DNA of 64,000 bases from Candidatus Caenarcanales bacterium. Lineage in GTDB: Bacteria; Cyanobacteriota; Vampirovibrionia; 2-02-FULL-35-15. The number at the start of each line of letters is the position of its first letter. The stretch's first letter is position 1. A model generated the notes under the pieces. It was given only the letters and a program-made list of their open reading frames with translations. It did not search any database and was not told where the DNA came from. The DNA is taken from positions 124,001 to 188,000 of the forward strand of contig JAGVKQ010000007.1 in the NCBI GenBank assembly GCA_020050435.1, written 5' to 3'. This document shows, in pieces, positions 1-64,000 of the stretch. Made by a program: the position numbers and the translations under genes.

Positions 1-1217
1 TTTAACATTATTGAACAAATGGCTACAATAAGCGGAAGTCTTGAATTTCCCAGAGAGTAAAAAACTCTAGTTAAGGTGTCCCTTGCTACATATGCAATCA
101 TTGAAAGAAGAAGAGCTATAAGAATACTACTAGTGAGCTCTGAAGATCTGGCATTAAATGCTCCTCTTTCAAATACCAACTCTACAATGGGTCTTGCAAA
201 AAGATATAAATAAACTGCTACTGGCAGTGTTAAAAACCAAAGTGATCTTATAACCATTATGGAAGACTCTTTTAACTTTTCAAAGTTTTTCTCATGTGCT
301 AATTCTGAAAACCTAGGAAAAAATGGAACTAAAAATGAAGTAAGTAAAACTCCCAGAGGTAATTGAATTAATCTATTTGCTAAAATGGTGGCTGTCCAGC
401 TACCTTCATCCAGACCTGAACAGAAAAAACTATCTATATAAACAGTTATTTGCCCGATAGTGGTACTTAGTAATGCTGGTCCAAGGAAATAAGTAAAATC
501 ACTTATCGCTTCTTTGTTTTTTACTACAGCCAATTCAAGGTATTTCTTTTTAGTGGCATTAAATAAATCAGGTAATTGAAATAAGAGCTGAAAAAATGCA
601 CCAATTAAAGTCCCAATTCCAAGAGCTACTCCTGCCTGTAGGGGCTCTCCTCTATTGGGATCAAAAAAGAAAACGCAAATAATAATAGCAATGCTAGGAA
701 AAACAGGACTAAATGAAGGCCAAAAATAACCCCCAAAAACATTTCCAACCCCACATAAAATACCCAACAATCCTGAAATAACTATGAGTGGAGACATAAT
801 TTGAAGCTGCATTTCAGTTAACTGCCAAAGCTTTTCTCTGTAAGCCATGTCATGTCCGCTAGCTGGTGCGATAAACTGAACAATTTGAGTTTTGTAGTAA
901 AGAACAAATATCGTAATGATGCTAAGAATTAAAAAAGTAAAAGAAAAAATCTTTATTAAAAAACTCCCTGCTTCTTTAGGATCATTTTTTAGTTTAGTAA
1001 GAGTAGCTATGGTAGCAGAGTGAAATGGTCCACCTAATCCACCTAACAATATAAGTGCATTACCCGTTAATAAATAAGCAAAGTTGTAAGCATCTGCAGT
1101 TATCGTAGTTCCAAATGCTCTGGCTATGACAAGATCACGAACAAGTCCAAATACTTTACTTACGATCGTAATTAATCCAACAAGCCCAGCAATTTTAAAC
1201 AACTTTCTATTTGACAT
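1..1217 (-). CDS. murJ: Lipid II flippase MurJ (MviN family), 3'-truncated by window edge
   Basis: MurJ moves undecaprenyl-linked lipid II across the inner membrane for peptidoglycan synthesis. The frame opens with ATG at 1217 (MSNRKLFKIAGLVGL...) and runs off the left edge without a stop, so about 405 N-terminal residues of a family usually near 500 are visible. The translation is almost continuously hydrophobic, with many membrane helices. The conserved early loop GLVRD (residues 24-28) and a GG-rich segment with GPFHSA around residue 62 are typical of MurJ. Only 33 bases separate it from the divergent YqeG gene, so the two must share a promoter region. Family assignment is firm; the C-terminus is unseen. 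Confidence 0.9.
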   Translation of the reverse strand, partial: MSNRKLFKIAGLVGLITIVSKVFGLVRDLVIARAFGTTITADAYNFAYLLTGNALILLGGLGGPFHSATIATLTKLKNDPKEAGSFLIKIFSFTFLILSIITIFVLYYKTQIVQFIAPASGHDMAYREKLWQLTEMQLQIMSPLIVISGLLGILCGVGNVFGGYFWPSFSPVFPSIAIIICVFFFDPNRGEPLQAGVALGIGTLIGAFFQLLFQLPDLFNATKKKYLELAVVKNKEAISDFTYFLGPALLSTTIGQITVYIDSFFCSGLDEGSWTATILANRLIQLPLGVLLTSFLVPFFPRFSELAHEKNFEKLKESSIMVIRSLWFLTLPVAVYLYLFARPIVELVFERGAFNARSSELTSSILIALLLSMIAYVARDTLTRVFYSLGNSRLPLIVAICSIML

Positions 1218-1250
1218 ATATCAATTACTATTATGCTATAAAATAGGTAT

Positions 1251-1742
1251 ATGATTCCATTTTTGAAACCAGATATTATTTATGAAAAAGATGATGTGAC
1301 TGTAATTACTGTACAAGACCTGAAATCTTTAAATGTAAATGCCTTAATTCTTGATCTTGATAACACAATTATGGCTCCGAAAGCAGCGAAATTAGACCCG
1401 CACATAGAAGAATGGCTTATTGAAATGAAAAAGCACTTCAAGTTAATTGTTCTTAGTAACAATAGAAAAAAACACTATATTGATAAAGTTCAAAAGGTAC
1501 TTGATTTTCCAATTCTGGGTTCAGCTGAAAAACCATGGCCTGTTGGTATAAAAAAGGCTATGGAAATCTTAAATGAGTCTCATGAAAAAATAGCAGTAAT
1601 TGGAGACAGACCACTTACAGATATTTGGTTAGCTCATATGTATGGTTTTAAATCTGTTTTAGTTAGAGCGCTTACAGCTCATACAGAGCCTAGGTGGAAA
1701 TTTTATTTAAGAAAAGTGGAGTGGAGTTTTATAAGAAGATGA
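1251..1742 (+). CDS. YqeG-family HAD-type (IIIA) phosphatase
   Basis: This is a small (163 aa) cytoplasmic HAD-superfamily phosphatase of the YqeG type. The nucleophile motif is DLDNT (D35, D37). LSNN follows near residue 68 as HAD motif II, a lysine lies in AEKPWPVG as motif III, and GDRPLTDIW is the acidic motif IV. Relatives include phosphatidylglycerophosphatase-like enzymes; the physiological substrate cannot be read from the sequence. Its stop TGA overlaps the ATG of the downstream arginase-like gene in an ATGA junction, which implies translational coupling. Length fits the family. Confidence 0.85.
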   Translation: MIPFLKPDIIYEKDDVTVITVQDLKSLNVNALILDLDNTIMAPKAAKLDPHIEEWLIEMKKHFKLIVLSNNRKKHYIDKVQKVLDFPILGSAEKPWPVGIKKAMEILNESHEKIAVIGDRPLTDIWLAHMYGFKSVLVRALTAHTEPRWKFYLRKVEWSFIRR

Positions 1743-2734
1743 AAAAACAAAAAATCTCTATAATAAAAGCCCCTTTTTCTGCTGGAGGTCCGAACTCAGC
1801 AGCTATCGATGGTCCTGATGCTTTGATGAAAGCTGGATTAAAAGAAGATCTCCTAGGTATAGGTTTTGATGTAAGTGTGATCAGTCCTCCAAAAGCTCTT
1901 TTGCTAGAAACCAGAAAAGCAATGCATCGTAAAGACGCGATTTATCGCGTCTCTCATAAAGGCATAAAAAATATCGATCTTATAATTAAAATAAATCAAT
2001 GGTTAGCATCTGTCGTTAGTGAAGAAATAAAAAAAGGTAGAATCCCACTTACTCTAGGTGGAGATCATAGCTTAGCTATAGGAACTATAGCTGGGACTAA
2101 AGATGCTTTAAGTGATCTTGGTGTTGTTTGGATAGATAGGCACTTAGATGTACATTCTCCTAAAAATACGCCTTCATGGAGAGCTCATGGAATGCCAGCA
2201 GCAGTTGCTATTGCAGATAAAAAGTTTGATTCTCATCCAGATTTTCAAAAACTATTAAACATCGGAGAATCTAAAAAATTACCAAAGGTAAAAAAAGAAA
2301 ACTTTGTTCAAATTGGTATAGGTGAAAAAAGCAAAATAAATCCTGGGACTAAATGGTACTCCATGGAAGATATCGATAATGTTGGAATAAAAAAAATAGT
2401 AGACGAAGCATTTTTTTATCTTGAAAAAAGAGTAAAAAAGATTTATGTGGCATGGGACATAGACTCCATGAATGTTACGGGAACAGGTACTAGCGGTGAT
2501 GATCAGTTGACTCTTAGAGAAGGTTTAGTGATTGCCAGAGCTGTAAATAAACTTAGAGAAAAAGGAAAACTTGCTGGGTTTGAAATGATGGAAGTGGCTC
2601 CGAAACTTGAAAAGAAGTATTTAAAAGGTCAGACAGTAAACTATGCTATACAGCTAATTACTACTAGTTTTGGGGAAAATCTCTTTAATAACTATGAAAG
2701 AATGACTAGAAATATAAATATGCATGCTCATTAA
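1739..2734 (+). CDS. Arginase/ureohydrolase-family protein with altered substrate-site residues
   Basis: This is a 331-residue ureohydrolase, the family that hydrolyses guanidino substrates such as arginine using two Mn ions. I chose the ATG at 1739, which forms an ATGA overlap with the previous gene; a start at 1694 would add 15 residues copied out of the YqeG frame. All expected metal ligands are visible: H110 in GGDHS, D133/H135/D137 in DRHLD, and D240/D242 in WDID. H150 in HGMP and the Glu of MEVAP are also kept. It departs from true arginases at the Asn that contacts the substrate carboxylate (His here), the Asp of the DVDPGE-like loop (INPG here) and the LDP after the last metal motif (MNV). 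The substrate may therefore not be arginine. A palindromic repeat lies in frame at residues 64-72. Confidence 0.8.
   Translation: MKKQKISIIKAPFSAGGPNSAAIDGPDALMKAGLKEDLLGIGFDVSVISPPKALLLETRKAMHRKDAIYRVSHKGIKNIDLIIKINQWLASVVSEEIKKGRIPLTLGGDHSLAIGTIAGTKDALSDLGVVWIDRHLDVHSPKNTPSWRAHGMPAAVAIADKKFDSHPDFQKLLNIGESKKLPKVKKENFVQIGIGEKSKINPGTKWYSMEDIDNVGIKKIVDEAFFYLEKRVKKIYVAWDIDSMNVTGTGTSGDDQLTLREGLVIARAVNKLREKGKLAGFEMMEVAPKLEKKYLKGQTVNYAIQLITTSFGENLFNNYERMTRNINMHAH
1929..1954. repeat. Palindromic element (GTAAAGACG family) inside the arginase-like gene
   Basis: Nine-base arms AGACGCGAT and ATCGCGTCT are separated by two bases and flanked by the family's outer CGTAA. The element is read in frame and contributes residues around RKDAIYRVS of the ureohydrolase. 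It shares its ends with the copies at 13805, 17145, 22747, 48213, 57735 and 57932. Confidence 0.75.
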
Positions 2735-2805
2735 GACCTTATTTATTAGAGAAATTTTATTTTCTAAGGTTGATTAAGACAAGTATATAAATTTAAGATA
2801 AAAAC

Positions 2806-3768
2806 ATGGATGTACGCTCAGTTAGAGAAAAATATATTAAAAGGCATTCCTCATTTCTAAATGTACAGAAATTGGCTAAGTTGGCTGATGTTGCATGGGG
2901 CCAAAAGATGTCTTCTGTAAGACAAAATTTTGAACCTTTTCCTACGGTAGATATTTTAAACATGAGAGGAGTTCCTCCTTTAATGGGATCGCCAAAAGGA
3001 CCAAATACAAAATCTGCATTAATAAAAATTATTGTTGAACTATTAAAAGATTTACCACCAGCTTCAAATATTCTTGAAGCAGAAGAACAAGTAAAAACGA
3101 CTCTAAGATTTGTGTATCAAGCAGGTGTGCAAAGTAGAGTAATGAATCATATAAATGAATTAGGAAATGAATTCGTGCAAAATGCTGGTAGCGTGTTTAC
3201 TTTAGAAGGAGCCCTTGCACATTGTGAGAAAATTGAAGCTACTGCTCGTGAGATTCCTTATTTTGGTTATGATGCACCATTTATACAGCCATTAACCTTA
3301 TTGACTGATACTAAAGATAAAGAAATATTTCTTGCAAAATCTTATGTTAGTCATGGATTAATAATAGGGAGAAATGGAGCTGTTCAAATAATTCTAATAC
3401 CCAGCACTGAGAAATTAATTCAAATGTTAGAGAGTGATGACACAGCAAAAAAACATATTTTAAAAACACAACCACTTAGTGATAAATCGTGTGCTATTAC
3501 CTTTCAGGATAAACCTGATCTTCTTATTCGTTTAAGAACTCAGTCAGAGTTTTGGATTTCATATGATAACGATTCCATGACTAATTTTATTTTCAGAAAT
3601 TCTCCCTTTGATCTACCAAGGCATATAAGAGCGGGTAGATTAAAAGTAGTTTTAGATAAAGTTGGTGCTGATGGACTTAACCTTTGGCAGAATACTCATG
3701 ATGATTTTTATAGAGCGTTAAAAAGCCTAAATAAGAATGAAAAACCAAAAAATCAACAAGTGGTATAA
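2806..3768 (+). CDS. Hypothetical protein (320 aa), upstream of mtnD
   Basis: I do not recognise this family. The protein starts MDVRSVREKY, has no signal peptide or clear membrane helix, and looks like a soluble mixed alpha/beta protein. Its C-terminus (KNEKPKNQQVV) is polar. Only eight bases separate its stop from the ATG of mtnD, so the two are probably co-transcribed. That is the sole hint of a link to methionine salvage. It contains no cysteine pairs, Walker motifs or obvious catalytic signature. Codon use looks like that of its neighbours, so a real gene is likely. Confidence 0.7.
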   Translation: MDVRSVREKYIKRHSSFLNVQKLAKLADVAWGQKMSSVRQNFEPFPTVDILNMRGVPPLMGSPKGPNTKSALIKIIVELLKDLPPASNILEAEEQVKTTLRFVYQAGVQSRVMNHINELGNEFVQNAGSVFTLEGALAHCEKIEATAREIPYFGYDAPFIQPLTLLTDTKDKEIFLAKSYVSHGLIIGRNGAVQIILIPSTEKLIQMLESDDTAKKHILKTQPLSDKSCAITFQDKPDLLIRLRTQSEFWISYDNDSMTNFIFRNSPFDLPRHIRAGRLKVVLDKVGADGLNLWQNTHDDFYRALKSLNKNEKPKNQQVV

Positions 3769-3776
3769 TTTTACCT

Positions 3777-4274
3777 ATGAAAATCGTAACCAAATCAAAA
3801 ACTATCACTGATAACCTAGAAGCTAAATCCTTCATAGAGAAATATGGCCTTTATGCAGACTTCTGGCAGCCTGAAAGTGCTGATATGAGTATTACCGATC
3901 CACTTATTAGATATAAAAATCAAATACAAAAACTAAAAGAAAAGTTTGGATATAAGTCAGCTGATGTCGTGGAATTAAATCCTAATACTCCTAATCTAGA
4001 TGGGATTTTAAAAAAGTTTGTCAGTGTTCATCATCATACAGATGATGAGGTGAGATTCACTATTTTAGGTGAAGGTATTTTTGGAATTGATCCACTTACT
4101 GATCCTACATTTGAAATTTATGTTCAGCCAGGCGATTTACTTGTAGTACCAGCAAATACTATGCACTGGTTTGATTTAACTGAAGAAAAAACTATTAAAT
4201 GTATTAGAGTTTTTAAAGACAATCCTAAATGGGAAGCTATTTATGAGAGACCATCAGTTACAGTAAAGGGGTAA
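3777..4274 (+). CDS. mtnD: Acireductone dioxygenase (methionine salvage)
   Basis: This is a cupin-fold metalloenzyme that oxidises acireductone (1,2-dihydroxy-3-keto-5-methylthiopentene). With Fe it yields formate and the ketoacid precursor of methionine. The ARD ligand set is present: H85 and H87 in VHHHTDDE, E91, and H130 in NTMHWFDL. The stretch EVRFTILGEGIFGI is characteristic of the family. At 165 aa it is close to the usual bacterial length of about 180. It sits eight bases after the 2806 gene and three bases before the next exported protein, in a probable three-gene operon. MtnB, MtnX and MtnW are encoded on the opposite strand just downstream, which supports the assignment. Confidence 0.9.
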   Translation: MKIVTKSKTITDNLEAKSFIEKYGLYADFWQPESADMSITDPLIRYKNQIQKLKEKFGYKSADVVELNPNTPNLDGILKKFVSVHHHTDDEVRFTILGEGIFGIDPLTDPTFEIYVQPGDLLVVPANTMHWFDLTEEKTIKCIRVFKDNPKWEAIYERPSVTVKG

Positions 4275-4277
4275 AAT

Positions 4278-4721
4278 ATGCAAATATCATTTAAAAGTTT
4301 TCCAGTAGTATCTTGTCTCTTTTTTGGATCTAGTATAGGTTTTGTTTCTCCAACCATAGAAAATGGTGGTGTAGTTTTTGCCGAGGATAGTAATCCTATT
4401 CCTGAAAATAGTCATGCTACTTCTGCAACCCTCAATTTTAAAAATGATTTATTGTCAAACTTTCTTATTGGCGTAAGTCCACGTCTTAGCGGGATACTTG
4501 AAGAATTTAAATCTGGAAGTCTGCAAACAGTAAGAGATTTATTGGATGCAAGAATTTCAGAAATTGCTTCACATCGTATAATGGGTAATATCCCATTGAA
4601 TGAAATGCTTAATTCAATTAGTGAAAAGTGTGATTTAGCTTTGATAGACCCAAATCCTGTTGATTCCAAGAATTTGATAAATGATCAAAGACCTATTAGT
4701 AGCTTATTTAGGAATAAATAA
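4278..4721 (+). CDS. Exported hypothetical protein (147 aa)
   Basis: I do not recognise this protein. The N-terminus (MQISFKSFPVVSCLFFGSSIG) has a lysine followed by a hydrophobic stretch, and an AED-type cleavage site is plausible near residue 36, so export is likely. The remainder is polar, with a helix-prone region of about 100 residues. It begins three bases after the mtnD stop, implying the same transcript. It ends one base before the stop of the convergent mtnB gene. No role in methionine salvage can be inferred from sequence alone. Confidence 0.6.
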   Translation: MQISFKSFPVVSCLFFGSSIGFVSPTIENGGVVFAEDSNPIPENSHATSATLNFKNDLLSNFLIGVSPRLSGILEEFKSGSLQTVRDLLDARISEIASHRIMGNIPLNEMLNSISEKCDLALIDPNPVDSKNLINDQRPISSLFRNK

Positions 4722-5432
4722 TCATATAGATAATTCTTTCACTCTATATTCAAATAAAAATTCAAATATCTCTATATGTCTCTTAGCTTCTTCAGGTGTT
4801 TTCCCCCAGCCGTAAATGCCATGTCCACGAAGGATAAGTCCTGGCATACTTTCATCTATGTAATCATGTGCAATGCTGGCAATATATTCCATATCTTGTG
4901 AGTTTTCAATAATAGGAATATTTACAGTGACATCATGTGTTTTAAAACCTAAACCTTTTAACATTTCAAGATTTGAAAACTGAATAAAACTCTGTTCTGT
5001 ATTTGACATAGATAATAGAGTTCCATTTGTAGTGTGGACATGATAAATAGCTTTTGCTTCTGTGAGTTTGTAAATAGCACTGTGTAAAAGGGTTTCGGCA
5101 GAGGGTTTTAAATCAGTTGCTTGAACTGATTTACCATTTTCATCTACTAATAAAAAGTCATCTTCAGTTAATTCACCTTTATCTTTTCCGCTAGCAGTAA
5201 TTAGAAATTCAAATTTCTGATTGTCATTCCCATGTAAATGGGAATCCAGAACTTGTGATTCGTTAGTAGATTCCCGATCAAGTCGGGAATGACACGGCTC
5301 GCTAATCAAAATCGAGAGATTCCCTGAAGTGCCCATCATCCACCCTTTTGAGTAAAAATGTCTGCTGACTTTTATAAGTTCATTTTTTGCATTTGCAATT
5401 TTTAATTCTTTATTGTCTAATTTAGTGCTAAT
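4722..5432 (-). CDS. mtnB: Methylthioribulose-1-phosphate dehydratase, with in-frame palindrome insertion and probable ATT start
   Basis: MtnB is a class II aldolase-fold, zinc-dependent enzyme that dehydrates 5-methylthioribulose-1-phosphate. Family signatures are GTSGNLS, ITASGKDKG, the zinc-binding HVH in YHVHTTNGT, and RGHGIYGWG near the C-terminus. The first ATG is at 5339 and opens directly at MMGTSGNLS. However, the same frame upstream encodes a typical MtnB N-terminal helix (NELIKVSRHFYSKGW) with no ATG, GTG or TTG back to an in-frame stop. An ATT at 5432 is preceded by GGAG at good spacing, inside the end of mtnX, so I extend to it (236 aa). About 29 residues between LSILIS and FEFLITASG come from a mobile palindrome; without them the length is normal. 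Confidence 0.85.
   Translation of the reverse strand: MSTKLDNKELKIANAKNELIKVSRHFYSKGWMMGTSGNLSILISEPCHSRLDRESTNESQVLDSHLHGNDNQKFEFLITASGKDKGELTEDDFLLVDENGKSVQATDLKPSAETLLHSAIYKLTEAKAIYHVHTTNGTLLSMSNTEQSFIQFSNLEMLKGLGFKTHDVTVNIPIIENSQDMEYIASIAHDYIDESMPGLILRGHGIYGWGKTPEEAKRHIEIFEFLFEYRVKELSI
5223..5293. repeat. Composite palindromic repeat inserted in frame in mtnB
   Basis: This 71-bp element is bounded by perfect inverted ends GTCATTCCC and GGGAATGAC. It contains two internal hairpins (ATTCCCAT/ATGGGAAT and ATTCCCGA/TCGGGAAT). It resembles the widely dispersed GTCATTCCCG-type repeats of many bacteria. On the minus strand it is translated as a CHSRLDRES...DSHLHGNDNQ segment, the usual peptide signature of such elements, and it is in frame with mtnB on both sides. 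Confidence 0.85.
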
Positions 5433-6124
5433 TTTTCTTCTCCGATTATTTTCTCTAAGCCATTTTTTATATCATAAAATGTGTCAAATGAAATGTATTT
5501 GATTTTTTCTTTCTTATCCTCATTCTCTTCGTCTAAATATTTTATCAAATCGCCTCTGGCAAAGACTATATCAGAGACCTTAGAGGGTGGAAAATCCGTT
5601 AAGCTGTCTCCTATGACTACTCTATAGAATCTATCAGTTGGGTATTTCTCTATAAGCTCTATTTTACAGCAACCGCAATCTCCGCATAAAGTACAGTTTT
5701 TAGGCAGGTAAGGATAATCTATTTTTATTTTCTCAGAGTCAAATTTTGCATTACTGCAATAAATTTTTATTTTACTTTTAAAGTCTTTTAAAATAGGATC
5801 AATGTGAAAATCTAATCCTCCACTAAGAACATTGAATTCAATATTATTTTCTTTACAATAATCGATAAAGTCAGAAAACCCATCTCTTAATTGAACTTCT
5901 TTTTTTATATATTCTATAATCTCTTCTTTTTTACTGCTCTCTATTAAGTTAAAAAGCATTTCTATGCCATCTTTTAAGGTTATAGTTCTCTCATATAAAA
6001 TCTTGTCTTTTATGCTTATCCATTCTGAAGGAGCAAACTTATCCATGATGGTTATGATAACGTCGCGTTTAGTTATCGTCCCATCAAAATCACAAAAAAT
6101 CACTGGCTTTTTACTGTTTTTCAT
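5417..6124 (-). CDS. mtnX: 2-hydroxy-3-keto-5-methylthiopentenyl-1-phosphate phosphatase (MtnX)
   Basis: This HAD-superfamily phosphatase follows the MtnW enolase in the Bacillus-type methionine salvage route and makes acireductone. It has the nucleophile motif CDFDGTIT (D12, D14), LSGG near residue 100 and GDSLTDFPPS as the acidic motif. A Cys-rich patch (CTLCGDCGCCK) around residue 145 matches the MtnX subfamily as I recall it. At 235 aa it has the family length. Its 3' end overlaps the proposed mtnB start by 16 bases, so mtnX and mtnB form one minus-strand operon. Having MtnX plus MtnW instead of fused MtnC indicates the two-enzyme version of the pathway. Confidence 0.88.
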   Translation of the reverse strand: MKNSKKPVIFCDFDGTITKRDVIITIMDKFAPSEWISIKDKILYERTITLKDGIEMLFNLIESSKKEEIIEYIKKEVQLRDGFSDFIDYCKENNIEFNVLSGGLDFHIDPILKDFKSKIKIYCSNAKFDSEKIKIDYPYLPKNCTLCGDCGCCKIELIEKYPTDRFYRVVIGDSLTDFPPSKVSDIVFARGDLIKYLDEENEDKKEKIKYISFDTFYDIKNGLEKIIGEEKLALN

Positions 6125-6233
6125 CTTAGCTATCTTAACATGAGAATTTTGATGATTCCTTGGGTAAAAGGATCAATGTACTATAAAAATTTTGATCTTT
6201 AGTTGTTTGTATTTTTAAATAGAGGGGTGAATC

Positions 6234-7193
6234 ATGTTTTTATTAGATGTAGGAAATGTATCAGGATCTGGTTCTCAAAAAGCTGTGAATGGGCCTGCTA
6301 AAGGTGAACCTACTAAAAGGGTAGAAGTTGCGCAAGAGAAAAAAGCTGCTGATCCTATAGATGCAATTAATAATGATCTTAAAACTTTTATAGAAGATTT
6401 TAAAAAGAATCCAAAGTCTATGTTTTTTGGAGATGATCTTCTTTTAAGAGGACTTTCCATTCCTGAAGTTGGTGATAGTGTTCCAAAAGAGTTTAGAGAG
6501 CCTCTAAAAGCAATTATTAAACAAGGTAAGGAAATAGAAGCAGAGGTACTTGCAGATGTAAATAGCAGATTTGAGTCTATACCTAAAGAAAAAAGACACA
6601 AGGTAGGAAATAAAGATTTTGCTGCTGTAAAAGAGGGAGAACCTGGTAGTAAATCAAAACCATTAGAGCCTACTAATTCTGATTTTATAAGCAAAGGTGG
6701 AGATAAAGACCCTTGGGAAAATCATTTTAAATTAGATGGAAAAACCTATCCTCTTACAATTCTTCAAGCAGGAAGAACAAATAAAAATGGAATTCCAGAA
6801 GTATTGCATCTTCAAGATGGAATGGAATTGGATTCAAAGTCCGTAAAAGAAGTATGGTTTAAAAATCCAAAAACAGGTACTGTTGAAAAAGGAGTATATT
6901 TTGAAGTAGTAGAAACTTTTAATGGAAAAGAAGCTAGAAATGGTGTTATAGCACCTGCGAATACTTTTCCAGTAGTAGTAGTCAGAGATACTCAACTTAC
7001 TGATGAAAATAAGAAAACATCTTTTGATGCTGATCCTGCTAGTGCTAAAAAAGAAGGTTATTACAAAACCAAATGGGATACCACAAAAGAATATTTTAAA
7101 CCTCAAGAAGCCTGGTACCTAGGTGTAGATGAAGCAAATAAGCAGATTCCTGTAATCCCAAACTTTACTGAAAAGAAAATAGGTACTGGTTAA
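6234..7193 (+). CDS. Hypothetical protein (319 aa), no recognised domain
   Basis: I do not recognise this family. A GAGGGG ribosome binding site lies a few bases before the ATG. The N-terminus (MFLLDVGNVSGSGSQ) is not a convincing signal peptide. Residues 15-160 are charged and probably helical, and the C-terminal half has beta-rich segments (FKLDGKTYPLTILQAG; PVVVVRDTQLTD) suggesting a globular domain. There are no cysteines. It lies between mtnX and mtnW on the opposite strand, in the same orientation as the lipoprotein that follows about 80 bases later. Confidence 0.65.
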   Translation: MFLLDVGNVSGSGSQKAVNGPAKGEPTKRVEVAQEKKAADPIDAINNDLKTFIEDFKKNPKSMFFGDDLLLRGLSIPEVGDSVPKEFREPLKAIIKQGKEIEAEVLADVNSRFESIPKEKRHKVGNKDFAAVKEGEPGSKSKPLEPTNSDFISKGGDKDPWENHFKLDGKTYPLTILQAGRTNKNGIPEVLHLQDGMELDSKSVKEVWFKNPKTGTVEKGVYFEVVETFNGKEARNGVIAPANTFPVVVVRDTQLTDENKKTSFDADPASAKKEGYYKTKWDTTKEYFKPQEAWYLGVDEANKQIPVIPNFTEKKIGTG

Positions 7194-7273
7194 AAAATAT
7201 CCATATTTACTCTTTTAACACTTTTTCTGTTTAAATTTGCAATAATCTTTCTAATTATTTTAGGAGATTATTT

Positions 7274-8032
7274 GTGCCAGTAATAGATAGAAGACAGTTT
7301 TTTGTTTTAAGCCTTTTTGGATTAGTTGGTTGTAGGAATTCTGGCAAGCCAGATAGAGATACTTCTGTAGCAGCTTCAAGTGCCTCATCAATTCCAAGTG
7401 AAAATAAAGGAATTGTATTAAATATTTCAGATCCAGTTGTTAAATTTAAAATTGATGAAAACGGAGGATTTAAGTCAGTAGAATATTCAAATAGAGATGA
7501 GATTCTAGCTAGCTATGGATTAAATGGTAATGATTTAAAGCACTTTGATGCAGAAATTTCAAAAAGGTATGATCGCTTAGTTAGCATAAGCGGTGATGCT
7601 GTTAAAAATGGGAAGTTCTCATACATACCATTACAAGATAGGAGAAATCTAGATCCTATTGAAAATTATAATGATGATCCAGAAAGACATTCTGATGCAT
7701 TTGCAGAAATGGGATTTCCCGTAGAAATAAAATGTACTTTAGATACTCCCCTTAGAGTAGAAACTGATTCTTTTGCTTTAGTTCGCTATAAAGATAAAAA
7801 TACAGGAGAAATTAAAGAGGCTATTGCTTATACTTATAGAATTCTTGATGAAGGAAAAGGATTTGATCTTATCCCTATAAGGTTTCCTATTTTAATTTTT
7901 CAGGGTGATCAGGTTATATTTGTAGATCCTAAAAGAACTAAAGAAAATGCACCAAGAATAAAACCTCCCGCTAATGATAATGATGGACCTATAACATTTC
8001 TAACTTTAAGAAATCTAGCTAAGCTTGCTTAA
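7274..8032 (+). CDS. Putative Tat-type lipoprotein, hypothetical
   Basis: The start is GTG at 7274, preceded by AGGAG with a seven-base gap. The N-terminus contains DRRQFF followed by a short hydrophobic stretch ending in LVGC. This reads as a twin-arginine-like signal with a lipobox, so a lipid-anchored exported protein is likely. The mature part (about 230 aa) is polar with beta-prone segments and an IEN/DDP-rich centre. I recognise no family. The 3' end overlaps the convergent mtnW gene by 18 bases. Processing would need Lgt, LspA and Lnt; the last two are encoded in this window. Confidence 0.7.
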   Translation: MPVIDRRQFFVLSLFGLVGCRNSGKPDRDTSVAASSASSIPSENKGIVLNISDPVVKFKIDENGGFKSVEYSNRDEILASYGLNGNDLKHFDAEISKRYDRLVSISGDAVKNGKFSYIPLQDRRNLDPIENYNDDPERHSDAFAEMGFPVEIKCTLDTPLRVETDSFALVRYKDKNTGEIKEAIAYTYRILDEGKGFDLIPIRFPILIFQGDQVIFVDPKRTKENAPRIKPPANDNDGPITFLTLRNLAKLA

Positions 8033-9130
8033 AGCTAACTTTTCTACTTCTTCTATAAACTCTCTAGCTCCAGCTTTGCCACCATCTTTATTTTCCCAGA
8101 CAGCAGTTCCTGCATTTATAACTATATCTTCTCCAAAATCTATAGCTATGTCTTTTACCATGCTGGATTTAATGCCTGCGGAAGGCACTGGCCAAGCACT
8201 TTCTATGTTATACATTTTTTGAATGAGAGAATGTTGAATGTTTTTAGTAATATCTTTATCCCAGGCTAAAGAACCGTATGGACTGGGGAATAAAACAAAA
8301 TCTGCTCCTGCAATTCTAGGTAATTTACCTAAAATTAAATCTTCACTTAAACCATTACTACTTCCACACATTGCTCCAGAAAAAGCAGGATGTCCCATGA
8401 TAGGAATAGAAATAGCTTCTCTAAGAGCAGCAAGTAGTGGTAAGCCATAAGAAACATAATTAAATAAAATACAGTTAGCACCATTTTTTTCTAACTCTTT
8501 TGCTCTGTCTAAAATCTCATTAGCTTTTCCTGTGAGATTGATGGCATATATGGTTTTTGAATTTGCTTTTTCTTTAGCTTTAAGACATGCTTCTAGTCTC
8601 TTTAGCATAAGATCAAAGCTACTATCATAAAGTATTTCATCATCTTTCACCAAATCAATTCCAGCCTCAGCCTGTGTGCTAAACATGGTTCCTAGTTCAC
8701 CAGCAGAAAGACCTAAGCAAGGCTTAAAAATACTCATGAGAAGAGGCTTCTCTGGTTTACCTAATATTTCTCTAATACCTTTAATTCCATATTTTGGTCC
8801 TTTAAACTTTTTTAAATAGCTTTCTGAAAACTCAATATTTTCAACTTTGATTTTTGGGAGTAAGCTTATTTTTCCATAGATTGATGTTAGTAGGGCTCCT
8901 AAATCCGAACCAAAATTTTCTATAGGAAAAGCAATATTAATTAATGATGTGTATTGTGAATCTTCTATAGAAATCACTTCAGCTAAGTGTTTTGATACTT
9001 GTAATTTTAATTCATTTGAAAGCTCATTCCATGTGCCTACCGTTTGGCCAATTGCTATACTTTGAGCAAGTTTAGTCAGATCTCTTTCATCATTTTTAAC
9101 TCTATAAGATACGGTAATTGTTTCTCTCAT
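8015..9130 (-). CDS. mtnW: RuBisCO-like protein, 2,3-diketo-5-methylthiopentyl-1-phosphate enolase (MtnW type)
   Basis: This is a form IV RuBisCO-like protein of 371 residues (true large subunits are near 470). It keeps FKPCLGLS (K136), which aligns with the KPKLGLS region of RuBisCO, and GIDLVKDDE, in which K162 corresponds to the carbamylated lysine and D164/E165 to the Mg ligands. The second lysine of the KPK motif is Cys here, and I see no loop-6 lysine segment, so CO2 fixation is not expected. Together with MtnB, MtnX and MtnD nearby, the enolase step of methionine salvage is the natural role. It is not adjacent to mtnX because two unrelated plus-strand genes intervene. Confidence 0.88.
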   Translation of the reverse strand: MRETITVSYRVKNDERDLTKLAQSIAIGQTVGTWNELSNELKLQVSKHLAEVISIEDSQYTSLINIAFPIENFGSDLGALLTSIYGKISLLPKIKVENIEFSESYLKKFKGPKYGIKGIREILGKPEKPLLMSIFKPCLGLSAGELGTMFSTQAEAGIDLVKDDEILYDSSFDLMLKRLEACLKAKEKANSKTIYAINLTGKANEILDRAKELEKNGANCILFNYVSYGLPLLAALREAISIPIMGHPAFSGAMCGSSNGLSEDLILGKLPRIAGADFVLFPSPYGSLAWDKDITKNIQHSLIQKMYNIESAWPVPSAGIKSSMVKDIAIDFGEDIVINAGTAVWENKDGGKAGAREFIEEVEKLALSKLS

Positions 9131-9190
9131 AATTTTCTCCAGTTATTAGATATTACATAAGAAACACTTTGTTTGGGTTAAAATATTACT

Positions 9191-10738
9191 ATGAAAAAAA
9201 TATTAATATGTTTGTTGTCTTTTTTGCTTTGTTTTAATAGTGCTTTGGCATTGACGGGTTCTGCTGAAAAGAATGAAGGTATTCATTTGAATTATGATGA
9301 CTTAGTTAATCTAAGTAACACTGAATCTCCAGAGGGGATTTTAAAAGAAAAACTTGAAAAACAATTAAATAGTGTAATTATAGAACAACCCACAAGTAAT
9401 ATAAATTTTCTACATGGAATGATTTTAGGTGATTTCATTAGAGTCGCTCAGTGGAATATTGAAAGAGGGTTTAATGTAGATAAAATTGAAAAAGCACTTT
9501 TAGCTAAAGATATTCCAGGATTAGAAACAGGTAAAGAGGTTCCTGAAGAAGCAAATATTTTATCTAAAGCTTCTATTATTGTTTTGAATGAAGTAGATAT
9601 AGGAATCCCAAGAACTAAGTATGAAAACATTGCTAAGAGATTAGCCAATAAATTAAAAATGGGATATGCGTTTGGGACGGAGTTTATAGAGGTAGATCCT
9701 TATCAATTAGGCGTTAAAAAATTTAGTGAAAAAGAAAGAACATATTTAGAAAATGAAGCATTAATAGAACTTGATAATCTTGATAAAGAAAAATATCATG
9801 GATTACACGGGACAGCTATTTTAAGTAAATATCCCATTCTTTCAGTTAGGGTTATTAGATTGCCTAATGTCTATAACTGGTATCAACAAGAGTCAAGTAA
9901 AATCTCTGCTCTTGAAAAAATAAAAAGAGGGGCAGCACGAAGTATCTTTGCTGAAAAGGTTTTAACTGAACTTAGGCATGGTGGAAGAATGGCTATAGTT
10001 GCTGATTTGAAATTGCCTAATAATCAGATTATTACTGTCGTTGCTACTCACATTGAAAATAGATGTATCCCAGGAAAAAGATTTGAACAGGTTAACTTTT
10101 TACTTGATCAAATTAAAGATATAGAAAACCCACTTATTTTGACTGGTGATTTTAATACCACAGGTTCAGATGCTAGTCCAACCTCTGTAAAAAAAGAAGT
10201 GTTGAAAAAGGTAAAAGATAAAGACTTTCTCATCAAGCAAGCTCTTTTAGCAATTACTCCTTTTGGCATAGTTCAGAACCTGGTAGTAAATGGTGTAAAT
10301 ATAATCAGGCAGTTTAAAAATCCTACTGCAAGAAATATACCTGTAATTCTTCCAAATAAAGAGAGAATTCTATTTGACTATATTAAAGAGTTTAGTTTTG
10401 TGGATGGTAAAACATTTGATGTAAGAGGTATTCCCGAGAAAACACATAGAGGAAATTGTGGATTATTTAGTAATTCTAATGAAAGAAGTTTGAAAGGGTT
10501 TAAAACTACTTTTGAAATGCAAAAAGCTTTTGGGATTGCAAAATATAAATTAGATTGGTTTTTTGTGAAACCATTAAATCTAAAAGACTCTAATGATAAA
10601 GAAGCTTCATATGCGTATGCGCCCCATTATGGAAGAACACTTTCAGCATTAAATAGAAGTTTTGGTGAACGAATATCAGATCATGATCCGATAACTGTAG
10701 ACATTCCTGTTAGTGAACCTAAAGAAGTTAAGCTATAG
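9191..10738 (+). CDS. Secreted endonuclease/exonuclease/phosphatase-fold protein
   Basis: This 515-residue exported protein starts with a clear signal peptide (MKKILICLLSFLLCF, cleavage probably after ALA). The metal-dependent EEP fold is shown by an early QWNIERG motif, an acidic NEVD motif, LTGDFNTTG with the catalytic Asp/Asn, and a terminal SDHDPITVDI with the catalytic His. Members of this fold cleave DNA, sphingomyelin or phosphoinositides; the sequence does not distinguish these. About 100 residues beyond the usual core lie between the DFN and SDHD motifs. A large extracytoplasmic hydrolase would suit nutrient scavenging or host/prey interaction (inference). Its end overlaps leuD by 11 bases. 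Confidence 0.8.
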   Translation: MKKILICLLSFLLCFNSALALTGSAEKNEGIHLNYDDLVNLSNTESPEGILKEKLEKQLNSVIIEQPTSNINFLHGMILGDFIRVAQWNIERGFNVDKIEKALLAKDIPGLETGKEVPEEANILSKASIIVLNEVDIGIPRTKYENIAKRLANKLKMGYAFGTEFIEVDPYQLGVKKFSEKERTYLENEALIELDNLDKEKYHGLHGTAILSKYPILSVRVIRLPNVYNWYQQESSKISALEKIKRGAARSIFAEKVLTELRHGGRMAIVADLKLPNNQIITVVATHIENRCIPGKRFEQVNFLLDQIKDIENPLILTGDFNTTGSDASPTSVKKEVLKKVKDKDFLIKQALLAITPFGIVQNLVVNGVNIIRQFKNPTARNIPVILPNKERILFDYIKEFSFVDGKTFDVRGIPEKTHRGNCGLFSNSNERSLKGFKTTFEMQKAFGIAKYKLDWFFVKPLNLKDSNDKEASYAYAPHYGRTLSALNRSFGERISDHDPITVDIPVSEPKEVKL

Positions 10739-11258
10739 AACTTTTTTCCCAGTCTTTCACCTTGGAAATCTTTGATTCCATATACTTCAAGAAACCACCT
10801 TTAAGAATAAATTCTTTTTTAAGTGGATCTAATTGAAATTTGAAAACTTTTCCTGAAGAAGTTTTTACTTCCTGGTTAATCACATCAATTTCACATTCAT
10901 TCTCTTTAATTAAAATTTCTACTTCATTAGCGCTTAGTATTACTGGGACAAGAGCATTGTTATAACAATTTTCTTCAAATATTCTGGCAAAGCTAATGGC
11001 AATAACTGCTTTAATACCTTTATCAGTAATTGCCCACACAGCATGTTCTCTGGAAGATCCGCATCCAAAATTTTCTTTAGTAACTAAAACTGCAGCATCT
11101 TTGTATTTAGGATCAGTGATTGGGCTATTAGGGACATCTTCTAGTAAATGAATTCCATAGCCAGTTTTTGTAATTCCTGTTAAATATCTTGCTGGAATTA
11201 TCTGATCTGTATCAATATTTGATCTGTCAATAGGGAGAATTTTGCCTTTAATGTTCAT
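10728..11258 (-). CDS. leuD: 3-isopropylmalate dehydratase small subunit
   Basis: This is the swivelling small subunit of isopropylmalate isomerase in leucine biosynthesis. Signatures are the N-terminal DRSNIDTDQIIPARYL, the GCGSSREHA loop, and FARIFEENCYNNALVP. At 176 aa it is the short type found with homoaconitase-like LeuC. The large subunit lies on the same strand upstream (12022-13362) but is separated by a plus-strand gene, so the two subunits do not form a contiguous operon. They must be transcribed separately, or through the intervening antisense gene. Confidence 0.93.
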   Translation of the reverse strand: MNIKGKILPIDRSNIDTDQIIPARYLTGITKTGYGIHLLEDVPNSPITDPKYKDAAVLVTKENFGCGSSREHAVWAITDKGIKAVIAISFARIFEENCYNNALVPVILSANEVEILIKENECEIDVINQEVKTSSGKVFKFQLDPLKKEFILKGGFLKYMESKISKVKDWEKSSIA

Positions 11259-11394
11259 TATTATTATCCTTAATGCTTACTTAATTTTCTCTATATATTA
11301 TACAGTAAAATAATACTATTAACGAATTCTTGATTATAAGCTTTGTCCAATTTATTTGGCAAAGCTGGTCAAGAGTTAAGATAAGAATACAAGT

Positions 11395-11415
11395 AGCGTA
11401 AACTTGTTTTACGCT
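11395..11415. other. Short hairpin in the leuD-Kazal intergenic region
   Basis: The arms AGCGTAAAC and GTTTTACGCT can pair with one bulged base. The spacer is otherwise AT-rich and holds no other gene. The hairpin could be a weak terminator or a repeat remnant; no long T-tract follows. Confidence 0.35.
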
Positions 11416-11485
11416 ATAAAAATAATAATCCTAAAATTATCATTAAACCCAGCAAATTAGCATATGAAGTTGATAAAATCAAAAC

Positions 11486-12025
11486 ATGAAAATAGTAAGA
11501 ACACTTATATTAATTCTTGTAGTACAAATCTTTTTTAATTTGTCTGCTTTTGCTGCTGAGGCTATAAACCAATGTAAATGTGATTTTGGACATTATTTTA
11601 ATGGCGTGCAATGTACTTTAGATGATGAACCTCTTTTATGTACTGATAATTATGAACCAGTTTGTGGCTGTGATGGAGTGGTTTACAGTAATTCATGTGG
11701 TGCACAGATAAGTGGAGTAAAAGTTTATACAAAAGGATTATGTGCTTTAAATAGTGACTTCAATGGAAGATGGAAAGCTAGAGATATTAAAACATCTAAG
11801 GTTTATTCACTTAAGCTTTTTGTTAAAGATGGAAGGTTAAATGGTTCTTTAAATAATAAAAGAATTTTATCAAAATCCATTTCTATTAAAGCTACAGATT
11901 TAGTTTCAGTTGCAATAAAGAAAAAGAAGAAAGAAAAAACTCTTGATCTTAAATTAATTAACAAAAAAGAAATGTCTCTTATTTTAGATGGTGGAATTAC
12001 GTTAAAGGCAAGAAGGGTTAATTAA
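11486..12025 (+). CDS. Secreted Kazal-domain protein
   Basis: The protein has a signal peptide (MKIVRTLILILVVQIFF..., cleavage near AFAAE). A Kazal-type cysteine-rich module follows at residues 27-88, including YEPVCGCDGVVYSNSC and a final GLC. Kazal modules are compact inhibitors of serine proteases, common in animals and found sporadically in bacteria. Residues 90-179 are a basic beta-prone tail of unknown function with IKKKKKEK near residue 147. The gene lies between leuD and leuC on the opposite strand and overlaps the leuC stop by four bases. A role in blocking host or competitor proteases is possible but inferred only. Confidence 0.82.
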   Translation: MKIVRTLILILVVQIFFNLSAFAAEAINQCKCDFGHYFNGVQCTLDDEPLLCTDNYEPVCGCDGVVYSNSCGAQISGVKVYTKGLCALNSDFNGRWKARDIKTSKVYSLKLFVKDGRLNGSLNNKRILSKSISIKATDLVSVAIKKKKKEKTLDLKLINKKEMSLILDGGITLKARRVN

Positions 12026-13362
12026 ACATCCTTCGGATGTGTAATCACACCAGTAATTGCACTGGCTGCTACTACTGCTGGGCTGGCTAAGTGAGTTCTC
12101 GCGCCTGTTCCCATACGTCCTGGGAAGTTTCTATTTGTAGATGAAATACAACGTGATTCAGGAGCTACAACACCCATAGACATTCCTAAACATGGTCCGC
12201 ATGAAGAGTGTGTCCATAATGCACCTGCATCCTGAAAAATATCATGTAAGCCTTCTTTTTCAGCTTGTCTTTTTACGAGTTGTGAGCCTGGAGTAATGAT
12301 AGTAGGAATAGTTACTTTTTTTCCTTTTAATATTTTTGCTGCTTCACGAAGATCTGAGATTCTAGCATTTGTACATGAACCGATAAATGCCTGATCCATA
12401 GCTAATCCAGAAATTCTTTGCCCCTTTTTTAATCCCATGTACTCTAATGCTCTTTCATTAGCATCAGCTGGTACTTCAGCATCTATGTTACAAACCTCAC
12501 CAGGATTGGTTCCCCATGTGACTTGTGGTTTTAATGTATTTGCATCAAGTGTAATTTCATTATCGTATTTAGCACCTTTGTCTGATGCATAGCTCAGCCA
12601 TTTTACTTTTAATTTATCAAATTCATTTTTATCGCTTGTGATATTTTCTCTTCCCCATAAGTAGTCGATGGTTACTTGATCGGGACTAATTAATCCACTG
12701 GTAGCACCAGCTTCTATGGACATGTTGCACATAGTCATGCGCTCTTCCATAGACATTTTTTCTACAGCTTCACCACTGTATTCTAAGACATAACCAGTTC
12801 CACCTTTAAATGTAACTTTTCCAATGATTGCTAAAATTACATCTTTAGCATAAACATATGGTTGCAGTTTTCCTGTGACTTTAATGTTATAAGTTTTTGG
12901 TTTATTTAAAATCAAACATCCAGCAAGCATGGCACCAGCTTGAGCTGTAGTACCTATGCCTAATGCAAAAGATCCAAATGCCCCATTTGTACCTGTGTGA
13001 CTATCACCACAGCAGAGCGTAATTCCTGGAGTTACATATCCTCTTTCAGGTGCAATTACATGGCAAATACCATTGTCACCAATATCAAATAATTTTATTT
13101 CATGTTTTTTAGCCCAGTCACGTAATACTTTTGCTTGAATAGCAGTAGCTGTATCTTTAGCTGGTGACACATGGTCATTAACAGCAATGATTCTTTTTGG
13201 ATTATAAATTCTTCCACCAAAACTTTGATCGATTTCAATAGCACCTTGTGGTGTAGTAACTTCATGAGCTACAATCTGATCCATGAAAATTAAGTAATTA
13301 CCACCAGGTAATTCTTCTACGATATGTGAATCCCAAATCTTTTCAAATACTGATTTACTCAT
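12022..13362 (-). CDS. leuC: 3-isopropylmalate dehydratase large subunit
   Basis: This is the catalytic [4Fe-4S] subunit of isopropylmalate isomerase, of the aconitase superfamily. The substrate loop GDSHTGTNGAFGSFALGIG, IGSCTNARISDLREA, and SSCGPCLGMSMG supply the cluster cysteines. Its 446 residues put it in the shorter homoaconitase-like group rather than the E. coli type. The C-terminus is encoded over a small hairpin (ACATCC/GGATGT, 12026-12040) at the convergent junction with the Kazal gene, which could help termination. Leucine synthesis would also need LeuA and LeuB, which are not in the window. Confidence 0.93.
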   Translation of the reverse strand: MSKSVFEKIWDSHIVEELPGGNYLIFMDQIVAHEVTTPQGAIEIDQSFGGRIYNPKRIIAVNDHVSPAKDTATAIQAKVLRDWAKKHEIKLFDIGDNGICHVIAPERGYVTPGITLCCGDSHTGTNGAFGSFALGIGTTAQAGAMLAGCLILNKPKTYNIKVTGKLQPYVYAKDVILAIIGKVTFKGGTGYVLEYSGEAVEKMSMEERMTMCNMSIEAGATSGLISPDQVTIDYLWGRENITSDKNEFDKLKVKWLSYASDKGAKYDNEITLDANTLKPQVTWGTNPGEVCNIDAEVPADANERALEYMGLKKGQRISGLAMDQAFIGSCTNARISDLREAAKILKGKKVTIPTIITPGSQLVKRQAEKEGLHDIFQDAGALWTHSSCGPCLGMSMGVVAPESRCISSTNRNFPGRMGTGARTHLASPAVVAASAITGVITHPKDV

Positions 13363-13456
13363 TAGATAATTCCTTCTTTTTGCAATGAAATTATAACAAA
13401 GATTTGTAGTATAATTTTTAGGATTTATTTATTTAATTATTTAACATAGAGATTTT

Positions 13457-13708
13457 ATGAAAATTGGTGGAAATTTTTTAGCACGTTCATTCCTTGCATT
13501 TAGCGCAATACTTAGGACAATAGATCCAGTTCCAAGTCATGTACAGCGGCCTCATAATCACGAATCACAGGTTGCTACTAATAATGAAAAAACTGACCGT
13601 GATAATTCAAAGCCAATGAAGTCTAAAAAACCTAGATTCCCCTTGTCTAGAGGAAAGTTTCGTCGGCCACATATTCAATTTGAAGATGGAAGTTATCAAG
13701 TTCTGTGA
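13457..13708 (+). CDS. Small basic hypothetical protein (83 aa)
   Basis: I do not recognise this protein. After MKIGGNFLARSFLAFSAIL, a possible short membrane or signal segment, the chain is very polar and basic (KSKKPRFPLSRGKFRRPH) and probably disordered. It is divergent from leuC, with about 95 bases between them, and is followed by a palindromic repeat before the patatin gene. A start with upstream AGAGA and an intact frame make it a plausible gene, but support is limited. Confidence 0.45.
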   Translation: MKIGGNFLARSFLAFSAILRTIDPVPSHVQRPHNHESQVATNNEKTDRDNSKPMKSKKPRFPLSRGKFRRPHIQFEDGSYQVL

Positions 13709-13804
13709 TATCAAGATAATAAGTTCAAAAATAAAATATATTCTGATAATTAAATAATTATTCTGGGTACTCTTTAAATGAGGATATAGAATATATTATG
13801 TTGC

Positions 13805-13834
13805 CGTAGAGACGTTGCGCGCAACGTCTCTACG
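13805..13834. repeat. Perfect 30-bp palindrome (GTAGAGACG family), intergenic
   Basis: Fifteen-base arms starting CGTAGAGACGTTGCG meet without a loop, giving the most complete copy of the family. It lies 13 bases before the ATG of the patatin-like gene. It could act as a terminator for upstream transcription or lie in the 5' leader of the lipase mRNA. Confidence 0.85.
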
Positions 13835-13846
13835 ATAAAAAACATT

Positions 13847-15064
13847 ATGAAAAAAATAGCCCTAATTTTATCTGGTGGTTCAGCAAGAGGTGCATATGAA
13901 ATCGGTGTGCTAAAAGCCATTTTGCCAGAATTCCAAAAAAGAGGTGGCTTCCAAATTATTTGTGGCACCAGTGTTGGTTCTGTTAATGCTTGTATGTTGG
14001 CTTCATTAATTCATTTGCCCCCTGAAAAAGTTATTGATGGCTTAGAACATTATTGGTTGACTTTAAAAAAAGAACACGTGTTTATTGAAAATTGGGCTCA
14101 TGCAGGACTTAGATCATTTCTTGGATCACTTAAATTAGGAGAAGCTGATTTTCAGGGATTGTTAGATACCACGCCACTAAAAAGAATTCTTGAAGCAGAA
14201 GTGAACTGGGAACAGTTAAGCAAAAATTTAAAAGATAAATTGATTCATACATTAACAGTTACAGCCACATCTATTACTAGTGGGCGCTCAGTAGTTTTTT
14301 ACGAATCTAATGATCCAAATGCATTAAGTGTTATTCCGAGAGATTCAGTGAGCAGATATGTGCCTGATGTTATTGGGACTCAGCATGTTCTGGCTTCTAG
14401 TGCTATTCCAATTTTCTTTAAGCCTGAATACTTGAGATTTAAAGAGCATGATGGCGAACACGGCGACTGGTTTTTCGATGGTGGCGTTAGACAAAATACT
14501 CCTTTAGCTCCTGCTCTTGTATTAGGAGCTGATGCACTTGTAATTATCGGACTTCACTATATGGAAGAGGGTTTTGGAGATCAGGAGCAGAAACCTGGAC
14601 TTGTTCAAAATATCGGTAAACTTTTAAATGCACTTTTCTTAGATCATATTAGACATGATAAACAGAGGCTTGGTACTATCAATGAACTCTTACAGTCTAT
14701 TGATGATGCTAATGTTCTTCAAAAAATTAATTTAGACAGACTTAAGCGCGGACATAAGCCATGGAGAGTGATTCCTGACATGTTTATTGCTCCTAGTAGA
14801 CCTATTAGTGAAGTAGCAGAAGAGGTCTGGGATAGATATCCTGAGACTAGAAAAAACTTTAGAACAATAGACTGGTTATTTAAAGTGGGGAATTTAAAAG
14901 GGCACTTAAGAGGAGACCTCTTAAGTTATTTCTTTTTTAATCCATACTATGCAAAAGCTCTTATAGACTTAGGTTATAAAGATGGTTTAGAAAAAATGGA
15001 TTCAACGGTTTGGGATCCCGTTACCAAGACACACATTAAGTTTATAGATAAGATTTGTGGATGA
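13847..15064 (+). CDS. Patatin-like phospholipase
   Basis: This patatin-fold Ser/Asp-dyad lipid hydrolase has 405 residues. The oxyanion loop is GGSARGAYE (residues 10-18), the nucleophile elbow is GTSVGSVNA (S42), and the dyad Asp is in FDGGVRQNTP (D211). There is no signal peptide, so it is cytoplasmic or exported by another route. The C-terminal 170 residues contain helices and a YPETRKNF segment outside the catalytic core. Substrate (phospholipid acyl chains) is inferred from the family. Its stop lies three bases from the stop of the convergent 500-aa protein. Confidence 0.88.
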   Translation: MKKIALILSGGSARGAYEIGVLKAILPEFQKRGGFQIICGTSVGSVNACMLASLIHLPPEKVIDGLEHYWLTLKKEHVFIENWAHAGLRSFLGSLKLGEADFQGLLDTTPLKRILEAEVNWEQLSKNLKDKLIHTLTVTATSITSGRSVVFYESNDPNALSVIPRDSVSRYVPDVIGTQHVLASSAIPIFFKPEYLRFKEHDGEHGDWFFDGGVRQNTPLAPALVLGADALVIIGLHYMEEGFGDQEQKPGLVQNIGKLLNALFLDHIRHDKQRLGTINELLQSIDDANVLQKINLDRLKRGHKPWRVIPDMFIAPSRPISEVAEEVWDRYPETRKNFRTIDWLFKVGNLKGHLRGDLLSYFFFNPYYAKALIDLGYKDGLEKMDSTVWDPVTKTHIKFIDKICG

Positions 15065-15067
15065 GGG

Positions 15068-16570
15068 TTAAGCGGCAATATCTACTGAACGTTTTGCTGC
15101 TGTAGAACTAGCTGCTGGTGCAGCACTCGCCTCTTTACGCAAGAATTCACGCACTCTTCCTTCTTGGGTTAAGTTTGCTTTTCCAGCTTTGAACCAGTCA
15201 TAAACTCTCCACATAGAATCTCTAGCTGATGTAGCTGTTTCTTTAGCAGCAGCTTTAACACCTTGTTCTTTAGTAGTTTGAATTGCCTTAAAACCACTAT
15301 TTACAACAGCTTTAAATGGCCCAGCATCTTTGCCATAACTTACACGCATAATTTCATTAAAGATTGTCTTACTGTCATAAGTTAATGTTTGAAGAGTATT
15401 ATTATATTTTGCAAGTAATTCTGCTTCATTACAATCAAAAGTTAATAAACCATTTTTAACATCATTACAATCTTTTATTAATGGATCTATTTTATTTAAC
15501 TCTTTTTGTGTAAAAGCTCTTGCGGCTTTTGCTCTACCTATATTTTTTCCTGCCCTTTGTAATGTTGCAAGATCGGTTTGAGCTTGAGTAAGTCTTTTAG
15601 TTTCTTTTAAAAGCTCAGCACTCTTTCTTTTTAAGAGCTCTTCTTGACGTCCAATTCCTAAGGATTTTGCTAAAGCATCTTTTACTGTTTTATCAGTAAC
15701 ACCTTTACTAGCTTCGTTTAAAAATTCTTTGGTAGCACTTAACTCTTCTTTTAATGCTTTTACAGTACCTTCTAATTCCCCTTTTAATTTAGTGGCAGAT
15801 TTTACTTCATCTTTTAAGATTTTTCTTACACTTACCATTGTTTCTTTATCTACACCTTTTACATTTTTCATGTTAGGAGTTTGTTTATTCATTTTAGCTA
15901 AAGCATCACTTGAGGCGACTCTTATTTTTTTTCTTCTACATATTGCAGCAATTTCTTTTTCATCTTTTAAGACTTCTTTGTTTATTGCAGCTATATCGTC
16001 ACCAATAGTCTTTTTAACTTCATTCAATCTTTCAATATTTTTATCAATAGTTTGTAATGCTTTTTTGCTTAAAACTGTTGTTTCTTTTCCACCAACTTTA
16101 GCTACTTCAGTAAATGATTTGATTTCAAGTGCTGCTTTTGCTTCACCAGTAAGAGGCTTCATTAATAAACCTTTTGATTTAGCAAGTAAAGTTACACCTT
16201 TTAAACCAGGTAATGCAAACACTATACTTAAACCACCTGATAACATATTTGATCCAAAACCAGCCATGTCACCTTTTATGGCACATCCTATTCCTTTAAA
16301 AATATCATATATTCCTTTAGCTATAAATGCTACAGAAACAAATGGAACAAGTGGTGTATAAAATAATGAACCAATACTTGCAGCATTTAATGCATGTTCA
16401 AAATAACCATCGCTTCCCATTGCAAAACCTAATGCTCCACCAAATGCTAATGATTTAGCTTCTGTAGGTGCTTTCCATAATTTACTGGCGCCACCTGTTG
16501 TGCCGTTCTTTAATAGGCCCCATAATACTTTTGCTGTGCCTAGTGATGATGATGTGTCTATAAGTCCCAT
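15068..16570 (-). CDS. Hypothetical membrane/coiled-coil protein (500 aa)
   Basis: I do not recognise this family. Residues 40-135 are rich in Gly/Ala and hydrophobic residues (GGALGFAMGSDGYFEHALNA; FVSVAFIAKGIYDIF) and could form several membrane-associated helices. Residues 160-390 are highly charged and helix-prone with alternating Lys/Glu, as in a long coiled coil. The C-terminus is basic with an Ala/Ser-rich tail (EASAAPAASSTAAKRS). No enzyme signature is visible. It resembles in style the 384-aa protein at 51619, but I cannot show homology. Confidence 0.6.
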   Translation of the reverse strand: MGLIDTSSSLGTAKVLWGLLKNGTTGGASKLWKAPTEAKSLAFGGALGFAMGSDGYFEHALNAASIGSLFYTPLVPFVSVAFIAKGIYDIFKGIGCAIKGDMAGFGSNMLSGGLSIVFALPGLKGVTLLAKSKGLLMKPLTGEAKAALEIKSFTEVAKVGGKETTVLSKKALQTIDKNIERLNEVKKTIGDDIAAINKEVLKDEKEIAAICRRKKIRVASSDALAKMNKQTPNMKNVKGVDKETMVSVRKILKDEVKSATKLKGELEGTVKALKEELSATKEFLNEASKGVTDKTVKDALAKSLGIGRQEELLKRKSAELLKETKRLTQAQTDLATLQRAGKNIGRAKAARAFTQKELNKIDPLIKDCNDVKNGLLTFDCNEAELLAKYNNTLQTLTYDSKTIFNEIMRVSYGKDAGPFKAVVNSGFKAIQTTKEQGVKAAAKETATSARDSMWRVYDWFKAGKANLTQEGRVREFLRKEASAAPAASSTAAKRSVDIAA

Positions 16571-16761
16571 GTTTCACCTAATTGTTTTTTTTAAAGCAAT
16601 TCCTTTGCTGTATTAATAAAAAGGCCGTTTTAGAAAAATTTGACAGTACAAATATTAAGAAAGGTTATGCAATGGTTAACTCTTATCCTCCTGTCAAATT
16701 CTTTATCTTAATTGCTTTATATAAGAGGTAAACTAGTCAGTTTATAAGAAAGGATATTTAT

Positions 16762-16932
16762 ATGGGAGCAGTTTTAGCCAGATTGGCTTTTAATAAAGGT
16801 GTACTAGGACGTGATTTTGTAGAATCAGGGCTTAGAGTCATGAGAGATTTTTCTAATGCTGTAAAAAACCATGATCATCTAGTAGCAAGTAAAAATCCAG
16901 AAGTCGGTCAGAATCTACAGCTCAGCGCTTAG
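16762..16932 (+). CDS. Small hypothetical protein (56 aa)
   Basis: The ATG at 16762 follows an AGAAAGGA ribosome binding site. The frame encodes MGAVLARLAFNKGVLGRDF and ends in QNLQLSA at a TAG that overlaps the stop region of the convergent 143-aa gene by four bases. The N-terminal third is amphipathic and the rest polar. The good ribosome binding site and compact placement support a real small gene; function is unknown. Confidence 0.5.
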   Translation: MGAVLARLAFNKGVLGRDFVESGLRVMRDFSNAVKNHDHLVASKNPEVGQNLQLSA

Positions 16933-17360
16933 ATCTTTCCTAATCTATACGCCTCTACCAATCTTTTTCCTAAAAAGAAATTATTATACATTTCTTTTAT
17001 GTGAGAACTTACTTCACCGCCTAGGTCTATAGTACAGGCACGAAGTAATCTTACGAATTCTCTATAATGCATAAAATCATTTTTTTCAAAGTAGTCTTTT
17101 AGATGATTTTCAAGATATTTCTCTATGTCCTTATCGTCTAAGGTGAGATGCCCCATTGGGGCGTCTGTACGATCTTTAATTCCTAGCTCATAAACGATCA
17201 TATATCTTTCACTTTTTCTTGCATTTTCAAAACATCTCTTTAAACTAGATGCCAATGCTCTACTATTTTTTCTAACTATTTCAAGGTAATGATCCAGATC
17301 TTTTAAAAGATCTTTGTCGATTTTTTCAGTTAGTATATCGTCAAGGGTTGCATGGTCCAT
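16929..17360 (-). CDS. Hypothetical helical protein (143 aa) containing an in-frame palindrome
   Basis: I do not recognise this family. The protein is acidic and predicted helical throughout (DKDLLKDLDHYLEIVRKNSRALASSLKRC), with no signal peptide. The segment RTDAPMGHLTL, about residues 65-75, is encoded by a palindromic repeat of the GTAGAGACG family. The same type of peptide ([10 protein letters not shown]) appears in LigA for the same reason. The gene is divergent from lpxA. Structural proteins or regulators with four-helix folds would fit the composition, but no function can be assigned. Confidence 0.6.
   Translation of the reverse strand: MDHATLDDILTEKIDKDLLKDLDHYLEIVRKNSRALASSLKRCFENARKSERYMIVYELGIKDRTDAPMGHLTLDDKDIEKYLENHLKDYFEKNDFMHYREFVRLLRACTIDLGGEVSSHIKEMYNNFFLGKRLVEAYRLGKI
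17145..17171. repeat. Palindromic element (GTAGAGACG family) inside the 143-aa gene
   Basis: AGATGCCCC and GGGGCGTCT arms pair with one mismatch around ATT and are followed by GTACG, the degenerate outer end. It is read in frame. Confidence 0.65.
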
Positions 17361-17397
17361 AAATAATATATTGCCACAATCAGTACATATAGCGGTT

Positions 17398-17412
17398 CGT
17401 AAAGACGCGATT
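17398..17412. repeat. Half-copy of the palindromic element upstream of lpxA
   Basis: The left arm CGTAAAGACGCGATT matches the start of the copy in the arginase-like gene, but the right arm is missing. It is therefore a truncated or decayed copy. It lies about 30 bases before the lpxA ATG. Confidence 0.5.
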
Positions 17413-17443
17413 GATTACCCCTCTGCTATAATAAACTTAAATT

Positions 17444-18271
17444 ATGGTAACAGCAGATAAACCTAAAATCCATCCTACAGCAGTCATTCCAAATGGTGCG
17501 AAGATATCATCAGGAGTAGAGATTGGACCATATTCATGCATTGGAAAAGATGTAGAAATTGGTGAAAACACATATATTGGTCCACATGTAATTATTGAAG
17601 GTAGAGTTTCTATTGGTTCTAACTGTAAATTAATTGCAGCTTGTAGCATTGGTATGCCACCTCAGGATTTAACTTATAAAGGTGAAGATACTGGTGTAAA
17701 AATCGGAAATAATACAGTTATTAGAGAATATGTAACTATTCACAAAGCTAGCAAAGAAGGTTTTACAGTTGTTGGTGAAAATTGTTTTCTAATGAATTAT
17801 GTTCATATTGGTCATAATGTTCAGGTGGGAAATAATGTAATAATGGCAAACTCAGCCATGCTTCCTGGCTATGTCATTGTAGAAGATTATGTTTTTATAA
17901 GTGGACTTTCTACTATTCATCAGCACTGCAAGATTGGTGAGTCAGCTATTGTCGGTGCTTTAACTGGTAGCAGACTAGATTTACCTCCATATTTTATAGC
18001 AGATGGTAGACCAGCTAGAATCAGAGGATTAAACAGAGTCGGTCTTAAAAGACGTGGAGTAAAGCCTGATGTAAGAAATGAATTGATGAAAGCCTATAAG
18101 CTTATTTACCATTCTGAATTAAATATGAAAAATGCCATCGAGAGAGTAGAAACTGAATTGGTTCAGTTTGATGAAATAAAAAAACTTATTACATTTTATA
18201 AAACCTCAAAAAGAGGTGTAGTCGGAGCTGTTAACGATAAATCTAACCAAGACGAGAGTGAAGAAGAATAG
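17444..18271 (+). CDS. lpxA: Acyl-ACP--UDP-N-acetylglucosamine O-acyltransferase
   Basis: This enzyme catalyses the first step of lipid A synthesis, transferring an acyl chain to UDP-GlcNAc. The N-terminal 190 residues are left-handed beta-helix hexapeptide repeats (IHPTAVI, IGPYSCIG, IGENTYIG...). IGMPPQDLTYKGE and NYVHIGHN, containing the catalytic His, are LpxA signatures, and a helical C-terminal domain follows. The tail NDKSNQDESEEE is an acidic extension. The 275-residue length is typical. It lies six bases before lspA and is probably co-transcribed with lspA and rluD. Its presence is the best single sign of an LPS outer membrane. Confidence 0.93.
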   Translation: MVTADKPKIHPTAVIPNGAKISSGVEIGPYSCIGKDVEIGENTYIGPHVIIEGRVSIGSNCKLIAACSIGMPPQDLTYKGEDTGVKIGNNTVIREYVTIHKASKEGFTVVGENCFLMNYVHIGHNVQVGNNVIMANSAMLPGYVIVEDYVFISGLSTIHQHCKIGESAIVGALTGSRLDLPPYFIADGRPARIRGLNRVGLKRRGVKPDVRNELMKAYKLIYHSELNMKNAIERVETELVQFDEIKKLITFYKTSKRGVVGAVNDKSNQDESEEE

Positions 18272-18276
18272 TCCTG

Positions 18277-18744
18277 ATGAAATTGAATCTTTTTATATTT
18301 TTTTTTGTAGTATTAATTGATCAGGTGAGTAAAAGATATTTGCTTTCAAGTATAGATCTTGGAGATAGTAAGGAATTTCTTCCTGGAGTGATGAGTCTTA
18401 CAATGGCACAAAATACAGGTGGAGCATTTAGTGTTTTTAAAGAATATCCAATGTTATTTATGATAATTGGCATTGTTAATTTACTTATCTTTTCATATGT
18501 ATGTTTTTGCCCCAACGTGAAATTAAGTAATAGTATGAAAACTGGATGTGCATTTATCCTTGGTGGAACTCTTGGCAATCTTATAGATAGAGTTACAAAT
18601 GGAGCAGTCATTGATTTCTTTAATCTTGAGTTTGTTGATTTTGCTATATTCAATTTCGCAGATGTAGCAATTAATGTTGGAGTTGTGATTATTCTTGCTG
18701 GATTATTTCCTGTAAGAAAAAAGCAATTAATAAAAGGAAATTGA
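18277..18744 (+). CDS. lspA: Signal peptidase II (lipoprotein signal peptidase)
   Basis: This aspartyl protease of the inner membrane cleaves prolipoproteins before the lipidated Cys. Four hydrophobic helices and the conserved motifs FFVVLIDQVSKR, GGTLGNLIDRVTNGAVIDF and FNFADVAIN are visible; the Asp in each of the last two motifs forms the catalytic dyad. At 155 aa it has the family length. Its TGA overlaps the ATG of rluD, and the lspA-rluD order is common in bacteria. Likely substrates include the Tat-type lipoprotein at 7274. Confidence 0.93.
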   Translation: MKLNLFIFFFVVLIDQVSKRYLLSSIDLGDSKEFLPGVMSLTMAQNTGGAFSVFKEYPMLFMIIGIVNLLIFSYVCFCPNVKLSNSMKTGCAFILGGTLGNLIDRVTNGAVIDFFNLEFVDFAIFNFADVAINVGVVIILAGLFPVRKKQLIKGN

Positions 18745-19637
18745 TGGAAAAAACTAATTTAAAAATAAGTGAAGAAAATAAAAATGAAAGACTTGATAAA
18801 TTTGTTCTCAGTTCTATTCCTAGCTTAAGCCGTACCCGTATTCAAAATCTGATTGAAGAAGGAAATATTTTACTTAATGGAGAAAAAGTTAAATCAGGAT
18901 GTAAGCTTAGAGTGAATGATAAGATCGAAGTCTCTATTCCAGAGCCAAGAGGAATAGATGTTAAACCAGAGAAGATTCCTCTAGATGTGGTGTTGGAAGA
19001 TAAAGATATTATTGTTATAAATAAAGCACATGGCATGGTGACTCATCCTGGAAGTGGTGTTGAAACTGGTACTTTAGTTAATGCACTTTTACATCATTGT
19101 AAAAAATCTTTGTCAGGCATAAATGGAGTTTTAAGACCTGGTATAGTTCATAGACTTGATAAAGAAACATCTGGCTTGATTATTGTTTGTAAAAATGATG
19201 AATCACATGTACAGATGGCAAAACAATTTCATGATAGAACTCTAGAGAAATACTACTATGCAATTGTTTGTGGACAAGTAAAGTTTACTCAAGGGAAAAT
19301 AAATAAGCCTATAGGTAGAGATAAAAACCATAGGCATAAGATGGGTATTGAACAAGATGGAAAAGAAGCCATCACGCACTGGAAAATAATTAAGATATTT
19401 GATGACTACACATTCTTAGAATGTAGGCTAGAAACTGGGAGAACTCATCAAATTAGGGTTCATATGGCAAGTATTGGGCATCCTATAGTGGGTGATAAGA
19501 CTTATGGAAAAAAGAAAGAAACGTCCCCAATGATGCTTCATTCATACAAAATAAAGTTTAGCCACCCCATAACTAATGAAAAAATAGAATTAGAGACTGA
19601 TATCCCTAAAAGATTTAATACATTAATCTCAAAATAG
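18744..19637 (+). CDS. rluD: RluA/RluD-family 23S rRNA pseudouridine synthase
   Basis: An N-terminal S4 RNA-binding domain (residues 8-70, with NERLDKFVLSSIPSLSRTRI) precedes the catalytic domain. The latter has HRLDKETSGLIIVCKN, which contains the catalytic Asp, and later LETGRTHQIRVHMASIGHPI. The start is the ATG at 18744, overlapping the lspA stop; a TTG three bases earlier is less likely. The family modifies uridines in helix 69 or similar sites of 23S rRNA; the exact target is not readable from sequence. Length (297 aa) is normal. Confidence 0.9.
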   Translation: MEKTNLKISEENKNERLDKFVLSSIPSLSRTRIQNLIEEGNILLNGEKVKSGCKLRVNDKIEVSIPEPRGIDVKPEKIPLDVVLEDKDIIVINKAHGMVTHPGSGVETGTLVNALLHHCKKSLSGINGVLRPGIVHRLDKETSGLIIVCKNDESHVQMAKQFHDRTLEKYYYAIVCGQVKFTQGKINKPIGRDKNHRHKMGIEQDGKEAITHWKIIKIFDDYTFLECRLETGRTHQIRVHMASIGHPIVGDKTYGKKKETSPMMLHSYKIKFSHPITNEKIELETDIPKRFNTLISK

Positions 19638-19660
19638 GGTGGGTGTGGTAAATTGTTTCT

Positions 19661-20005
19661 ATGAAACAGCTTTGTGCAGTAATCTCAGTCTTTTTAATAC
19701 TTTTAGTATTAGTTATTTCTATTTCTACATTTGGAGCTAATGTTTCTTTTAGTATTTTTTCTTTTAACATGGATTTACCGGTTGGATCTTTGGCTAGCCT
19801 TATCTCAGCATTTTCTTTTCTTTCCGCACTTTCACTTTTAATTGCTCTTGGGTTGACTGATACAGAAGAACCAATGAGTCCTGTTCAGAAAAAAAATAAA
19901 TTAGAAGAAGATAAAATTAGAAAAGAAATTGAATCTGATAGAGTTAAATATTTAGAAGCTAAAATTAAAACATTGGAATCAGCAATCAAGAAGATTGATA
20001 AATAA
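19661..20005 (+). CDS. Small two-helix membrane protein with coiled-coil tail (LapA-like)
   Basis: The 114-residue protein has two hydrophobic helices, near residues 4-25 and 42-68, separated by a short loop (SFNMDLPVGSLASL). A charged C-terminal helix (KLEEDKIRKEIESDRVKYLE) with coiled-coil character follows. This layout matches the LapA/YciS type of membrane protein, although the similarity is structural rather than by motif. It follows rluD by 23 bases in the same orientation and may be in that operon. Confidence 0.6.
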   Translation: MKQLCAVISVFLILLVLVISISTFGANVSFSIFSFNMDLPVGSLASLISAFSFLSALSLLIALGLTDTEEPMSPVQKKNKLEEDKIRKEIESDRVKYLEAKIKTLESAIKKIDK

Positions 20006-20008
20006 GAA

Positions 20009-20962
20009 TTACCACATTCCTGGAACGCTACCTTTTTTATTGTAATTTGAAGATGCATCAATTCCTGATTTGTCTCTTGCTGAATCGAATTGTAATCCTG
20101 GATCTGGAGCTTGATCTTTTGCATAAGCAGGTTGTTCAAGTAATGGGATACCTTTTCCATCGCCACCACTTTCGCCATTAGTTCTTACTAATCTAATCTC
20201 AATTTCATCTACGATAAAACCATGGCATTCAGGTGTTTCTTTAACTTCATAACCCTTAGCAATAATAAGATTGCTGGAAAGAGTTTCATAGTTTAATCTT
20301 CCATGTAGCTGGAGCTGTCTAGTATTAGTTAAATTATCAGTTATGTGATTATCTGTTTTTAGCGTGTAAGCATAAGTTAAATCATAAGCATCGACTTCAC
20401 CTTTAAATCCAAAGTTTACATAGTTTAGGTCTTTTTTACTTATACCATCATAGTAAATGTCTTTTGTATTTGGATATTTAGGATCAATTACAAAAAAGTC
20501 TATTCCTCTGGCATTGAGCTGAACTCTTTTATTTACTATATCTAAGTTTTGAATTGGCATTTCAGACGTACAGTGGTAAAAAGTGACTGGCTTTTTTAGA
20601 AAAATATCAGGATTAAGTCTCTTCTTAAAAGTCTTACTTAAAAACCATGTTCCATCTAAGTTTGGAAGCTTTTCATGTTCAAAGGTTAAATAGCGTTTTA
20701 CTTCTTCTACTTTTTTATCAGTAGCACTTTCAAGTCTAGTTTTATTAGATGAATTAACATTGTCTAAACCAAGTTTTTTAAGTTGTTGTTCAGGAGCTTG
20801 TAGAGCTAAAAGCTTTTCATAAGCATTTGTGCTTTCTTTATAAGAGACTTCTTTCTTGTTTTTGTCTCCAATGTCATAGAAAGAATCAATTTCATAAGCA
20901 CTTACAGAGAGAAAAAATCCCAGTGAAAATAAAATGGTTAAGGTTGTGAATTTGTTTAACAT
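20009..20962 (-). CDS. Exported hypothetical protein (317 aa)
   Basis: I chose the ATG at 20962 because it opens on a clean signal peptide (MLNKFTTLTILFSLGFFLSV, cleavage near SAYE); the frame can extend ten codons further. The mature protein is soluble and beta-prone. It has a lone pair of cysteines in YHCTSEM and PECHGF and a final YNKKGSVPGMW. No family is recognised. A segment near residue 120 (LDGTWFLSKTFKKRL) resembles lipocalin-like 'GTW' starts, but this is weak. It is convergent with the LapA-like gene, three bases apart. Confidence 0.6.
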   Translation of the reverse strand: MLNKFTTLTILFSLGFFLSVSAYEIDSFYDIGDKNKKEVSYKESTNAYEKLLALQAPEQQLKKLGLDNVNSSNKTRLESATDKKVEEVKRYLTFEHEKLPNLDGTWFLSKTFKKRLNPDIFLKKPVTFYHCTSEMPIQNLDIVNKRVQLNARGIDFFVIDPKYPNTKDIYYDGISKKDLNYVNFGFKGEVDAYDLTYAYTLKTDNHITDNLTNTRQLQLHGRLNYETLSSNLIIAKGYEVKETPECHGFIVDEIEIRLVRTNGESGGDGKGIPLLEQPAYAKDQAPDPGLQFDSARDKSGIDASSNYNKKGSVPGMW

Positions 20963-21025
20963 AGTCTTATGTAATATTAAAAGGCTAATCAAAGAACAAG
21001 TTTGATAGTAGATGGTACAAATATC

Positions 21026-21298
21026 CTATTTCAAGCCATCAATTTTCTTTTTAATTGCTTCTTCATCTATAGCCTCTACTGCAAACTCAAACTTAAATAC
21101 TCCAATGATATTCAATATTACAAGCACCATTAACCAAAGAATTAATGCTTGCCATAGGTTGATAGTAGCGTTAAAGGAGTTTGCTACTGTAGAGTTCCAT
21201 AAGGTTTCAATTAAAACTATAGGGAGTAAGAATGCTACTCCAAAAATTAGAAATATGAAAAGAATGGTGGCTAATGAGTTTATTTTTATTGTTTTCAT
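21026..21298 (-). CDS. Small membrane protein (90 aa), hypothetical
   Basis: There are two hydrophobic helices, residues 7-30 and 47-72, and a short charged C-terminus (EAIDEEAIKKKIDGLK). It is six bases downstream of ligA on the same strand and so probably translated from the ligA transcript. I cannot assign a family; the arrangement resembles small two-helix accessory membrane proteins. Confidence 0.55.
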   Translation of the reverse strand: MKTIKINSLATILFIFLIFGVAFLLPIVLIETLWNSTVANSFNATINLWQALILWLMVLVILNIIGVFKFEFAVEAIDEEAIKKKIDGLK

Positions 21299-21304
21299 AT
21301 GACA

Positions 21305-23389
<2,085 letters not shown>

Positions 23390-23447
23390 CTAGCGATTTT
23401 AAATCGTTCTGGATAATGAAATAAAGGTAACCTAAGGCTAAATTAAG

Positions 23448-23533
23448 TTTCAAGTTGTAAGTTACAAGTTGCAAGGAGAAAATAGAACTTTGAACCTTGG
23501 ACCTTGAAACTGGAAACTTGAGTCTTGAAACTT
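23448..23533. repeat. Inverted clusters of degenerate heptanucleotides upstream of tRNA-Pro
   Basis: Four tandem 7-mers of the type TTNCAAG (TTTCAAG, TTGTAAG, TTACAAG, TTGCAAG) end at 23475. After about 15 bases come six units of the complementary type (CTTGAAA, CTGGAAA, CTTGAGT...), ending four bases before the tRNA. The two halves can fold on each other into a long hairpin. Heptad repeats of this sort recall cyanobacterial short tandem repeats. Confidence 0.65.
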
Positions 23534-23537
23534 GTGT

Positions 23538-23611
23538 CGGGGCGTGGCTCAGCTTGGTAGAGCATCTGCTTTGGGAGCAGAGGGTCGCACGTTCAAATCG
23601 TGTCGCCCCGA
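23538..23611 (+). tRNA. tRNA-Pro (anticodon TGG)
   Basis: The sequence folds as a complete cloverleaf. The acceptor arms are CGGGGCG/CGCCCCG, the D-loop is GGCTCAGCTTGGTAGAGC, and the anticodon stem TCTGC/GCAGA holds loop TTTGGGA with anticodon TGG. The T-arm contains GTTCAAATC, and A is the discriminator base. CCA is not encoded. The heptad hairpin lies immediately upstream and a 71-aa gene follows 36 bases downstream. Confidence 0.95.
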
Positions 23612-23646
23612 TTGGTTCAGTAATTAAATAACAAAGGAGTTATAAA

Positions 23647-23862
23647 ATGATAAGAACTAGAGAAGTAAGACTGGTTGATTGGAATAATGTTCGTGATTTG
23701 TCAAAAGATCAACGTGCGAAAGTATTAAGCGATCCAGGTAGTATGGTGCTAATGGCAGGTCCTAGTTTCGATCCTAGTGAGCCTCCTCTAAGCCCACAGC
23801 TAGCTGCTTCTATATCTAGAGCGCTTTCTTTAGGTGGGGTTCGGAGTCTTTCTTTTAACTAG
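23647..23862 (+). CDS. Small hypothetical protein (71 aa) after tRNA-Pro
   Basis: A strong AAAGGAG site precedes the ATG with good spacing. The peptide (MIRTREVRLVDWNNVRDLSKDQRAK...) is soluble, with a helical N-terminal half and a Pro/Ser-rich then Ser/Leu-rich C-terminal half (SEPPLSPQLAASISRALSL). It is followed by a strong terminator, and with the tRNA it could form one transcription unit. No family is recognised. Confidence 0.5.
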   Translation: MIRTREVRLVDWNNVRDLSKDQRAKVLSDPGSMVLMAGPSFDPSEPPLSPQLAASISRALSLGGVRSLSFN

Positions 23863-23890
23863 AGAGATTGTATCATCCTGATTTTTACTT

Positions 23891-23919
23891 AAAGCCGCAA
23901 ACACTTGCGGCTTTTTTTT
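23891..23919 (+). terminator. Rho-independent terminator
   Basis: AAAGCCGCAA and TTGCGGCTTT form a ten-pair stem around ACAC, directly followed by a run of T. It ends the tRNA-Pro/71-aa unit. Confidence 0.9.
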
Positions 23920-23940
23920 GTCGATTTTTCTAGTGGGGTC

Positions 23941-23968
23941 GGATTTGCTGGCAAAGCCAGACAAATCC
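23941..23968. repeat. Imperfect hairpin repeat before the 135-aa secreted protein gene
   Basis: GGATTTG-CTGGC and GCCAG-CAAATCC pair around AAA with one bulged A. No T-tract follows, so a dispersed repeat is more likely than a terminator. Related text (TTTGGCAAAGCTGG) occurs near 11355. Confidence 0.5.
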
Positions 23969-23992
23969 TTTATTTGCCAGTACAATATTTTT

Positions 23993-24400
23993 ATGAATTT
24001 ATGGTTAATTTTAATTTCTGCGTTCTTTCTTTTTACAACCACGGTAAAAGCAGAATCAACTTCTAATATAAAAGTTACTACTAAAAACCAAGTATCTCCT
24101 AATGAAGAGGTCTTAGATATTCAAGATATAAATAATGAAATTGATCAATTTTTCAATGATGGAAGTAATAGAACAGAAATTAATCAATTACTTAATACCG
24201 TAGGAAGAAGAGTTAAAAGAGATAAAAAAATTAATAAGAAGTCAAAAAAAGCAACGGCTAAGAACATAAGTGAGATTCAAAAAATAATAAATAGTGCTAA
24301 TCCTTCTAAAGAAATAGATAAAGGAATAAACAGTACAGTAAGTGATTTTTTGAATCCTGGGCAAGATACTGTGCAAATAGAACTTATGGGAACACCGTAA
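23993..24400 (+). CDS. Exported hypothetical protein (135 aa)
   Basis: The open frame begins at 23918, but its first 25 codons run through a hairpin repeat. The ATG at 23993 gives a proper signal peptide (MNLWLILISAFFLFTTTVKA). The mature part is polar, Asn/Lys/Ser-rich and helical (INQLLNTVGRRVKRDKKINKKSKKA). No cysteines or known domain are present. It is the last intact gene before the accessory island. Confidence 0.55.
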   Translation: MNLWLILISAFFLFTTTVKAESTSNIKVTTKNQVSPNEEVLDIQDINNEIDQFFNDGSNRTEINQLLNTVGRRVKRDKKINKKSKKATAKNISEIQKIINSANPSKEIDKGINSTVSDFLNPGQDTVQIELMGTP

Positions 24401-24425
24401 GACATTTAAAGCGTAGGTTTCGTAA

Positions 24426-24559
24426 ATGCCATTCGTAGATTTAAAAGAAGTAAAAGCACATGATTACTTTCCAGGATTTCTAGGGAAGTTTATTTACCAA
24501 AGTGCAAAATAAAAGATATTTTCTGCCCTGTTAGAGATGATTATGAGGGGTATGGGTGA
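24426..24559 (+). pseudogene. Remnant of a small cupin protein (internal deletion plus frame change)
   Basis: ATG at 24426 opens a 28-codon frame (MPFVDLKEVKAHDYFPGFLG...) that matches the N-terminus of small single-domain cupins and stops at 24512. In another frame, from 24512 to the TGA at 24559, the text KDIFCPVRDDYEGYG matches the usual cupin C-terminus. The central 60-70 residues with the metal-binding HxH region are missing. I infer an internal deletion in a formerly functional gene at the edge of the nuclease/Fic island. Confidence 0.7.
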
Positions 24560-24589
24560 AACTTATATTATTCTCTGATAACTAGTCCA

Positions 24590-26356
24590 TTAAGTAGAGC
24601 CAGGACTAGTGTTTTTTGTGATTAGTTGTTGTTTTGCTTTTGGGTAAAAAATATTCTCGTAATACTCCCCTAATAGATCGTGTTCCATTGGTCGACCGTG
24701 GAAAGGAACAGCTTTCCCGCTAAAACATTTAAAAATTACGTCTATAGGCTCAGGAGTAAAAGAAACCATATTGTTTTCTTTTGGCTCAAATCTCAATTTA
24801 AATGTTGATAACTTAAATAATTCATATAAGCATTGCTTAAATGCAGATTTACTTTTATTTAGTAATTCAAGTAAAAGACCATATTCTAAAGCAGATAATA
24901 TAATAAAAGGTTTAAGTTTTAAGTTGTGATCTTTAATATGTTTCTTGTTTTTTTCATTTAAATGATTAAAACAATCTGCTATTCTGTGAGAATATTTTTT
25001 ATTGATATCATATATTGTTGAATAGGTGACAATTATGGGGTAATATTTTTTTATACCTTTTACTTTACCATTCAAGAAAGTGTCATTTTCGCTTCTCTTC
25101 TCTATAATTTTTTCACATCTAAATAATTGAATCGAATATCGATTTAACTTCTCATAATATGATTCACTCCATTTTGTTTCATTTCCAGTAATTAAAGATT
25201 GTAGAGTAGGAGTAAATGTTTTATAGTCAAACATTACCAGGTAATCATCTACTACTAAACATCCATCGGGGGCAGGCAGTCGGTCGTTTCCTTTTTCAGG
25301 TTTATATAATTTATCATTGTAAAGCTCAGCTTCGGTAATAAACTGATATTGTGGAACAAGTTCTTTAACAAGATCTTGTGAATAACTTTCATAACTTGCA
25401 CCGAACTTGTTTAAAAATTCATTATCTTTTGGGTTGTCTTTTGTTTTTTCTTTCTTTCTTAAAATTCTAAAAAACATTTCATTTACACAAAAAGAAAGCA
25501 TTCTAATCGATGGGCAAGTATAATTCTCTCCATCTTTTAGCAAAGGTTTATATCTCAATATAGGTGGAAGGAATAAATCATGTTTATAGAGCAAATCTAT
25601 TGCTTCTGATTCATTATTGGAAAATAATGGAAGTAAATCGTTATATTGATCATTTAAAATATTATTTAAATCTTCTTTCCCGTTAAAAGACAGCAATTCA
25701 AATATTTTATAAATCTCCGCTTCTATAAAATTTAAATCTCCAGAATCAATAAAATACTTTGGGTTAATATGTGAATTTTGAAGATTTCTTAAATAATAAG
25801 GTTCAAATGAACTTATTGTAATTACTAATGATTCAAAGGAATCAATATTTAGATGTTTTTCTATTTCAGAACTAAAGTTATAACTTTTACTATGCTCACA
25901 AAATATTTTGACAAGTCTAAATAGTTTAGTAAAGTAAGGTCTTTCAATATCATATGGTCTTTGAAAATTCTTCATTTTACGAATCCATTCAGATTGTTCT
26001 TTTTTAGTGTGTGATTTAAGCTTTTTGTAGCTTAAGTCCTCTGTTTGCAAAATATCTTTATTAAGTGCATCTAGGTACTCGATAGGTACTTGAATTCTGT
26101 TTTCAGTAGAATCGTCTATGGTTAATATAATCTTTTGTACAATATAAGGTAAAAAAAATTCCGGAATAAAATCTTTTTCTAAAAACCTTTTATCATTGGC
26201 TAATTCTGGATGGATTTTAATTAAATGTTCGGGCGCATATTTAAACTTTGATAAAAGTGAAAAGAGGTGAACAAGCGAAGATAAAGTATATTTATTTAAG
26301 TACGATATAATATCAACTATTTGTTTATCATTAATTAATTTGTAGTCATAGATCAT
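24590..26356 (-). CDS. Putative PD-(D/E)XK-type nuclease, family not recognised
   Basis: This 588-residue protein belongs to no family I know by name. Near residues 315-375 it shows the elements of a restriction-endonuclease-like core: a helix with GASYESYSQDLVKEL, then PDGCLVVDDYLVMFDYK, which fits PD-x(n)-(D/E)-x-K with Asp in PD and FDYK. The N-terminal 300 residues are mostly helical and resemble no helicase or ATPase; a smaller helical region follows the core. Very high A+T and Lys/Asn/Ile content suggests recent transfer. It is divergent from the zinc-ribbon/HEPN-like gene, 52 bases apart. A defence role is inferred from architecture and context only. Confidence 0.55.
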   Translation of the reverse strand: MIYDYKLINDKQIVDIISYLNKYTLSSLVHLFSLLSKFKYAPEHLIKIHPELANDKRFLEKDFIPEFFLPYIVQKIILTIDDSTENRIQVPIEYLDALNKDILQTEDLSYKKLKSHTKKEQSEWIRKMKNFQRPYDIERPYFTKLFRLVKIFCEHSKSYNFSSEIEKHLNIDSFESLVITISSFEPYYLRNLQNSHINPKYFIDSGDLNFIEAEIYKIFELLSFNGKEDLNNILNDQYNDLLPLFSNNESEAIDLLYKHDLFLPPILRYKPLLKDGENYTCPSIRMLSFCVNEMFFRILRKKEKTKDNPKDNEFLNKFGASYESYSQDLVKELVPQYQFITEAELYNDKLYKPEKGNDRLPAPDGCLVVDDYLVMFDYKTFTPTLQSLITGNETKWSESYYEKLNRYSIQLFRCEKIIEKRSENDTFLNGKVKGIKKYYPIIVTYSTIYDINKKYSHRIADCFNHLNEKNKKHIKDHNLKLKPFIILSALEYGLLLELLNKSKSAFKQCLYELFKLSTFKLRFEPKENNMVSFTPEPIDVIFKCFSGKAVPFHGRPMEHDLLGEYYENIFYPKAKQQLITKNTSPGST

Positions 26357-26408
26357 TAAATGGTAGTTTCTTATTTGTTAAGATCAAACTTTTGTTAGAA
26401 TAACTATT

Positions 26409-27164
26409 ATGATAGCAACTCATTCCTGTAAATCTTGTAATTTCTTGTTAAAAAATGGAGAATCACCTTGCCCACAATGTGGTTCAACGAGCAGATTGAT
26501 AGGTCTAGTACTTGAAGAAACTGTAACTATGACCGATTCATTATTCCTAGAGCAAGAATCTAACTATTTGATAAATTCTAATAAAGAAAAGTGTAAAAAA
26601 ATATTCTTAAGCTGCAATAACAATTTAAATTCGTTAAACGAAAATGAAATTATTGATTTGTATATATCCCTGCATATAATTCTAGAAATTAGTTTAAATG
26701 CTTTATTTAGAGGTATTTCTTTGTTGTTCATAAAAAAGGATATAAATGAATTGGATATAATTGATAATATTGACAAAATTAATTTTATAGATAAAACTGT
26801 TCTTTTTATTTATAACTCAGCTTTTAATTTTCATAATAAACTTACTGAAGCAACTCATTATCATAGTCTTATTGGAATGCTGCGATCTTTTGCAGAAGCA
26901 AGAAATAAACTTCTTCATGGGCACTCTATTAGAACTATAAGTAATGGTAACGAAATAAGGCACTCTAAATTAAAAGCATTCATTTGTAAGGAAAAATTAA
27001 ATGAACAGATTGTTAAATTTAGGTTTATTTGTGAAGGAATGAGGTTCTTTATTAATTCACTTGATTCAAATATATCAAAACAACAAAGAGAAACATTTAT
27101 AAATAATTATTTGGATGATAATTTTATTCTTTCTCCTTCTCTTTCACAAGTTCAACCATCTTAA
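26409..27164 (+). CDS. Zinc-ribbon protein with HEPN-like C-terminal domain
   Basis: The N-terminus has a CxxC...CxxC zinc ribbon (C7, C10, C21, C24). Residues 50-230 are all-helical and contain EARNKLLHGH, giving R165-x4-H170. This matches the R-x(4-6)-H motif of HEPN ribonuclease domains. HEPN proteins are frequent toxins or RNA-cleaving effectors in phage defence. No partner nucleotidyltransferase (MNT) is encoded nearby; instead the divergent neighbour is a nuclease-like protein. The HEPN reading rests on one motif plus predicted helices and could be wrong; related helical domains in unknown proteins often have a similar RN(x)LxHG string. Confidence 0.55.
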   Translation: MIATHSCKSCNFLLKNGESPCPQCGSTSRLIGLVLEETVTMTDSLFLEQESNYLINSNKEKCKKIFLSCNNNLNSLNENEIIDLYISLHIILEISLNALFRGISLLFIKKDINELDIIDNIDKINFIDKTVLFIYNSAFNFHNKLTEATHYHSLIGMLRSFAEARNKLLHGHSIRTISNGNEIRHSKLKAFICKEKLNEQIVKFRFICEGMRFFINSLDSNISKQQRETFINNYLDDNFILSPSLSQVQPS

Positions 27165-27186
27165 TAGTGATTGAGCCTTCCGATCG

Positions 27187-27211
27187 GTGGTTGAGCTTGT
27201 CGAAACCACCA
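27187..27211. repeat. Dispersed GGTGGTT...AACCACC inverted repeat
   Basis: GGTGGTT and AACCACC (really GAAACCACC) flank GAGCTTGTC. This is the short repeat reading GGTTTCGACAAGCTCAACC on the other strand, found in many unrelated bacterial genomes. It lies just after the zinc-ribbon gene. Confidence 0.65.
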
Positions 27212-27291
27212 GCATTACCACTTACGCATGAACAGTTAAGATTCTGATTAATTATAGATAATTGGTAGCTCTTTAGTTAAATTACATTAAA

Positions 27292-27410
27292 CGGCAATAC
27301 TATCGGCAAAATTAGCGGCAATATTATCGGCAAACAGTTGTTATATTAAGATCTATAGGGTATAATTATTAAGAAATGAAAGATTATAAATCGGCAATTA
27401 TATGGGCAAA
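27292..27410 (+). promoter_or_regulatory. Three 19-bp operator-like repeats around the fic promoter
   Basis: Copies of CGGCAATANTATCGGCAAA lie at 27292-27310 and 27316-27334, exactly 24 bases apart. A diverged third copy (CGGCAATTATATGGGCAAA) at 27392-27410 spans the fic start codon. A good promoter, TTGTTA (27338-27343), 17-base spacer, TATAAT (27361-27366), sits between copies 2 and 3. This is the layout of an autoregulated promoter. Confidence 0.7.
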
Positions 27411-28784
27411 CTAAACTCAATTTCTGAAATGGAACCACTTATGCCAGAAATTGGCATGAAAGAATTAGAAGATTTAGTTTCTGATTTTATTGGTAAGGCT
27501 AATAGGCTAGCTTCACAGCTAAAACCTCAAGTAATAAAAAGTGTTGGTGATTTAGTTCGTTCCATGAATTGCTATTATAGTAACTTGATAGAAGGACATG
27601 ATACTCATCCAAGAGATATAGAAAGAGCTCTTAAAGAAGACTTTTCTTCAAATAAAGAGAAGAGAAATTTACAGCTTGAAGCAAGGTCCCATATTACAAT
27701 ACAAGCAAAGATTGATGAAGGGAAAGTTGAAAATATAACATCAGCAGAATACATTTCCTGGATACATGAAGAATTCTATAAACTACTACCTGATGAATTA
27801 AAAGTTGTAGAAAATCCTGATACAAAAAAAATAATAAAAATTATTCCAGGTAAATTTAGAACTGGAAATGTTAAAGTTGGTAGACATATAGCACCAAAAC
27901 CTGAATCACTGGAATCTTTATTAGAAAGATTTAGAGAGTCATATGAACCTAAAAATCTATCTAAAGTAAAACAAGTAATTGCAGCCGCAGCCTCTCATCA
28001 TAGATTACTTTGGATTCACCCTTTTTATGATGGAAATGGAAGAGTTGCACGATTGTTGTCACATTCATATCTAAAACACATTGGAATTGGATGTAGCCTT
28101 TGGTCTATATCCAGAGGACTTGCACGAAAAGCAAATGAATATAAATTAGTATTGGCTGAAGCTGATAATCCACGGCAAGGCGATCTTGATGGAAGGGGAA
28201 ATCTATCTGAAGCTGGACTTAGTAGATTTTGCAAATTTTTCTTAGAATGTTGTATCGATCAAGTAGATTTTATGTCTTCACTTCTTGAACCTGCAAATCT
28301 TTTAAAAAGGATAGAAACGTATACTGACGAGCAGATTAAATCTGGAGATTTACCGAAGGGTAGTACTTCATTATTGCGTTATGCAATGCTAAATGGAGAA
28401 TTTGAAAGAGGGATGGCTCCGGAAATCTCTGGTTATAAAGATAGACAAGCAAGAACAGTATTGTCTACCCTCTTAAAAAGAGGACTTTTAGTTTCAGGCA
28501 ATAAACAAGAACCAGTAACCTTAGGCTTTCCAAGTGAAGTATTAGACCATTGGTTTCCGAAATTATATATAGATTTTAGTATTAAAATACAAACAAGGGA
28601 TAAGTTAGTAGATGAGTTTTGGACAAGTGCTTTGCGTTATGTTATGGCTCAAGATCCTGCTTTTTTCAAAAATGAAATGAAGCAATATAAAAATGAACTT
28701 GATAGTTTAGGAAAAAAACAAGCTGATAAAAATCAAGATAAGAGAATAAAAGAACACATAGAAAAGATGTCTAAAAAATCATAA
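27402..28784 (+). CDS. Fic-domain protein (probable AMP-transferase) with C-terminal winged-helix region
   Basis: The Fic core has the canonical HPFYDGNGR motif (H206-R214), which transfers AMP or related groups to target hydroxyls. An inhibitory-helix motif (S60-x3-E64-G65, in YYSNLIEGH) is present N-terminally, placing the inhibition element in the same chain (class II). Residues 330-400 look like a winged-helix DNA-binding region (YKDRQARTVLSTLLKRGLL). The protein is 460 aa. It is transcribed from a promoter flanked by three repeats, one over its own start codon. Autoregulation by the winged-helix part is inferred. It lies downstream of the nuclease/HEPN pair. Confidence 0.88.
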   Translation: MGKLNSISEMEPLMPEIGMKELEDLVSDFIGKANRLASQLKPQVIKSVGDLVRSMNCYYSNLIEGHDTHPRDIERALKEDFSSNKEKRNLQLEARSHITIQAKIDEGKVENITSAEYISWIHEEFYKLLPDELKVVENPDTKKIIKIIPGKFRTGNVKVGRHIAPKPESLESLLERFRESYEPKNLSKVKQVIAAAASHHRLLWIHPFYDGNGRVARLLSHSYLKHIGIGCSLWSISRGLARKANEYKLVLAEADNPRQGDLDGRGNLSEAGLSRFCKFFLECCIDQVDFMSSLLEPANLLKRIETYTDEQIKSGDLPKGSTSLLRYAMLNGEFERGMAPEISGYKDRQARTVLSTLLKRGLLVSGNKQEPVTLGFPSEVLDHWFPKLYIDFSIKIQTRDKLVDEFWTSALRYVMAQDPAFFKNEMKQYKNELDSLGKKQADKNQDKRIKEHIEKMSKKS

Positions 28785-28800
28785 TTTTTAATATTTACAC

Positions 28801-29298
28801 TCAAACCTCAATATAAAATGTTGCTTCTCTAAAAAAGTCTTCAGGGAGATTCTTTTCTAAATTCGTAATGTAGTTTTTTGCAAAATCGTTTTTAATTTCA
28901 TCTTTATCTATGTGCTTAAAAATGGTTTTTTCCCAGAAACTCATTGAAGTGAAAGGCTCTTTGTTTCCACCTTGTAAGTATATTTCTTCTAATCCTAATT
29001 CTTTTCCTGTTTTTGGGATTATTTCATTTGCTATGTATTTTCCAATTCCTTTTCCTTGTAAGGTTTTACTGGTTGCAAATTGTTTTAATATTCCTACTTT
29101 ACCTTCTATGTATATTGCAAAACAATTAACTATTTCATTTGTTTGACCATTAATTACTACAAAAAAGTTTTTATAATTCTCTTCACCTGTAAACCAGAAT
29201 GATAATTTCGTCTCTTCAAGAAGTTTTAGTATGGAATCCCAGTCAGCTTCTGTAGCTTTTCTGCTAACTAATACATTTGTAGAAGAAGGATTGTTCAT
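28801..29298 (-). CDS. GNAT-family N-acetyltransferase
   Basis: This 165-residue protein has a GNAT fold. The acetyl-CoA-binding segment is LQGKGIGKYIANEII (Q/R-x-x-G-x-G/A pattern, residues 80-94), preceded by the beta strand VGILKQFATSKT. The C-terminal part (YLQGGNKEPFTSMSFWEKTIFKHI) places a Phe/Trp-rich strand as in many family members. Substrate is unknown. It lies four bases upstream of nothing else on its strand except the membrane protein at 29303, with which it is probably co-transcribed. Confidence 0.75.
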   Translation of the reverse strand: MNNPSSTNVLVSRKATEADWDSILKLLEETKLSFWFTGEENYKNFFVVINGQTNEIVNCFAIYIEGKVGILKQFATSKTLQGKGIGKYIANEIIPKTGKELGLEEIYLQGGNKEPFTSMSFWEKTIFKHIDKDEIKNDFAKNYITNLEKNLPEDFFREATFYIEV

Positions 29299-29302
29299 AT
29301 TA

Positions 29303-30034
29303 TTATTTTACACTTTGCGTTTCAATTACTTTGACTTGAATCTTTCTTTTTGAGTATTCATTAATTGTGAAAATTAAATCTTGGTCTGGCATATCAAGCT
29401 CTTCTATCCTGAATATAATAAGATATTTATTATTTTTCAAATTAAGATAGGACTCCAATGCATCTACATTTCCCATTCTTTCAAGATACTTATCTTTATT
29501 TTTTTCTTTAACAACAACTCCTAGTCCTTCTTTAATGAGAAAAGATTTGTACTTTTTATTACTTTCATTTTCACTAATTCCAAAGATATTGATTTCATCT
29601 ATCTCATTCCATGTTAGGGATGTCATAAAGGGTATATATTCTATTCCTTTAGAATCTAATTTTAATATTTCTTTAAGATGACAGTATGGTTGAAGCACTT
29701 TATAAGTTGGATAAATTACATAAATAGAAATGAGAGGAATTAAAATGTTAACTAGTATATTTGGATGTAGAGAATTAAGGAAATATAAGAAAAATAAAAA
29801 TATAATGGTTGCAAGCGTCACTGGTAAATAAGCTTTTATCCTTTTTATTTTACTTTGCTTAATGACTGTTTCTTTGGAAGTGTCTACAAAATCAATCAAT
29901 GCTCTATCGTGTTCTGATGAATAAGGATCGTCATTTGACTTATATACTTTAAGTATTATAGAAGCAATCATGAGCGTTAAAAGCTCTAACCCTTTAATAA
30001 GCAATTTAAATTTGTATCCTGTCCAATAAGCCAT
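29303..30034 (-). CDS. Membrane protein with PH-like cytoplasmic domain
   Basis: Two adjacent hydrophobic helices (residues 70-110) follow a polar N-terminus. The C-terminal 125 residues, starting LDSKGIEYIPFMTSLTWNEI, resemble a bacterial PH-like domain: a 'local residue, W-x-E/D-I' strand pattern followed by KYLIIFRIEEL. Such domains usually bind membranes or partner proteins. It sits upstream of, and close to, the GNAT gene on the same strand. Function is not assigned. Confidence 0.6.
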   Translation of the reverse strand: MAYWTGYKFKLLIKGLELLTLMIASIILKVYKSNDDPYSSEHDRALIDFVDTSKETVIKQSKIKRIKAYLPVTLATIIFLFFLYFLNSLHPNILVNILIPLISIYVIYPTYKVLQPYCHLKEILKLDSKGIEYIPFMTSLTWNEIDEINIFGISENESNKKYKSFLIKEGLGVVVKEKNKDKYLERMGNVDALESYLNLKNNKYLIIFRIEELDMPDQDLIFTINEYSKRKIQVKVIETQSVK

Positions 30035-30070
30035 TTTTCTAAATATTAATATAACCTATTTGAAGATTGA

Positions 30071-31078
30071 TTACTCATCTTCTCCGCCAGCTCTACCACC
30101 ATCATCGCCACCTGCTCTACCACTTTCTCCGCCAGCCCTGCCGCCATCATCACCACCAGCTCTACCTGCTGATTCTCCACCAGCTCTGCCTGCTGTTTCA
30201 CCACCAGCTCTGCCAGCATCTTCACCACCGGCTCTTCTAGTTCCTGGTCTTCCTTTTGATTGTTTTGGTGAAGGGCTTGGACTTGGGCTGGGTGAAGGTT
30301 TAGGTGATGGTGAAGGTGAGGGTTGAACAGAAGGTTGAGATGTAACTGTGCTGATTGTTTTGCTGGGAACGAGATAGCTATAAAATGGAGTAAATATTTT
30401 CCCTTCAATTAAAACTCCATTAGCAAGAATCCCAGTATATGTGGGCTGACCTAAAAGTTTAAGTTTTAATAGAATAACTTTTCCATTTTTATCTTTAGTG
30501 TTAAGTTCTATTTCTTCTGTTGAAATTGTATTTTCTGAAACTATAGTTCCAGTAGAAATTAAATCTTCAGCTTGAACCGTACCTTTTATATCTCCATTTT
30601 TTACAGTTAAATTTAGTGAAATGGTTCCACTAGGTGAAAGATGTTTTGCAGGTGGACTTACTGTATTTGATGGTTCAGGTGAAGCACCTGAAGGCGAAGG
30701 AGATGGCGATGGTGATGGTGATTGTAAATTAATACCAAGTGTAGAAGCAATATTTCCAAAAACATCACCTAAAAAGCCTGTAACAAAATTCAAAATATCA
30801 TCGTTGCTTTTATCTACACAATAAGCACATTTTGTACAAGTTCTTTGAATAAGGATCTGATTATTTTTGCATTGAGGGATACTGTTACATTCTATGCAGA
30901 TTTCTGTACTTTTATTTCCTTCAGGATATGTGGCAATAAAGCCTGACCATATACCATTAAATTTAGAAATGTTTATTTTATTAGTAGGAGAATGGCTAGT
31001 TGTTTGTGCATTTGTTTCTAATAAAAAAAATGATAATAGCAATGTAGTGAATAATGTAATAAAACGAAGATTTTTCAT
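30071..31078 (-). CDS. Secreted protein with Pro/Ser linkers and RAGGE repeat tail
   Basis: A signal peptide (MKNLRFITLFTTLLLSFFLL, cleavage after NAQ) is followed by a domain with a cysteine cluster (CIECNSIPQC ... CTKCAYC, residues 41-72). A PSPSPSP linker, a beta-rich central domain (residues 145-250) and a second PSPSPKP linker come next. The last 55 residues repeat a short GRAGGE/GRAGGD unit about nine times. The minus-strand frame is chosen because it alone has the signal peptide and domain structure; two overlapping frames through the repeats are artefacts. The tail may be disordered or a surface-binding repeat. No family is recognised. Confidence 0.7.
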   Translation of the reverse strand: MKNLRFITLFTTLLLSFFLLETNAQTTSHSPTNKINISKFNGIWSGFIATYPEGNKSTEICIECNSIPQCKNNQILIQRTCTKCAYCVDKSNDDILNFVTGFLGDVFGNIASTLGINLQSPSPSPSPSPSGASPEPSNTVSPPAKHLSPSGTISLNLTVKNGDIKGTVQAEDLISTGTIVSENTISTEEIELNTKDKNGKVILLKLKLLGQPTYTGILANGVLIEGKIFTPFYSYLVPSKTISTVTSQPSVQPSPSPSPKPSPSPSPSPSPKQSKGRPGTRRAGGEDAGRAGGETAGRAGGESAGRAGGDDGGRAGGESGRAGGDDGGRAGGEDE

Positions 31079-31172
31079 ATGTAAATTATAAAACGATTTT
31101 TTTATTATTAATTCTTAATTCTGTCTTTCACTTCTTTGAGAGTATACTTTTTTACAGTAAAAGAGGGGTTAT

Positions 31173-31484
31173 ATGAAAAAATTATTTGCTATTTTTCTTT
31201 CAGTGTTATTTTTATCTAATGGATTGTCTGCTAGTGCTGAATTGTCAGAAGATGATATAAATGGTGCTTCTGATCCACATTTTCCTATTATTTCAGCTCC
31301 ATTTGGTTTTGTAAGAGGTGCAGCTTTAGGAACTAGAGCTGTTGCTGGTGCTTTAGGTGATGAAGATGGAGTATTGGAAGGTCTTGTTGGATTTATAATT
31401 GGAGCCCCAATAGGTGCAGTATCAGGTACAGTTGCAGGCCTGTTTGGCGGACCATTTAGCAATAAAAAAAGCGATAAAGAGTAA
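31173..31484 (+). CDS. Small exported glycine-zipper protein
   Basis: The signal peptide (MKKLFAIFLSVLFLSNGL) is followed by a short polar segment. A Gly/Ala-rich stretch then repeats GxxxG (GFVRGAALGTRAVAGALG; GFIIGAPIGAVSGTVAGLFGG), suggesting paired membrane-inserted or amyloid-like helices. The phrase 'RG...G...GT...A.ALG..DG' is shared with the two proteins at 40246 and 40774, so the three are paralogues. A GAGGGG site lies before the ATG. Confidence 0.65.
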   Translation: MKKLFAIFLSVLFLSNGLSASAELSEDDINGASDPHFPIISAPFGFVRGAALGTRAVAGALGDEDGVLEGLVGFIIGAPIGAVSGTVAGLFGGPFSNKKSDKE

Positions 31485-31488
31485 GCTC

Positions 31489-31833
31489 TTACTTACATCC
31501 ATTAGGAAATTGTCCACAACATATTTGTACTAAAACACCATTGCAAAGACCACGACTGTAAGTATCTTCTATTTCATTGCAAATATCTACACAGCTATAT
31601 CTACATTCATTCCAGGAATTGCCTGGATTTTCTTTCACACATTTTCTGGCTTCTGATAGCCTTGCTCTTACACTTTCAGAAATATATTTAGGATTTTTAT
31701 CAACGGACTCTTCCTTTTTTGCACTTTCCTGTGCGTATACAGAAATTGTTAGTGAAGTGCTTAGAAAAATTAATAAAAATACGAGGACAGAAATAAGAGA
31801 TAAATGGGATTTTTTGATTAAACTTGAGTTCAT
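31489..31833 (-). CDS. Small cysteine-rich exported protein
   Basis: The ATG at 31833 gives a signal peptide (MNSSLIKKSHLSLISVLVFL, cleavage near VYAQ). The frame can open 14 codons earlier, but that start lacks this order. The mature C-terminal half has seven or more cysteines (CVKENPGNSWNECRYSCVDIC ... CCGQFPNGC), pointing to a disulfide-stabilised secreted domain. No family is recognised. It is convergent with the glycine-zipper gene, four bases apart. Confidence 0.6.
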   Translation of the reverse strand: MNSSLIKKSHLSLISVLVFLLIFLSTSLTISVYAQESAKKEESVDKNPKYISESVRARLSEARKCVKENPGNSWNECRYSCVDICNEIEDTYSRGLCNGVLVQICCGQFPNGCK

Positions 31834-31964
31834 ATATACATTATAAAGGTCAAGAGTTAAAAAAGCTAAACCCATCGTTAAAATAAAATTAAGAATTAAT
31901 GTGTTTTTAATAAATTAAAGCATCATAGTAAACTGTGTTTTATTAGTTATTTTAACCTCAAATA

Positions 31965-33545
31965 ATGCAATTACGAACAATCACTACTCCAAGATCTCTA
32001 ACCCACAATAGAAATTCCTCAACTCCTGGAAAAAATATTTTTATTGCTGGTGCTATTATCCATGAACAGGATGGATATACTATTAACTCTGCAAATACTT
32101 TATCCTCAATTACTTCATCATCAATTACTGTAGATTATTCTCCATTAATTGCTACATTAAATAGGACTGATTTAAGTAGAAATCCTGGTGTAGAACGTTG
32201 TATTTGTTTGGGATCTCCAAGGTCATTAAAAACTTTTTTTGATAATGGTGCAGAATATTTAGGCGATATAAATTCTTCTACCCCTGATCCTAACGAATTT
32301 GAAAGGGGGGAAGTAGTTTTACTTGAAGATCGTTTACTTTTATTTAGGGATGAGGATTTTAAAACGAATGCTATTTGGAGAGTTCTACCAGCTAATGGGA
32401 CTAAGCTTTCTGAAGAAGAGTTAAGAATATTAAAAACAGCTTATGGGCTAAGAAAAAAAGCAGTAAAACTAGAACCCCATGCTTATCCATTAACTACTAA
32501 TACTATTAAAGGAGATGGTAGTGATAGAGCAAAGACTCTAAGAGATAAGCTTCCAGATCCAGAAACATCAGAAGTAGAAACTTTTCAGATTCCAAATACA
32601 AATATGGTTCTTCACCTTAGAAGTAAAAGTGGAAATAGAGTATGGGCTGCACTACCGGCTAATGGAATAAGTTTGTCTGATGATGAAAGAGGTATTTTAG
32701 AAAGACATTTAGAGACTACATTAAATGATTTACCTCAAGTTACTGATAATGATGTAATCTGTTCAGGTTTTTCTGTGGAAAGCTTTTTTTCTGGAGACTA
32801 TGATGTAACAAATACAAAAATAAAAGCAAAGGGTGTGCCTGAGCCCTCAGAATACATGGGAAAAACATTCATACCTAAAGATGCTGATTTTACTATGGAA
32901 AAAAAGTGTACAAAGTGTGGGACAGTTTGGACTGTGCCTAGAAGTAAGCATAAAGAAGCAGCAATATATTTTGGTTTAAATTTAAGAAACTCTACATTAG
33001 AAATACCAGAAAATGCTATTTACCTATGGGGTGAAAAAGCTCAGGAGTTTTGGGTAGAAGCTGGTACAACAATAGCGGGATATAAAAACTTTAATGCAGC
33101 AATTAAAGAAAGATTTGGAAGTCCACGTGACTCTAAAGAAGTTTTTATACCTATTAAAGATGAAGAAACACAAAATGTTTATTATATATTTAGAGGTGAA
33201 AATGGAGCTAAAAGATATTGGTGGGTTGAAGCTAGACACTATGAAGCTATAGGAAAACTTTTAGGATATACCTGTAAAAAAGAAATAGTGCTAGAAGTTG
33301 GTGCCCCACCTGAAGCAGAAAGTGAAGCAGTAGTAACTAATATGGATACACCTGATCCATTGCTTAATGAAGAGCCTTTATTGATTTTAATTGTAGAGAC
33401 TGAAAGAGAGAGATTGGGAGTAACTACAAAAGAATTTGATCATAGAGAGGATGGAACTAATGATAGAGGAAGACCTTGGCGTGCAGGAAAATTGACTCGC
33501 CTTAGAGTAGCACTTGAGAAACCCCCAATTTTTGCCTATAGGTAA
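31965..33545 (+). CDS. Hypothetical 526-aa protein with W-x2-LPANG repeats and a zinc knuckle
   Basis: This unknown family has a visible internal repeat: a hydrophobic strand, then WRVLPANGTKLSEEELRIL (residues 138-156) and VWAALPANGISLSDDERGIL (226-245). Related but weaker units are VWTVPRSKHKEAAIYFGL (after C315-x2-C318) and YWWVEARHYEAIGKLLG further on. Each unit looks like a short beta-alpha module. No signal peptide or membrane helix is present. It overlaps nothing and is convergent with the CDP-alcohol phosphotransferase, two bases apart. Confidence 0.65.
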   Translation: MQLRTITTPRSLTHNRNSSTPGKNIFIAGAIIHEQDGYTINSANTLSSITSSSITVDYSPLIATLNRTDLSRNPGVERCICLGSPRSLKTFFDNGAEYLGDINSSTPDPNEFERGEVVLLEDRLLLFRDEDFKTNAIWRVLPANGTKLSEEELRILKTAYGLRKKAVKLEPHAYPLTTNTIKGDGSDRAKTLRDKLPDPETSEVETFQIPNTNMVLHLRSKSGNRVWAALPANGISLSDDERGILERHLETTLNDLPQVTDNDVICSGFSVESFFSGDYDVTNTKIKAKGVPEPSEYMGKTFIPKDADFTMEKKCTKCGTVWTVPRSKHKEAAIYFGLNLRNSTLEIPENAIYLWGEKAQEFWVEAGTTIAGYKNFNAAIKERFGSPRDSKEVFIPIKDEETQNVYYIFRGENGAKRYWWVEARHYEAIGKLLGYTCKKEIVLEVGAPPEAESEAVVTNMDTPDPLLNEEPLLILIVETERERLGVTTKEFDHREDGTNDRGRPWRAGKLTRLRVALEKPPIFAYR

Positions 33546-33547
33546 GT

Positions 33548-34423
33548 TTATTTCTGAACTATTTTTTTTCTCAAAATAAATCTTCTGTAAAAAATACTCA
33601 ATATAAATATTACATTTATTAGAATGAGATTTATATAAATATAAATGCTTAAGGAATTTGAAATCGAGCAAATTATTAGTATGGTAAGTTCTGTACCCAG
33701 TCCTAAAAAGCTTGATATTCTTAACCCAATATGATCTGAATACCATTTTGAATCAAACTCACTATTCTTATTTTTGCCCTTACACCAATCATCAATTTTA
33801 ATCATAAGCCTATCTTGCCAACTGTAAATAAATAGGAATATTTTTTGTAGATAGATTGTTAATTTATCTTCTTTCAAATCTTTACTTGTAATATCTTCAG
33901 TTATCCTGTTTGTTTCATAAGAATTTTGTAGGTGTAAATATGAGGTGTGATAAAAAACATAGTAAGAAGCCCTGATTGTAGTAAAAAATAGGCATAAAAT
34001 TACTAAAAGAGAAATAGTCAGTTCATGATTTGCTTTATACAAAGAAAAACTAATTGCTAAATAGATAGCTATATTTACAAAAAAATCACCAATTGAATCT
34101 AAAAACCTGCCTGAGCGGGTAAAAAGGTTTTTTGCTCTGGCTAGTTGTCCGTCGGCACCATCAAGAATATTTCTTATAAAAATAAATAAAGCTCCTAAAT
34201 AATTAGAGTAACTCTCATCATTTAAATAAAAAATAGCAGCTAGAAAACCAAAAAATATTGCAGTCAAGGTAAGTTGATTTGGAGTTATTTTTGTATAAAA
34301 TAGTCTTTGAACCAATTTCCCAGCTAAAGGCCTTAAAAAATACGTGTTAATGAGTTCGTCTGATATTGAAGATTTTACAGAATTTTCATAAGAGTAAATT
34401 ATGTTTGTTTTATTTCCTTCCAT
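33548..34423 (-). CDS. CDP-alcohol phosphatidyltransferase family protein
   Basis: This integral membrane enzyme joins a CDP-linked lipid to an alcohol. The family signature is complete: DGQLARAKNLFTRSGRFLDSIGD fits D-G-x2-A-R-x8-G-x3-D-x3-D. Five or six hydrophobic helices are visible. The 291 residues exceed a minimal enzyme, with a long loop around residue 185-225. The acceptor (glycerol phosphate, inositol phosphate or other) cannot be read. It is divergent from the polyprenyl synthase gene. Confidence 0.85.
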   Translation of the reverse strand: MEGNKTNIIYSYENSVKSSISDELINTYFLRPLAGKLVQRLFYTKITPNQLTLTAIFFGFLAAIFYLNDESYSNYLGALFIFIRNILDGADGQLARAKNLFTRSGRFLDSIGDFFVNIAIYLAISFSLYKANHELTISLLVILCLFFTTIRASYYVFYHTSYLHLQNSYETNRITEDITSKDLKEDKLTIYLQKIFLFIYSWQDRLMIKIDDWCKGKNKNSEFDSKWYSDHIGLRISSFLGLGTELTILIICSISNSLSIYIYINLILINVIFILSIFYRRFILRKKIVQK

Positions 34424-34500
34424 GAAAATAGTTTATCGTTCAAATCAACACTAAATCTTCTATATTAAGTAAAATATAAACAGTTAGCAGGAGCAAAACA

Positions 34501-35568
34501 TTGGATATAGTTAATTTTAAGAAAAAATTTGATCCATATTTAATTAAGTTTTTAGATAAAAAACTTGTTGATTATAAAGACTATACTAAAGATGCATTTA
34601 TTTTATCTTTAATAGCACATACAAAAAAATTGGTTTTATCAGCGGGAAAAAGAGTAAGACCATATGTGGCTTATCTTATGTATAAATCTGCTGGTGGCAA
34701 GCAGGATGAAAAAGTTATAAAGCTTTTTGTTGGACTTGAGCTTTTTCACAATTTTTGCTTGGTACATGATGACATTATTGATCGTGGTTTAGAAAGACAT
34801 GGAGTAGCTACTCTCCATAAGCATGTTAGTCAAAGGCTTCAAAATGAAAAAAGAATCTGTAACATAGAACATGTAGGAAATTCTCAGGCTATTCTTATTG
34901 GTGATTTACTTTTTGCTTGGTCATATGAAATTTTAGGATTATGTACAGATTTTGATTCCAAAAAATTATATGAAGCAAGAGTTGCTTTTAATAAGATGGT
35001 AGATGAAGTTGTAGTTGGACAGATGATTGATGTAGATATAACCACAAGGAAAAATGTAAAAGCTTCATTGGTTGATCAAAAAATGATGTTGAAAACAGCT
35101 ATGTATACATTTGTGAGACCTATGGAAATTGGACTTGCTTTGGCTTCAGGTAAATCTTCTTTAAAAGAATTCTGTGCACATTTTGGAATGAGTCTTGGTA
35201 TGGGATTTCAAATTCAGGATGATATGCTTGATATAATTGCAAATCCGAAAAAGCTAAAGAAAACAGTTCTTTCAGATTTAAAAGAAGGAAATCATAACTT
35301 TTTCACACAATATATTTTTGACTTTGGTACTGAAAAACAAAAGAAAGAATTGAGTAAAGTTTTTGGTACTCCCGTGGCTCTATTAAATGGAAATAGACAA
35401 AAAATTGTAGGTCTATTTTATGATTCTGGCGCTATCGATAATGGAGTGAAGACAGTTGAAGCCTATTTTAATTCAGCAAGAAAATCACTTTCCAGTGCTA
35501 AAATTCCTATTACATATAAATCAAAGTGGTCTGAACTTATAGACTACATAGAAAAAAGAACAGCCTAA
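34501..35568 (+). CDS. Trans-isoprenyl diphosphate synthase (polyprenyl synthetase family)
   Basis: This all-helical enzyme condenses isopentenyl diphosphate with an allylic diphosphate. The start is TTG at 34501, preceded by AGGAG with a seven-base gap. The first Asp-rich motif is HDDIID (D90, D91, D94) and the second is QIQDDMLD. GKRVRPYVAYLM is the conserved IPP-binding region. Chain length (farnesyl, geranylgeranyl or longer) is not predicted here. The C-terminus overlaps the peroxiredoxin ATG by one base (TAATG), so they are coupled. IspH at 39128 supplies substrate through the MEP route. Confidence 0.85.
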   Translation: MDIVNFKKKFDPYLIKFLDKKLVDYKDYTKDAFILSLIAHTKKLVLSAGKRVRPYVAYLMYKSAGGKQDEKVIKLFVGLELFHNFCLVHDDIIDRGLERHGVATLHKHVSQRLQNEKRICNIEHVGNSQAILIGDLLFAWSYEILGLCTDFDSKKLYEARVAFNKMVDEVVVGQMIDVDITTRKNVKASLVDQKMMLKTAMYTFVRPMEIGLALASGKSSLKEFCAHFGMSLGMGFQIQDDMLDIIANPKKLKKTVLSDLKEGNHNFFTQYIFDFGTEKQKKELSKVFGTPVALLNGNRQKIVGLFYDSGAIDNGVKTVEAYFNSARKSLSSAKIPITYKSKWSELIDYIEKRTA

Positions 35569-36017
35569 TGTTAAAAGAAAACAGCTTCGCTCCTGATTTT
35601 AATCTTATTGACCAAGAAGGTAGAATGCACTCATTGGCAGATTATAAGGGGAATTGGGTATTGATTTATTTTTACCCGAAAGATTTTACCCCTAATTGTA
35701 CTGCTGAAGCCTGCTTCATAAGAGATGCTCTTGCTGATTTTAAAGAGATGCATATAAATGTTGTTGGTATAAATAATGATTCTCAAGAAAGTCATAAAAA
35801 GTTTGCAGAGAAACATAAGCTTTCTTTTCCTTTACTGGCTGATCCTAAAATGGAAACTATTAAAGCTTATAAGGCTAATTTTTTATTTCTTACATGGAGA
35901 ATCTCATATTTAATTAGTCCCAAAGGAGTTGTTAGAAAAGCATATGGTTTTGTAAATCCTTCTAGTCATCCTGGAGAAGTTATAGAAGATGTGAAAAAGT
36001 TCTTGGAAGTTGTATGA
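35568..36017 (+). CDS. Thiol peroxidase of the BCP/PrxQ type
   Basis: This 149-residue peroxiredoxin reduces hydroperoxides using thioredoxin. The peroxidatic Cys is in FTPNCTAEAC and the resolving Cys five residues later, the pattern of atypical 2-Cys PrxQ enzymes. FAPDFNLIDQEG and YFYPKDFTP are typical. It is translated from the TAATG junction with the prenyl synthase and its TGA overlaps the photolyase ATG (ATGA). The three-gene operon links isoprenoid synthesis to oxidative and UV stress functions. Confidence 0.88.
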   Translation: MLKENSFAPDFNLIDQEGRMHSLADYKGNWVLIYFYPKDFTPNCTAEACFIRDALADFKEMHINVVGINNDSQESHKKFAEKHKLSFPLLADPKMETIKAYKANFLFLTWRISYLISPKGVVRKAYGFVNPSSHPGEVIEDVKKFLEVV

Positions 36018-37366
36018 ATCAAAAAAGAGTAAAAAAATTAAATTTCTTTAATTATTCGCCCGGTCCAATTTTATATTGGATGAATAGAGAAATAAGAGTA
36101 AATGATAATTGGTCATTAATTTTAGCTATAAAAATGGCTCATGAAAATAGAGTTCCAGTTTTAGTCGCTTATAATTTAGATTGTTCATTTCTTGGTGGTG
36201 GGTTTAGACAGCTTATGTTTAAGGTTCAGGGGTTGAAAGAAATTGAAGCCAGCTTGAATGAAAAAAATATACCTTTCTTTCTTGTCGATGGAAAAAATAC
36301 AGAAGAAGAAATAATAAAGCTCATAAAAAAATATAAAGTTGGAGCTCTTGTCACAGATTTTTACCCTCTGAAAATTTCAAGAAACTGGATCAATAATCTA
36401 ATTAAAGGAATTAAAATTCCATTGTTTGAAGTAGACTCGCATAACATTGTTCCATGTATGGTGGCTTCTTCTAAGCAAGAGTTTGGTGCTTATACTCTAA
36501 GACCTAAAATAAATAAGCTTCTCCCTGACTATTTAGAAGTTTTCCCGAAGCTAAATCCTCAAATCTATAAATTTAATGAAGAAGTTGAAAAGATTGACTG
36601 GGACAATGTTTTAAAGTCTGCAGATGTTGATAGGTCTGTAAAAGAAATAACTTGGATTAAGGGTGGGGAAAGTGAAGCTAAGAAAGTTATGAAAGAATTC
36701 TTAGAACATAGATTTTCAAACTTTGCAGAGGAAAGAAATGATCCATCACTTTCAGCTATATCAAATATTTCTCCTTACTTGCATTATGGAATGATTTCTT
36801 CCCAGAGAATTGCTTTAGAAGTTAATAAAATGGATAAGCTCGTTAAATCTCAGGAGTCTTTTCTTGAAGAATTGATAGTTAGAAAAGAGCTCTCAGATAA
36901 TTTTTGTTTCTACAATAAAAACTATGATAATTTTGAAGGGTTTCCATCTTGGGCAAAAGAGACTTTAAATATCCATAGAGAAGATCCCCGTGAATATACT
37001 TATACTAAAGAAGAATTTGAATTAGCTAAAACGCATGATGATCTTTGGAATGCAGCCCAGATTGAAATGGTCACAAAAGGTAAAATGCATGGTTATATGA
37101 GAATGTATTGGGCTAAGAAGATCTTAGAATGGACAAAATCTCCTGAAGAAGCTATTCAAATAGCCATTTATTTAAATGATAAATATGAGTTGGATGGCAG
37201 AGATCCTAATGGTTATACAGGAATTGCATGGTCTATAGGTGGAGTTCATGATAGAGCTTGGGGCGAGAGAGAAATTTTTGGAAAAGTAAGATACATGAAT
37301 TACAATGGATGCAAATCAAAATTTGATGTCAATGCTTATGTAGGCAAAGTTAAGCAACACAGTTAA
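36014..37366 (+). CDS. phr: Class II deoxyribodipyrimidine photolyase
   Basis: This FAD enzyme splits UV-induced cyclobutane pyrimidine dimers using light. At 450 aa it has the class II hallmarks: an N-terminal GPILYWMNREIRVNDNWSL, ISPYLHYGMISSQR for FAD binding, LIVRKELSDNFCFYN, and a C-terminal AKKILEW ... NDKYELDGRDPNGYTGIAW. It closes an operon with the prenyl synthase and peroxiredoxin through overlapping starts and stops. The 3' end overlaps the convergent caspase-like gene by 17 bases. Its presence suggests at least occasional exposure to light. Confidence 0.92.
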   Translation: MNQKRVKKLNFFNYSPGPILYWMNREIRVNDNWSLILAIKMAHENRVPVLVAYNLDCSFLGGGFRQLMFKVQGLKEIEASLNEKNIPFFLVDGKNTEEEIIKLIKKYKVGALVTDFYPLKISRNWINNLIKGIKIPLFEVDSHNIVPCMVASSKQEFGAYTLRPKINKLLPDYLEVFPKLNPQIYKFNEEVEKIDWDNVLKSADVDRSVKEITWIKGGESEAKKVMKEFLEHRFSNFAEERNDPSLSAISNISPYLHYGMISSQRIALEVNKMDKLVKSQESFLEELIVRKELSDNFCFYNKNYDNFEGFPSWAKETLNIHREDPREYTYTKEEFELAKTHDDLWNAAQIEMVTKGKMHGYMRMYWAKKILEWTKSPEEAIQIAIYLNDKYELDGRDPNGYTGIAWSIGGVHDRAWGEREIFGKVRYMNYNGCKSKFDVNAYVGKVKQHS

Positions 37367-38966
37367 ACATTTCTTTTTGCTTTTCACTCTCTGTCGCTGT
37401 TACTGCTGCACCAGGATGACAAGAATTAATATAATGAATTGTTTCTACATCTTTCAACTCTTCATTGCAAATCTCTTTGTATTTCTCTTCGCTGAATGTA
37501 AAGCCGCCAAATCCAAACTCGTAAGATCTACTACCTTGTTTAGTTTTATTTTCTTCTGTAACTCCCTCTTGGTGGCTACCCCAATCGCCATGTCCTCTAT
37601 ACATTATGTATAGTTTCCTTTTGTTTGCTTTTGCACTTTTCGCTCTTTCTTTTATGGCATCAATAAACTCTTTTTCATTAGGAGATCTTACAATTTTAAA
37701 TTGTTTACAACGATCCCCATATGACTTGGTAATAGCACATTCTAATACTTCAGCATCAAAATTAAAGCGCTCATCATAATTATTTGCTGTTAAAACTAAA
37801 ACCTCAAAATCTTTTGAATTATCTTTGTGAGTTGATTCTTCACTTAGTCTGTAAACAGGTTTATGACTATATGGATCATTAGAATATTCTTTACTTATAC
37901 TAGCCAAAGCTTGTTCAATAGAGATATTACCTTTATTTTTACAGAGTTCATATGCTAGTTCTTTTATATGAAAACTTCCATAAGGGATTTTTCTGTAGTC
38001 TTCATCATATTCCTTAATACATTTTTTATAATTTTCTGCTCCCAATGAAGTGGGAGGATCAGGGATACTTGTGGAGTTGCTTTCCTGAACATTGTTAGCA
38101 AAAACACTATGTGATTTTGGATATTTAGATTTTCCACTATTCTCATACAATAAAACATTCTCACCACTTACTTTTGGTATTGATGTTAGTGAAGGAGCTG
38201 ATGGTGTTGTAAGAGGGGCATTGTAGTTAACAGGAATCTTACCTAAGTGAAAGCTGGTTAACCAACCATCTTTTACTTTAATGGTGTATTCATTCTTTCC
38301 TTGTCTTTTAACTTTTGTCACTGATAGGGATTCGTCATCATATGAATCTCCTGCACTCAAATCAATTCCTTTATTTGAAAAAGTTATTTTTTCTTTTCTT
38401 CCACTTACAATTATGTGTGGAATCTCTTTTTCATTAGTGTTGAAAGTGATAATTCTAGAAAAGCCAGCTTCAGTAGAGGCTAATACTTTTAAATCTTTTG
38501 GAGTTATATCTAACGAAGGACTACCTTCTGTTAATGGAGCGTCATAATTAATTGTTGTACCATCAATATCAAAATTGACATTCCACCCTTTTTTTACCGA
38601 AACGCTGTAAATGTCATTTTTAGACTTTGGATCTGGATTAGGTAGTTTTTTAAGTGTAATAGCTTCAGTCTCAAAATTTGACGCTTTAAAACTTTCTTTA
38701 TCAATGCTTTGAGTTTCATTTGCACCACTATATATAATTTTTGGTTTATGTCCTTTTTCAACTTCAAATGTAATGGTTTTATTGTAAGTATTTAAATCAT
38801 TAGGAAGGAGAACCTTTACATTTTTAATAGTAGAGGTAGAAGTAAAGCTATCTCCTTTGTCTTTAGATGAATCGGTTCTTGGCACAAGAACTTTAATATC
38901 TTTATTACTGGTTTTGGCCGTAGAACCAGGTCTTGGTATAGCTTTTACTGTAAGTTTATCAACCAT
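37350..38966 (-). CDS. Caspase-like (clan CD) cysteine protease with tandem N-terminal repeats
   Basis: The C-terminal 160 residues form a caspase-hemoglobinase type domain. A strand with EVLVLTANNYDERF leads to LYIMYRGHGDWGS with catalytic His459, and TIHYINSCHPGA holds catalytic Cys516. Residues 53-150 and 155-255 are two copies of a beta-rich module with shared text (ITF..E...P.II.SG; VK.GW...F; NY.APLT). A short related segment may open the protein. No signal peptide is apparent. Bacterial caspase-like proteases act in regulated proteolysis or cell death; the substrate is unknown. It is divergent from nothing and ends over the photolyase stop. Confidence 0.75.
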   Translation of the reverse strand: MVDKLTVKAIPRPGSTAKTSNKDIKVLVPRTDSSKDKGDSFTSTSTIKNVKVLLPNDLNTYNKTITFEVEKGHKPKIIYSGANETQSIDKESFKASNFETEAITLKKLPNPDPKSKNDIYSVSVKKGWNVNFDIDGTTINYDAPLTEGSPSLDITPKDLKVLASTEAGFSRIITFNTNEKEIPHIIVSGRKEKITFSNKGIDLSAGDSYDDESLSVTKVKRQGKNEYTIKVKDGWLTSFHLGKIPVNYNAPLTTPSAPSLTSIPKVSGENVLLYENSGKSKYPKSHSVFANNVQESNSTSIPDPPTSLGAENYKKCIKEYDEDYRKIPYGSFHIKELAYELCKNKGNISIEQALASISKEYSNDPYSHKPVYRLSEESTHKDNSKDFEVLVLTANNYDERFNFDAEVLECAITKSYGDRCKQFKIVRSPNEKEFIDAIKERAKSAKANKRKLYIMYRGHGDWGSHQEGVTEENKTKQGSRSYEFGFGGFTFSEEKYKEICNEELKDVETIHYINSCHPGAAVTATESEKQKEMFNCVA

Positions 38967-39127
38967 AAAATCTCTCTTTATTAAAAAACATTTTGAGGAT
39001 TTGTTATATCCATGCTTATATAAGGTGTAAATATTGAAACAATTTATATCTATTTACGGGTTGAAACTTAAAATAAAATTCATTTTGAACACTTGACAGT
39101 TAACCATTTCATTACCAATTCAGCTAA

Positions 39128-40066
39128 TTACCCCATGAGTGAGGGTCTTTTCAAATTTTCCATATCAGGTAATTTGAAGCTTACATTTTCTTCTTTAAGT
39201 TTTAGTACTTCAACAGGGGCATTTAATTTTTTAAGTAGTTCTTCTATAAGATCTTCTGGTGCTGAGGCTCCAGAACTTACTCCTATAACTTTTCCTTTTA
39301 GTTTTTCCGAAACTTCATATGTGTAAGGATCTGGAACTAGTTCTGAATCTGTGCCTGCTAATTTTGCTACTTCTACCAGCCTATTTGAATTTGAAGAGTT
39401 TTTTGAACCTATAATAAGAATATAGTCAGCTACCTTGGCGAGTTCTTTTACTGCATCTTGTCTGTTTTGTGTAGCGTAACAAATATCTTGTGCCCCGGGC
39501 AGTAAAACATCTTGAAATCTATTTTTAATAGATTCGATAATTTCTTTTGTATCATCTACTGAAAGTGTAGTTTGAGTAGCTATAAAAACTTTACCAATAT
39601 TGTTAGGAAGATTTTCTACGTCTTTAACTGAGCCAGCTAAAAAACATGAATCATTAGGAAGGTTGCTCATGGCACCTATTACTTCTTGATGATCTTTGTG
39701 ACCTATGTATATTATTTTATATCCTTTTTTCCATGCATTTATCATTTCAAGGTGTACTTTAATTACAAGTGGACAAGTAGCATCTATTATTGCAATGTTT
39801 CTTTTTTTTACTTCTTCATAAACTCTTACTTCTGAACCATGAGCAGATAAAATTACACAATTTCCATCAGGCACTTCACTAAGTTCATCTACAAAAATAA
39901 CTCCGCGTGATTCAAAATCTTTTTTTACATGTTCATTATGTACAATTTCATGCCTTACGTAGATTGGTTCACCAAGCTTTTCAAGAGCTATATTTACTAT
40001 GTCAATTGCTCTTATGACACCTGCACAAAAACCACGTAATGAAGCTAATATAATCTTTTTTACCAT
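39128..40066 (-). CDS. ispH: 4-hydroxy-3-methylbut-2-enyl diphosphate reductase
   Basis: This is the last enzyme of the MEP isoprenoid pathway, an iron-sulfur reductase giving IPP and DMAPP. The three cluster cysteines are visible in RGFCAGV, DATCPLV and DICYATQNRQ, with HNEHV, SAHG and SSNSNRL as further active-site motifs. I use the ATG at 40066 (MVKKIILASLRGFCAG); the frame can extend 14 codons upstream without homology. Length is 312 aa. The C-terminal tail after about residue 280 is slightly extended. It supplies precursors for the polyprenyl synthase at 34501. Confidence 0.94.
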   Translation of the reverse strand: MVKKIILASLRGFCAGVIRAIDIVNIALEKLGEPIYVRHEIVHNEHVKKDFESRGVIFVDELSEVPDGNCVILSAHGSEVRVYEEVKKRNIAIIDATCPLVIKVHLEMINAWKKGYKIIYIGHKDHQEVIGAMSNLPNDSCFLAGSVKDVENLPNNIGKVFIATQTTLSVDDTKEIIESIKNRFQDVLLPGAQDICYATQNRQDAVKELAKVADYILIIGSKNSSNSNRLVEVAKLAGTDSELVPDPYTYEVSEKLKGKVIGVSSGASAPEDLIEELLKKLNAPVEVLKLKEENVSFKLPDMENLKRPSLMG

Positions 40067-40245
40067 GTGAATAATTCTAGCATTGATGAAAGTTCCCAAC
40101 AATTTCAAAATCTTTAGTTAAATTTCAGAACAATTTTCATAAATCCCTCTTTATAGAGGGTTGGATTTAATTTTCATGGTGCTATACTATTTTCTGTAAA
40201 AGACACCTAATAGGTATTAGTCGTCGTCTTTAAAAGGAGTAAAAC

Positions 40246-40653
40246 ATGAATAAGAAACTTTTATCGTTAGTTCTAACATCGAGCTTCTTGCTTTCGTTTT
40301 CAACAATGGAAGCTAAAGCAAGTTCAGAAAGCATCGTAAAACAAACAACCGGTATTACTACAGGAGTAGTTGCTGGACCAGTTATTGGTGGAACCAGAGG
40401 CTTTGTAAAAGGTTGGATTTGGGGAACTGATGCTACCGCTGAAGCTCTTGGTAATAAAGATGGCGTTCCTCATAAAATAATCGGTTTCCTAACTGGTGGA
40501 GTTGTTGGTGCTGTTGCTGGTGCTGTATCAGGAGTTGGTATGGGCGCATATGACGGACTTAAGTATGGTTATGACAAACCATTGTCAGCAGAAAACTACA
40601 GCGCAGCTGGTAAAGGTTTTACTGACTATGATCCATTTAAATGGGAAGAGTAA
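40246..40653 (+). CDS. Exported glycine-zipper protein (paralogue A)
   Basis: A 135-residue exported protein with signal peptide (MNKKLLSLVLTSSFLLSF, cleavage after AKA). It has repeated GxxxG/RG motifs (GPVIGGTRGFVKGWIWGTD; GGVVGAVAGAVSGVGMGAYDG) and ends YGYDKPLSAENYSAAGKGF. It shares almost the whole layout with the gene at 40774, so the two are tandem duplicates. AAAGGAG precedes the ATG. Each has a C-terminal FTDYD/FTDYP signature. A role in the envelope (pore, coat or adhesive) is inferred only. Confidence 0.7.
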   Translation: MNKKLLSLVLTSSFLLSFSTMEAKASSESIVKQTTGITTGVVAGPVIGGTRGFVKGWIWGTDATAEALGNKDGVPHKIIGFLTGGVVGAVAGAVSGVGMGAYDGLKYGYDKPLSAENYSAAGKGFTDYDPFKWEE

Positions 40654-40706
40654 TTTCTCCAATTAGCAATTGAAAATTAACAATTGAGAATTGAAAAAAT
40701 AGAAAG

Positions 40707-40733
40707 AAGGTGGTGTGAAAGCCACCTTTTTTT
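40707..40733 (+). terminator. Rho-independent terminator after paralogue A
   Basis: AAGGTGG and CCACCTT pair around eight bases and are followed by a T-run. Upstream at 40665-40695 is a degenerate AATTGA-type inverted repeat. Confidence 0.85.
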
Positions 40734-40773
40734 ATTTTAGGCGTCTACTTATAAGCGAGGTAAGCAAAAAAAC

Positions 40774-41175
40774 ATGAAAAAAATAATTATTTTAATTTCA
40801 GTAATTTCTATTCTTCAAATTCCAACATTAACAGCAAGTGCCTGCTCTTCTACTAAAGGAGCATTAAAAAAAACTGGTGGAGTCATTTCTGGATTAGTAG
40901 TTGCTCCTATTGTTGGATTAGCTAGAGGATTTGGTAGAGGACAGAAACTCGGTACAAATTATACTGCTGAACTAATTGGTGGATCAGATATTCCTGCTGG
41001 AAGAGCAGCTGCATTTTTAACTGGTGGATTACTTAATGGTGCTCTCGGTGCTGGGGTAGGCTTAATTAAAGGTGGATATGAAGGCATACACTATGGCATT
41101 AAAAAACCGTTTTCAAAAGAAAACTATAGCTTAACAGGCACAAGCTTTACTGATTATCCTTTGCTTTCAAATTAA
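40774..41175 (+). CDS. Exported glycine-zipper protein (paralogue B)
   Basis: The 133-residue product has signal peptide MKKIIILISVISILQIP, a possible Cys at the cleavage region (SACSST), and a Gly-rich core (GGVISGLVVAPIVGLARGFGRGQ; GGLLNGALGAGVGLIKGGYEG). The tail (YGIKKPFSKENYSLTGTSFTDYP) aligns with paralogue A nearly position by position. The Cys in a TASAC context could be lipidated, but the surrounding residues are a weak lipobox. It lies just upstream of the barrel/pilin-like cluster and could serve the same envelope structure (inference). Confidence 0.7.
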   Translation: MKKIIILISVISILQIPTLTASACSSTKGALKKTGGVISGLVVAPIVGLARGFGRGQKLGTNYTAELIGGSDIPAGRAAAFLTGGLLNGALGAGVGLIKGGYEGIHYGIKKPFSKENYSLTGTSFTDYPLLSN

Positions 41176-41374
41176 AGATTAAATAAATCTTTCAATAAAA
41201 AATTTATACAAATTTTCATAGTGAAAAAATATCATTTGTCAACGTAAGATAACTCAAGTTATTATTTTTAACTCTTTCAAATAATAGTTTTTGATAATAA
41301 AAACTTTTTGAAATTGATTTAGATAACAAGCCTATATTAGTGAAAACTTAATTTTAAACTTCTAGAATGGGACC

Positions 41375-41422
41375 AGCAATCTTTGAATGCGAATGCACGT
41401 GCATTCGCCTGCGGGATTGCTT
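41375..41422. repeat. Nested palindrome at the 5' end of the barrel-protein gene
   Basis: The inner 20-bp palindrome GCGAATGCACGTGCATTCGC (41389-41408) is enclosed by outer inverted ends AGCAATC and GATTGCT. The inner core GCACGTGC also forms the centre of the palindrome at 60368. It lies upstream of the preferred barrel-gene start. Confidence 0.7.
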
Positions 41423-41447
41423 TTTAACAATTAGGAAATTCACGACA

Positions 41448-44387
41448 GTGAGGTATTTTTCAAATTTGAGATACTTCTTGCTGGTATTGCTTTTGTCGGC
41501 CAATACCTTCTTAACCTTCTTATTGCCTGTTTTAGGAAATGACGTTGTTAATCCAACCTCAGTTCCTGCTCCTGCTGTACAAAATGTAGAAAAGGATCCT
41601 GAGTCAGGATATGAAAACAATGTAAATAAAGTTGAGGGAGAGAAGAAAGTTAATAGTGCTGAGTCTGAAAAAGAAGTTATAGGTGTACCATTTGGATTAT
41701 CTAAGCCTACTTCTGTTTATGAAGAGAGAAAAGACCTACCAGTTGAAGATCTTCAGGACAAACAAAAACTTTCTCCACCTGATGTCATTATTAATGATAG
41801 AAAAGTAATCTTTAAGAGATATCCTCAATTCGATGGCACTGCCTGGCTTTTCCCATTAGAAGAAATTGCTCAGGTTATTCAGGATAAAGTAGAAGTAAAT
41901 CTTACTACGAAAACAATAACAGTGACAAGATTCAGAGATAGAGCAATTGTGCAACTTGATGTAAATAGTGGGATTATAAATTTAAATAATAGTCCATTTA
42001 TGACATTGCTAGGTTATGAGCATATTATTTTGGGTACAGAAGTCCAGTTAGTGCCAGCTAATGCCATTGCACTACTACACAACCTCTCGCTTCGAATTGA
42101 TGAAGATGGCAATTATATTTTTAAAAGTGTTATTAGTTCACTTTCTGAAACTCAAGGAACCATTCAGCCTCAGGTTAAAAAAGGACTTACTAAGATTTCT
42201 AAAGACTATTTAAATGCAACTACATCTATTGAGGGTAGTCCCGTATCAGATTTATATAGAAGAAGGCTGGAGGTAAATAGCGGAGGACATAACGATGATG
42301 TATCTGTAACATCCAATTTTGTTCTAAAAGGTGGAACTGGGGGTGATTTTTTCCTAACTGATACTGCAAATGTTAGCTACTTTAAAAATGGGTCACCGTT
42401 TCAATTCACTTTGGGTGATATGACACTGGGTACCATTAATTCCCAGTTTTTATCTGGTGTACTTCTTCGAGGAGTAAGCCTACAAACAGGAGGAGGCTTA
42501 AAAGATAGCAGAACGATTTCAGGAATAGGGTTTCTTCCATCTAACAACAAAATTAATGGGGACGTTGAATCATTTTTTAGATTTGGAAGAGCCTTGCAGA
42601 TACTTGAATGGTCCAGTTCTTCAAAGAACAAATGGCAGTTTTCTTTTGGTGAAGCACTTTTCAAAGATACTATTAATAATACTTTTTTAAATGCAAAGCA
42701 GTCAGGAGGCATAACTACAGCTAAAGTTGTAAAAACCGGAAAAATTGTAGAAGGAGAATCAAACCTATCATTGTCTTTTGCTGATGATAAAAGATATGTT
42801 CCTGTGGAACAAAAGGTAGATGCAGATACTGGTGAAACTGATAAGAAACCAAAATCTATACTTGTACAAGATAAAAAGAGTGGCTTTGGTGGAGATATTT
42901 TAATAAGAGTTAAACCGACAAAGTGGTTCAATATATATGGAAAAACTGCTTACTACGGACCTGGTTTTTATCCAGTTTCAAGTAATCTTTTTTATAATGA
43001 TAGGAATGAAATAACAGGAGGAGCGAATTTCTCATTTAAGAAGGTTAACTTTGGTGCTTCAGAAAGTATAGGGAGGATTAGGTTAGATGCAGATAAGCCA
43101 GATAAGTATAAAGTAATAAATGCTTTTGGAACGATAACACCTATAAAAAATGGTCCGTCTTTATCTTTAAACTACTCCAAAAACCTTTCTCAGATAAATC
43201 CAGACAGATCTTTTTTCTTATTCTCAAATACAAAATTTGCAAATAATCCTGGTGCAATTACTCTTGATGAACTTTTAGAAAGAAGAACAACTTCTTCATT
43301 TAGATTAGGACTTATTCAAAATTGGAAAAAAACAAATTTTTCAGCAAATTATAATCAAATAAAACTAAATAATGAATCCAATATTATGACCCCACTTCTT
43401 GATGGTAACTCTTCTGATACCTTTAAATCATATGACTTTAATGTATACAGAACCATCAGTCCAAGATTAGCGCTATTAAATTTTTCTCAATTTAGTGATA
43501 GTTTTAGCCAGCTAAACTGGGGACTTAGAGCAGGTCCTATAAGAAAATTTGACATTCAAGCTCAACTAGGTTTCTTGAGACCAAAAGATAAAGATATAAG
43601 TCCTCAATATAATATAAACCTAAGATATTTAGCTAGTAAAAAAATGTCAATTAATCTTGTTTATGATAAGAGTGATTTCTTTACAAGAATTTTCGCTTTA
43701 GTTAGATATAACTTTATAGGTGATCAGACTTCTGGAGTTCCAGCAGTACAATCTTTAAGTGGTTTTGGGAAAATTAGAGGGAGAGTATATGTAAGAGAAG
43801 ATGTTTTAGTGGCAAAACCTGGAACTAATATTAATCCTTCAACTTTAGGTAAAGGAGTCCCCAATATTAGGATTTATTTTCATGGTCAGGAATATCAAAC
43901 TGATAAAAATGGATATTATGAAATTCCTAGGGTTAGTAAGGGTGTTCATAAAATAAATATAGATTTTTCTGACATTCCTGCTTATCTTGCAGCATTATCT
44001 AATGAGAGTATTGATGTTCAGGTAGAAAATGGTAAAGATACTGTTTATGATTTTGTTTTATCTCATTACGGATCTGCAAATGGAAAAATTAATTTAATAG
44101 GAGAAAATCCTTCTGTAGGATCTATTAACTATGATTCTATTCCTGGAATTAGAGTTTATCTTGAAGGTACTGACTATGAAGCACTTACTGAAGATGATGG
44201 ATCATTTGAATTGTCAGATGTGGCACCTGGAAAATATAAAGTACTTGTAGACTCAGATTTTCTAACTGAAGATCTAGAAGTAGTGAATGAAGATGTATAT
44301 GTAAGTATAAGAGCAAAACAAAAAACAGAAAATATTATCTTGAAAATAAAATATAAAGCCAGAAATACTGAAGAGAAAGAATTTTAG
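41448..44387 (+). CDS. Large exported outer-membrane-barrel-like protein (usher-like) with two C-terminal regulatory-type domains
   Basis: I start at GTG 41448, which opens on a signal peptide (MRYFSNLRYFLLVLLLS...). The ATG at 41367 adds a Cys-rich lead encoded across a palindrome. After a Pro/Glu-rich linker, residues 113-218 form a small domain of the copper-amine-oxidase-N type (PLEEIAQVI ... TKTITVTRF). Residues 220-790 are alternating beta strands typical of an outer-membrane barrel. The last 180 residues are two carboxypeptidase-regulatory-like domains (GVPNIRIYFHGQEYQTDKNG; GIRVYLEGTDYEALTEDDGS). Four secreted beta proteins and a PapD-like chaperone follow. By position and shape I infer an usher-like secretion pore. 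Classical FimD motifs are not recognised. Confidence 0.65.
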   Translation: MRYFSNLRYFLLVLLLSANTFLTFLLPVLGNDVVNPTSVPAPAVQNVEKDPESGYENNVNKVEGEKKVNSAESEKEVIGVPFGLSKPTSVYEERKDLPVEDLQDKQKLSPPDVIINDRKVIFKRYPQFDGTAWLFPLEEIAQVIQDKVEVNLTTKTITVTRFRDRAIVQLDVNSGIINLNNSPFMTLLGYEHIILGTEVQLVPANAIALLHNLSLRIDEDGNYIFKSVISSLSETQGTIQPQVKKGLTKISKDYLNATTSIEGSPVSDLYRRRLEVNSGGHNDDVSVTSNFVLKGGTGGDFFLTDTANVSYFKNGSPFQFTLGDMTLGTINSQFLSGVLLRGVSLQTGGGLKDSRTISGIGFLPSNNKINGDVESFFRFGRALQILEWSSSSKNKWQFSFGEALFKDTINNTFLNAKQSGGITTAKVVKTGKIVEGESNLSLSFADDKRYVPVEQKVDADTGETDKKPKSILVQDKKSGFGGDILIRVKPTKWFNIYGKTAYYGPGFYPVSSNLFYNDRNEITGGANFSFKKVNFGASESIGRIRLDADKPDKYKVINAFGTITPIKNGPSLSLNYSKNLSQINPDRSFFLFSNTKFANNPGAITLDELLERRTTSSFRLGLIQNWKKTNFSANYNQIKLNNESNIMTPLLDGNSSDTFKSYDFNVYRTISPRLALLNFSQFSDSFSQLNWGLRAGPIRKFDIQAQLGFLRPKDKDISPQYNINLRYLASKKMSINLVYDKSDFFTRIFALVRYNFIGDQTSGVPAVQSLSGFGKIRGRVYVREDVLVAKPGTNINPSTLGKGVPNIRIYFHGQEYQTDKNGYYEIPRVSKGVHKINIDFSDIPAYLAALSNESIDVQVENGKDTVYDFVLSHYGSANGKINLIGENPSVGSINYDSIPGIRVYLEGTDYEALTEDDGSFELSDVAPGKYKVLVDSDFLTEDLEVVNEDVYVSIRAKQKTENIILKIKYKARNTEEKEF

Positions 44388-44416
44388 AGGTATACCTATA
44401 AAATAACTTTGTGTTA

Positions 44417-44464
44417 TCCCTTAATCAATCGTTAGTCCTAGTTTAGTAGCCTAAATTTAAGGGA
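44417..44464 (+). promoter_or_regulatory. Leader hairpin before the first pilin-like gene
   Basis: TCCCTTAA and TTAAGGGA, perfect eight-base arms, enclose 32 bases and end 26 bases before the ATG. It may be a 5' mRNA structure that sets expression of the downstream subunit gene. Confidence 0.45.
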
Positions 44465-44489
44465 AATTAAATATTAGAAAGAGGTGTTT

Positions 44490-45086
44490 ATGAAAAGAAT
44501 TATTTTATTAGTTCCCATGTTGTTAATGCTAGTAGCATTTACCCCACTTACAGCTCAAAAAGCCTCAGCAGATTCAGTTTCTGCCATTATGATTACAGTA
44601 GGTTCTGCTGTAGCTATTTCTAACAGTCTTGATGCTGCAAATGGTACATTGCCAGTTACTTTAACTGTAACTCCAGCTATCGGTGCTTCAGATGCTACTT
44701 CAACAAATGAAATTAGAATAAGAGCTAATACTACTGGCTGGATGCTAGCTGCATATCAGTCTGCTGTATTTGCTAATGGTGGCAGTAATTTAGCTGCTAC
44801 AGATATTATGCTAGCTTATGTTGTAGGAACACCTGGAGCGACAGGTAACTCTGGTGCTGGAACCGTTACTTTTGCAGGCACTACATTAAATAATCTTGGC
44901 ACAAGTGCCGGTGCAGCTACTGCTATAGTTGGAGGTACAGCAAAAACAGCTATGTCAGCATCAGGTAATAGTTCAAACCTGACTAACTATTTTGCTGTAG
45001 ATAGTACTGTTTCCGTATATCAAGACTTCTTCTTTACACCAGGAACCGCAACAGGTGAGATTACCTATGTTCTAAGTGCTACATAA
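44490..45086 (+). CDS. Secreted beta-rich subunit 1 (pilin-like), first of four paralogues
   Basis: The ATG at 44490 follows GAGGTG; a GTG six bases upstream is less likely. The 198-residue product has a signal peptide (MKRIILLVPMLLMLVAF, cleavage near ASA) and a Ser/Thr/Ala/Gly-rich beta domain. Shared landmarks with the next three genes are TVTPAIGASDAT, an IRIRANTTGW strand, a GGTAKTAMS segment, YQDFFFTPGTA and a terminal ITYVLS. The terminal strand resembles the donated or C-terminal strand of fibre subunits. It has no cysteines. Its transcript may end at a strong terminator just downstream, suggesting it is made in the highest amount (inference). Confidence 0.7.
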   Translation: MKRIILLVPMLLMLVAFTPLTAQKASADSVSAIMITVGSAVAISNSLDAANGTLPVTLTVTPAIGASDATSTNEIRIRANTTGWMLAAYQSAVFANGGSNLAATDIMLAYVVGTPGATGNSGAGTVTFAGTTLNNLGTSAGAATAIVGGTAKTAMSASGNSSNLTNYFAVDSTVSVYQDFFFTPGTATGEITYVLSAT

Positions 45087-45106
45087 AATTCCTAACACCG
45101 ACTTTT

Positions 45107-45140
45107 CCACCTGGACTATTTTAGTCTAGGTGGTTTTTTT
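45107..45140 (+). terminator. Rho-independent terminator after subunit 1
   Basis: CCACCTGGACTA and TAGTCTAGGTGG pair with one mismatch around TTTT and are followed by seven T. It could partly separate subunit 1 from the following genes. Confidence 0.92.
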
Positions 45141-45182
45141 ATGTCAAAAGTACAAAGAATAGTTATTTGTTAGACTTACTAT

Positions 45183-45758
45183 ATGAAAATGCTAAAGTAC
45201 ATGTTTATAGTAATTTTTATTTTAGTAGTTAACACTTCTAATTCTAATATCTCTTTTGCACAAACATCAACAATAACAGATAATTTTATAGTTCCATCTA
45301 CTTTAATAATTTCAGATGGTGCTACAGAAGCAGTAGATCCTACTTCTCCTATATCTTTAACTGTCACACCTGCAGTAGGTGCTTCAGATGCCACAGCTAG
45401 TCAAATCCTTAGAATCAGATCAAATCAGGCATCGTGGATGATTGCTGTAACAAAAGGTGCTTTTAGTGCTGGTACTACTAGCATTCTTGAAAGTGATATC
45501 ACTGTAGCCCATTCTAAAACGGCAGGAAGTGCTGGAAATGTATCAGCTGGCACACTTCAGTACGCTTCAAAAACTTTAAATCTAGTAACTAGTGGTGAAA
45601 CTGTAATATCAGGCTCAGCAAAAACCTCTTCTACTAGAGACTCTAATAATTTAAATAACTATCTTCAGATAGATACTACTTATAGTATTCCGCAGGATTT
45701 TTTCTTTACTCCTGGAACTGCTAGTATAAGCCTTACTTATACGCTTACTTCACCTTAA
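45183..45758 (+). CDS. Secreted beta-rich subunit 2 (pilin-like)
   Basis: A signal peptide (MKMLKYMFIVIFILVVNTS, cleavage near FAQ) precedes a 165-residue beta domain closely matching subunit 1. Matching landmarks are VTPAVGASDATASQ, RIRSNQASWM, SGSAKTSSTRDSNN, PQDFFFTPGTA and final LTYTLTSP. It has no cysteines. It lies 40 bases after the terminator, so it may have its own promoter or depend on read-through. Subunit 2 is the nearest relative of subunit 1 in the set. Confidence 0.7.
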   Translation: MKMLKYMFIVIFILVVNTSNSNISFAQTSTITDNFIVPSTLIISDGATEAVDPTSPISLTVTPAVGASDATASQILRIRSNQASWMIAVTKGAFSAGTTSILESDITVAHSKTAGSAGNVSAGTLQYASKTLNLVTSGETVISGSAKTSSTRDSNNLNNYLQIDTTYSIPQDFFFTPGTASISLTYTLTSP

Positions 45759-45783
45759 TTGTTGGCTTTTCTTTAGGTGTATA

Positions 45784-45874
45784 CCCCATATGGATAACCT
45801 TTAATTAATCTATGGGGATATCATTAACTTAATGTTCCTCCTACATAATGTTTTGGTATATGAAGACTAGGAGG
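45784..45874 (+). promoter_or_regulatory. Two leader hairpins upstream of subunit 3, one capturing an AGGAGG
   Basis: CCCCATA (45784-45790) pairs with TATGGGG (45811-45817). Further on, CCTCCTA (45837-45843) pairs perfectly with TAGGAGG (45868-45874), an ideal Shine-Dalgarno that precedes no start codon. The 184-base gap before the next gene therefore carries RNA structure rather than coding sequence. Confidence 0.5.
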
Positions 45875-45942
45875 TAAAATTATAGATTAGAGAAGTTGAT
45901 TTAAATTAGAAAGGAAACCTTATAAAGCCTAACTTTAAAAAC

Positions 45943-46587
45943 ATGTCTTTGCTGTATAAAGCAATAAGACACTTTGCTGTTGTTCTTATTGTGATTGTAT
46001 ATAGCTTAACTTTTGGAGTAGAAGAAGTCTACTCTAATAGTGCTGTCATGCCTATAAGCATTCAGGTAAATGGAAAACTTATTATAACTGATGAGAATAC
46101 TGAAGTAGATTCTAACGAAAGAAGTAGAGTTGTAGAAAATATAAATATTGATAGATCAAAATCAAATTTCGATTTATCAAATAGTTATACATTAAGAGTA
46201 AGAAGTAATGAAAGTAGATGGAAGTTAATAGGACATCTACAAGAAGTTTCTGTAAAACAAACAAAAAAAATCAATCCTAAATTTATAAGGTTGACTTATA
46301 AAACCTCGGCTGGAAGTGCTGGAAATATAAATTCAGCTATGCTGGCTGCACCATTTACTGAACCTGTTCGATTGAGTAATATTCCAAGAAAATCAGACTT
46401 TGTAGTTTTAGAAGGCAGTTCAAAAACCTCTCTTCAAAGAGATAAAGGAAATAAAAATAATTGGTATGGTTTAAGTTTTAATGTGGATTTCGTAGGAAAG
46501 AATGGCTTAGCTTTAGAAAGTACAAATCCTATTTATAGAAAAAAGAAATATAATGCTATAGTTTCTTATACTTTAGTAAGTTTATAG
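45943..46587 (+). CDS. Secreted beta-rich subunit 3 (pilin-like, diverged)
   Basis: This 214-residue paralogue has a longer N-terminus (MSLLYKAIRHFAVVLIVIVY) and a likely cleavage near VYSNSA. It is more basic than the others but keeps the order: a beta domain start (MPISIQVNGKLIITD), LRVRSNESRWKL, KTSAGSAGNINSAMLAAPF, VVLEGSSKTSLQRDKGN, and the final SYTLVSL. The QDFFFTPG motif is replaced by other text (GLALESTNPI). A minor or adaptor subunit is possible. It is 12 bases before subunit 4, so the pair is co-transcribed. Confidence 0.65.
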   Translation: MSLLYKAIRHFAVVLIVIVYSLTFGVEEVYSNSAVMPISIQVNGKLIITDENTEVDSNERSRVVENINIDRSKSNFDLSNSYTLRVRSNESRWKLIGHLQEVSVKQTKKINPKFIRLTYKTSAGSAGNINSAMLAAPFTEPVRLSNIPRKSDFVVLEGSSKTSLQRDKGNKNNWYGLSFNVDFVGKNGLALESTNPIYRKKKYNAIVSYTLVSL

Positions 46588-46599
46588 AAAGAAGAAAAA

Positions 46600-47157
46600 A
46601 TGAATTTACAAATACTTTTACTACTTTTATCTTTTTCCATCTTTAGTGGAAATCAATCTCTAGCTCAGTGCTATAGTATTACGAATACCTCTGATGTGAC
46701 AAATCCTTCTTTTACTCATACTTTTACTTTAGCTCCAGCTATAGGTTCTAGTGCTTTGACCAATATGCATACTATAAGGCTTAGAACGAGTGACACAAAT
46801 GCCTGGAAACTAACAGGATTACGTTCAGCTATTTCAAGGACAAGTGGAAGTGGACCAGTAGGAGAAAATATTTTAGATACAGATGTAGGCTGGTCAGCTA
46901 CTATTACGCCAGTAGGACCTCCTACTGGAACCGCTACTTTAACAGCACCATTTAATGGTGCCACTACATTAAATAGTATTAGTACAGGAGGCGGTACTGT
47001 AATCGTAACTGGAAATAATAGATCTTTTACAAGTTGTACAAATGCAATGGGATTAGCTAGATACTGGACTTTAGATGTTACTTTATCAACCCCACAGGAT
47101 CTTATTTTTAATTCTGGTTCTTATACAGGTATGATTACTTACACCTTAAGCAATTAG
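46600..47157 (+). CDS. Secreted beta-rich subunit 4 with a cysteine pair (pilin-like)
   Basis: This 185-residue protein has signal peptide MNLQILLLLLSFSIFSG, cleaved near LAQ. It keeps LAPAIGSSALTNMHTIRLR, NAWKLTG, TATLTAPF, STPQDLIFNSG and a terminal MITYTLSN. Unlike subunits 1-3 it has cysteines in AQCYS and TSCTN that could form a disulfide bridge. That might mark a tip or base subunit. A GAAGAAAAA stretch precedes the ATG. The chaperone-like gene follows after 93 bases. Confidence 0.7.
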   Translation: MNLQILLLLLSFSIFSGNQSLAQCYSITNTSDVTNPSFTHTFTLAPAIGSSALTNMHTIRLRTSDTNAWKLTGLRSAISRTSGSGPVGENILDTDVGWSATITPVGPPTGTATLTAPFNGATTLNSISTGGGTVIVTGNNRSFTSCTNAMGLARYWTLDVTLSTPQDLIFNSGSYTGMITYTLSN

Positions 47158-47250
47158 CCTATTATGTTTATCTTTTTAAGCTTAAAGAAAATTATGATTT
47201 CCCCCATATTTAAGAAATGTTAGGTAAATTTAGAATTTGGTTAATAAACT

Positions 47251-48213
47251 ATGAAAAATAAATTCTTTAAAATATTCACATCTACAGTATTGTTGATTTT
47301 ACTTACCTCAAATTTGTGTTCTTTTGCTTGGACTGTTAATCCTGTCAGGTTTGAAGTAAAGGCAGAGAGAGGGAAAGAATACACCTTAAGTTTTACAGTA
47401 TTAAATGAAAGTCAAATATCTCAGAAAAGATTAAAAATCTTTATTGATGACTGGGGACTCGATAATAGAAATAATTTTATTATAAAATCTTTTGCTATGG
47501 ATTCATACGATAAATCTTATTCTGCTGCGGATTGGGTAAAAGTCACTCCTGCCCAGCTTGTTCTTCCTCCTGGAGCAACTAGAAAAGTAAGATTCACCTT
47601 AACAATTCCTGCTGATTTACCAGCAGATGGAGAGCATACCCTAGGAATTTTTGTGAAAGAAGAAAGTATTGAAAAACCACCAAAAGGATTAAGAACAGTT
47701 CTTATTAAACAAAACTCTATTATTGCAGTAGTTGTTTATGTCTCTATAGGACAAGAAAAGCTAAATGTTTCTTTGGATAATCTAACTGTAGAATCTAATA
47801 AATCTTCAGAAAAAGGATTAAGTCAGGTAGTCATTCTTCCTCACCTTCATAATGCTGGAAACAATCATACAAGGGGAAAAATATCTCTTATGTTAACTCC
47901 TTCCGAATCTGCCGCTAATGAAAAACTTAAGGATAAGATAAAAGAAGTAGAAAGAGATATTGTCATTGAAGATGTCGTTATACTTAGAGAATCAAAAGTA
48001 GAATATCCAATCACTCTTCCCCAATATTTGCCAGTAGGATCAGATTGGCTTGTCGAATTAAAATCAGATTTTGGGAAAAAGTTGCCTTTAATATCAGCTA
48101 AAAAAAGATTTACTGTAATAGACCCCTATGCTGCAAATGCTCCATCACCATCTCCTGCTGCAAAAACACCAGATGTAAAACCTTCTCCTTCACCTGCTGC
48201 TAAAAAAACATAG
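47251..48213 (+). CDS. PapD-like periplasmic chaperone (fimbrial-type), probable
   Basis: A signal peptide (MKNKFFKIFTSTVLLILLTSN, cleavage near SFA) is followed by NPVRFEVKAERGKEYTLSFTV, resembling the first strands of an immunoglobulin-like chaperone domain. WVKVTPAQLVLPPGATRKV and LPADGEHTLGIFVKEE recall the region where PapD-family proteins have 'V.P....L.PG..' and 'LP.D.E'. Residues 180-290 form a second beta domain. The C-terminus is a Pro/Ser/Ala linker with two PSPSPAAK units, unusual for a soluble chaperone. DUF916-type proteins would be the alternative. With four subunits and an usher-like barrel upstream, a chaperone role is the best reading. Confidence 0.65.
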   Translation: MKNKFFKIFTSTVLLILLTSNLCSFAWTVNPVRFEVKAERGKEYTLSFTVLNESQISQKRLKIFIDDWGLDNRNNFIIKSFAMDSYDKSYSAADWVKVTPAQLVLPPGATRKVRFTLTIPADLPADGEHTLGIFVKEESIEKPPKGLRTVLIKQNSIIAVVVYVSIGQEKLNVSLDNLTVESNKSSEKGLSQVVILPHLHNAGNNHTRGKISLMLTPSESAANEKLKDKIKEVERDIVIEDVVILRESKVEYPITLPQYLPVGSDWLVELKSDFGKKLPLISAKKRFTVIDPYAANAPSPSPAAKTPDVKPSPSPAAKKT

Positions 48214-48241
48214 TAAAGACGCCCCGCCGGGACGTCTCTAC
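48213..48241. repeat. Palindromic element (GTAGAGACG family) between convergent genes
   Basis: The element begins GTAAAGACGCCCCG and ends GACGTCTCTAC with one arm mismatch. It fills the gap after the chaperone stop, and its right end supplies the stop codon (CTA on plus) of the convergent NUDIX gene. Confidence 0.75.
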
Positions 48242-48726
48242 ACCCAAAGATTTCCCAGATATCTAAGGGTTTCAAAATTTTCTTTATATGCTTTTATAAG
48301 CTCATGTGCTACAGGTGGGTAAAGAGTCGTTTTTTCTAATTCAGTTATAGGTAAGTACTTAACATCATTTAGCATAGGTTCGTCACCTATTTTCATTTCT
48401 CCGCCTAAAACTTTTCCTGTGGCGTAAATATTTATAATATGCCTGCTTCTATCTGGTGCTATAGCTTCAGATAGATATACAACTTTACCGAATTCAATGT
48501 CTAGATTTGTTTCTTCTTTTAATTCACGAATTGCACATTCAGCAAAATCTTCCCCATATTCTATTCTTCCGCCTGGTAAGACCCAGTAAAGCCTATTTGC
48601 TTTTTTATGTTGTACTAAAAGTATTTCTTCTTTTTCATTAATTATGATTACGGAAACTCTAAAATTAGGTCTTTGAGATTGTGGATTTCTATTTCTATTG
48701 TGTTGGTAGGAATTAAAATTACTCAT
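48238..48726 (-). CDS. NUDIX hydrolase
   Basis: This 162-residue pyrophosphohydrolase acts on nucleoside-diphosphate-linked compounds. The Nudix box is GGRIEYGEDFAECAIRELKEET followed by NL, fitting G-x5-E-x7-R-E-U-x-E-E-x-G-U except that Asn replaces the final Gly. The N-terminus (FNSYQHNRNRNPQSQRPNF) is Asn/Gln/Arg-rich and looks disordered. The start at 48726 has no strong ribosome binding site. The final codons and stop lie in a palindromic repeat. Substrate is unknown. Confidence 0.8.
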   Translation of the reverse strand: MSNFNSYQHNRNRNPQSQRPNFRVSVIIINEKEEILLVQHKKANRLYWVLPGGRIEYGEDFAECAIRELKEETNLDIEFGKVVYLSEAIAPDRSRHIINIYATGKVLGGEMKIGDEPMLNDVKYLPITELEKTTLYPPVAHELIKAYKENFETLRYLGNLWV

Positions 48727-48853
48727 ATATTCGCATTCTTTAATTTAGATATTACTTTTGTCTATATAATACTGTTTGTTATTCAGTGAAAGTAAACTGT
48801 ATTTATTCTACACGAAAAAGCACAAAAAGCTATGAGTAGGTTAAGATTTCTAT

Positions 48854-50182
48854 GTGGCAGTTTCATTCTTAAATCTATTAGACAAGTTTAGACCTCATAA
48901 AGTTTATAGGCCTTCACCTCTTGTTGGTATTTTTCAATTTATTATCGTTGCTGCTTTTTGGTTTGGCATTATTTATGGTGCTACATCTACAGTCACATTA
49001 CTCTTTGTAAAGTTTATTCCTGAATTACTTGAGCTATATAATTTAGATTCAATTGCTGAGTTGGTCAGAAACCTCGCACCACTTATGGCAATTATGGTTT
49101 TAATTCCTGCTAATGCTACATTTCTTGTATTGAATGAAAGAAAAGTTTTAGCTTTATTTACTGTTAGGTTAGGACCAAATAGAGTAGGTCCTAATGGTTT
49201 TTTACAAACAGTTGCAGATGCAGTTAAGCTTTTATTTAAAGAAGATATAACTCCCAAAGGTGCTGATCTTCTTTTATTTAATTTAGCGCCAGTAATATTT
49301 TTTGGTCCTACTGTTATATCTTTTATTCCTATTTTGTCCTGTGCTACGGATAACTTTGGACCATTTGCATTATGTGACTTGTCTATAGGAATTCTTTTTG
49401 TCACAGCTATTACTTCTATTCCAGTTTTAGGTTTAGTTTTAGGTGGATATGCTAGTAATAATAAATATTCATTAATTGGTGGCTTAAGAAGTGCTGCTCA
49501 GGCAATTAGCTATGAAATTCCTATGGTTCTAACTGTAGTTAGTATTATTGTTCTTACTGGTTCCATCAATCTAAGGGAAATTGCAGACAATCAAATTGGT
49601 GGATTATTTAGTTGGAATATATTTGCATTTGGAAACATGCCTTTGCTTTTAAATCTCTTCCCTCTTGGAAAAAGCAGTTTAATTGGTTTGTATGGCTTAG
49701 CTTTATTAGGAATGGCTTTAATGTTATTTTCTATTTATTTAATTTCTGCTTGTGCAGAGGTAAACAGAATTCCTTTTGATTTGCCTGAAGCTGAAAGTGA
49801 ACTTGTATCTGGCTACAATACAGAGTTTACTGGGATGAAATTTGCATTGTTCTTCCTTGCAGAGTACACAGCATTGTTTATTATTTGTTGTTTAGCCTCC
49901 ATTGTATTTTTAGGTGGTGGACATTTACCTACATCTTTTGAAGTTGAAAAAACAATATTAGAAAACCTGGCTGCTTTTAAATTGGGTGATATTAGTTGGT
50001 TATTGCCTTCTACTGTTCTTATGATTAAGGCATATGGGCTTATTTTTGTATCAGTATGGGTTAGAGCTACATTACCTAGATTGCGCTATGACCAGCTTAT
50101 GAAATTTAGCTGGAAGTTTTTAATTCCCCTCTCATTAATAAATATTTTTATAGCAGCAGTATTGTCGAGTGTGAAAGTTTAA
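48854..50182 (+). CDS. nuoH: NADH-quinone oxidoreductase subunit H
   Basis: NuoH (NdhA) is the membrane subunit joining the hydrophilic arm of complex I to the quinone site. I use GTG 48854; an overlapping ATG at 48852 is in another frame. The 442-residue product has eight or more membrane helices and the conserved loops VLNERKVLALFTVRLGPNRVGPNG, NRIPFDLPEAESELVSGYNTE and WVRATLPRLRYDQLM. It opens an operon with nuoI, nuoJ and nuoK. No upstream hydrophilic-arm genes are adjacent. Length exceeds the usual 320-350 because of an N-terminal segment and a loop around residues 255-285. Confidence 0.93.
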   Translation: MAVSFLNLLDKFRPHKVYRPSPLVGIFQFIIVAAFWFGIIYGATSTVTLLFVKFIPELLELYNLDSIAELVRNLAPLMAIMVLIPANATFLVLNERKVLALFTVRLGPNRVGPNGFLQTVADAVKLLFKEDITPKGADLLLFNLAPVIFFGPTVISFIPILSCATDNFGPFALCDLSIGILFVTAITSIPVLGLVLGGYASNNKYSLIGGLRSAAQAISYEIPMVLTVVSIIVLTGSINLREIADNQIGGLFSWNIFAFGNMPLLLNLFPLGKSSLIGLYGLALLGMALMLFSIYLISACAEVNRIPFDLPEAESELVSGYNTEFTGMKFALFFLAEYTALFIICCLASIVFLGGGHLPTSFEVEKTILENLAAFKLGDISWLLPSTVLMIKAYGLIFVSVWVRATLPRLRYDQLMKFSWKFLIPLSLINIFIAAVLSSVKV

Positions 50183-50186
50183 AAAT

Positions 50187-50726
50187 ATGAAAGAAAAAAA
50201 CATAGTAGTAAAAACAGTTGAAGGCTTATATAATATTGGCAATGGTATGTTTACTGTTTTAAAGCATGCATTTAGAAGTCCAATTACTTCATCGTATCCA
50301 GATGTAACTCCTGAGCTTTATCCAACTACACGTCATAGACTTGCTTTAACTGTTAATCCTGATACAGCAGAACATCTTTGCATTGCATGTAAACAATGTG
50401 AGAGAATCTGCCCTGATAATTGCATAACAGTCATTCCAGATCCTGAGAAAAAAGGAACGATTAAAGAGTTTGTTTTAGATCATGGTCTTTGCATGTTTTG
50501 TGGTTTGTGTACTGAAGTTTGTCCGACAAACTGTATTATAAATACAGTAGATTTTGAAATGAGTGAGTACTCCAGAGAAGATTTAATCTATGACATAGAT
50601 AGGCTTACTCTTACTCAGGACCAATCCAGATTTTATTTTGATTTCAAGCAAATGCCAAAACCAAAACCGAAACCAGTAAAGCCAGCTGTAGTCGCTGCTG
50701 CTAAACCAGTTGAGGAAATAAAATAA
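50187..50726 (+). CDS. nuoI: NADH-quinone oxidoreductase subunit I
   Basis: This peripheral subunit carries two [4Fe-4S] clusters. Both ferredoxin-like motifs are present: CIACKQCERICPDNC and CMFCGLCTEVCPTNC. The N-terminus (YNIGNGMFTVLKHAFRSPIT) is the typical membrane-docking region. The C-terminus ends in a Lys/Pro/Ala-rich tail (PKPKPKPVKPAVVAAAKPVEE). It starts four bases after nuoH and overlaps nuoJ by one base, so the order H-I-J-K is one operon, the same order as cyanobacterial ndhA-I-G-E. Confidence 0.94.
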   Translation: MKEKNIVVKTVEGLYNIGNGMFTVLKHAFRSPITSSYPDVTPELYPTTRHRLALTVNPDTAEHLCIACKQCERICPDNCITVIPDPEKKGTIKEFVLDHGLCMFCGLCTEVCPTNCIINTVDFEMSEYSREDLIYDIDRLTLTQDQSRFYFDFKQMPKPKPKPVKPAVVAAAKPVEEIK

Positions 50727-51256
50727 TGGAATCAGCTATTGAAGTATTTTTTCAAGATCCAATATTCTTTGTTTTAAGTGTTATATCTATAATTACTGCA
50801 ATTGGAGTGCTTATAGAAAAGAACTTAGTTAGAGCTGGACTTCTTCTTGTCCTATGCTTTGGTACTATTGCAGCAAATTATTTTGCCCTGAAAGCTCCTT
50901 TTGTTGGAGCCTCACAAATATTGATTTATGCTGTAGGTATTACTCTAGTTATAGTTTTTGCTCTCATGCTTACTAGTCAAAAATATGATTTCCCTGCTTT
51001 CCCTAGTGATGAAGCAAAGAGCATAACCTGTGCAGCTATATCTATTGCACTTTTTGCTGTTCTTTCCACTGCACTTACTGGTGGTAAATGGTCTACTCCC
51101 GATACTGAACTTATAACTTGTCCAAAGAACACTGAAATTATTGGTTTGAAATTGCTTGGTTCATATGCACTGCCTTTTGAATTGATTTCAGTTCTTTTAC
51201 TTGTGGCTTTAATTGGTGCAGTGGTTATTGCAAAGAAAGACAAAATTAATGGATAA
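50726..51256 (+). CDS. nuoJ: NADH-quinone oxidoreductase subunit J
   Basis: NuoJ is a small membrane subunit. The 176-residue product has five hydrophobic helices with VRAGLLLVLCFGTIAANYFAL and AVGITLVIVFALMLTSQ, which match the NuoJ core, and a final helix ELISVLLLVALIGAVVIA. The ATG overlaps the nuoI stop by one base, and its 3' end overlaps nuoK by eight. Confidence 0.9.
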   Translation: MESAIEVFFQDPIFFVLSVISIITAIGVLIEKNLVRAGLLLVLCFGTIAANYFALKAPFVGASQILIYAVGITLVIVFALMLTSQKYDFPAFPSDEAKSITCAAISIALFAVLSTALTGGKWSTPDTELITCPKNTEIIGLKLLGSYALPFELISVLLLVALIGAVVIAKKDKING

Positions 51257-51638
51257 AATCAATACAGCAAAAAAAAGTTTAGTAGTAGTCTTGCTTCTAG
51301 GATACTTTTTATTTACAGCATTAAATCTTCAATCTGGTCTTGAGCGCTATATTTTGCTTTCAACAGCTTTATTTAGTATAGGAATTTATGGTTTAACTAC
51401 ATCTAGAAATGTAATTAGAATACTCATGTCTATAGAAATTTTATTAAATGCAGTAAATATTAACTTGGTGGCATTTTCATCTTATATAGATCCTCTTGAA
51501 GTTAGAGGACAGGTCTTTGCTCTTTTTGTTATGGCAATAGCAGCAGCAGAAGCTGCAATTGCTCTTGCTATTATCCTTGCAATTTATAGAAACAGCTCAT
51601 CAGTAGACATTGAAGATTTTAATTCTTTGAAGTGGTAG
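51249..51638 (+). CDS. nuoK: NADH-quinone oxidoreductase subunit K with N-terminal extension
   Basis: The core from LERYILLSTALFSIGIYGL onward matches NuoK, including LMSIEILLNAVNINLVAFS with the functional Glu and AAAEAAIALAIILAI with the second Glu. I choose the ATG at 51249. The protein has 129 residues against about 100 in most NuoK, because about 29 residues with an extra hydrophobic helix (SLVVVLLLGYFLFTAL) precede the core. No start codon lies closer to the core. It ends with the conserved EDFNSLKW. No nuoL, M or N follows. Confidence 0.9.
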   Translation: MDKINTAKKSLVVVLLLGYFLFTALNLQSGLERYILLSTALFSIGIYGLTTSRNVIRILMSIEILLNAVNINLVAFSSYIDPLEVRGQVFALFVMAIAAAEAAIALAIILAIYRNSSSVDIEDFNSLKW

Positions 51639-52773
51639 TCTCACTATCTTTTTTACTATCTCTACTTAATTTTAAATTTTCTATATTGACATTAAAAGAT
51701 GCTCTAAGTTCACTAGCGAACTCATCTATTTTTGCTCCATCAGGTAAGAATAGTCTTGCTACTACTTTATCTATAATAAAAGTTCTAATGCCACCAAATA
51801 CTTTGTCACAGCCATATAAAACATTATCAATGGTATCGTTTGTTCTATAGTTTGCAATTCTGTTTCCTTCATCATCTACTGTATGCTTTGTAGATCTTCT
51901 GAGCTTAAATGTTGCAAATCTCTCAAATGCTTTAGTCGGAATCTCAACTAGTGACGCTGCTACAGGCTTTGTTAAATATTTCCCTAACCATAAGGTAGAC
52001 AAACACTCACATATTGATGATGGTATATTGCCTGGTATAGATCTTTCATTGACTACGTTTGCAACTACTTTTGCCATTTTATGTTCTCTAAATTCGGCAG
52101 GTTGATCAGGATGATCTGTCGCATAATCGATGTAATATCTCATTCCTTGAGAAATTAATTGAGTGCTTTGTTCAACTGCTGTATATCCAAGAGTTTTAAA
52201 AATAGTGGTGGACATAGAATCGTCTTCACTAACATTTATTCCAGGGATATTTTCCCCTTCTTGATTTCTAAGTGCAAACCCACAAGCTCCTAAGATACCA
52301 GCTTGAGTTAAAAGAAATTTCCAGTAATTTACTTCTCCACTTTCTTTATCCATTCCTGCTAAATGAGTTAAGTATTCAATTGGTTTTTTTATTCCATGTC
52401 CATGTAGCCAAGCTACCATTCCTTTTTCTTTTTTCTCTCTACCTGATATTGCTTCACGATTTACTGAACTGTGTGAAGATGAAGCCCAATGTATTAATGA
52501 ACCAACAAGTTGAGTTGGAATGATTACTATTTGTTCTGGTACCCATGGAGTTATTGACTTTGACACTTCTACGCAAACTCTTCCTAGTATTGCTTTCCAG
52601 GCAGTCTCTGGACCCTCATCAATCATGCTCCTTCTCATCATCTCTGCTGGACTTTCACTTTTATTTTCAAGTGGAGCTATGAGTGCTTTACCAGTGGCAC
52701 TGCCAACACCATCTGCAATAGCAGTTGGTATTATTCCTTTGGCTAAATTAAGGCCTACAGAAATTAAACTCAT
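51619..52773 (-). CDS. Hypothetical protein (384 aa), convergent with nuoK
   Basis: I do not recognise this family. The N-terminus (SLISVGLNLAKGIIPTAIADGVGSA) is weakly hydrophobic. Hydrophobic patches occur near residues 80-100 and 170-185, and the C-terminus is basic, then acidic. It is one of several long proteins here with a Gly/Ala-rich hydrophobic N-terminal part and polar remainder. It overlaps the nuoK 3' end by 20 bases on the opposite strand. No function is inferred. Confidence 0.6.
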   Translation of the reverse strand: MSLISVGLNLAKGIIPTAIADGVGSATGKALIAPLENKSESPAEMMRRSMIDEGPETAWKAILGRVCVEVSKSITPWVPEQIVIIPTQLVGSLIHWASSSHSSVNREAISGREKKEKGMVAWLHGHGIKKPIEYLTHLAGMDKESGEVNYWKFLLTQAGILGACGFALRNQEGENIPGINVSEDDSMSTTIFKTLGYTAVEQSTQLISQGMRYYIDYATDHPDQPAEFREHKMAKVVANVVNERSIPGNIPSSICECLSTLWLGKYLTKPVAASLVEIPTKAFERFATFKLRRSTKHTVDDEGNRIANYRTNDTIDNVLYGCDKVFGGIRTFIIDKVVARLFLPDGAKIDEFASELRASFNVNIENLKLSRDSKKDSETTTSKN

Positions 52774-53006
52774 ATCGATTTTTTATAAATGTTCTTAAAT
52801 AATTGAATTCGTTAAAATTACGCCAAACTAACACCTCCAATTCAATCTTGCACAATTAAAATCCCAAGTGTCAATCTCTTAATCTTGATTAAGTGAAAAT
52901 GAAATATTAGAGGTTAAAAACCAATAAGATTATAAAGAAAATATAAATAGAAGTGGTACCTTGTACCTAAGTACGATTCACGATCAGCGCTGCACGATTA
53001 ACGTAT

Positions 53007-53336
53007 TTAAGCTTGTCCAGGAAACATTGTTTGTAATTTCATAGCTAGGCCCATATCTCCTGCTACTCTAAGTTTTCCCATCATGAAAGCCATTTGACTA
53101 TTCAATTTCCCGCTTTGAATTGATAACCAGTCTTGATCAGAAATTGAAATAGTTACTGATGGATTAGGATCCGTTCCTTCTTTTAATTCACATTTGCCAT
53201 CTTCAATAACAAGAGTCCATTTTCCCCCTGTAGGACCTGAAATATCGAAAGCATAAATAGCTTTTAAACCACCTACTGTTTCTGGCTTAAAAGATTGGTA
53301 CATTGACATTAATGATTCTTTGCAACTGTTAGACAT
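53007..53336 (-). CDS. SCP2 sterol-binding-domain protein
   Basis: This 109-residue single-domain protein of the SCP2 fold binds hydrophobic lipids in a pocket. I start at ATG 53336 (MSNSCKESL), with GGAG eight bases upstream; a further ATG at 53366 adds ten residues. Family features are AIYAFDISGPTGGKWTLVIEDG and the C-terminal MGKLRVAGDMGLAMKLQTMF, with SDQDWLSIQSGKLNSQMAFM between. Probable roles are lipid carriage or acyl-CoA-linked metabolism; specificity is unknown. Confidence 0.85.
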   Translation of the reverse strand: MSNSCKESLMSMYQSFKPETVGGLKAIYAFDISGPTGGKWTLVIEDGKCELKEGTDPNPSVTISISDQDWLSIQSGKLNSQMAFMMGKLRVAGDMGLAMKLQTMFPGQA

Positions 53337-53460
53337 TTTTTTTTCTCCAAAACAAAATATTTTCATATAAAGTTTAACCTTAATTTTAAATTTTAAGATA
53401 AGGTTAAAATGTCATGATAATATACCCAAGGCAAGAAACAAAACTCTATAATTCCCGTCA

Positions 53461-53490
53461 AACCCTCACAACTCCTTCTTTTGGAGGGTT
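53461..53490. other. AACCCTC/GAGGGTT inverted repeat
   Basis: Seven-base arms enclose 16 bases in the gap between the SCP2 gene and the 53567 gene. No T-run follows, so termination is unproven. A similar hairpin (CCCTC/GAGGG) lies at 40144-40160. Confidence 0.35.
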
Positions 53491-53566
53491 CTTAATGGAT
53501 TATAGATATGCTTTAATAGTAAGGTATTTAAAAAATATAAATACATAATCTCTTGAAATTAAAACT

Positions 53567-54193
53567 ATGAAATCAAGAAAGAAACAATTCAATATTTTTG
53601 ATAAGGCTTGTGTCTCAATAACATTATTGGTTATGGTTTTTGTATCTCCTCTTAGTATGAAAGCCGTTGATAAAGCCATTGATAAAAATATAAAGATAGC
53701 TAAAAGAATTAAGACGACAAAGCAAAATGCTTATGCTGAATCCAAATTAGATATAAATTTTGAAGAAAAGCTACCATATACATTTAACATTTCAGATAAG
53801 TTAGTGGGTAGTGGTGAAGTTGATTTATCCATTGATGGAAATAAAATAAAAGGTTCAGCTATTGGTATTGGTATGACAGGACAGTGTGATGTTGATCTTA
53901 CTACTGATATTGATGGACTTTTTAGAAATCTAGATTACATAAATGTAAAAGTCTCTGGTATTGGTGATCCAAAAGGTTTAATACCTGGCAAGATAGATTT
54001 TTCTGGACCATTAAAAGGTGAAGTAAGCAATGGAAAAATTTCTTTAGTTGGAAGTGTAAAGATAAAGGGAAAACTTGCTAAGCTTGGCGGATTCAATGAA
54101 GTTGAAAAAGTTGTAATAGAAATACCAGCTACAGCATTAATCCAAGCCTATAGACAAAAAACAAAAGAACAGAATATCGCTTTATACCATTAA
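53567..54193 (+). CDS. Exported or membrane-anchored hypothetical protein (208 aa)
   Basis: After a basic start (MKSRKKQFNIFDKACVSITL) a hydrophobic stretch to about residue 36 suggests export. Residues 60-190 are beta-rich with alternating Gly/Asp (GSGEVDLSIDGNKIKGSAIG; DFSGPLKGEVSNGKISLVG), a pattern of repetitive strands seen in lipid- or barrel-associated proteins. No known domain is recognised. It stands alone upstream of clpC with 157 bases between. Confidence 0.6.
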   Translation: MKSRKKQFNIFDKACVSITLLVMVFVSPLSMKAVDKAIDKNIKIAKRIKTTKQNAYAESKLDINFEEKLPYTFNISDKLVGSGEVDLSIDGNKIKGSAIGIGMTGQCDVDLTTDIDGLFRNLDYINVKVSGIGDPKGLIPGKIDFSGPLKGEVSNGKISLVGSVKIKGKLAKLGGFNEVEKVVIEIPATALIQAYRQKTKEQNIALYH

Positions 54194-54350
54194 GTTACAT
54201 ATGATAGATAATAGCTCTATTGTATCCACGTCTATACGAGCGATTAAAAAATCTGATTTTGTGGTCTATATGGTCTAAGGTAATCCCTGTATGTTTAGGA
54301 CAGCTTATAAATTAAATTCATTGTTAGTATTATAGAAAGAGAATAAAAAA

Positions 54351-56957
54351 ATGTTTGAAAGATTTACAGAAAAAGCTATAAAAGTAATAATGTTGGCCCA
54401 GGAAGAAGCCAGAAGACTGGGGCATAATTTCGTAGGTACTGAACAAATTCTTTTAGGTCTAATTGGTGAAGGTACAGGAATCGCTGCTAAAACCTTAAAA
54501 TCAATGGGCGTTAATCTTAAAGATGCAAGAATTGAAGTAGAAAAAATTATAGGACGTGGAAGTGGTTTTGTTGCAGTTGAAATTCCATTTACCCCGAGAG
54601 CAAAAAGAGTTTTAGAACTATCATGGGATGAAGCAAGACAGCTTGGTCATAATTACATTGGTACTGAACATTTATTACTTGGTCTTATTCGTGAAGGTGA
54701 AGGTGTAGCAGCAAGAGTTCTTGAAAATCTTGGTGTTGATCTTTCTAAGGTTAGACAACACATTGTCAGGCTACTTGGTGAAACAGGAGCGACTGGTGTT
54801 CAAGCTACTTCAGGTACAGGTAGATCAAAAACCCCTACACTAGATGAGTTTGGTTCAAACTTAACACAAGCAGCTGTAGAAGGTAGATTAGATCCTGTAG
54901 TAGGACGTGAAAAAGAAATTGAAAGAGTTATTCAAATATTAGGAAGAAGAAGTAAAAATAATCCAGTATTAATTGGTGAGCCTGGAGTAGGCAAGACAGC
55001 TATAGCTGAAGGCTTAGCTCAAAAAATTGCTACAGGAGATATTCCAGAAATTCTTCAAGAAAAAAGAATTGTTCAATTAGATATTGGTTTATTAGTAGCA
55101 GGGACAAAATATCGTGGTGAATTTGAAGAACGTTTAAAGAAAATAATGGATGAAATTAGATCTGCTGGAAATGTAATTATTGTAATTGATGAGTTGCACA
55201 CTTTAATTGGTGCAGGTGCTGCTGAAGGCGCTATTGATGCAGCAAATATTTTAAAACCAGCACTTTCAAGAGGTGAACTCCAATGTATAGGTGCTACTAC
55301 TCTTGATGAGTACAGAAAACATATTGAAAGAGATGCCGCTCTTGAAAGAAGATTTCAGCCTGTTATTGTAGATGCTCCATCGGTAGAAGATACTGTAGAA
55401 ATTTTACGTGGCTTAAGACCAAAATATGAAGAACATCATAAATTAATTATTTCTGATGCAGCATTAATTTCAGCTGCTATTCTTTCAGATAGATATATTA
55501 GTGATCGTTTCTTGCCAGATAAAGCAATTGATTTAGTTGATGAAGCTAGTTCTCGAGTAAGACTTCGTGCTAGTTCACTTCCTCCGGAAGGAAAAGAATT
55601 AGAAAAAGATCTTCGTGCTATGAGTCGTGAAAAAGAACAAGCAATTAGATCTCAGGAATTTGAAAAAGCAAGTCAGCTTAGAGATAAAGAAGCTGAGTTG
55701 AAAGAGAAAATTAAAGAAATCCAAGTAAAATACAAAGAAGAGCAAGAAAAAAACAAACCTGTAGTTGGCGATGAAGAGATTGCTCATATAGTTAGCTCAT
55801 GGACAGGTGTTCCTGTTGGAGATCTAACTCAAGGTGAAACAGAGAAACTTAAAAAGCTTGAACAAATACTTCATGAAAGAGTTATTGGTCAGGATGTAGC
55901 AGTTACAGCAGTATCTAAAGCTATTAGAAGAGCTCGTGTTGGTCTTAAAAATCCAAACAAACCCATTGGTACTTTTATGTTCTCAGGACCTACTGGTGTT
56001 GGTAAAACAGAATTAGCAAAAGCTCTTGCATCATTTTTCTTTGGATCAGAAGAAAATCTTATTCGTTTAGATATGTCTGAGTACATGGAAAAACATACAG
56101 TAAGTAAGCTTATTGGATCACCTCCAGGGTATGTAGGCTATGGTGAAGGTGGTCAGATTACAGAAGCAGTAAGAAGAAAACCTTATTCAGTAGTTTTATT
56201 TGATGAAATAGAAAAAGCACATCCAGATGTTTTCAATATTTTACTTCAATTGCTTGATGATGGACGTTTAACGGACTCTAAAGGTAGAACAATAGATTTC
56301 AAAAACACCATTATCATCATGACTAGTAACGTAGGTGCAAGAAGCATTGAACAATTAAGTCCTGTTGGTTTTGGTTCAGCAGAGTCAGCAGATCCTGAAT
56401 CTATGTATAAGCGTATGAAGTCAATGGTTGCTGATGAAATGAAACGTACATTTAGACCTGAGTTTTTAAACAGGCTTGATGACATTATTATATTTAAACA
56501 TCTCCTAAGAGAAGAACTTTATAAGATTTTAGATATCATGGCTAAAGAGCTTAATAAGCGCGTAAATGAAAAAAATATGGGACTTGAACTTTCAGTTGAA
56601 GTGAAAGAAAAACTTGTAAAAGAAGGCTATAGCCAAACCTACGGTGCACGTCCAATGAGAAGAACACTTCAAAAGCTTATTGAAGATGCATTTGCAGAAG
56701 AAATTCTTATGGGTAAATTTGTTGAAGGTGATAGCGTAAGAGCTATTTTAAAAAATAAGAGTGAAATTCCAGCAGACCAGATTCCTAAAGTGGACACCTC
56801 TGCAACATTGTCTATTACTCAGGATAAGGGTAAAGAAATTAAAGATGATGGAATGATGGTTGTCTTTGAAAAAATTGGCATTGTTGAAATAAAGAAAAAA
56901 TACGAAAAAAAAGAACCACCTAAAGAAGAACCAAAACAACCTGCTAAAGCGGTTTAA
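54351..56957 (+). CDS. clpC: ATP-dependent Clp protease ATP-binding subunit ClpC
   Basis: This Hsp100 unfoldase feeds ClpP. Two Clp_N repeats (residues 1-145) are followed by AAA domain 1 with Walker [10 protein letters not shown] and Walker [14 protein letters not shown]-containing middle region ([17 protein letters not shown]) that distinguishes ClpC from ClpA or ClpB comes next. AAA domain 2 has [22 protein letters not shown] and the terminal D2 small domain. At 868 aa it exceeds typical ClpC by a charged tail ([17 protein letters not shown]). There is no CtsR-McsAB operon upstream, unlike Firmicutes; stand-alone ClpC fits cyanobacteria-related lineages. No CIRCE element is seen. Confidence 0.94.
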
Positions 56958-57000
56958 TTAATGCCTCATTTCTGTGTGATAGTTAAATATTGTAAATAAT

Positions 57001-57045
57001 GTAACCCAAGGTATCAAAAAGATGACAAATGTAACCAAGGGTTAC
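57001..57045. other. GTAACCC...GGGTTAC inverted repeat after clpC
   Basis: GTAACCCAAGGT and ACCAAGGGTTAC pair with one mismatch around 21 bases. It lies between clpC and the small membrane gene. It could be a clpC terminator or an operator for the next gene. Confidence 0.45.
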
Positions 57046-57080
57046 ATCATGATTTTTTTGTTTTTGATAGATTGTTCGTG

Positions 57081-57332
57081 ATGCGAATTAACATAGAAAA
57101 TAAAAAGTATAGAGCTAACACTTTTAATATAGCTGGTTTTGCATTGATGACTCCTCTTGGAGCTATTTTTATTGACTTTGTTCGACTATGTAAGGATATA
57201 GGCCCAGTATGGTTTATTATTCAATTTGTTATTTCTTTTGGATTGTTTATTGCAGGATTGACTTGCTTGGAAATAGGGCGTAATATAATGACAATAGGGA
57301 TTGATGATGAATCTAACAAAAGAAGATTATGA
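57081..57332 (+). CDS. Small two-helix membrane protein (83 aa)
   Basis: I use the ATG at 57081; a TTG at 57072 would add three residues. Hydrophobic segments FNIAGFALMTPLGAIFIDF and VWFIIQFVISFGLFIAGLT flank a short polar loop, and the protein ends in a polar tail. It overlaps the next small frame by 26 bases in a different frame. No family is recognised. Confidence 0.5.
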   Translation: MRINIENKKYRANTFNIAGFALMTPLGAIFIDFVRLCKDIGPVWFIIQFVISFGLFIAGLTCLEIGRNIMTIGIDDESNKRRL

Positions 57333-57447
57333 AATAATTTATATAGGCGTTACTATACTTTTAATAGTTTTGTCATCTGTTTATTGGTTAATTTGGAAGT
57401 TTGGATCACATATAGATGAAGAAGCTCTTAAAAAGAATGCACCCTAA
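57307..57447 (+). CDS. Small single-pass membrane protein (46 aa)
   Basis: ATG 57307 (MNLTKEDYEIIYIGVTILLI) opens a frame with one hydrophobic helix (YIGVTILLIVLSSVYWLIW) and a polar end. Its start overlaps the preceding membrane gene, suggesting translational coupling, and its stop lies inside the 3' end of folP on the other strand. It resembles short membrane accessory subunits. Support is the coherent helix and coupling only. Confidence 0.4.
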   Translation: MNLTKEDYEIIYIGVTILLIVLSSVYWLIWKFGSHIDEEALKKNAP

Positions 57448-58210
57448 CTATATCAGCCCCATTTTTAATGCATAAATCTACTATTTCTTTACTCTTCTTT
57501 TCAATATCTGCGTCTTCACCATAGATTGCTTTAATAAAAGACTTTCGTGATGGTCCTATAAGTATTGGAAATCCCAGAGATTTAAACTTAGAAAGATTTT
57601 CAATAATAAAAAGATTTTCTTCAGTTGTTTTTCCGAAACCAATTCCTGGATCGATGATTATATTTTCTTTTTTTATGCCATTTTCCATAGCGTAGTCAGT
57701 TTGCTTTTTTAGCCATTGGATGATTTGATCTATTGAGACGTTGTATACAACGTCTTTACGGGCAGGAATTCCCTCATTATGCATAATCACTATGGGACAA
57801 TTAAAGTCTTTTGCTACATTTACCATCTCTTTATCCATGGTAAGTCCTGAGACATCGTTGATAATTTCAGCACCAGCTTCTAGAGCGGCTTTGGCGACTT
57901 TAGATTTGTAAGTGTCAATGGAGATTGTGCATGTAGAGACGCTGCGCGCAGCATCTCTACGGATGTATTCAATTACAGGCAATACTCTTTTGATTTCTTC
58001 CGCTTCAGTAATAAGTAAAGCTCCTGGACGAGTAGATTCGCCTCCCACATCTATAATATGAAACCCACTGTTTATAAGCTCTTTGGCATGATTGATAGCA
58101 TTCTCTAAATCAAAATACTTTCCACCATCAGAAAATGAATCTGGTGTGATGTTTAGAATGCTCATGAATAGTGGTTTTTTTTTAACCAATTCAGGAATGT
58201 TTACAGGCAT
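57428..58210 (-). CDS. folP: Dihydropteroate synthase with two embedded palindromes
   Basis: This TIM-barrel enzyme of folate synthesis joins pABA to the pterin diphosphate. Signatures are MSILNITPDSFSDGGKYFD, IDVGGESTRPGA, ISIDTYKSKVAKAAL, INDVSGLT, IIIDPGIGFGKT and ILIGPSRKSFI. The 260 residues are near normal. Two palindromic repeats are read through. One, near residue 85, adds a peptide between PVIEYI and ISIDTY that is about five residues longer than usual. The other, near 155, encodes RKDVVYNVS. The gene follows etfA by one base and is probably co-transcribed. Confidence 0.93.
   Translation of the reverse strand: MPVNIPELVKKKPLFMSILNITPDSFSDGGKYFDLENAINHAKELINSGFHIIDVGGESTRPGALLITEAEEIKRVLPVIEYIRRDAARSVSTCTISIDTYKSKVAKAALEAGAEIINDVSGLTMDKEMVNVAKDFNCPIVIMHNEGIPARKDVVYNVSIDQIIQWLKKQTDYAMENGIKKENIIIDPGIGFGKTTEENLFIIENLSKFKSLGFPILIGPSRKSFIKAIYGEDADIEKKSKEIVDLCIKNGADIVRVHSF
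57735..57760. repeat. Palindromic element (GTAGAGACG family) in folP, copy 1
   Basis: A perfect 20-bp palindrome, AGACGTTGTATACAACGTCT (57736-57755), is flanked by the family's outer TTTACG end. It is in frame within folP. Confidence 0.8.
57932..57962. repeat. Palindromic element (GTAGAGACG family) in folP, copy 2
   Basis: Arms GTAGAGACGCTGCG and CGCAGCATCTCTAC pair with one mismatch at 57933-57960. It is in frame within folP, about 170 bases from copy 1, and supplies extra residues near RRDAARSVS. Confidence 0.8.
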
Positions 58211-58211
58211 A

Positions 58212-59222
58212 TTATTTACTAACTAATTCTTTCCCTAATAATTTTGCAAACTCTTCTTTTAAAATAGGGAGTACTTTAAATAAATCATCTACTATCCCGT
58301 AGTCACATTTTTTAAATATAGGAGCATTGGGGTCTTTATTAATAGCTACAATAACTTTAGAGCTTCCCATACCTGCAAAATGCTGAATAGCACCTGAAAT
58401 ACCACATGCTATGTAAAGCTGTGGTGAAACAGTTTTCCCCGTTTGTCCCACCTGCATTTTATGTGGAGCATAGCCTGAATCAACTGCAGCACGGGATGCG
58501 CCTACTGCTGCCCCTATTACATCTGCTGTTTCAAATAGAATCTTGTAGTTATCCCAGCTACCCATGGCTCTTCCGCCTGAAATAATAATAGCTGCTTCTG
58601 TGAGTGAAACTTCTTTAGATTCTGACTTTTTCACTTCTTTAATTTTAATCTTTAATGACCCTTGATCAATGCTTACTGTCTCAGTAATCACTTCTGGAGT
58701 TTTAGCCTGAACATCTTTTGGCATTAAAGTGTTTGGTCTGAAAGTTGCTAGTTTTGGTTTTTGTTCACTACTAAACTTTAATTTTGAAATTACTTTATTT
58801 GAATACATTGTTTTTGTAATATTTAAAGTACTTCCGTCTAAAGTGACATCTGTACAATCCATAGCAAGACCACCATTAGTATGGAAAGATGCTGCAGGAA
58901 ATAAGTCTCCAGTGATGGTGGAATTGACTCCAAAAATATAGTCTGGGTTTAAGTCTTTAATTACTTTTAGAAAGATCTTTTTATAAATTTCAGCATTAAA
59001 TTGTTCAAGAGAAGTATCACTTGCAATGATTAATTTGTCTACACCGCAAAATCCTGTTTGGTCTTTTAACTTGTTTGAGTCTAAGCTTCCGCCAATTACT
59101 AATGTTATTAAAGAGCTTGAGGTGGAATCAGCAAGAGCTCTGGCAGTTTTTAAAACTTGGATAGAAGGTTTGCTTAAGTCCTTATCAAGGCTAACTTCTG
59201 ATAAAACTAATATATTTGCCAT
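58212..59222 (-). CDS. etfA: Electron transfer flavoprotein subunit alpha
   Basis: EtfA binds FAD and, with EtfB, collects electrons from acyl-CoA and related dehydrogenases. The C-terminal FAD domain is intact: IISGGRAMGSWDNYKIL, VGASRAAVDSGYAP, MQVGQTGKTVSPQLYIACG, and GISGAIQHFAGM. The N-terminal half is typical in length and strand order. The gene is divergent from etfB, which is unusual because the two are normally adjacent in one operon; here 369 bases separate them. Length is 336 aa. Confidence 0.93.
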   Translation of the reverse strand: MANILVLSEVSLDKDLSKPSIQVLKTARALADSTSSSLITLVIGGSLDSNKLKDQTGFCGVDKLIIASDTSLEQFNAEIYKKIFLKVIKDLNPDYIFGVNSTITGDLFPAASFHTNGGLAMDCTDVTLDGSTLNITKTMYSNKVISKLKFSSEQKPKLATFRPNTLMPKDVQAKTPEVITETVSIDQGSLKIKIKEVKKSESKEVSLTEAAIIISGGRAMGSWDNYKILFETADVIGAAVGASRAAVDSGYAPHKMQVGQTGKTVSPQLYIACGISGAIQHFAGMGSSKVIVAINKDPNAPIFKKCDYGIVDDLFKVLPILKEEFAKLLGKELVSK

Positions 59223-59315
59223 ATTAAAAATCTTCCCTTTTTATTCTTGATTTAAACTAATTGTAGATCAAAAATTCACCATTTGATATATATACAATTA
59301 ACTTATTTGAGCGAA

Positions 59316-59458
59316 GCTTAATACCCGTGGCTTGCCACGAAGTATAAAGCGAGCGAAATCAAAGCGCCTTCCAAACTGTGCCTTACTGTGCAGACAGGCA
59401 ATTAGTGTAATATCCTGCTCCTTGCGGCTGGGATAATGAATTTAATTGAAGGCGCTTT
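59316..59458. other. Structured intergenic element between etfA and etfB
   Basis: A hairpin CGTGGC-TT-GCCACG (59326-59339) is enclosed by GCTTAATAC/GTATAAAGC. It is followed by a larger stem, AAAGCGCCTTC (59361-59371) with GAAGGCGCTTT (59448-59458), a perfect 11-bp pair around 76 bases that itself holds small hairpins (TATCC/GGATA). No long frame is present. A non-coding RNA, a MITE-like repeat or a regulatory leader for etfB are options; I cannot tell them apart. Confidence 0.5.
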
Positions 59459-59474
59459 ATTGTAAGATATTGAT

Positions 59475-59588
59475 ATGACAATTGGAATTATAGTAACAAT
59501 CTCAGTTATTATTTTTAATCTTATAATATTTTCACTCATACCAATGGGCATAAAGAAGATTGTAGATATGAATAAAAGTAAGGGATAA
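59475..59588 (+). CDS. Small single-pass membrane protein (37 aa) upstream of etfB
   Basis: ATG 59475 (MTIGIIVTISVIIFNLIIF) encodes one hydrophobic helix and a basic end (IKKIVDMNKSKG). The stop is three bases before the etfB ATG, in the same orientation. Its close spacing suggests a shared transcript, but the peptide could also be chance coding in AT-rich DNA. Confidence 0.35.
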   Translation: MTIGIIVTISVIIFNLIIFSLIPMGIKKIVDMNKSKG

Positions 59589-59591
59589 AAA

Positions 59592-60365
59592 ATGAACATC
59601 ATCGTTATTGTTAGGCAAACACCTGATACCGAAACAAAAGTAAAAATTACTAGTGAGCAAAATAAGGTTGATAATGCGGGTATTACCTGGATAATTAATC
59701 CATACGATGAGTTTGCTATTGAAAAAGCTTTAAAAATAAAAGAACAAATAAATGCAGGAGAGGTTATTTTACTAGCCTGTGGACCATCTAGGACAGAAGA
59801 AGCTTTACGTCAAGGTTTAGCTATGGGAGCAGATAGAGCAGTTTTTATAAAAGATGACTCTTTAGAAAATGCAGATGCTTTTACTATTTCTAAATTAATT
59901 GCAAATGAATTAAAAAACATTCCTTGTGATTTAATTCTTTCTGGGAAAAAGGTAATTGATTTAGAAACTACTCAGATACCTATTTTTGTAGCAGAGGAAT
60001 TAGGATTGCCATCACTGAGTTTAGTTGTTAAGTTCACAGAAGTAGATGCAGCTAATAAAAAAGTAACTTGTGAAAGAGAAGCAGATGGTGCTAAAGAAAC
60101 TGTAGAAGTACAGCTTCCAGCTTTAATTACCTGTGATAGAGGAGAAGATATTCCTCGCTATGCATCTATTACAGGTATTATGAAAGCAAAGAAAAAAGAA
60201 ATTAAAGAAGTAGTGAAAGCTGATCTTGGAAACATTACTAAAACTGAAATAACAGGTTTGGATTTACCACCTTCCCGTAAAGAGGCTAAGATTTTTGAAG
60301 GTGAAATCCCTGAAAAAGTAGCAGCACTTGTAAAAGCCTTACGCGAAGAGGCAAAGGTCATATGA
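59592..60365 (+). CDS. etfB: Electron transfer flavoprotein subunit beta
   Basis: EtfB carries AMP (or a second flavin in bifurcating types). The 257-residue protein starts MNIIVIVRQTPDTETKVKI, with the family's early D...T/K text. It continues with NPYDEFAIEKALKIKE, RQGLAMGADRAVFI, DLILSGKKVIDLETTQIP, CEREADGAKETVEVQLPALITC and MKAKKKEI. The typical 'TGD' region before the ADP loop is here SGKKVIDLE. The 3' end is followed at once by a strong palindrome. Confidence 0.92.
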   Translation: MNIIVIVRQTPDTETKVKITSEQNKVDNAGITWIINPYDEFAIEKALKIKEQINAGEVILLACGPSRTEEALRQGLAMGADRAVFIKDDSLENADAFTISKLIANELKNIPCDLILSGKKVIDLETTQIPIFVAEELGLPSLSLVVKFTEVDAANKKVTCEREADGAKETVEVQLPALITCDRGEDIPRYASITGIMKAKKKEIKEVVKADLGNITKTEITGLDLPPSRKEAKIFEGEIPEKVAALVKALREEAKVI

Positions 60366-60367
60366 TG

Positions 60368-60395
60368 GAAGGTGAGGGCACGTGCCCTCACCTTC
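60368..60395. terminator. Perfect 28-bp palindrome between convergent etfB and NUDIX genes
   Basis: Fourteen-base arms (GAAGGTGAGGGCAC and its complement) meet without a loop two bases after the etfB stop. The placement between convergent genes suggests a bidirectional terminator, but no T-tract follows, and its GCACGTGC centre matches the repeat at 41389. It may be a mobile palindrome used as a terminator. Confidence 0.6.
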
Positions 60396-60403
60396 ACGTA
60401 GAA

Positions 60404-60937
60404 TCAAAACATCACCAAACTCAATCCTGCAACAGTTTTCCCATCACGGATTTCACCATCTTTGACCATTTGCCATGCTTGTTTTAAATCAAATACTTTT
60501 ACTTCTAAATATTCATCTTCATCTGGTTCTGGTTCATCGTCTACTAACTCTGTGGCTTTGAAGAAATATAAAACCTCTGTGGAATAACCAGGAAGTGGAT
60601 AAACAATTCCAAGTGACTCTAATTTCCCAGCTATGTAACCCGTTTCTTCTTTTAATTCTCTTTTTCCAGCATTGACAGGGTCTTCACCTATATTTACACG
60701 TCCAGCAGGTAGTTCCCAAATAGCTTTTTTAATAGGGTATCTATATTGTTTTACAAGAACAACCTTATTTGAATCTAGCATTGGTACTAGAGTTACACCA
60801 CCATTGTGGACGATTATTTCTCTACTTCCTTCTTTCCCACTAGGAAGTTTTACAGTGTCTACGGTATATGTAAGAATTCTACCCGTGTGAATTGTTTTTG
60901 AGCTAATAAATTCTTCTTTTAAATCTTTTATTGACAT
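60404..60937 (-). CDS. NUDIX hydrolase, ADP-ribose pyrophosphatase type
   Basis: This 177-residue enzyme probably hydrolyses ADP-ribose. VKQYRYPIKKAIWELPAGRVNIGEDPVNAGKREL and KEETGYIAG form a classic ADPRase Nudix region, with G-x5-E-x7-R-E-L-x-E-E-T-G. The E after the box (PLPGYSTEVLYFF) fits the ADPRase subgroup. It sits upstream of nnrD on the same strand (59 bases apart). Both deal with damaged or spent NAD(P)-type compounds, which makes the pairing sensible. Confidence 0.87.
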   Translation of the reverse strand: MSIKDLKEEFISSKTIHTGRILTYTVDTVKLPSGKEGSREIIVHNGGVTLVPMLDSNKVVLVKQYRYPIKKAIWELPAGRVNIGEDPVNAGKRELKEETGYIAGKLESLGIVYPLPGYSTEVLYFFKATELVDDEPEPDEDEYLEVKVFDLKQAWQMVKDGEIRDGKTVAGLSLVMF

Positions 60938-60995
60938 AGTAGATATTCTATCAAATTAATAACCCAATCTCTTTATACCCATATGATGTATTGGT

Positions 60996-61829
60996 TTATA
61001 GGAAGTATTTTAAAGTTTTAGGTAAATAACTGATTAAGTCTTGTGGTAATAATGAGTATTCTGTTTTTTCTGAGGTTATTATTTCTGCAGTTTTACCATG
61101 TATGTATACACCTAGACATGCTGCTTTATAAGGCTCTACTCCTTGGGCAATAAGTCCTCCAATAAATCCAGCCAGAATGTCTCCAGTTCCACCTTTTGCA
61201 AGTGCAGAATTAGCAAAGGGTGAAATAAATGTTTCTTTCTCTTTGTGAGTAATTATAGTATTTGCTCCTTTTAAAACTAAGGTGCAATTAAAATCTTTGG
61301 AAAATTGTTCTGCAAGAAACGACTTATTTTTTAATATTTCGTCTAAGGATAGACCTGATATTCTTGAAAATTCTTTAAGATGAGGAGTAAGAATAAATTC
61401 GTTTTTAATTGTTTTTAAAAGCTCTTGTTTCCCTTCTAAAACATTGATACCATCAGCATCTAAAACAATAGGAATATTAATAGATTGAAGTAGCTTTATT
61501 ACTAGCTCCTGAACATTTTTATCTGTTCCTAGCCCAGGACCAATTACTAGTACATTTGATTTTGTTGATTCTTCTAGAATTGATTCAATATTAAATTCTA
61601 CATGTGTAACTTCTGGTATGCCTGATGTTATGTCACTGAAAACTTCTTTTGGTGAAGATAATGCTGTTAAACCAGAACCTATTGAGCTGGCTGCCCTGCT
61701 GGCTAACATTGCTGCTCCGGGGAATTTACTGCTTCCACATACTAATAGTGTTTTCCCAAACGATCCTTTATTGGAGTCATTTTTTCTTTTTGGTAAATAT
61801 CCTTTTACTTGTTCAAAGGTATTATCCAT
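60996..61829 (-). CDS. nnrD: ADP-dependent NAD(P)H-hydrate dehydratase
   Basis: This ribokinase-like repair enzyme restores hydrated NAD(P)H. Motifs are GKTLLVCGSSKFPGAAMLA, VLVIGPGLGTD, PIVLDADGINVL, ILTPHLKEFSRI, and AKGGTGDILAGFIGGLIAQG with the catalytic Asp. At 277 aa it lacks the N-terminal epimerase (NnrE) domain fused in many bacteria; no nnrE is adjacent. Its ATG overlaps the DUF192 stop by eight bases, so the pair is coupled. Confidence 0.9.
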   Translation of the reverse strand: MDNTFEQVKGYLPKRKNDSNKGSFGKTLLVCGSSKFPGAAMLASRAASSIGSGLTALSSPKEVFSDITSGIPEVTHVEFNIESILEESTKSNVLVIGPGLGTDKNVQELVIKLLQSINIPIVLDADGINVLEGKQELLKTIKNEFILTPHLKEFSRISGLSLDEILKNKSFLAEQFSKDFNCTLVLKGANTIITHKEKETFISPFANSALAKGGTGDILAGFIGGLIAQGVEPYKAACLGVYIHGKTAEIITSEKTEYSLLPQDLISYLPKTLKYFL

Positions 61830-62274
61830 TAGTTTTTGAAGTAAGAATATTTTTGAATAGAACCTTATTTCCTACTGATAGTTTATGCCTGGCTGAATAT
61901 CCACCATTAACTTCAACGACTTCTGTAACTTCAAAGTCTGAAGGGTATAGAATTTGTGTTTGATTTGGCGTAGCATTTTTTATGATTTTAACTATTTTTC
62001 CTTTTCGAATGAAAATCATATCTAAAGGAATTAATGTATCCTTCATCCAAAAAGTAACTTTTTGAGCTGGTTTGAAAACAAATACCATTCCATGGTTTTC
62101 TGGTAAAGAAGACACATTCATTAAACCTTTACTTTTTTCGTCTGAGGTCGAGGCAACTTCAAGCTGAACTAAAGCATCTTTACTGCCAATAAATTTAACT
62201 GTACTTTGTCCAGCATTAGCAAGATTTTGGTTTAATGCAATTAGTAAAAATAATGAAAGAAGTATTTTTCTCAT
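61822..62274 (-). CDS. Exported DUF192 protein
   Basis: A signal peptide (MRKILLSLFLLIALNQNLA, cleavage near NAG) precedes the DUF192 domain. Conserved text is KGLMNVSSLPENHGMVFVF, FWMKDTLIPLDMIFIRKGK and VVEVNGGYSARHKLSVG. The molecular role of DUF192 is not established. The 150 residues match the family. It lies between lnt and nnrD on the same strand, with the nnrD start overlapping its stop. Confidence 0.87.
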   Translation of the reverse strand: MRKILLSLFLLIALNQNLANAGQSTVKFIGSKDALVQLEVASTSDEKSKGLMNVSSLPENHGMVFVFKPAQKVTFWMKDTLIPLDMIFIRKGKIVKIIKNATPNQTQILYPSDFEVTEVVEVNGGYSARHKLSVGNKVLFKNILTSKTNG

Positions 62275-62304
62275 AAGAATATTTTACCTTATTTCCACTT
62301 TCTT

Positions 62305-63843
62305 TCACCATCCATACTTAGTGTAAAAAGTCATTTTATTATTAGGTTTTACCCAATCTGTTAATATTCCATTCTTATTTGGAATTGTTTTACTTCTTAT
62401 ATATCCAGTAGATTCAATAAAAGCTGAAATGCCATTATTTGAAGCAATCACTAATGGTTTTCTATTTTCAATAGCTCTAAAAACACCAAAACTTAAGAAC
62501 TGTTTTTTTATGTAACTATTTGAAAACCAGCTTAAGTCTGAAAGATTAATAAGTATATTAGCTTTTTGAAAAGATAAATTTCTTATAATTTCTGGATACA
62601 TAAGCTCAAAGCATATATTGACCCCAATTTTACCTAAGGTAGAAGGCAATGGTTTTTTAATTTCACCTTTGCTAAACCCCGCCCCAATAGCAGTATCAGC
62701 AAACTTTTTTAGAAAATCTGGCAGGGAATTATAAAAAGGTACATACTCTCCAAATGGTACTAATCTCTGTTTTTCATAATAGTTAATTTTATCATCTGAG
62801 GAATTTTTTATTACTGCACAGTTTGTAATGTTTAGATTTTTATTCTGACAATAACTTCCGCTAAGAAACGTAGCATTTTTTTCACGACAGCTTCTTTCTA
62901 TCCAGGATAATGTTTCCTTATCAGAATTTATTACAGTGGGCAATGATCCTTCTGGGGTTATTATCAATTCAGAATTTATTCCATCTAATAAAGAGCTATA
63001 AGTGTTTCTTGCAAGGCTAATATTTAACCCTTCTCCTCTGGTTGCTTTTATGGGTAAATTCCCTTGAAGCACAGATATTGTTTTTGATTTTTTTGTGTAA
63101 GTTGACTTGTTTGTATTTAATGAAACAATTCCAAAAATAACAGAGCCTAATATTAAAATGGCAATAAATGTGACGCTTCCTATAATTGCTCCAAAGTCTC
63201 CAGGTTTGCTGGGAATAAATCTGTTCCCTATTTTATCTACATGGAAAAACCATGTGAAAAGATTTGCAAGTACAAGGTTAAAATATACGAGAAGAAAACT
63301 TATAGAAAGACTTCCAAAGTACTCTGCAATCTGAATTATATATAAGTTTTTATATTGGCTGTACTCTATTAACGTCCAAGGAAATCCTAATAGGGCTTCC
63401 TGGCTGGATAGTTTATTGAAAATAATCAACCAGAATAAAGTAATAAGAATGTTAGATGAAAATGATTTAAAATTTGAATTCGAAAAGCAGTATTTTAAGA
63501 AAAGAAAAGATAGACCAAATAAAATAAAATAAATTGAATTATATAAAGATGTAATGATTAGTGCAGTAAGAGATATTAAAATGCTTTCACTGTTACTCAT
63601 TCCAAGCCATGTGAGAGGATGCAAAGAAAAAAGCCAATGTAGGTAGTTTAAATTGTATACAAAGCCAAATAAGAAAGCATTAAATATTGCCTCGCCATGG
63701 TTTTCTGTGGTACTTAAGACTATAAAAAGTGGAACAAGCCCAAACCAAGCTATAAACCAAAGTCCGTAATTAGGTGCGCTGAAAGAAAGTAGTAATCCTC
63801 CCAGGCAAATTAAAAGCATTTTTAATAAAGGATGAATGCGCAT
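62305..63843 (-). CDS. lnt: Apolipoprotein N-acyltransferase
   Basis: This inner-membrane enzyme adds the third acyl chain to lipoproteins, as in Gram-negative bacteria. Six to seven hydrophobic helices (residues 1-245) precede a periplasmic nitrilase-like domain. The catalytic triad is visible as Glu in LIITPEGSLP, Lys in YYEKQRLVPFGEYVP or the nearby CQNK, and Cys in VNICFELMYPE. The 512 residues match Lnt. It supports a two-membrane cell with triacylated lipoproteins, alongside LspA. It is divergent from ruvC. Confidence 0.92.
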   Translation of the reverse strand: MRIHPLLKMLLICLGGLLLSFSAPNYGLWFIAWFGLVPLFIVLSTTENHGEAIFNAFLFGFVYNLNYLHWLFSLHPLTWLGMSNSESILISLTALIITSLYNSIYFILFGLSFLFLKYCFSNSNFKSFSSNILITLFWLIIFNKLSSQEALLGFPWTLIEYSQYKNLYIIQIAEYFGSLSISFLLVYFNLVLANLFTWFFHVDKIGNRFIPSKPGDFGAIIGSVTFIAILILGSVIFGIVSLNTNKSTYTKKSKTISVLQGNLPIKATRGEGLNISLARNTYSSLLDGINSELIITPEGSLPTVINSDKETLSWIERSCREKNATFLSGSYCQNKNLNITNCAVIKNSSDDKINYYEKQRLVPFGEYVPFYNSLPDFLKKFADTAIGAGFSKGEIKKPLPSTLGKIGVNICFELMYPEIIRNLSFQKANILINLSDLSWFSNSYIKKQFLSFGVFRAIENRKPLVIASNNGISAFIESTGYIRSKTIPNKNGILTDWVKPNNKMTFYTKYGW

Positions 63844-63913
63844 AATTACATTTTATGTAAGCAATGAATATCAAGCAAGGAAGATGACAGAATAATATGT
63901 TTCAATTATCTAT

Positions 63914-64000
63914 GTGAAGCATAAAAGATCAAAGGATACTGAAATTATTCTTGGTATAGATCCAGGAAGTACAATTATAGGCTATGGCGTAATAGGGATA
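63914..64000 (+). CDS. ruvC: Holliday junction resolvase RuvC, 5' fragment
   Basis: GTG at 63914 opens a frame encoding MKHKRSKDTEIILGIDPGS followed by TIIGYGVIGI, the N-terminal strand of RuvC with the first catalytic Asp in GIDPGS. Upstream ATG codons are out of frame or followed by a stop. The gene runs off the right edge with 29 codons visible. The identification is by this strand only. Confidence 0.8.
   Translation, partial: MKHKRSKDTEIILGIDPGSTIIGYGVIGI

Follow-up and report, generated by a model that had tools for sequence, protein, structure and literature searches.

The mtnB gene of Candidatus Caenarcanales bacterium raises the question of how a conserved enzyme can carry a palindromic DNA element within its reading frame, what kind of element this is and whether the enzyme tolerates it. 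The gene lies in the window, by which we mean the whole stretch of 64,000 nucleotides that was analysed (contig JAGVKQ010000007.1, positions 124,001 to 188,000). A preliminary description, made from the letters of this stretch, had noticed in mtnB a 71-bp palindrome with perfect GTCATTCCC/GGGAATGAC ends, had taken it for a mobile-type repeat and had likened it to palindromic elements of Rickettsia.

Results

Anatomy and copies of the palindrome

The palindrome is present in frame in mtnB with exactly the coordinates and the sequence of the preliminary description (Table 1); the full letters of positions 5223–5293 are GTCATTCCCATGTAAATGGGAATCCAGAACTTGTGATTCGTTAGTAGATTCCCGATCAAGTCGGGAATGAC. The tags of its two hairpins point outward, and the predicted RNA fold of the 71 bp has an energy of −31.3 kcal/mol (z = −3.24).

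Table 1. Features of the mtnB locus (positions in the window)
Feature	Position	Strand	Description and basis
mtnB, methylthioribulose-1-phosphate dehydratase	4722..5432	-	Element in frame as CHSRLDRESTNESQVLDSHLHGND; TIGR03328, model pLDDT 92
mtnX-like phosphatase gene	5417..6124	-	Upstream of mtnB, overlaps mtnB start, same strand; TIGR01489 above cut-off
71-bp composite palindrome	5223..5293	.	Head-to-head heterodimer of two CGTC-type REP hairpins; 9-bp ends GTCATTCCC/GGGAATGAC, perfect
REP monomer 1 (CGTC-1-like)	5222..5248	+	TGTC tag, 8-bp stem ATTCCCAT/ATGGGAAT, GTAA loop (4 nt), CCA tail; sequence compared with the definition in PMC3733652
REP monomer 2 (CGTC-2-like)	5267..5294	-	TGTC tag, 8-bp stem ATTCCCGA/TCGGGAAT, CTTGA loop (5 nt), CTA tail; sequence compared with the definition in PMC3733652
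18-bp spacer separating the hairpins	5249..5266	.	Sequence
Example peptide across the insert junction of the predicted MtnB			ESTNESQVLDSHLHGNDNQK

CGTC REPs have been defined by a tag (CGTC, or TGTC/CCTC), an 8–9-bp stem that starts with AT, a loop of 4–5 nt and an unpaired tail of 3 bp, mostly CCA; they favour head-to-head dimers, and dimers or groups situated inside genes encode 20–30 amino acids (PMC3733652). The element of the window has the unpaired TGTC tag at both outer ends, both stems have 8 bp and are AT-initiated, the loops are of the prescribed length, and of the two tails that of monomer 2 is the one departure from the consensus. Like the CGTC REPs it is dispersed, occurs as head-to-head dimers and could not be linked to a transposase gene. 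All tested features of the published definition are found, and anatomically the element is an intragenic CGTC-REP dimer.

The host genome is a MAG of 2.49 Mb in 30 contigs and 96.6% complete. The paired GTCATTCCC...GGGAATGAC pattern detects eight complete copies with perfect ends in it and none with the reversed control, and a similarity search with the 71-bp element finds 15 places. A pattern allowing a gap of 12–42 nt between the ends gave no match because the real gap is 53 nt. Over 74 bp the mtnB copy shares 91% identity with a copy in prmC; with a copy in recJ it shares 85%, and the termini and the two hairpins are common to all three. In sister genera the best complete copies reach 76–78% identity. 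That copies are closer to each other within the genome than to those of sister genera suggests dispersal within the genome. Together with empty sites in relatives, these data bear out the view of a mobile-type repeat, the movement itself being read from this distribution; the copies would have moved as mobile DNA. Three of the eight complete copies, those in mtnB, prmC and recJ, share one open frame (CHSRLDRES...HGND). Taken alone, the window copy offers two stop-free frames, and the hydrophilic one is the frame in use.

The host gene and its predicted product

MtnB scores 203.8 bits against TIGR03328 (curated cut-off 137), and its residues H121, H123 and H194, the presumed metal-binding (zinc) histidines of the family, are invariant across 41 sequences. 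It had been claimed that the insert separates LSILIS from FEFLITASG where other MtnB proteins have a short loop, and that its removal restores normal length. About 31 residues lie between LS[IV]LI and FLITASG in the MtnB of the window and about six in three insert-free MtnBs of the same family. The net gain over the insert-free relatives is about 25 amino acids and the length is otherwise normal, so that both claims hold.

The open frame of mtnB extends upstream of the ATG given by the ORF finder. Judged from the sequence, the start is most likely an ATT codon at 5430–5432 on the minus strand. This ATT is preceded by a purine-rich stretch, overlaps or abuts the end of the upstream gene and is kept in about nine of ten relatives (among them L010–L016 and L018), while L017 has an upstream ATG.

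A codon comparison with nine relatives (204 shared columns) gave a dN/dS of 0.09–0.18, about 0.14, a value which is approximate because synonymous sites are near saturation and which is averaged over the whole branch, so that a very recent loss of function would not show. The identity of MtnB to its counterpart in the relative genome G007 is similar to that of the adjacent genes. The preliminary description had named a loss of MtnB function with other inactivating changes as the finding that would make the gene a pseudogene; no lesion besides the insert was found in mtnB, the frame being open and the catalytic residues intact. The gene thus appears to be under purifying selection, unlike a pseudogene, save perhaps for a very recent loss.

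An AlphaFold2 model of MtnB, built with 41 aligned homologues, has a mean pLDDT of 92, with about 53 for residues ~35–64 (the insert and its edges) and about 97 for the remainder. The modelled fold matches the solved MtnB-type enzymes 2irp and 4m6r (human APIP), and the insert forms the disordered tip of a beta-hairpin between strands 28–34 and 65–70. The MtnB of a relative (L043), which carries a different and longer insert in a second loop, is modelled likewise, with a low-confidence insert on a confident fold. In these models, the insert sits at a surface position that appears compatible with the fold, both in loop A (window) and in loop B (relative).

In-frame inserts in other genes and genomes

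In the same genome, prmC and recJ carry the repeat of the window in the same frame, as CHSRLDRESKNESQALDSHFHGND and CHSRLDRESIPLKDLDSHLHGND, respectively. For each of the two genes a single full match exists in the genome, which gives no hint of an intact second copy. A gene that resembles N-acetylmuramoyl-alanine amidase, judged by motif only, contains in frame a second palindrome family, starting GTCATTGCGAG. In-frame palindromes therefore occupy several unrelated conserved genes, namely mtnB, prmC, recJ and the amidase gene here and others in sister genomes.

Up to ten related genomes were compared. The named genomes of the family are MAGs; the nearest carry the name 'Candidatus Melainabacteria', and groundwater is the source of several. 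Loops that are empty in some relatives are differently filled in others; this concerns loops A and B of MtnB, two loops of PrmC, one of LigA, one of RecJ and, in two genera, the amidase. A search with the peptide of the second family gave 13 matches, nine of which lie in open frames of 221–1104 amino acids. Seven further hosts of this family were read: MtnA, BirA, Acs, CarB and HisH score above curated cut-offs, and the other two were named by eye.

For a census of paired elements we used a 0.94-Mb sample of stretches with a coding share of 88.6% and counted an element as in frame when an open frame continued for at least 40 codons on either side of it. The sample contains 30 paired elements, compared with none in the reversed sequence, and 10 of the 30 lie in open frames. 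As this is less than the coding share, an element that lands in a gene probably does harm in most cases and disappears again. In line with purifying selection, elements are depleted in coding sequence, yet they are still common there.

Some further repeats were seen beside these inserts. The MtnB loops of L010, L014 and L015 hold another class of in-frame insert, short tandem repeats whose unit measures about 7 nt (one example is GAATGTAGAATGCAGAATGTAGAAT), and 7-nt tandem repeats are also found in the window at 23444–23534, upstream of ligA. The insert in loop B of the mtnB of genome G003 (L016) is compound: its GTCATTGCGAGG element runs straight on into a GTCATTCTGAGCGAAG element, as though one had landed in the other or next to it. 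A RimO-like gene, named by motif only, has a CGTC-type dimer near its end in two genera (L224 and L225). An MnmA-like gene (L124) contains the stretch KQSRSNSKDTLGTASGFSTPRSDT, by eye apparently a decayed palindrome of the second family. A further family of translated repeats seems to show in peptides like GADPCVCP...HIGLPLQ, which lie inside the Y1 transposases of the set L122, L123, L126 and L181, and in a similar peptide that precedes PrmC.

Discussion

Very probably, a non-autonomous mobile palindrome inserted in mtnB and is open in frame there, and the enzyme tolerates it as a surface loop; the same would hold family-wide. We suggest that a 71-bp CGTC-REP heterodimer entered a beta-hairpin loop of MtnB in an orientation and phase that happened to be stop-free and thereby would have lengthened the protein by a hydrophilic stretch of about 24 residues. 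With a stop-free frame and a hydrophilic peptide the fold of MtnB would be kept, its function presumably also, and the insertion tolerated. By the same process several palindrome families have probably entered tolerant surface loops of conserved enzymes time and again in this Melainabacteria family. Presumably the insert is translated and stays in the mature protein; its effects on fitness are probably neutral or mild.

Could mtnB instead be a recently inactivated pseudogene with the element as its first lesion? The blindness of dN/dS to a very recent loss and the lack of an ATG for the first residues of the ORF as listed would fit this. On the contrary, frame, catalytic residues, length and dN/dS are those of a working gene, the ATT start is common to most intact relatives, and like inserts are found in prmC and recJ, each the sole full match in the genome. 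We regard a pseudogene as very unlikely. Ordinary variation in loop length or a local duplication, with no mobile element involved, has hardly any probability left. Loops A and B of MtnB are indeed not equally long in all relatives, and some inserts consist of nothing more than tandem repeats of 7-nt period, but the dispersed copies, with their high identity, shared termini and two hairpins and the empty reversed control, already contradict such a reading. Repeats may also mislead the assembly of a metagenome bin. An artefact of this kind is nevertheless extremely improbable, as the element has merely 71 bp, the flanking halves of the gene are collinear and in frame, and like inserts occur in independent MAGs of different studies.

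The insert might also have been selected for a function beyond tolerance, either as an RNA hairpin that controls the translation of mtnB or as a useful loop, and the same loops of MtnB, PrmC, LigA and RecJ are indeed hit in several genera. The inserts vary, however, in family, length and peptide, have no conserved motif and are absent in some genomes, as tolerance would predict, and we think selection for function improbable. Concerning the mover of the palindromes, Y1_Tnp genes are present in the genome itself and in five sister genomes, and REPs of the GTAG type are linked to RAYTs (PMC3733652), so a transposase of the RAYT/Y1 (IS200-like) kind encoded in the host genome comes into consideration. 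It is an unlikely mover: none of the nine Y1 loci of the family has a nearby GTCATTCC copy, the repeat is present in G001 and G002, in neither of which a Y1 gene was found, and CGTC REPs have been reported to be without a dedicated transposase (PMC3733652). In the ORFs adjoining the fetched copies no transposase was recognised by eye. On contig C8 a pair of copies lies 3 kb apart; the idea that they bound a larger transposon was rejected, no transposase being recognised between them. As no transposase could be linked to the palindromes, the case for the mobility of the inserted palindrome is built on their distribution.

Intragenic REPs and RPEs are already known as a general kind. The comparison with Rickettsia in the preliminary description was sound, since RPE-4 and RPE-6 of R. 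conorii have been assigned to the CGTC REPs (Di Nocera, De Gregorio, Rocco 2013, PMC3733652) and share this superfamily with the element of the window. The resemblance to the CGTC REPs extends over tag, stems, loops, tail, dimers with a short spacer, the lack of a transposase and in-frame intragenic copies; the host differs, being here a Melainabacteria lineage. Rickettsia RPE-1, RPE-4 and RPE-6 are likewise short palindromes of many families that lie in frame in conserved enzymes and are tolerated, the link at superfamily level being founded on the published definition. RPE-1 type elements measure 105–146 bp in the accounts of Ogata et al. (2000, 2002) given by PMC2229807, PMC10969869 and PMC3733652. 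Rickettsia live as intracellular parasites and have reduced genomes; here, in contrast, several genomes come from groundwater metagenomes. According to PMC2229807 and PMC10969869, the guanylate kinase of R. conorii is active despite a palindromic insert; that insert has been biochemically tested, whereas the one in MtnB is known from sequence and model. Wolbachia, a different lineage, offers protein-coding palindromes outside Rickettsia (Ogata et al. 2005, cited in PMC2229807). ERIC, YPAL/RU-2 and other MITEs are also non-autonomous palindromes fused in frame, but they are longer (about 100–170 bp) and several have target-site duplications (PMC2229807). That related species carry differing inserts at nearly the same place in a gene is described in PMC3733652 only for recB of Xanthomonas. 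The literature searched, with most subscription papers outside it, held nothing relevant on palindromes of Melainabacteria, and within these bounds neither this host nor the way in which the same protein loops are refilled time and again appears to have been reported.

Several palindrome families might form a standing supply of loop length, with the same tolerant loops (MtnB A and B, PrmC 1 and 2, LigA, RecJ, amidase) being refilled, swapped or eroded by different elements, so that translated REPs would be a chief reason why loops differ from genus to genus; we propose this tentatively and give it slightly less than an even chance. Translated palindromes have so far mostly been discussed as an oddity of the intracellular Rickettsia and Wolbachia. 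Here they occur densely in a lineage of Melainabacteria that is known from metagenomes of groundwater, and they strike the same loops in one genus after another. For annotation this is a warning that peptides like CHSRLDRES...GND and VIAR...SARND derive from repeats. The many natural insertions with matching empty sites make the lineage a good data set on how mobile DNA reshapes proteins and on which loops tolerate foreign peptides.
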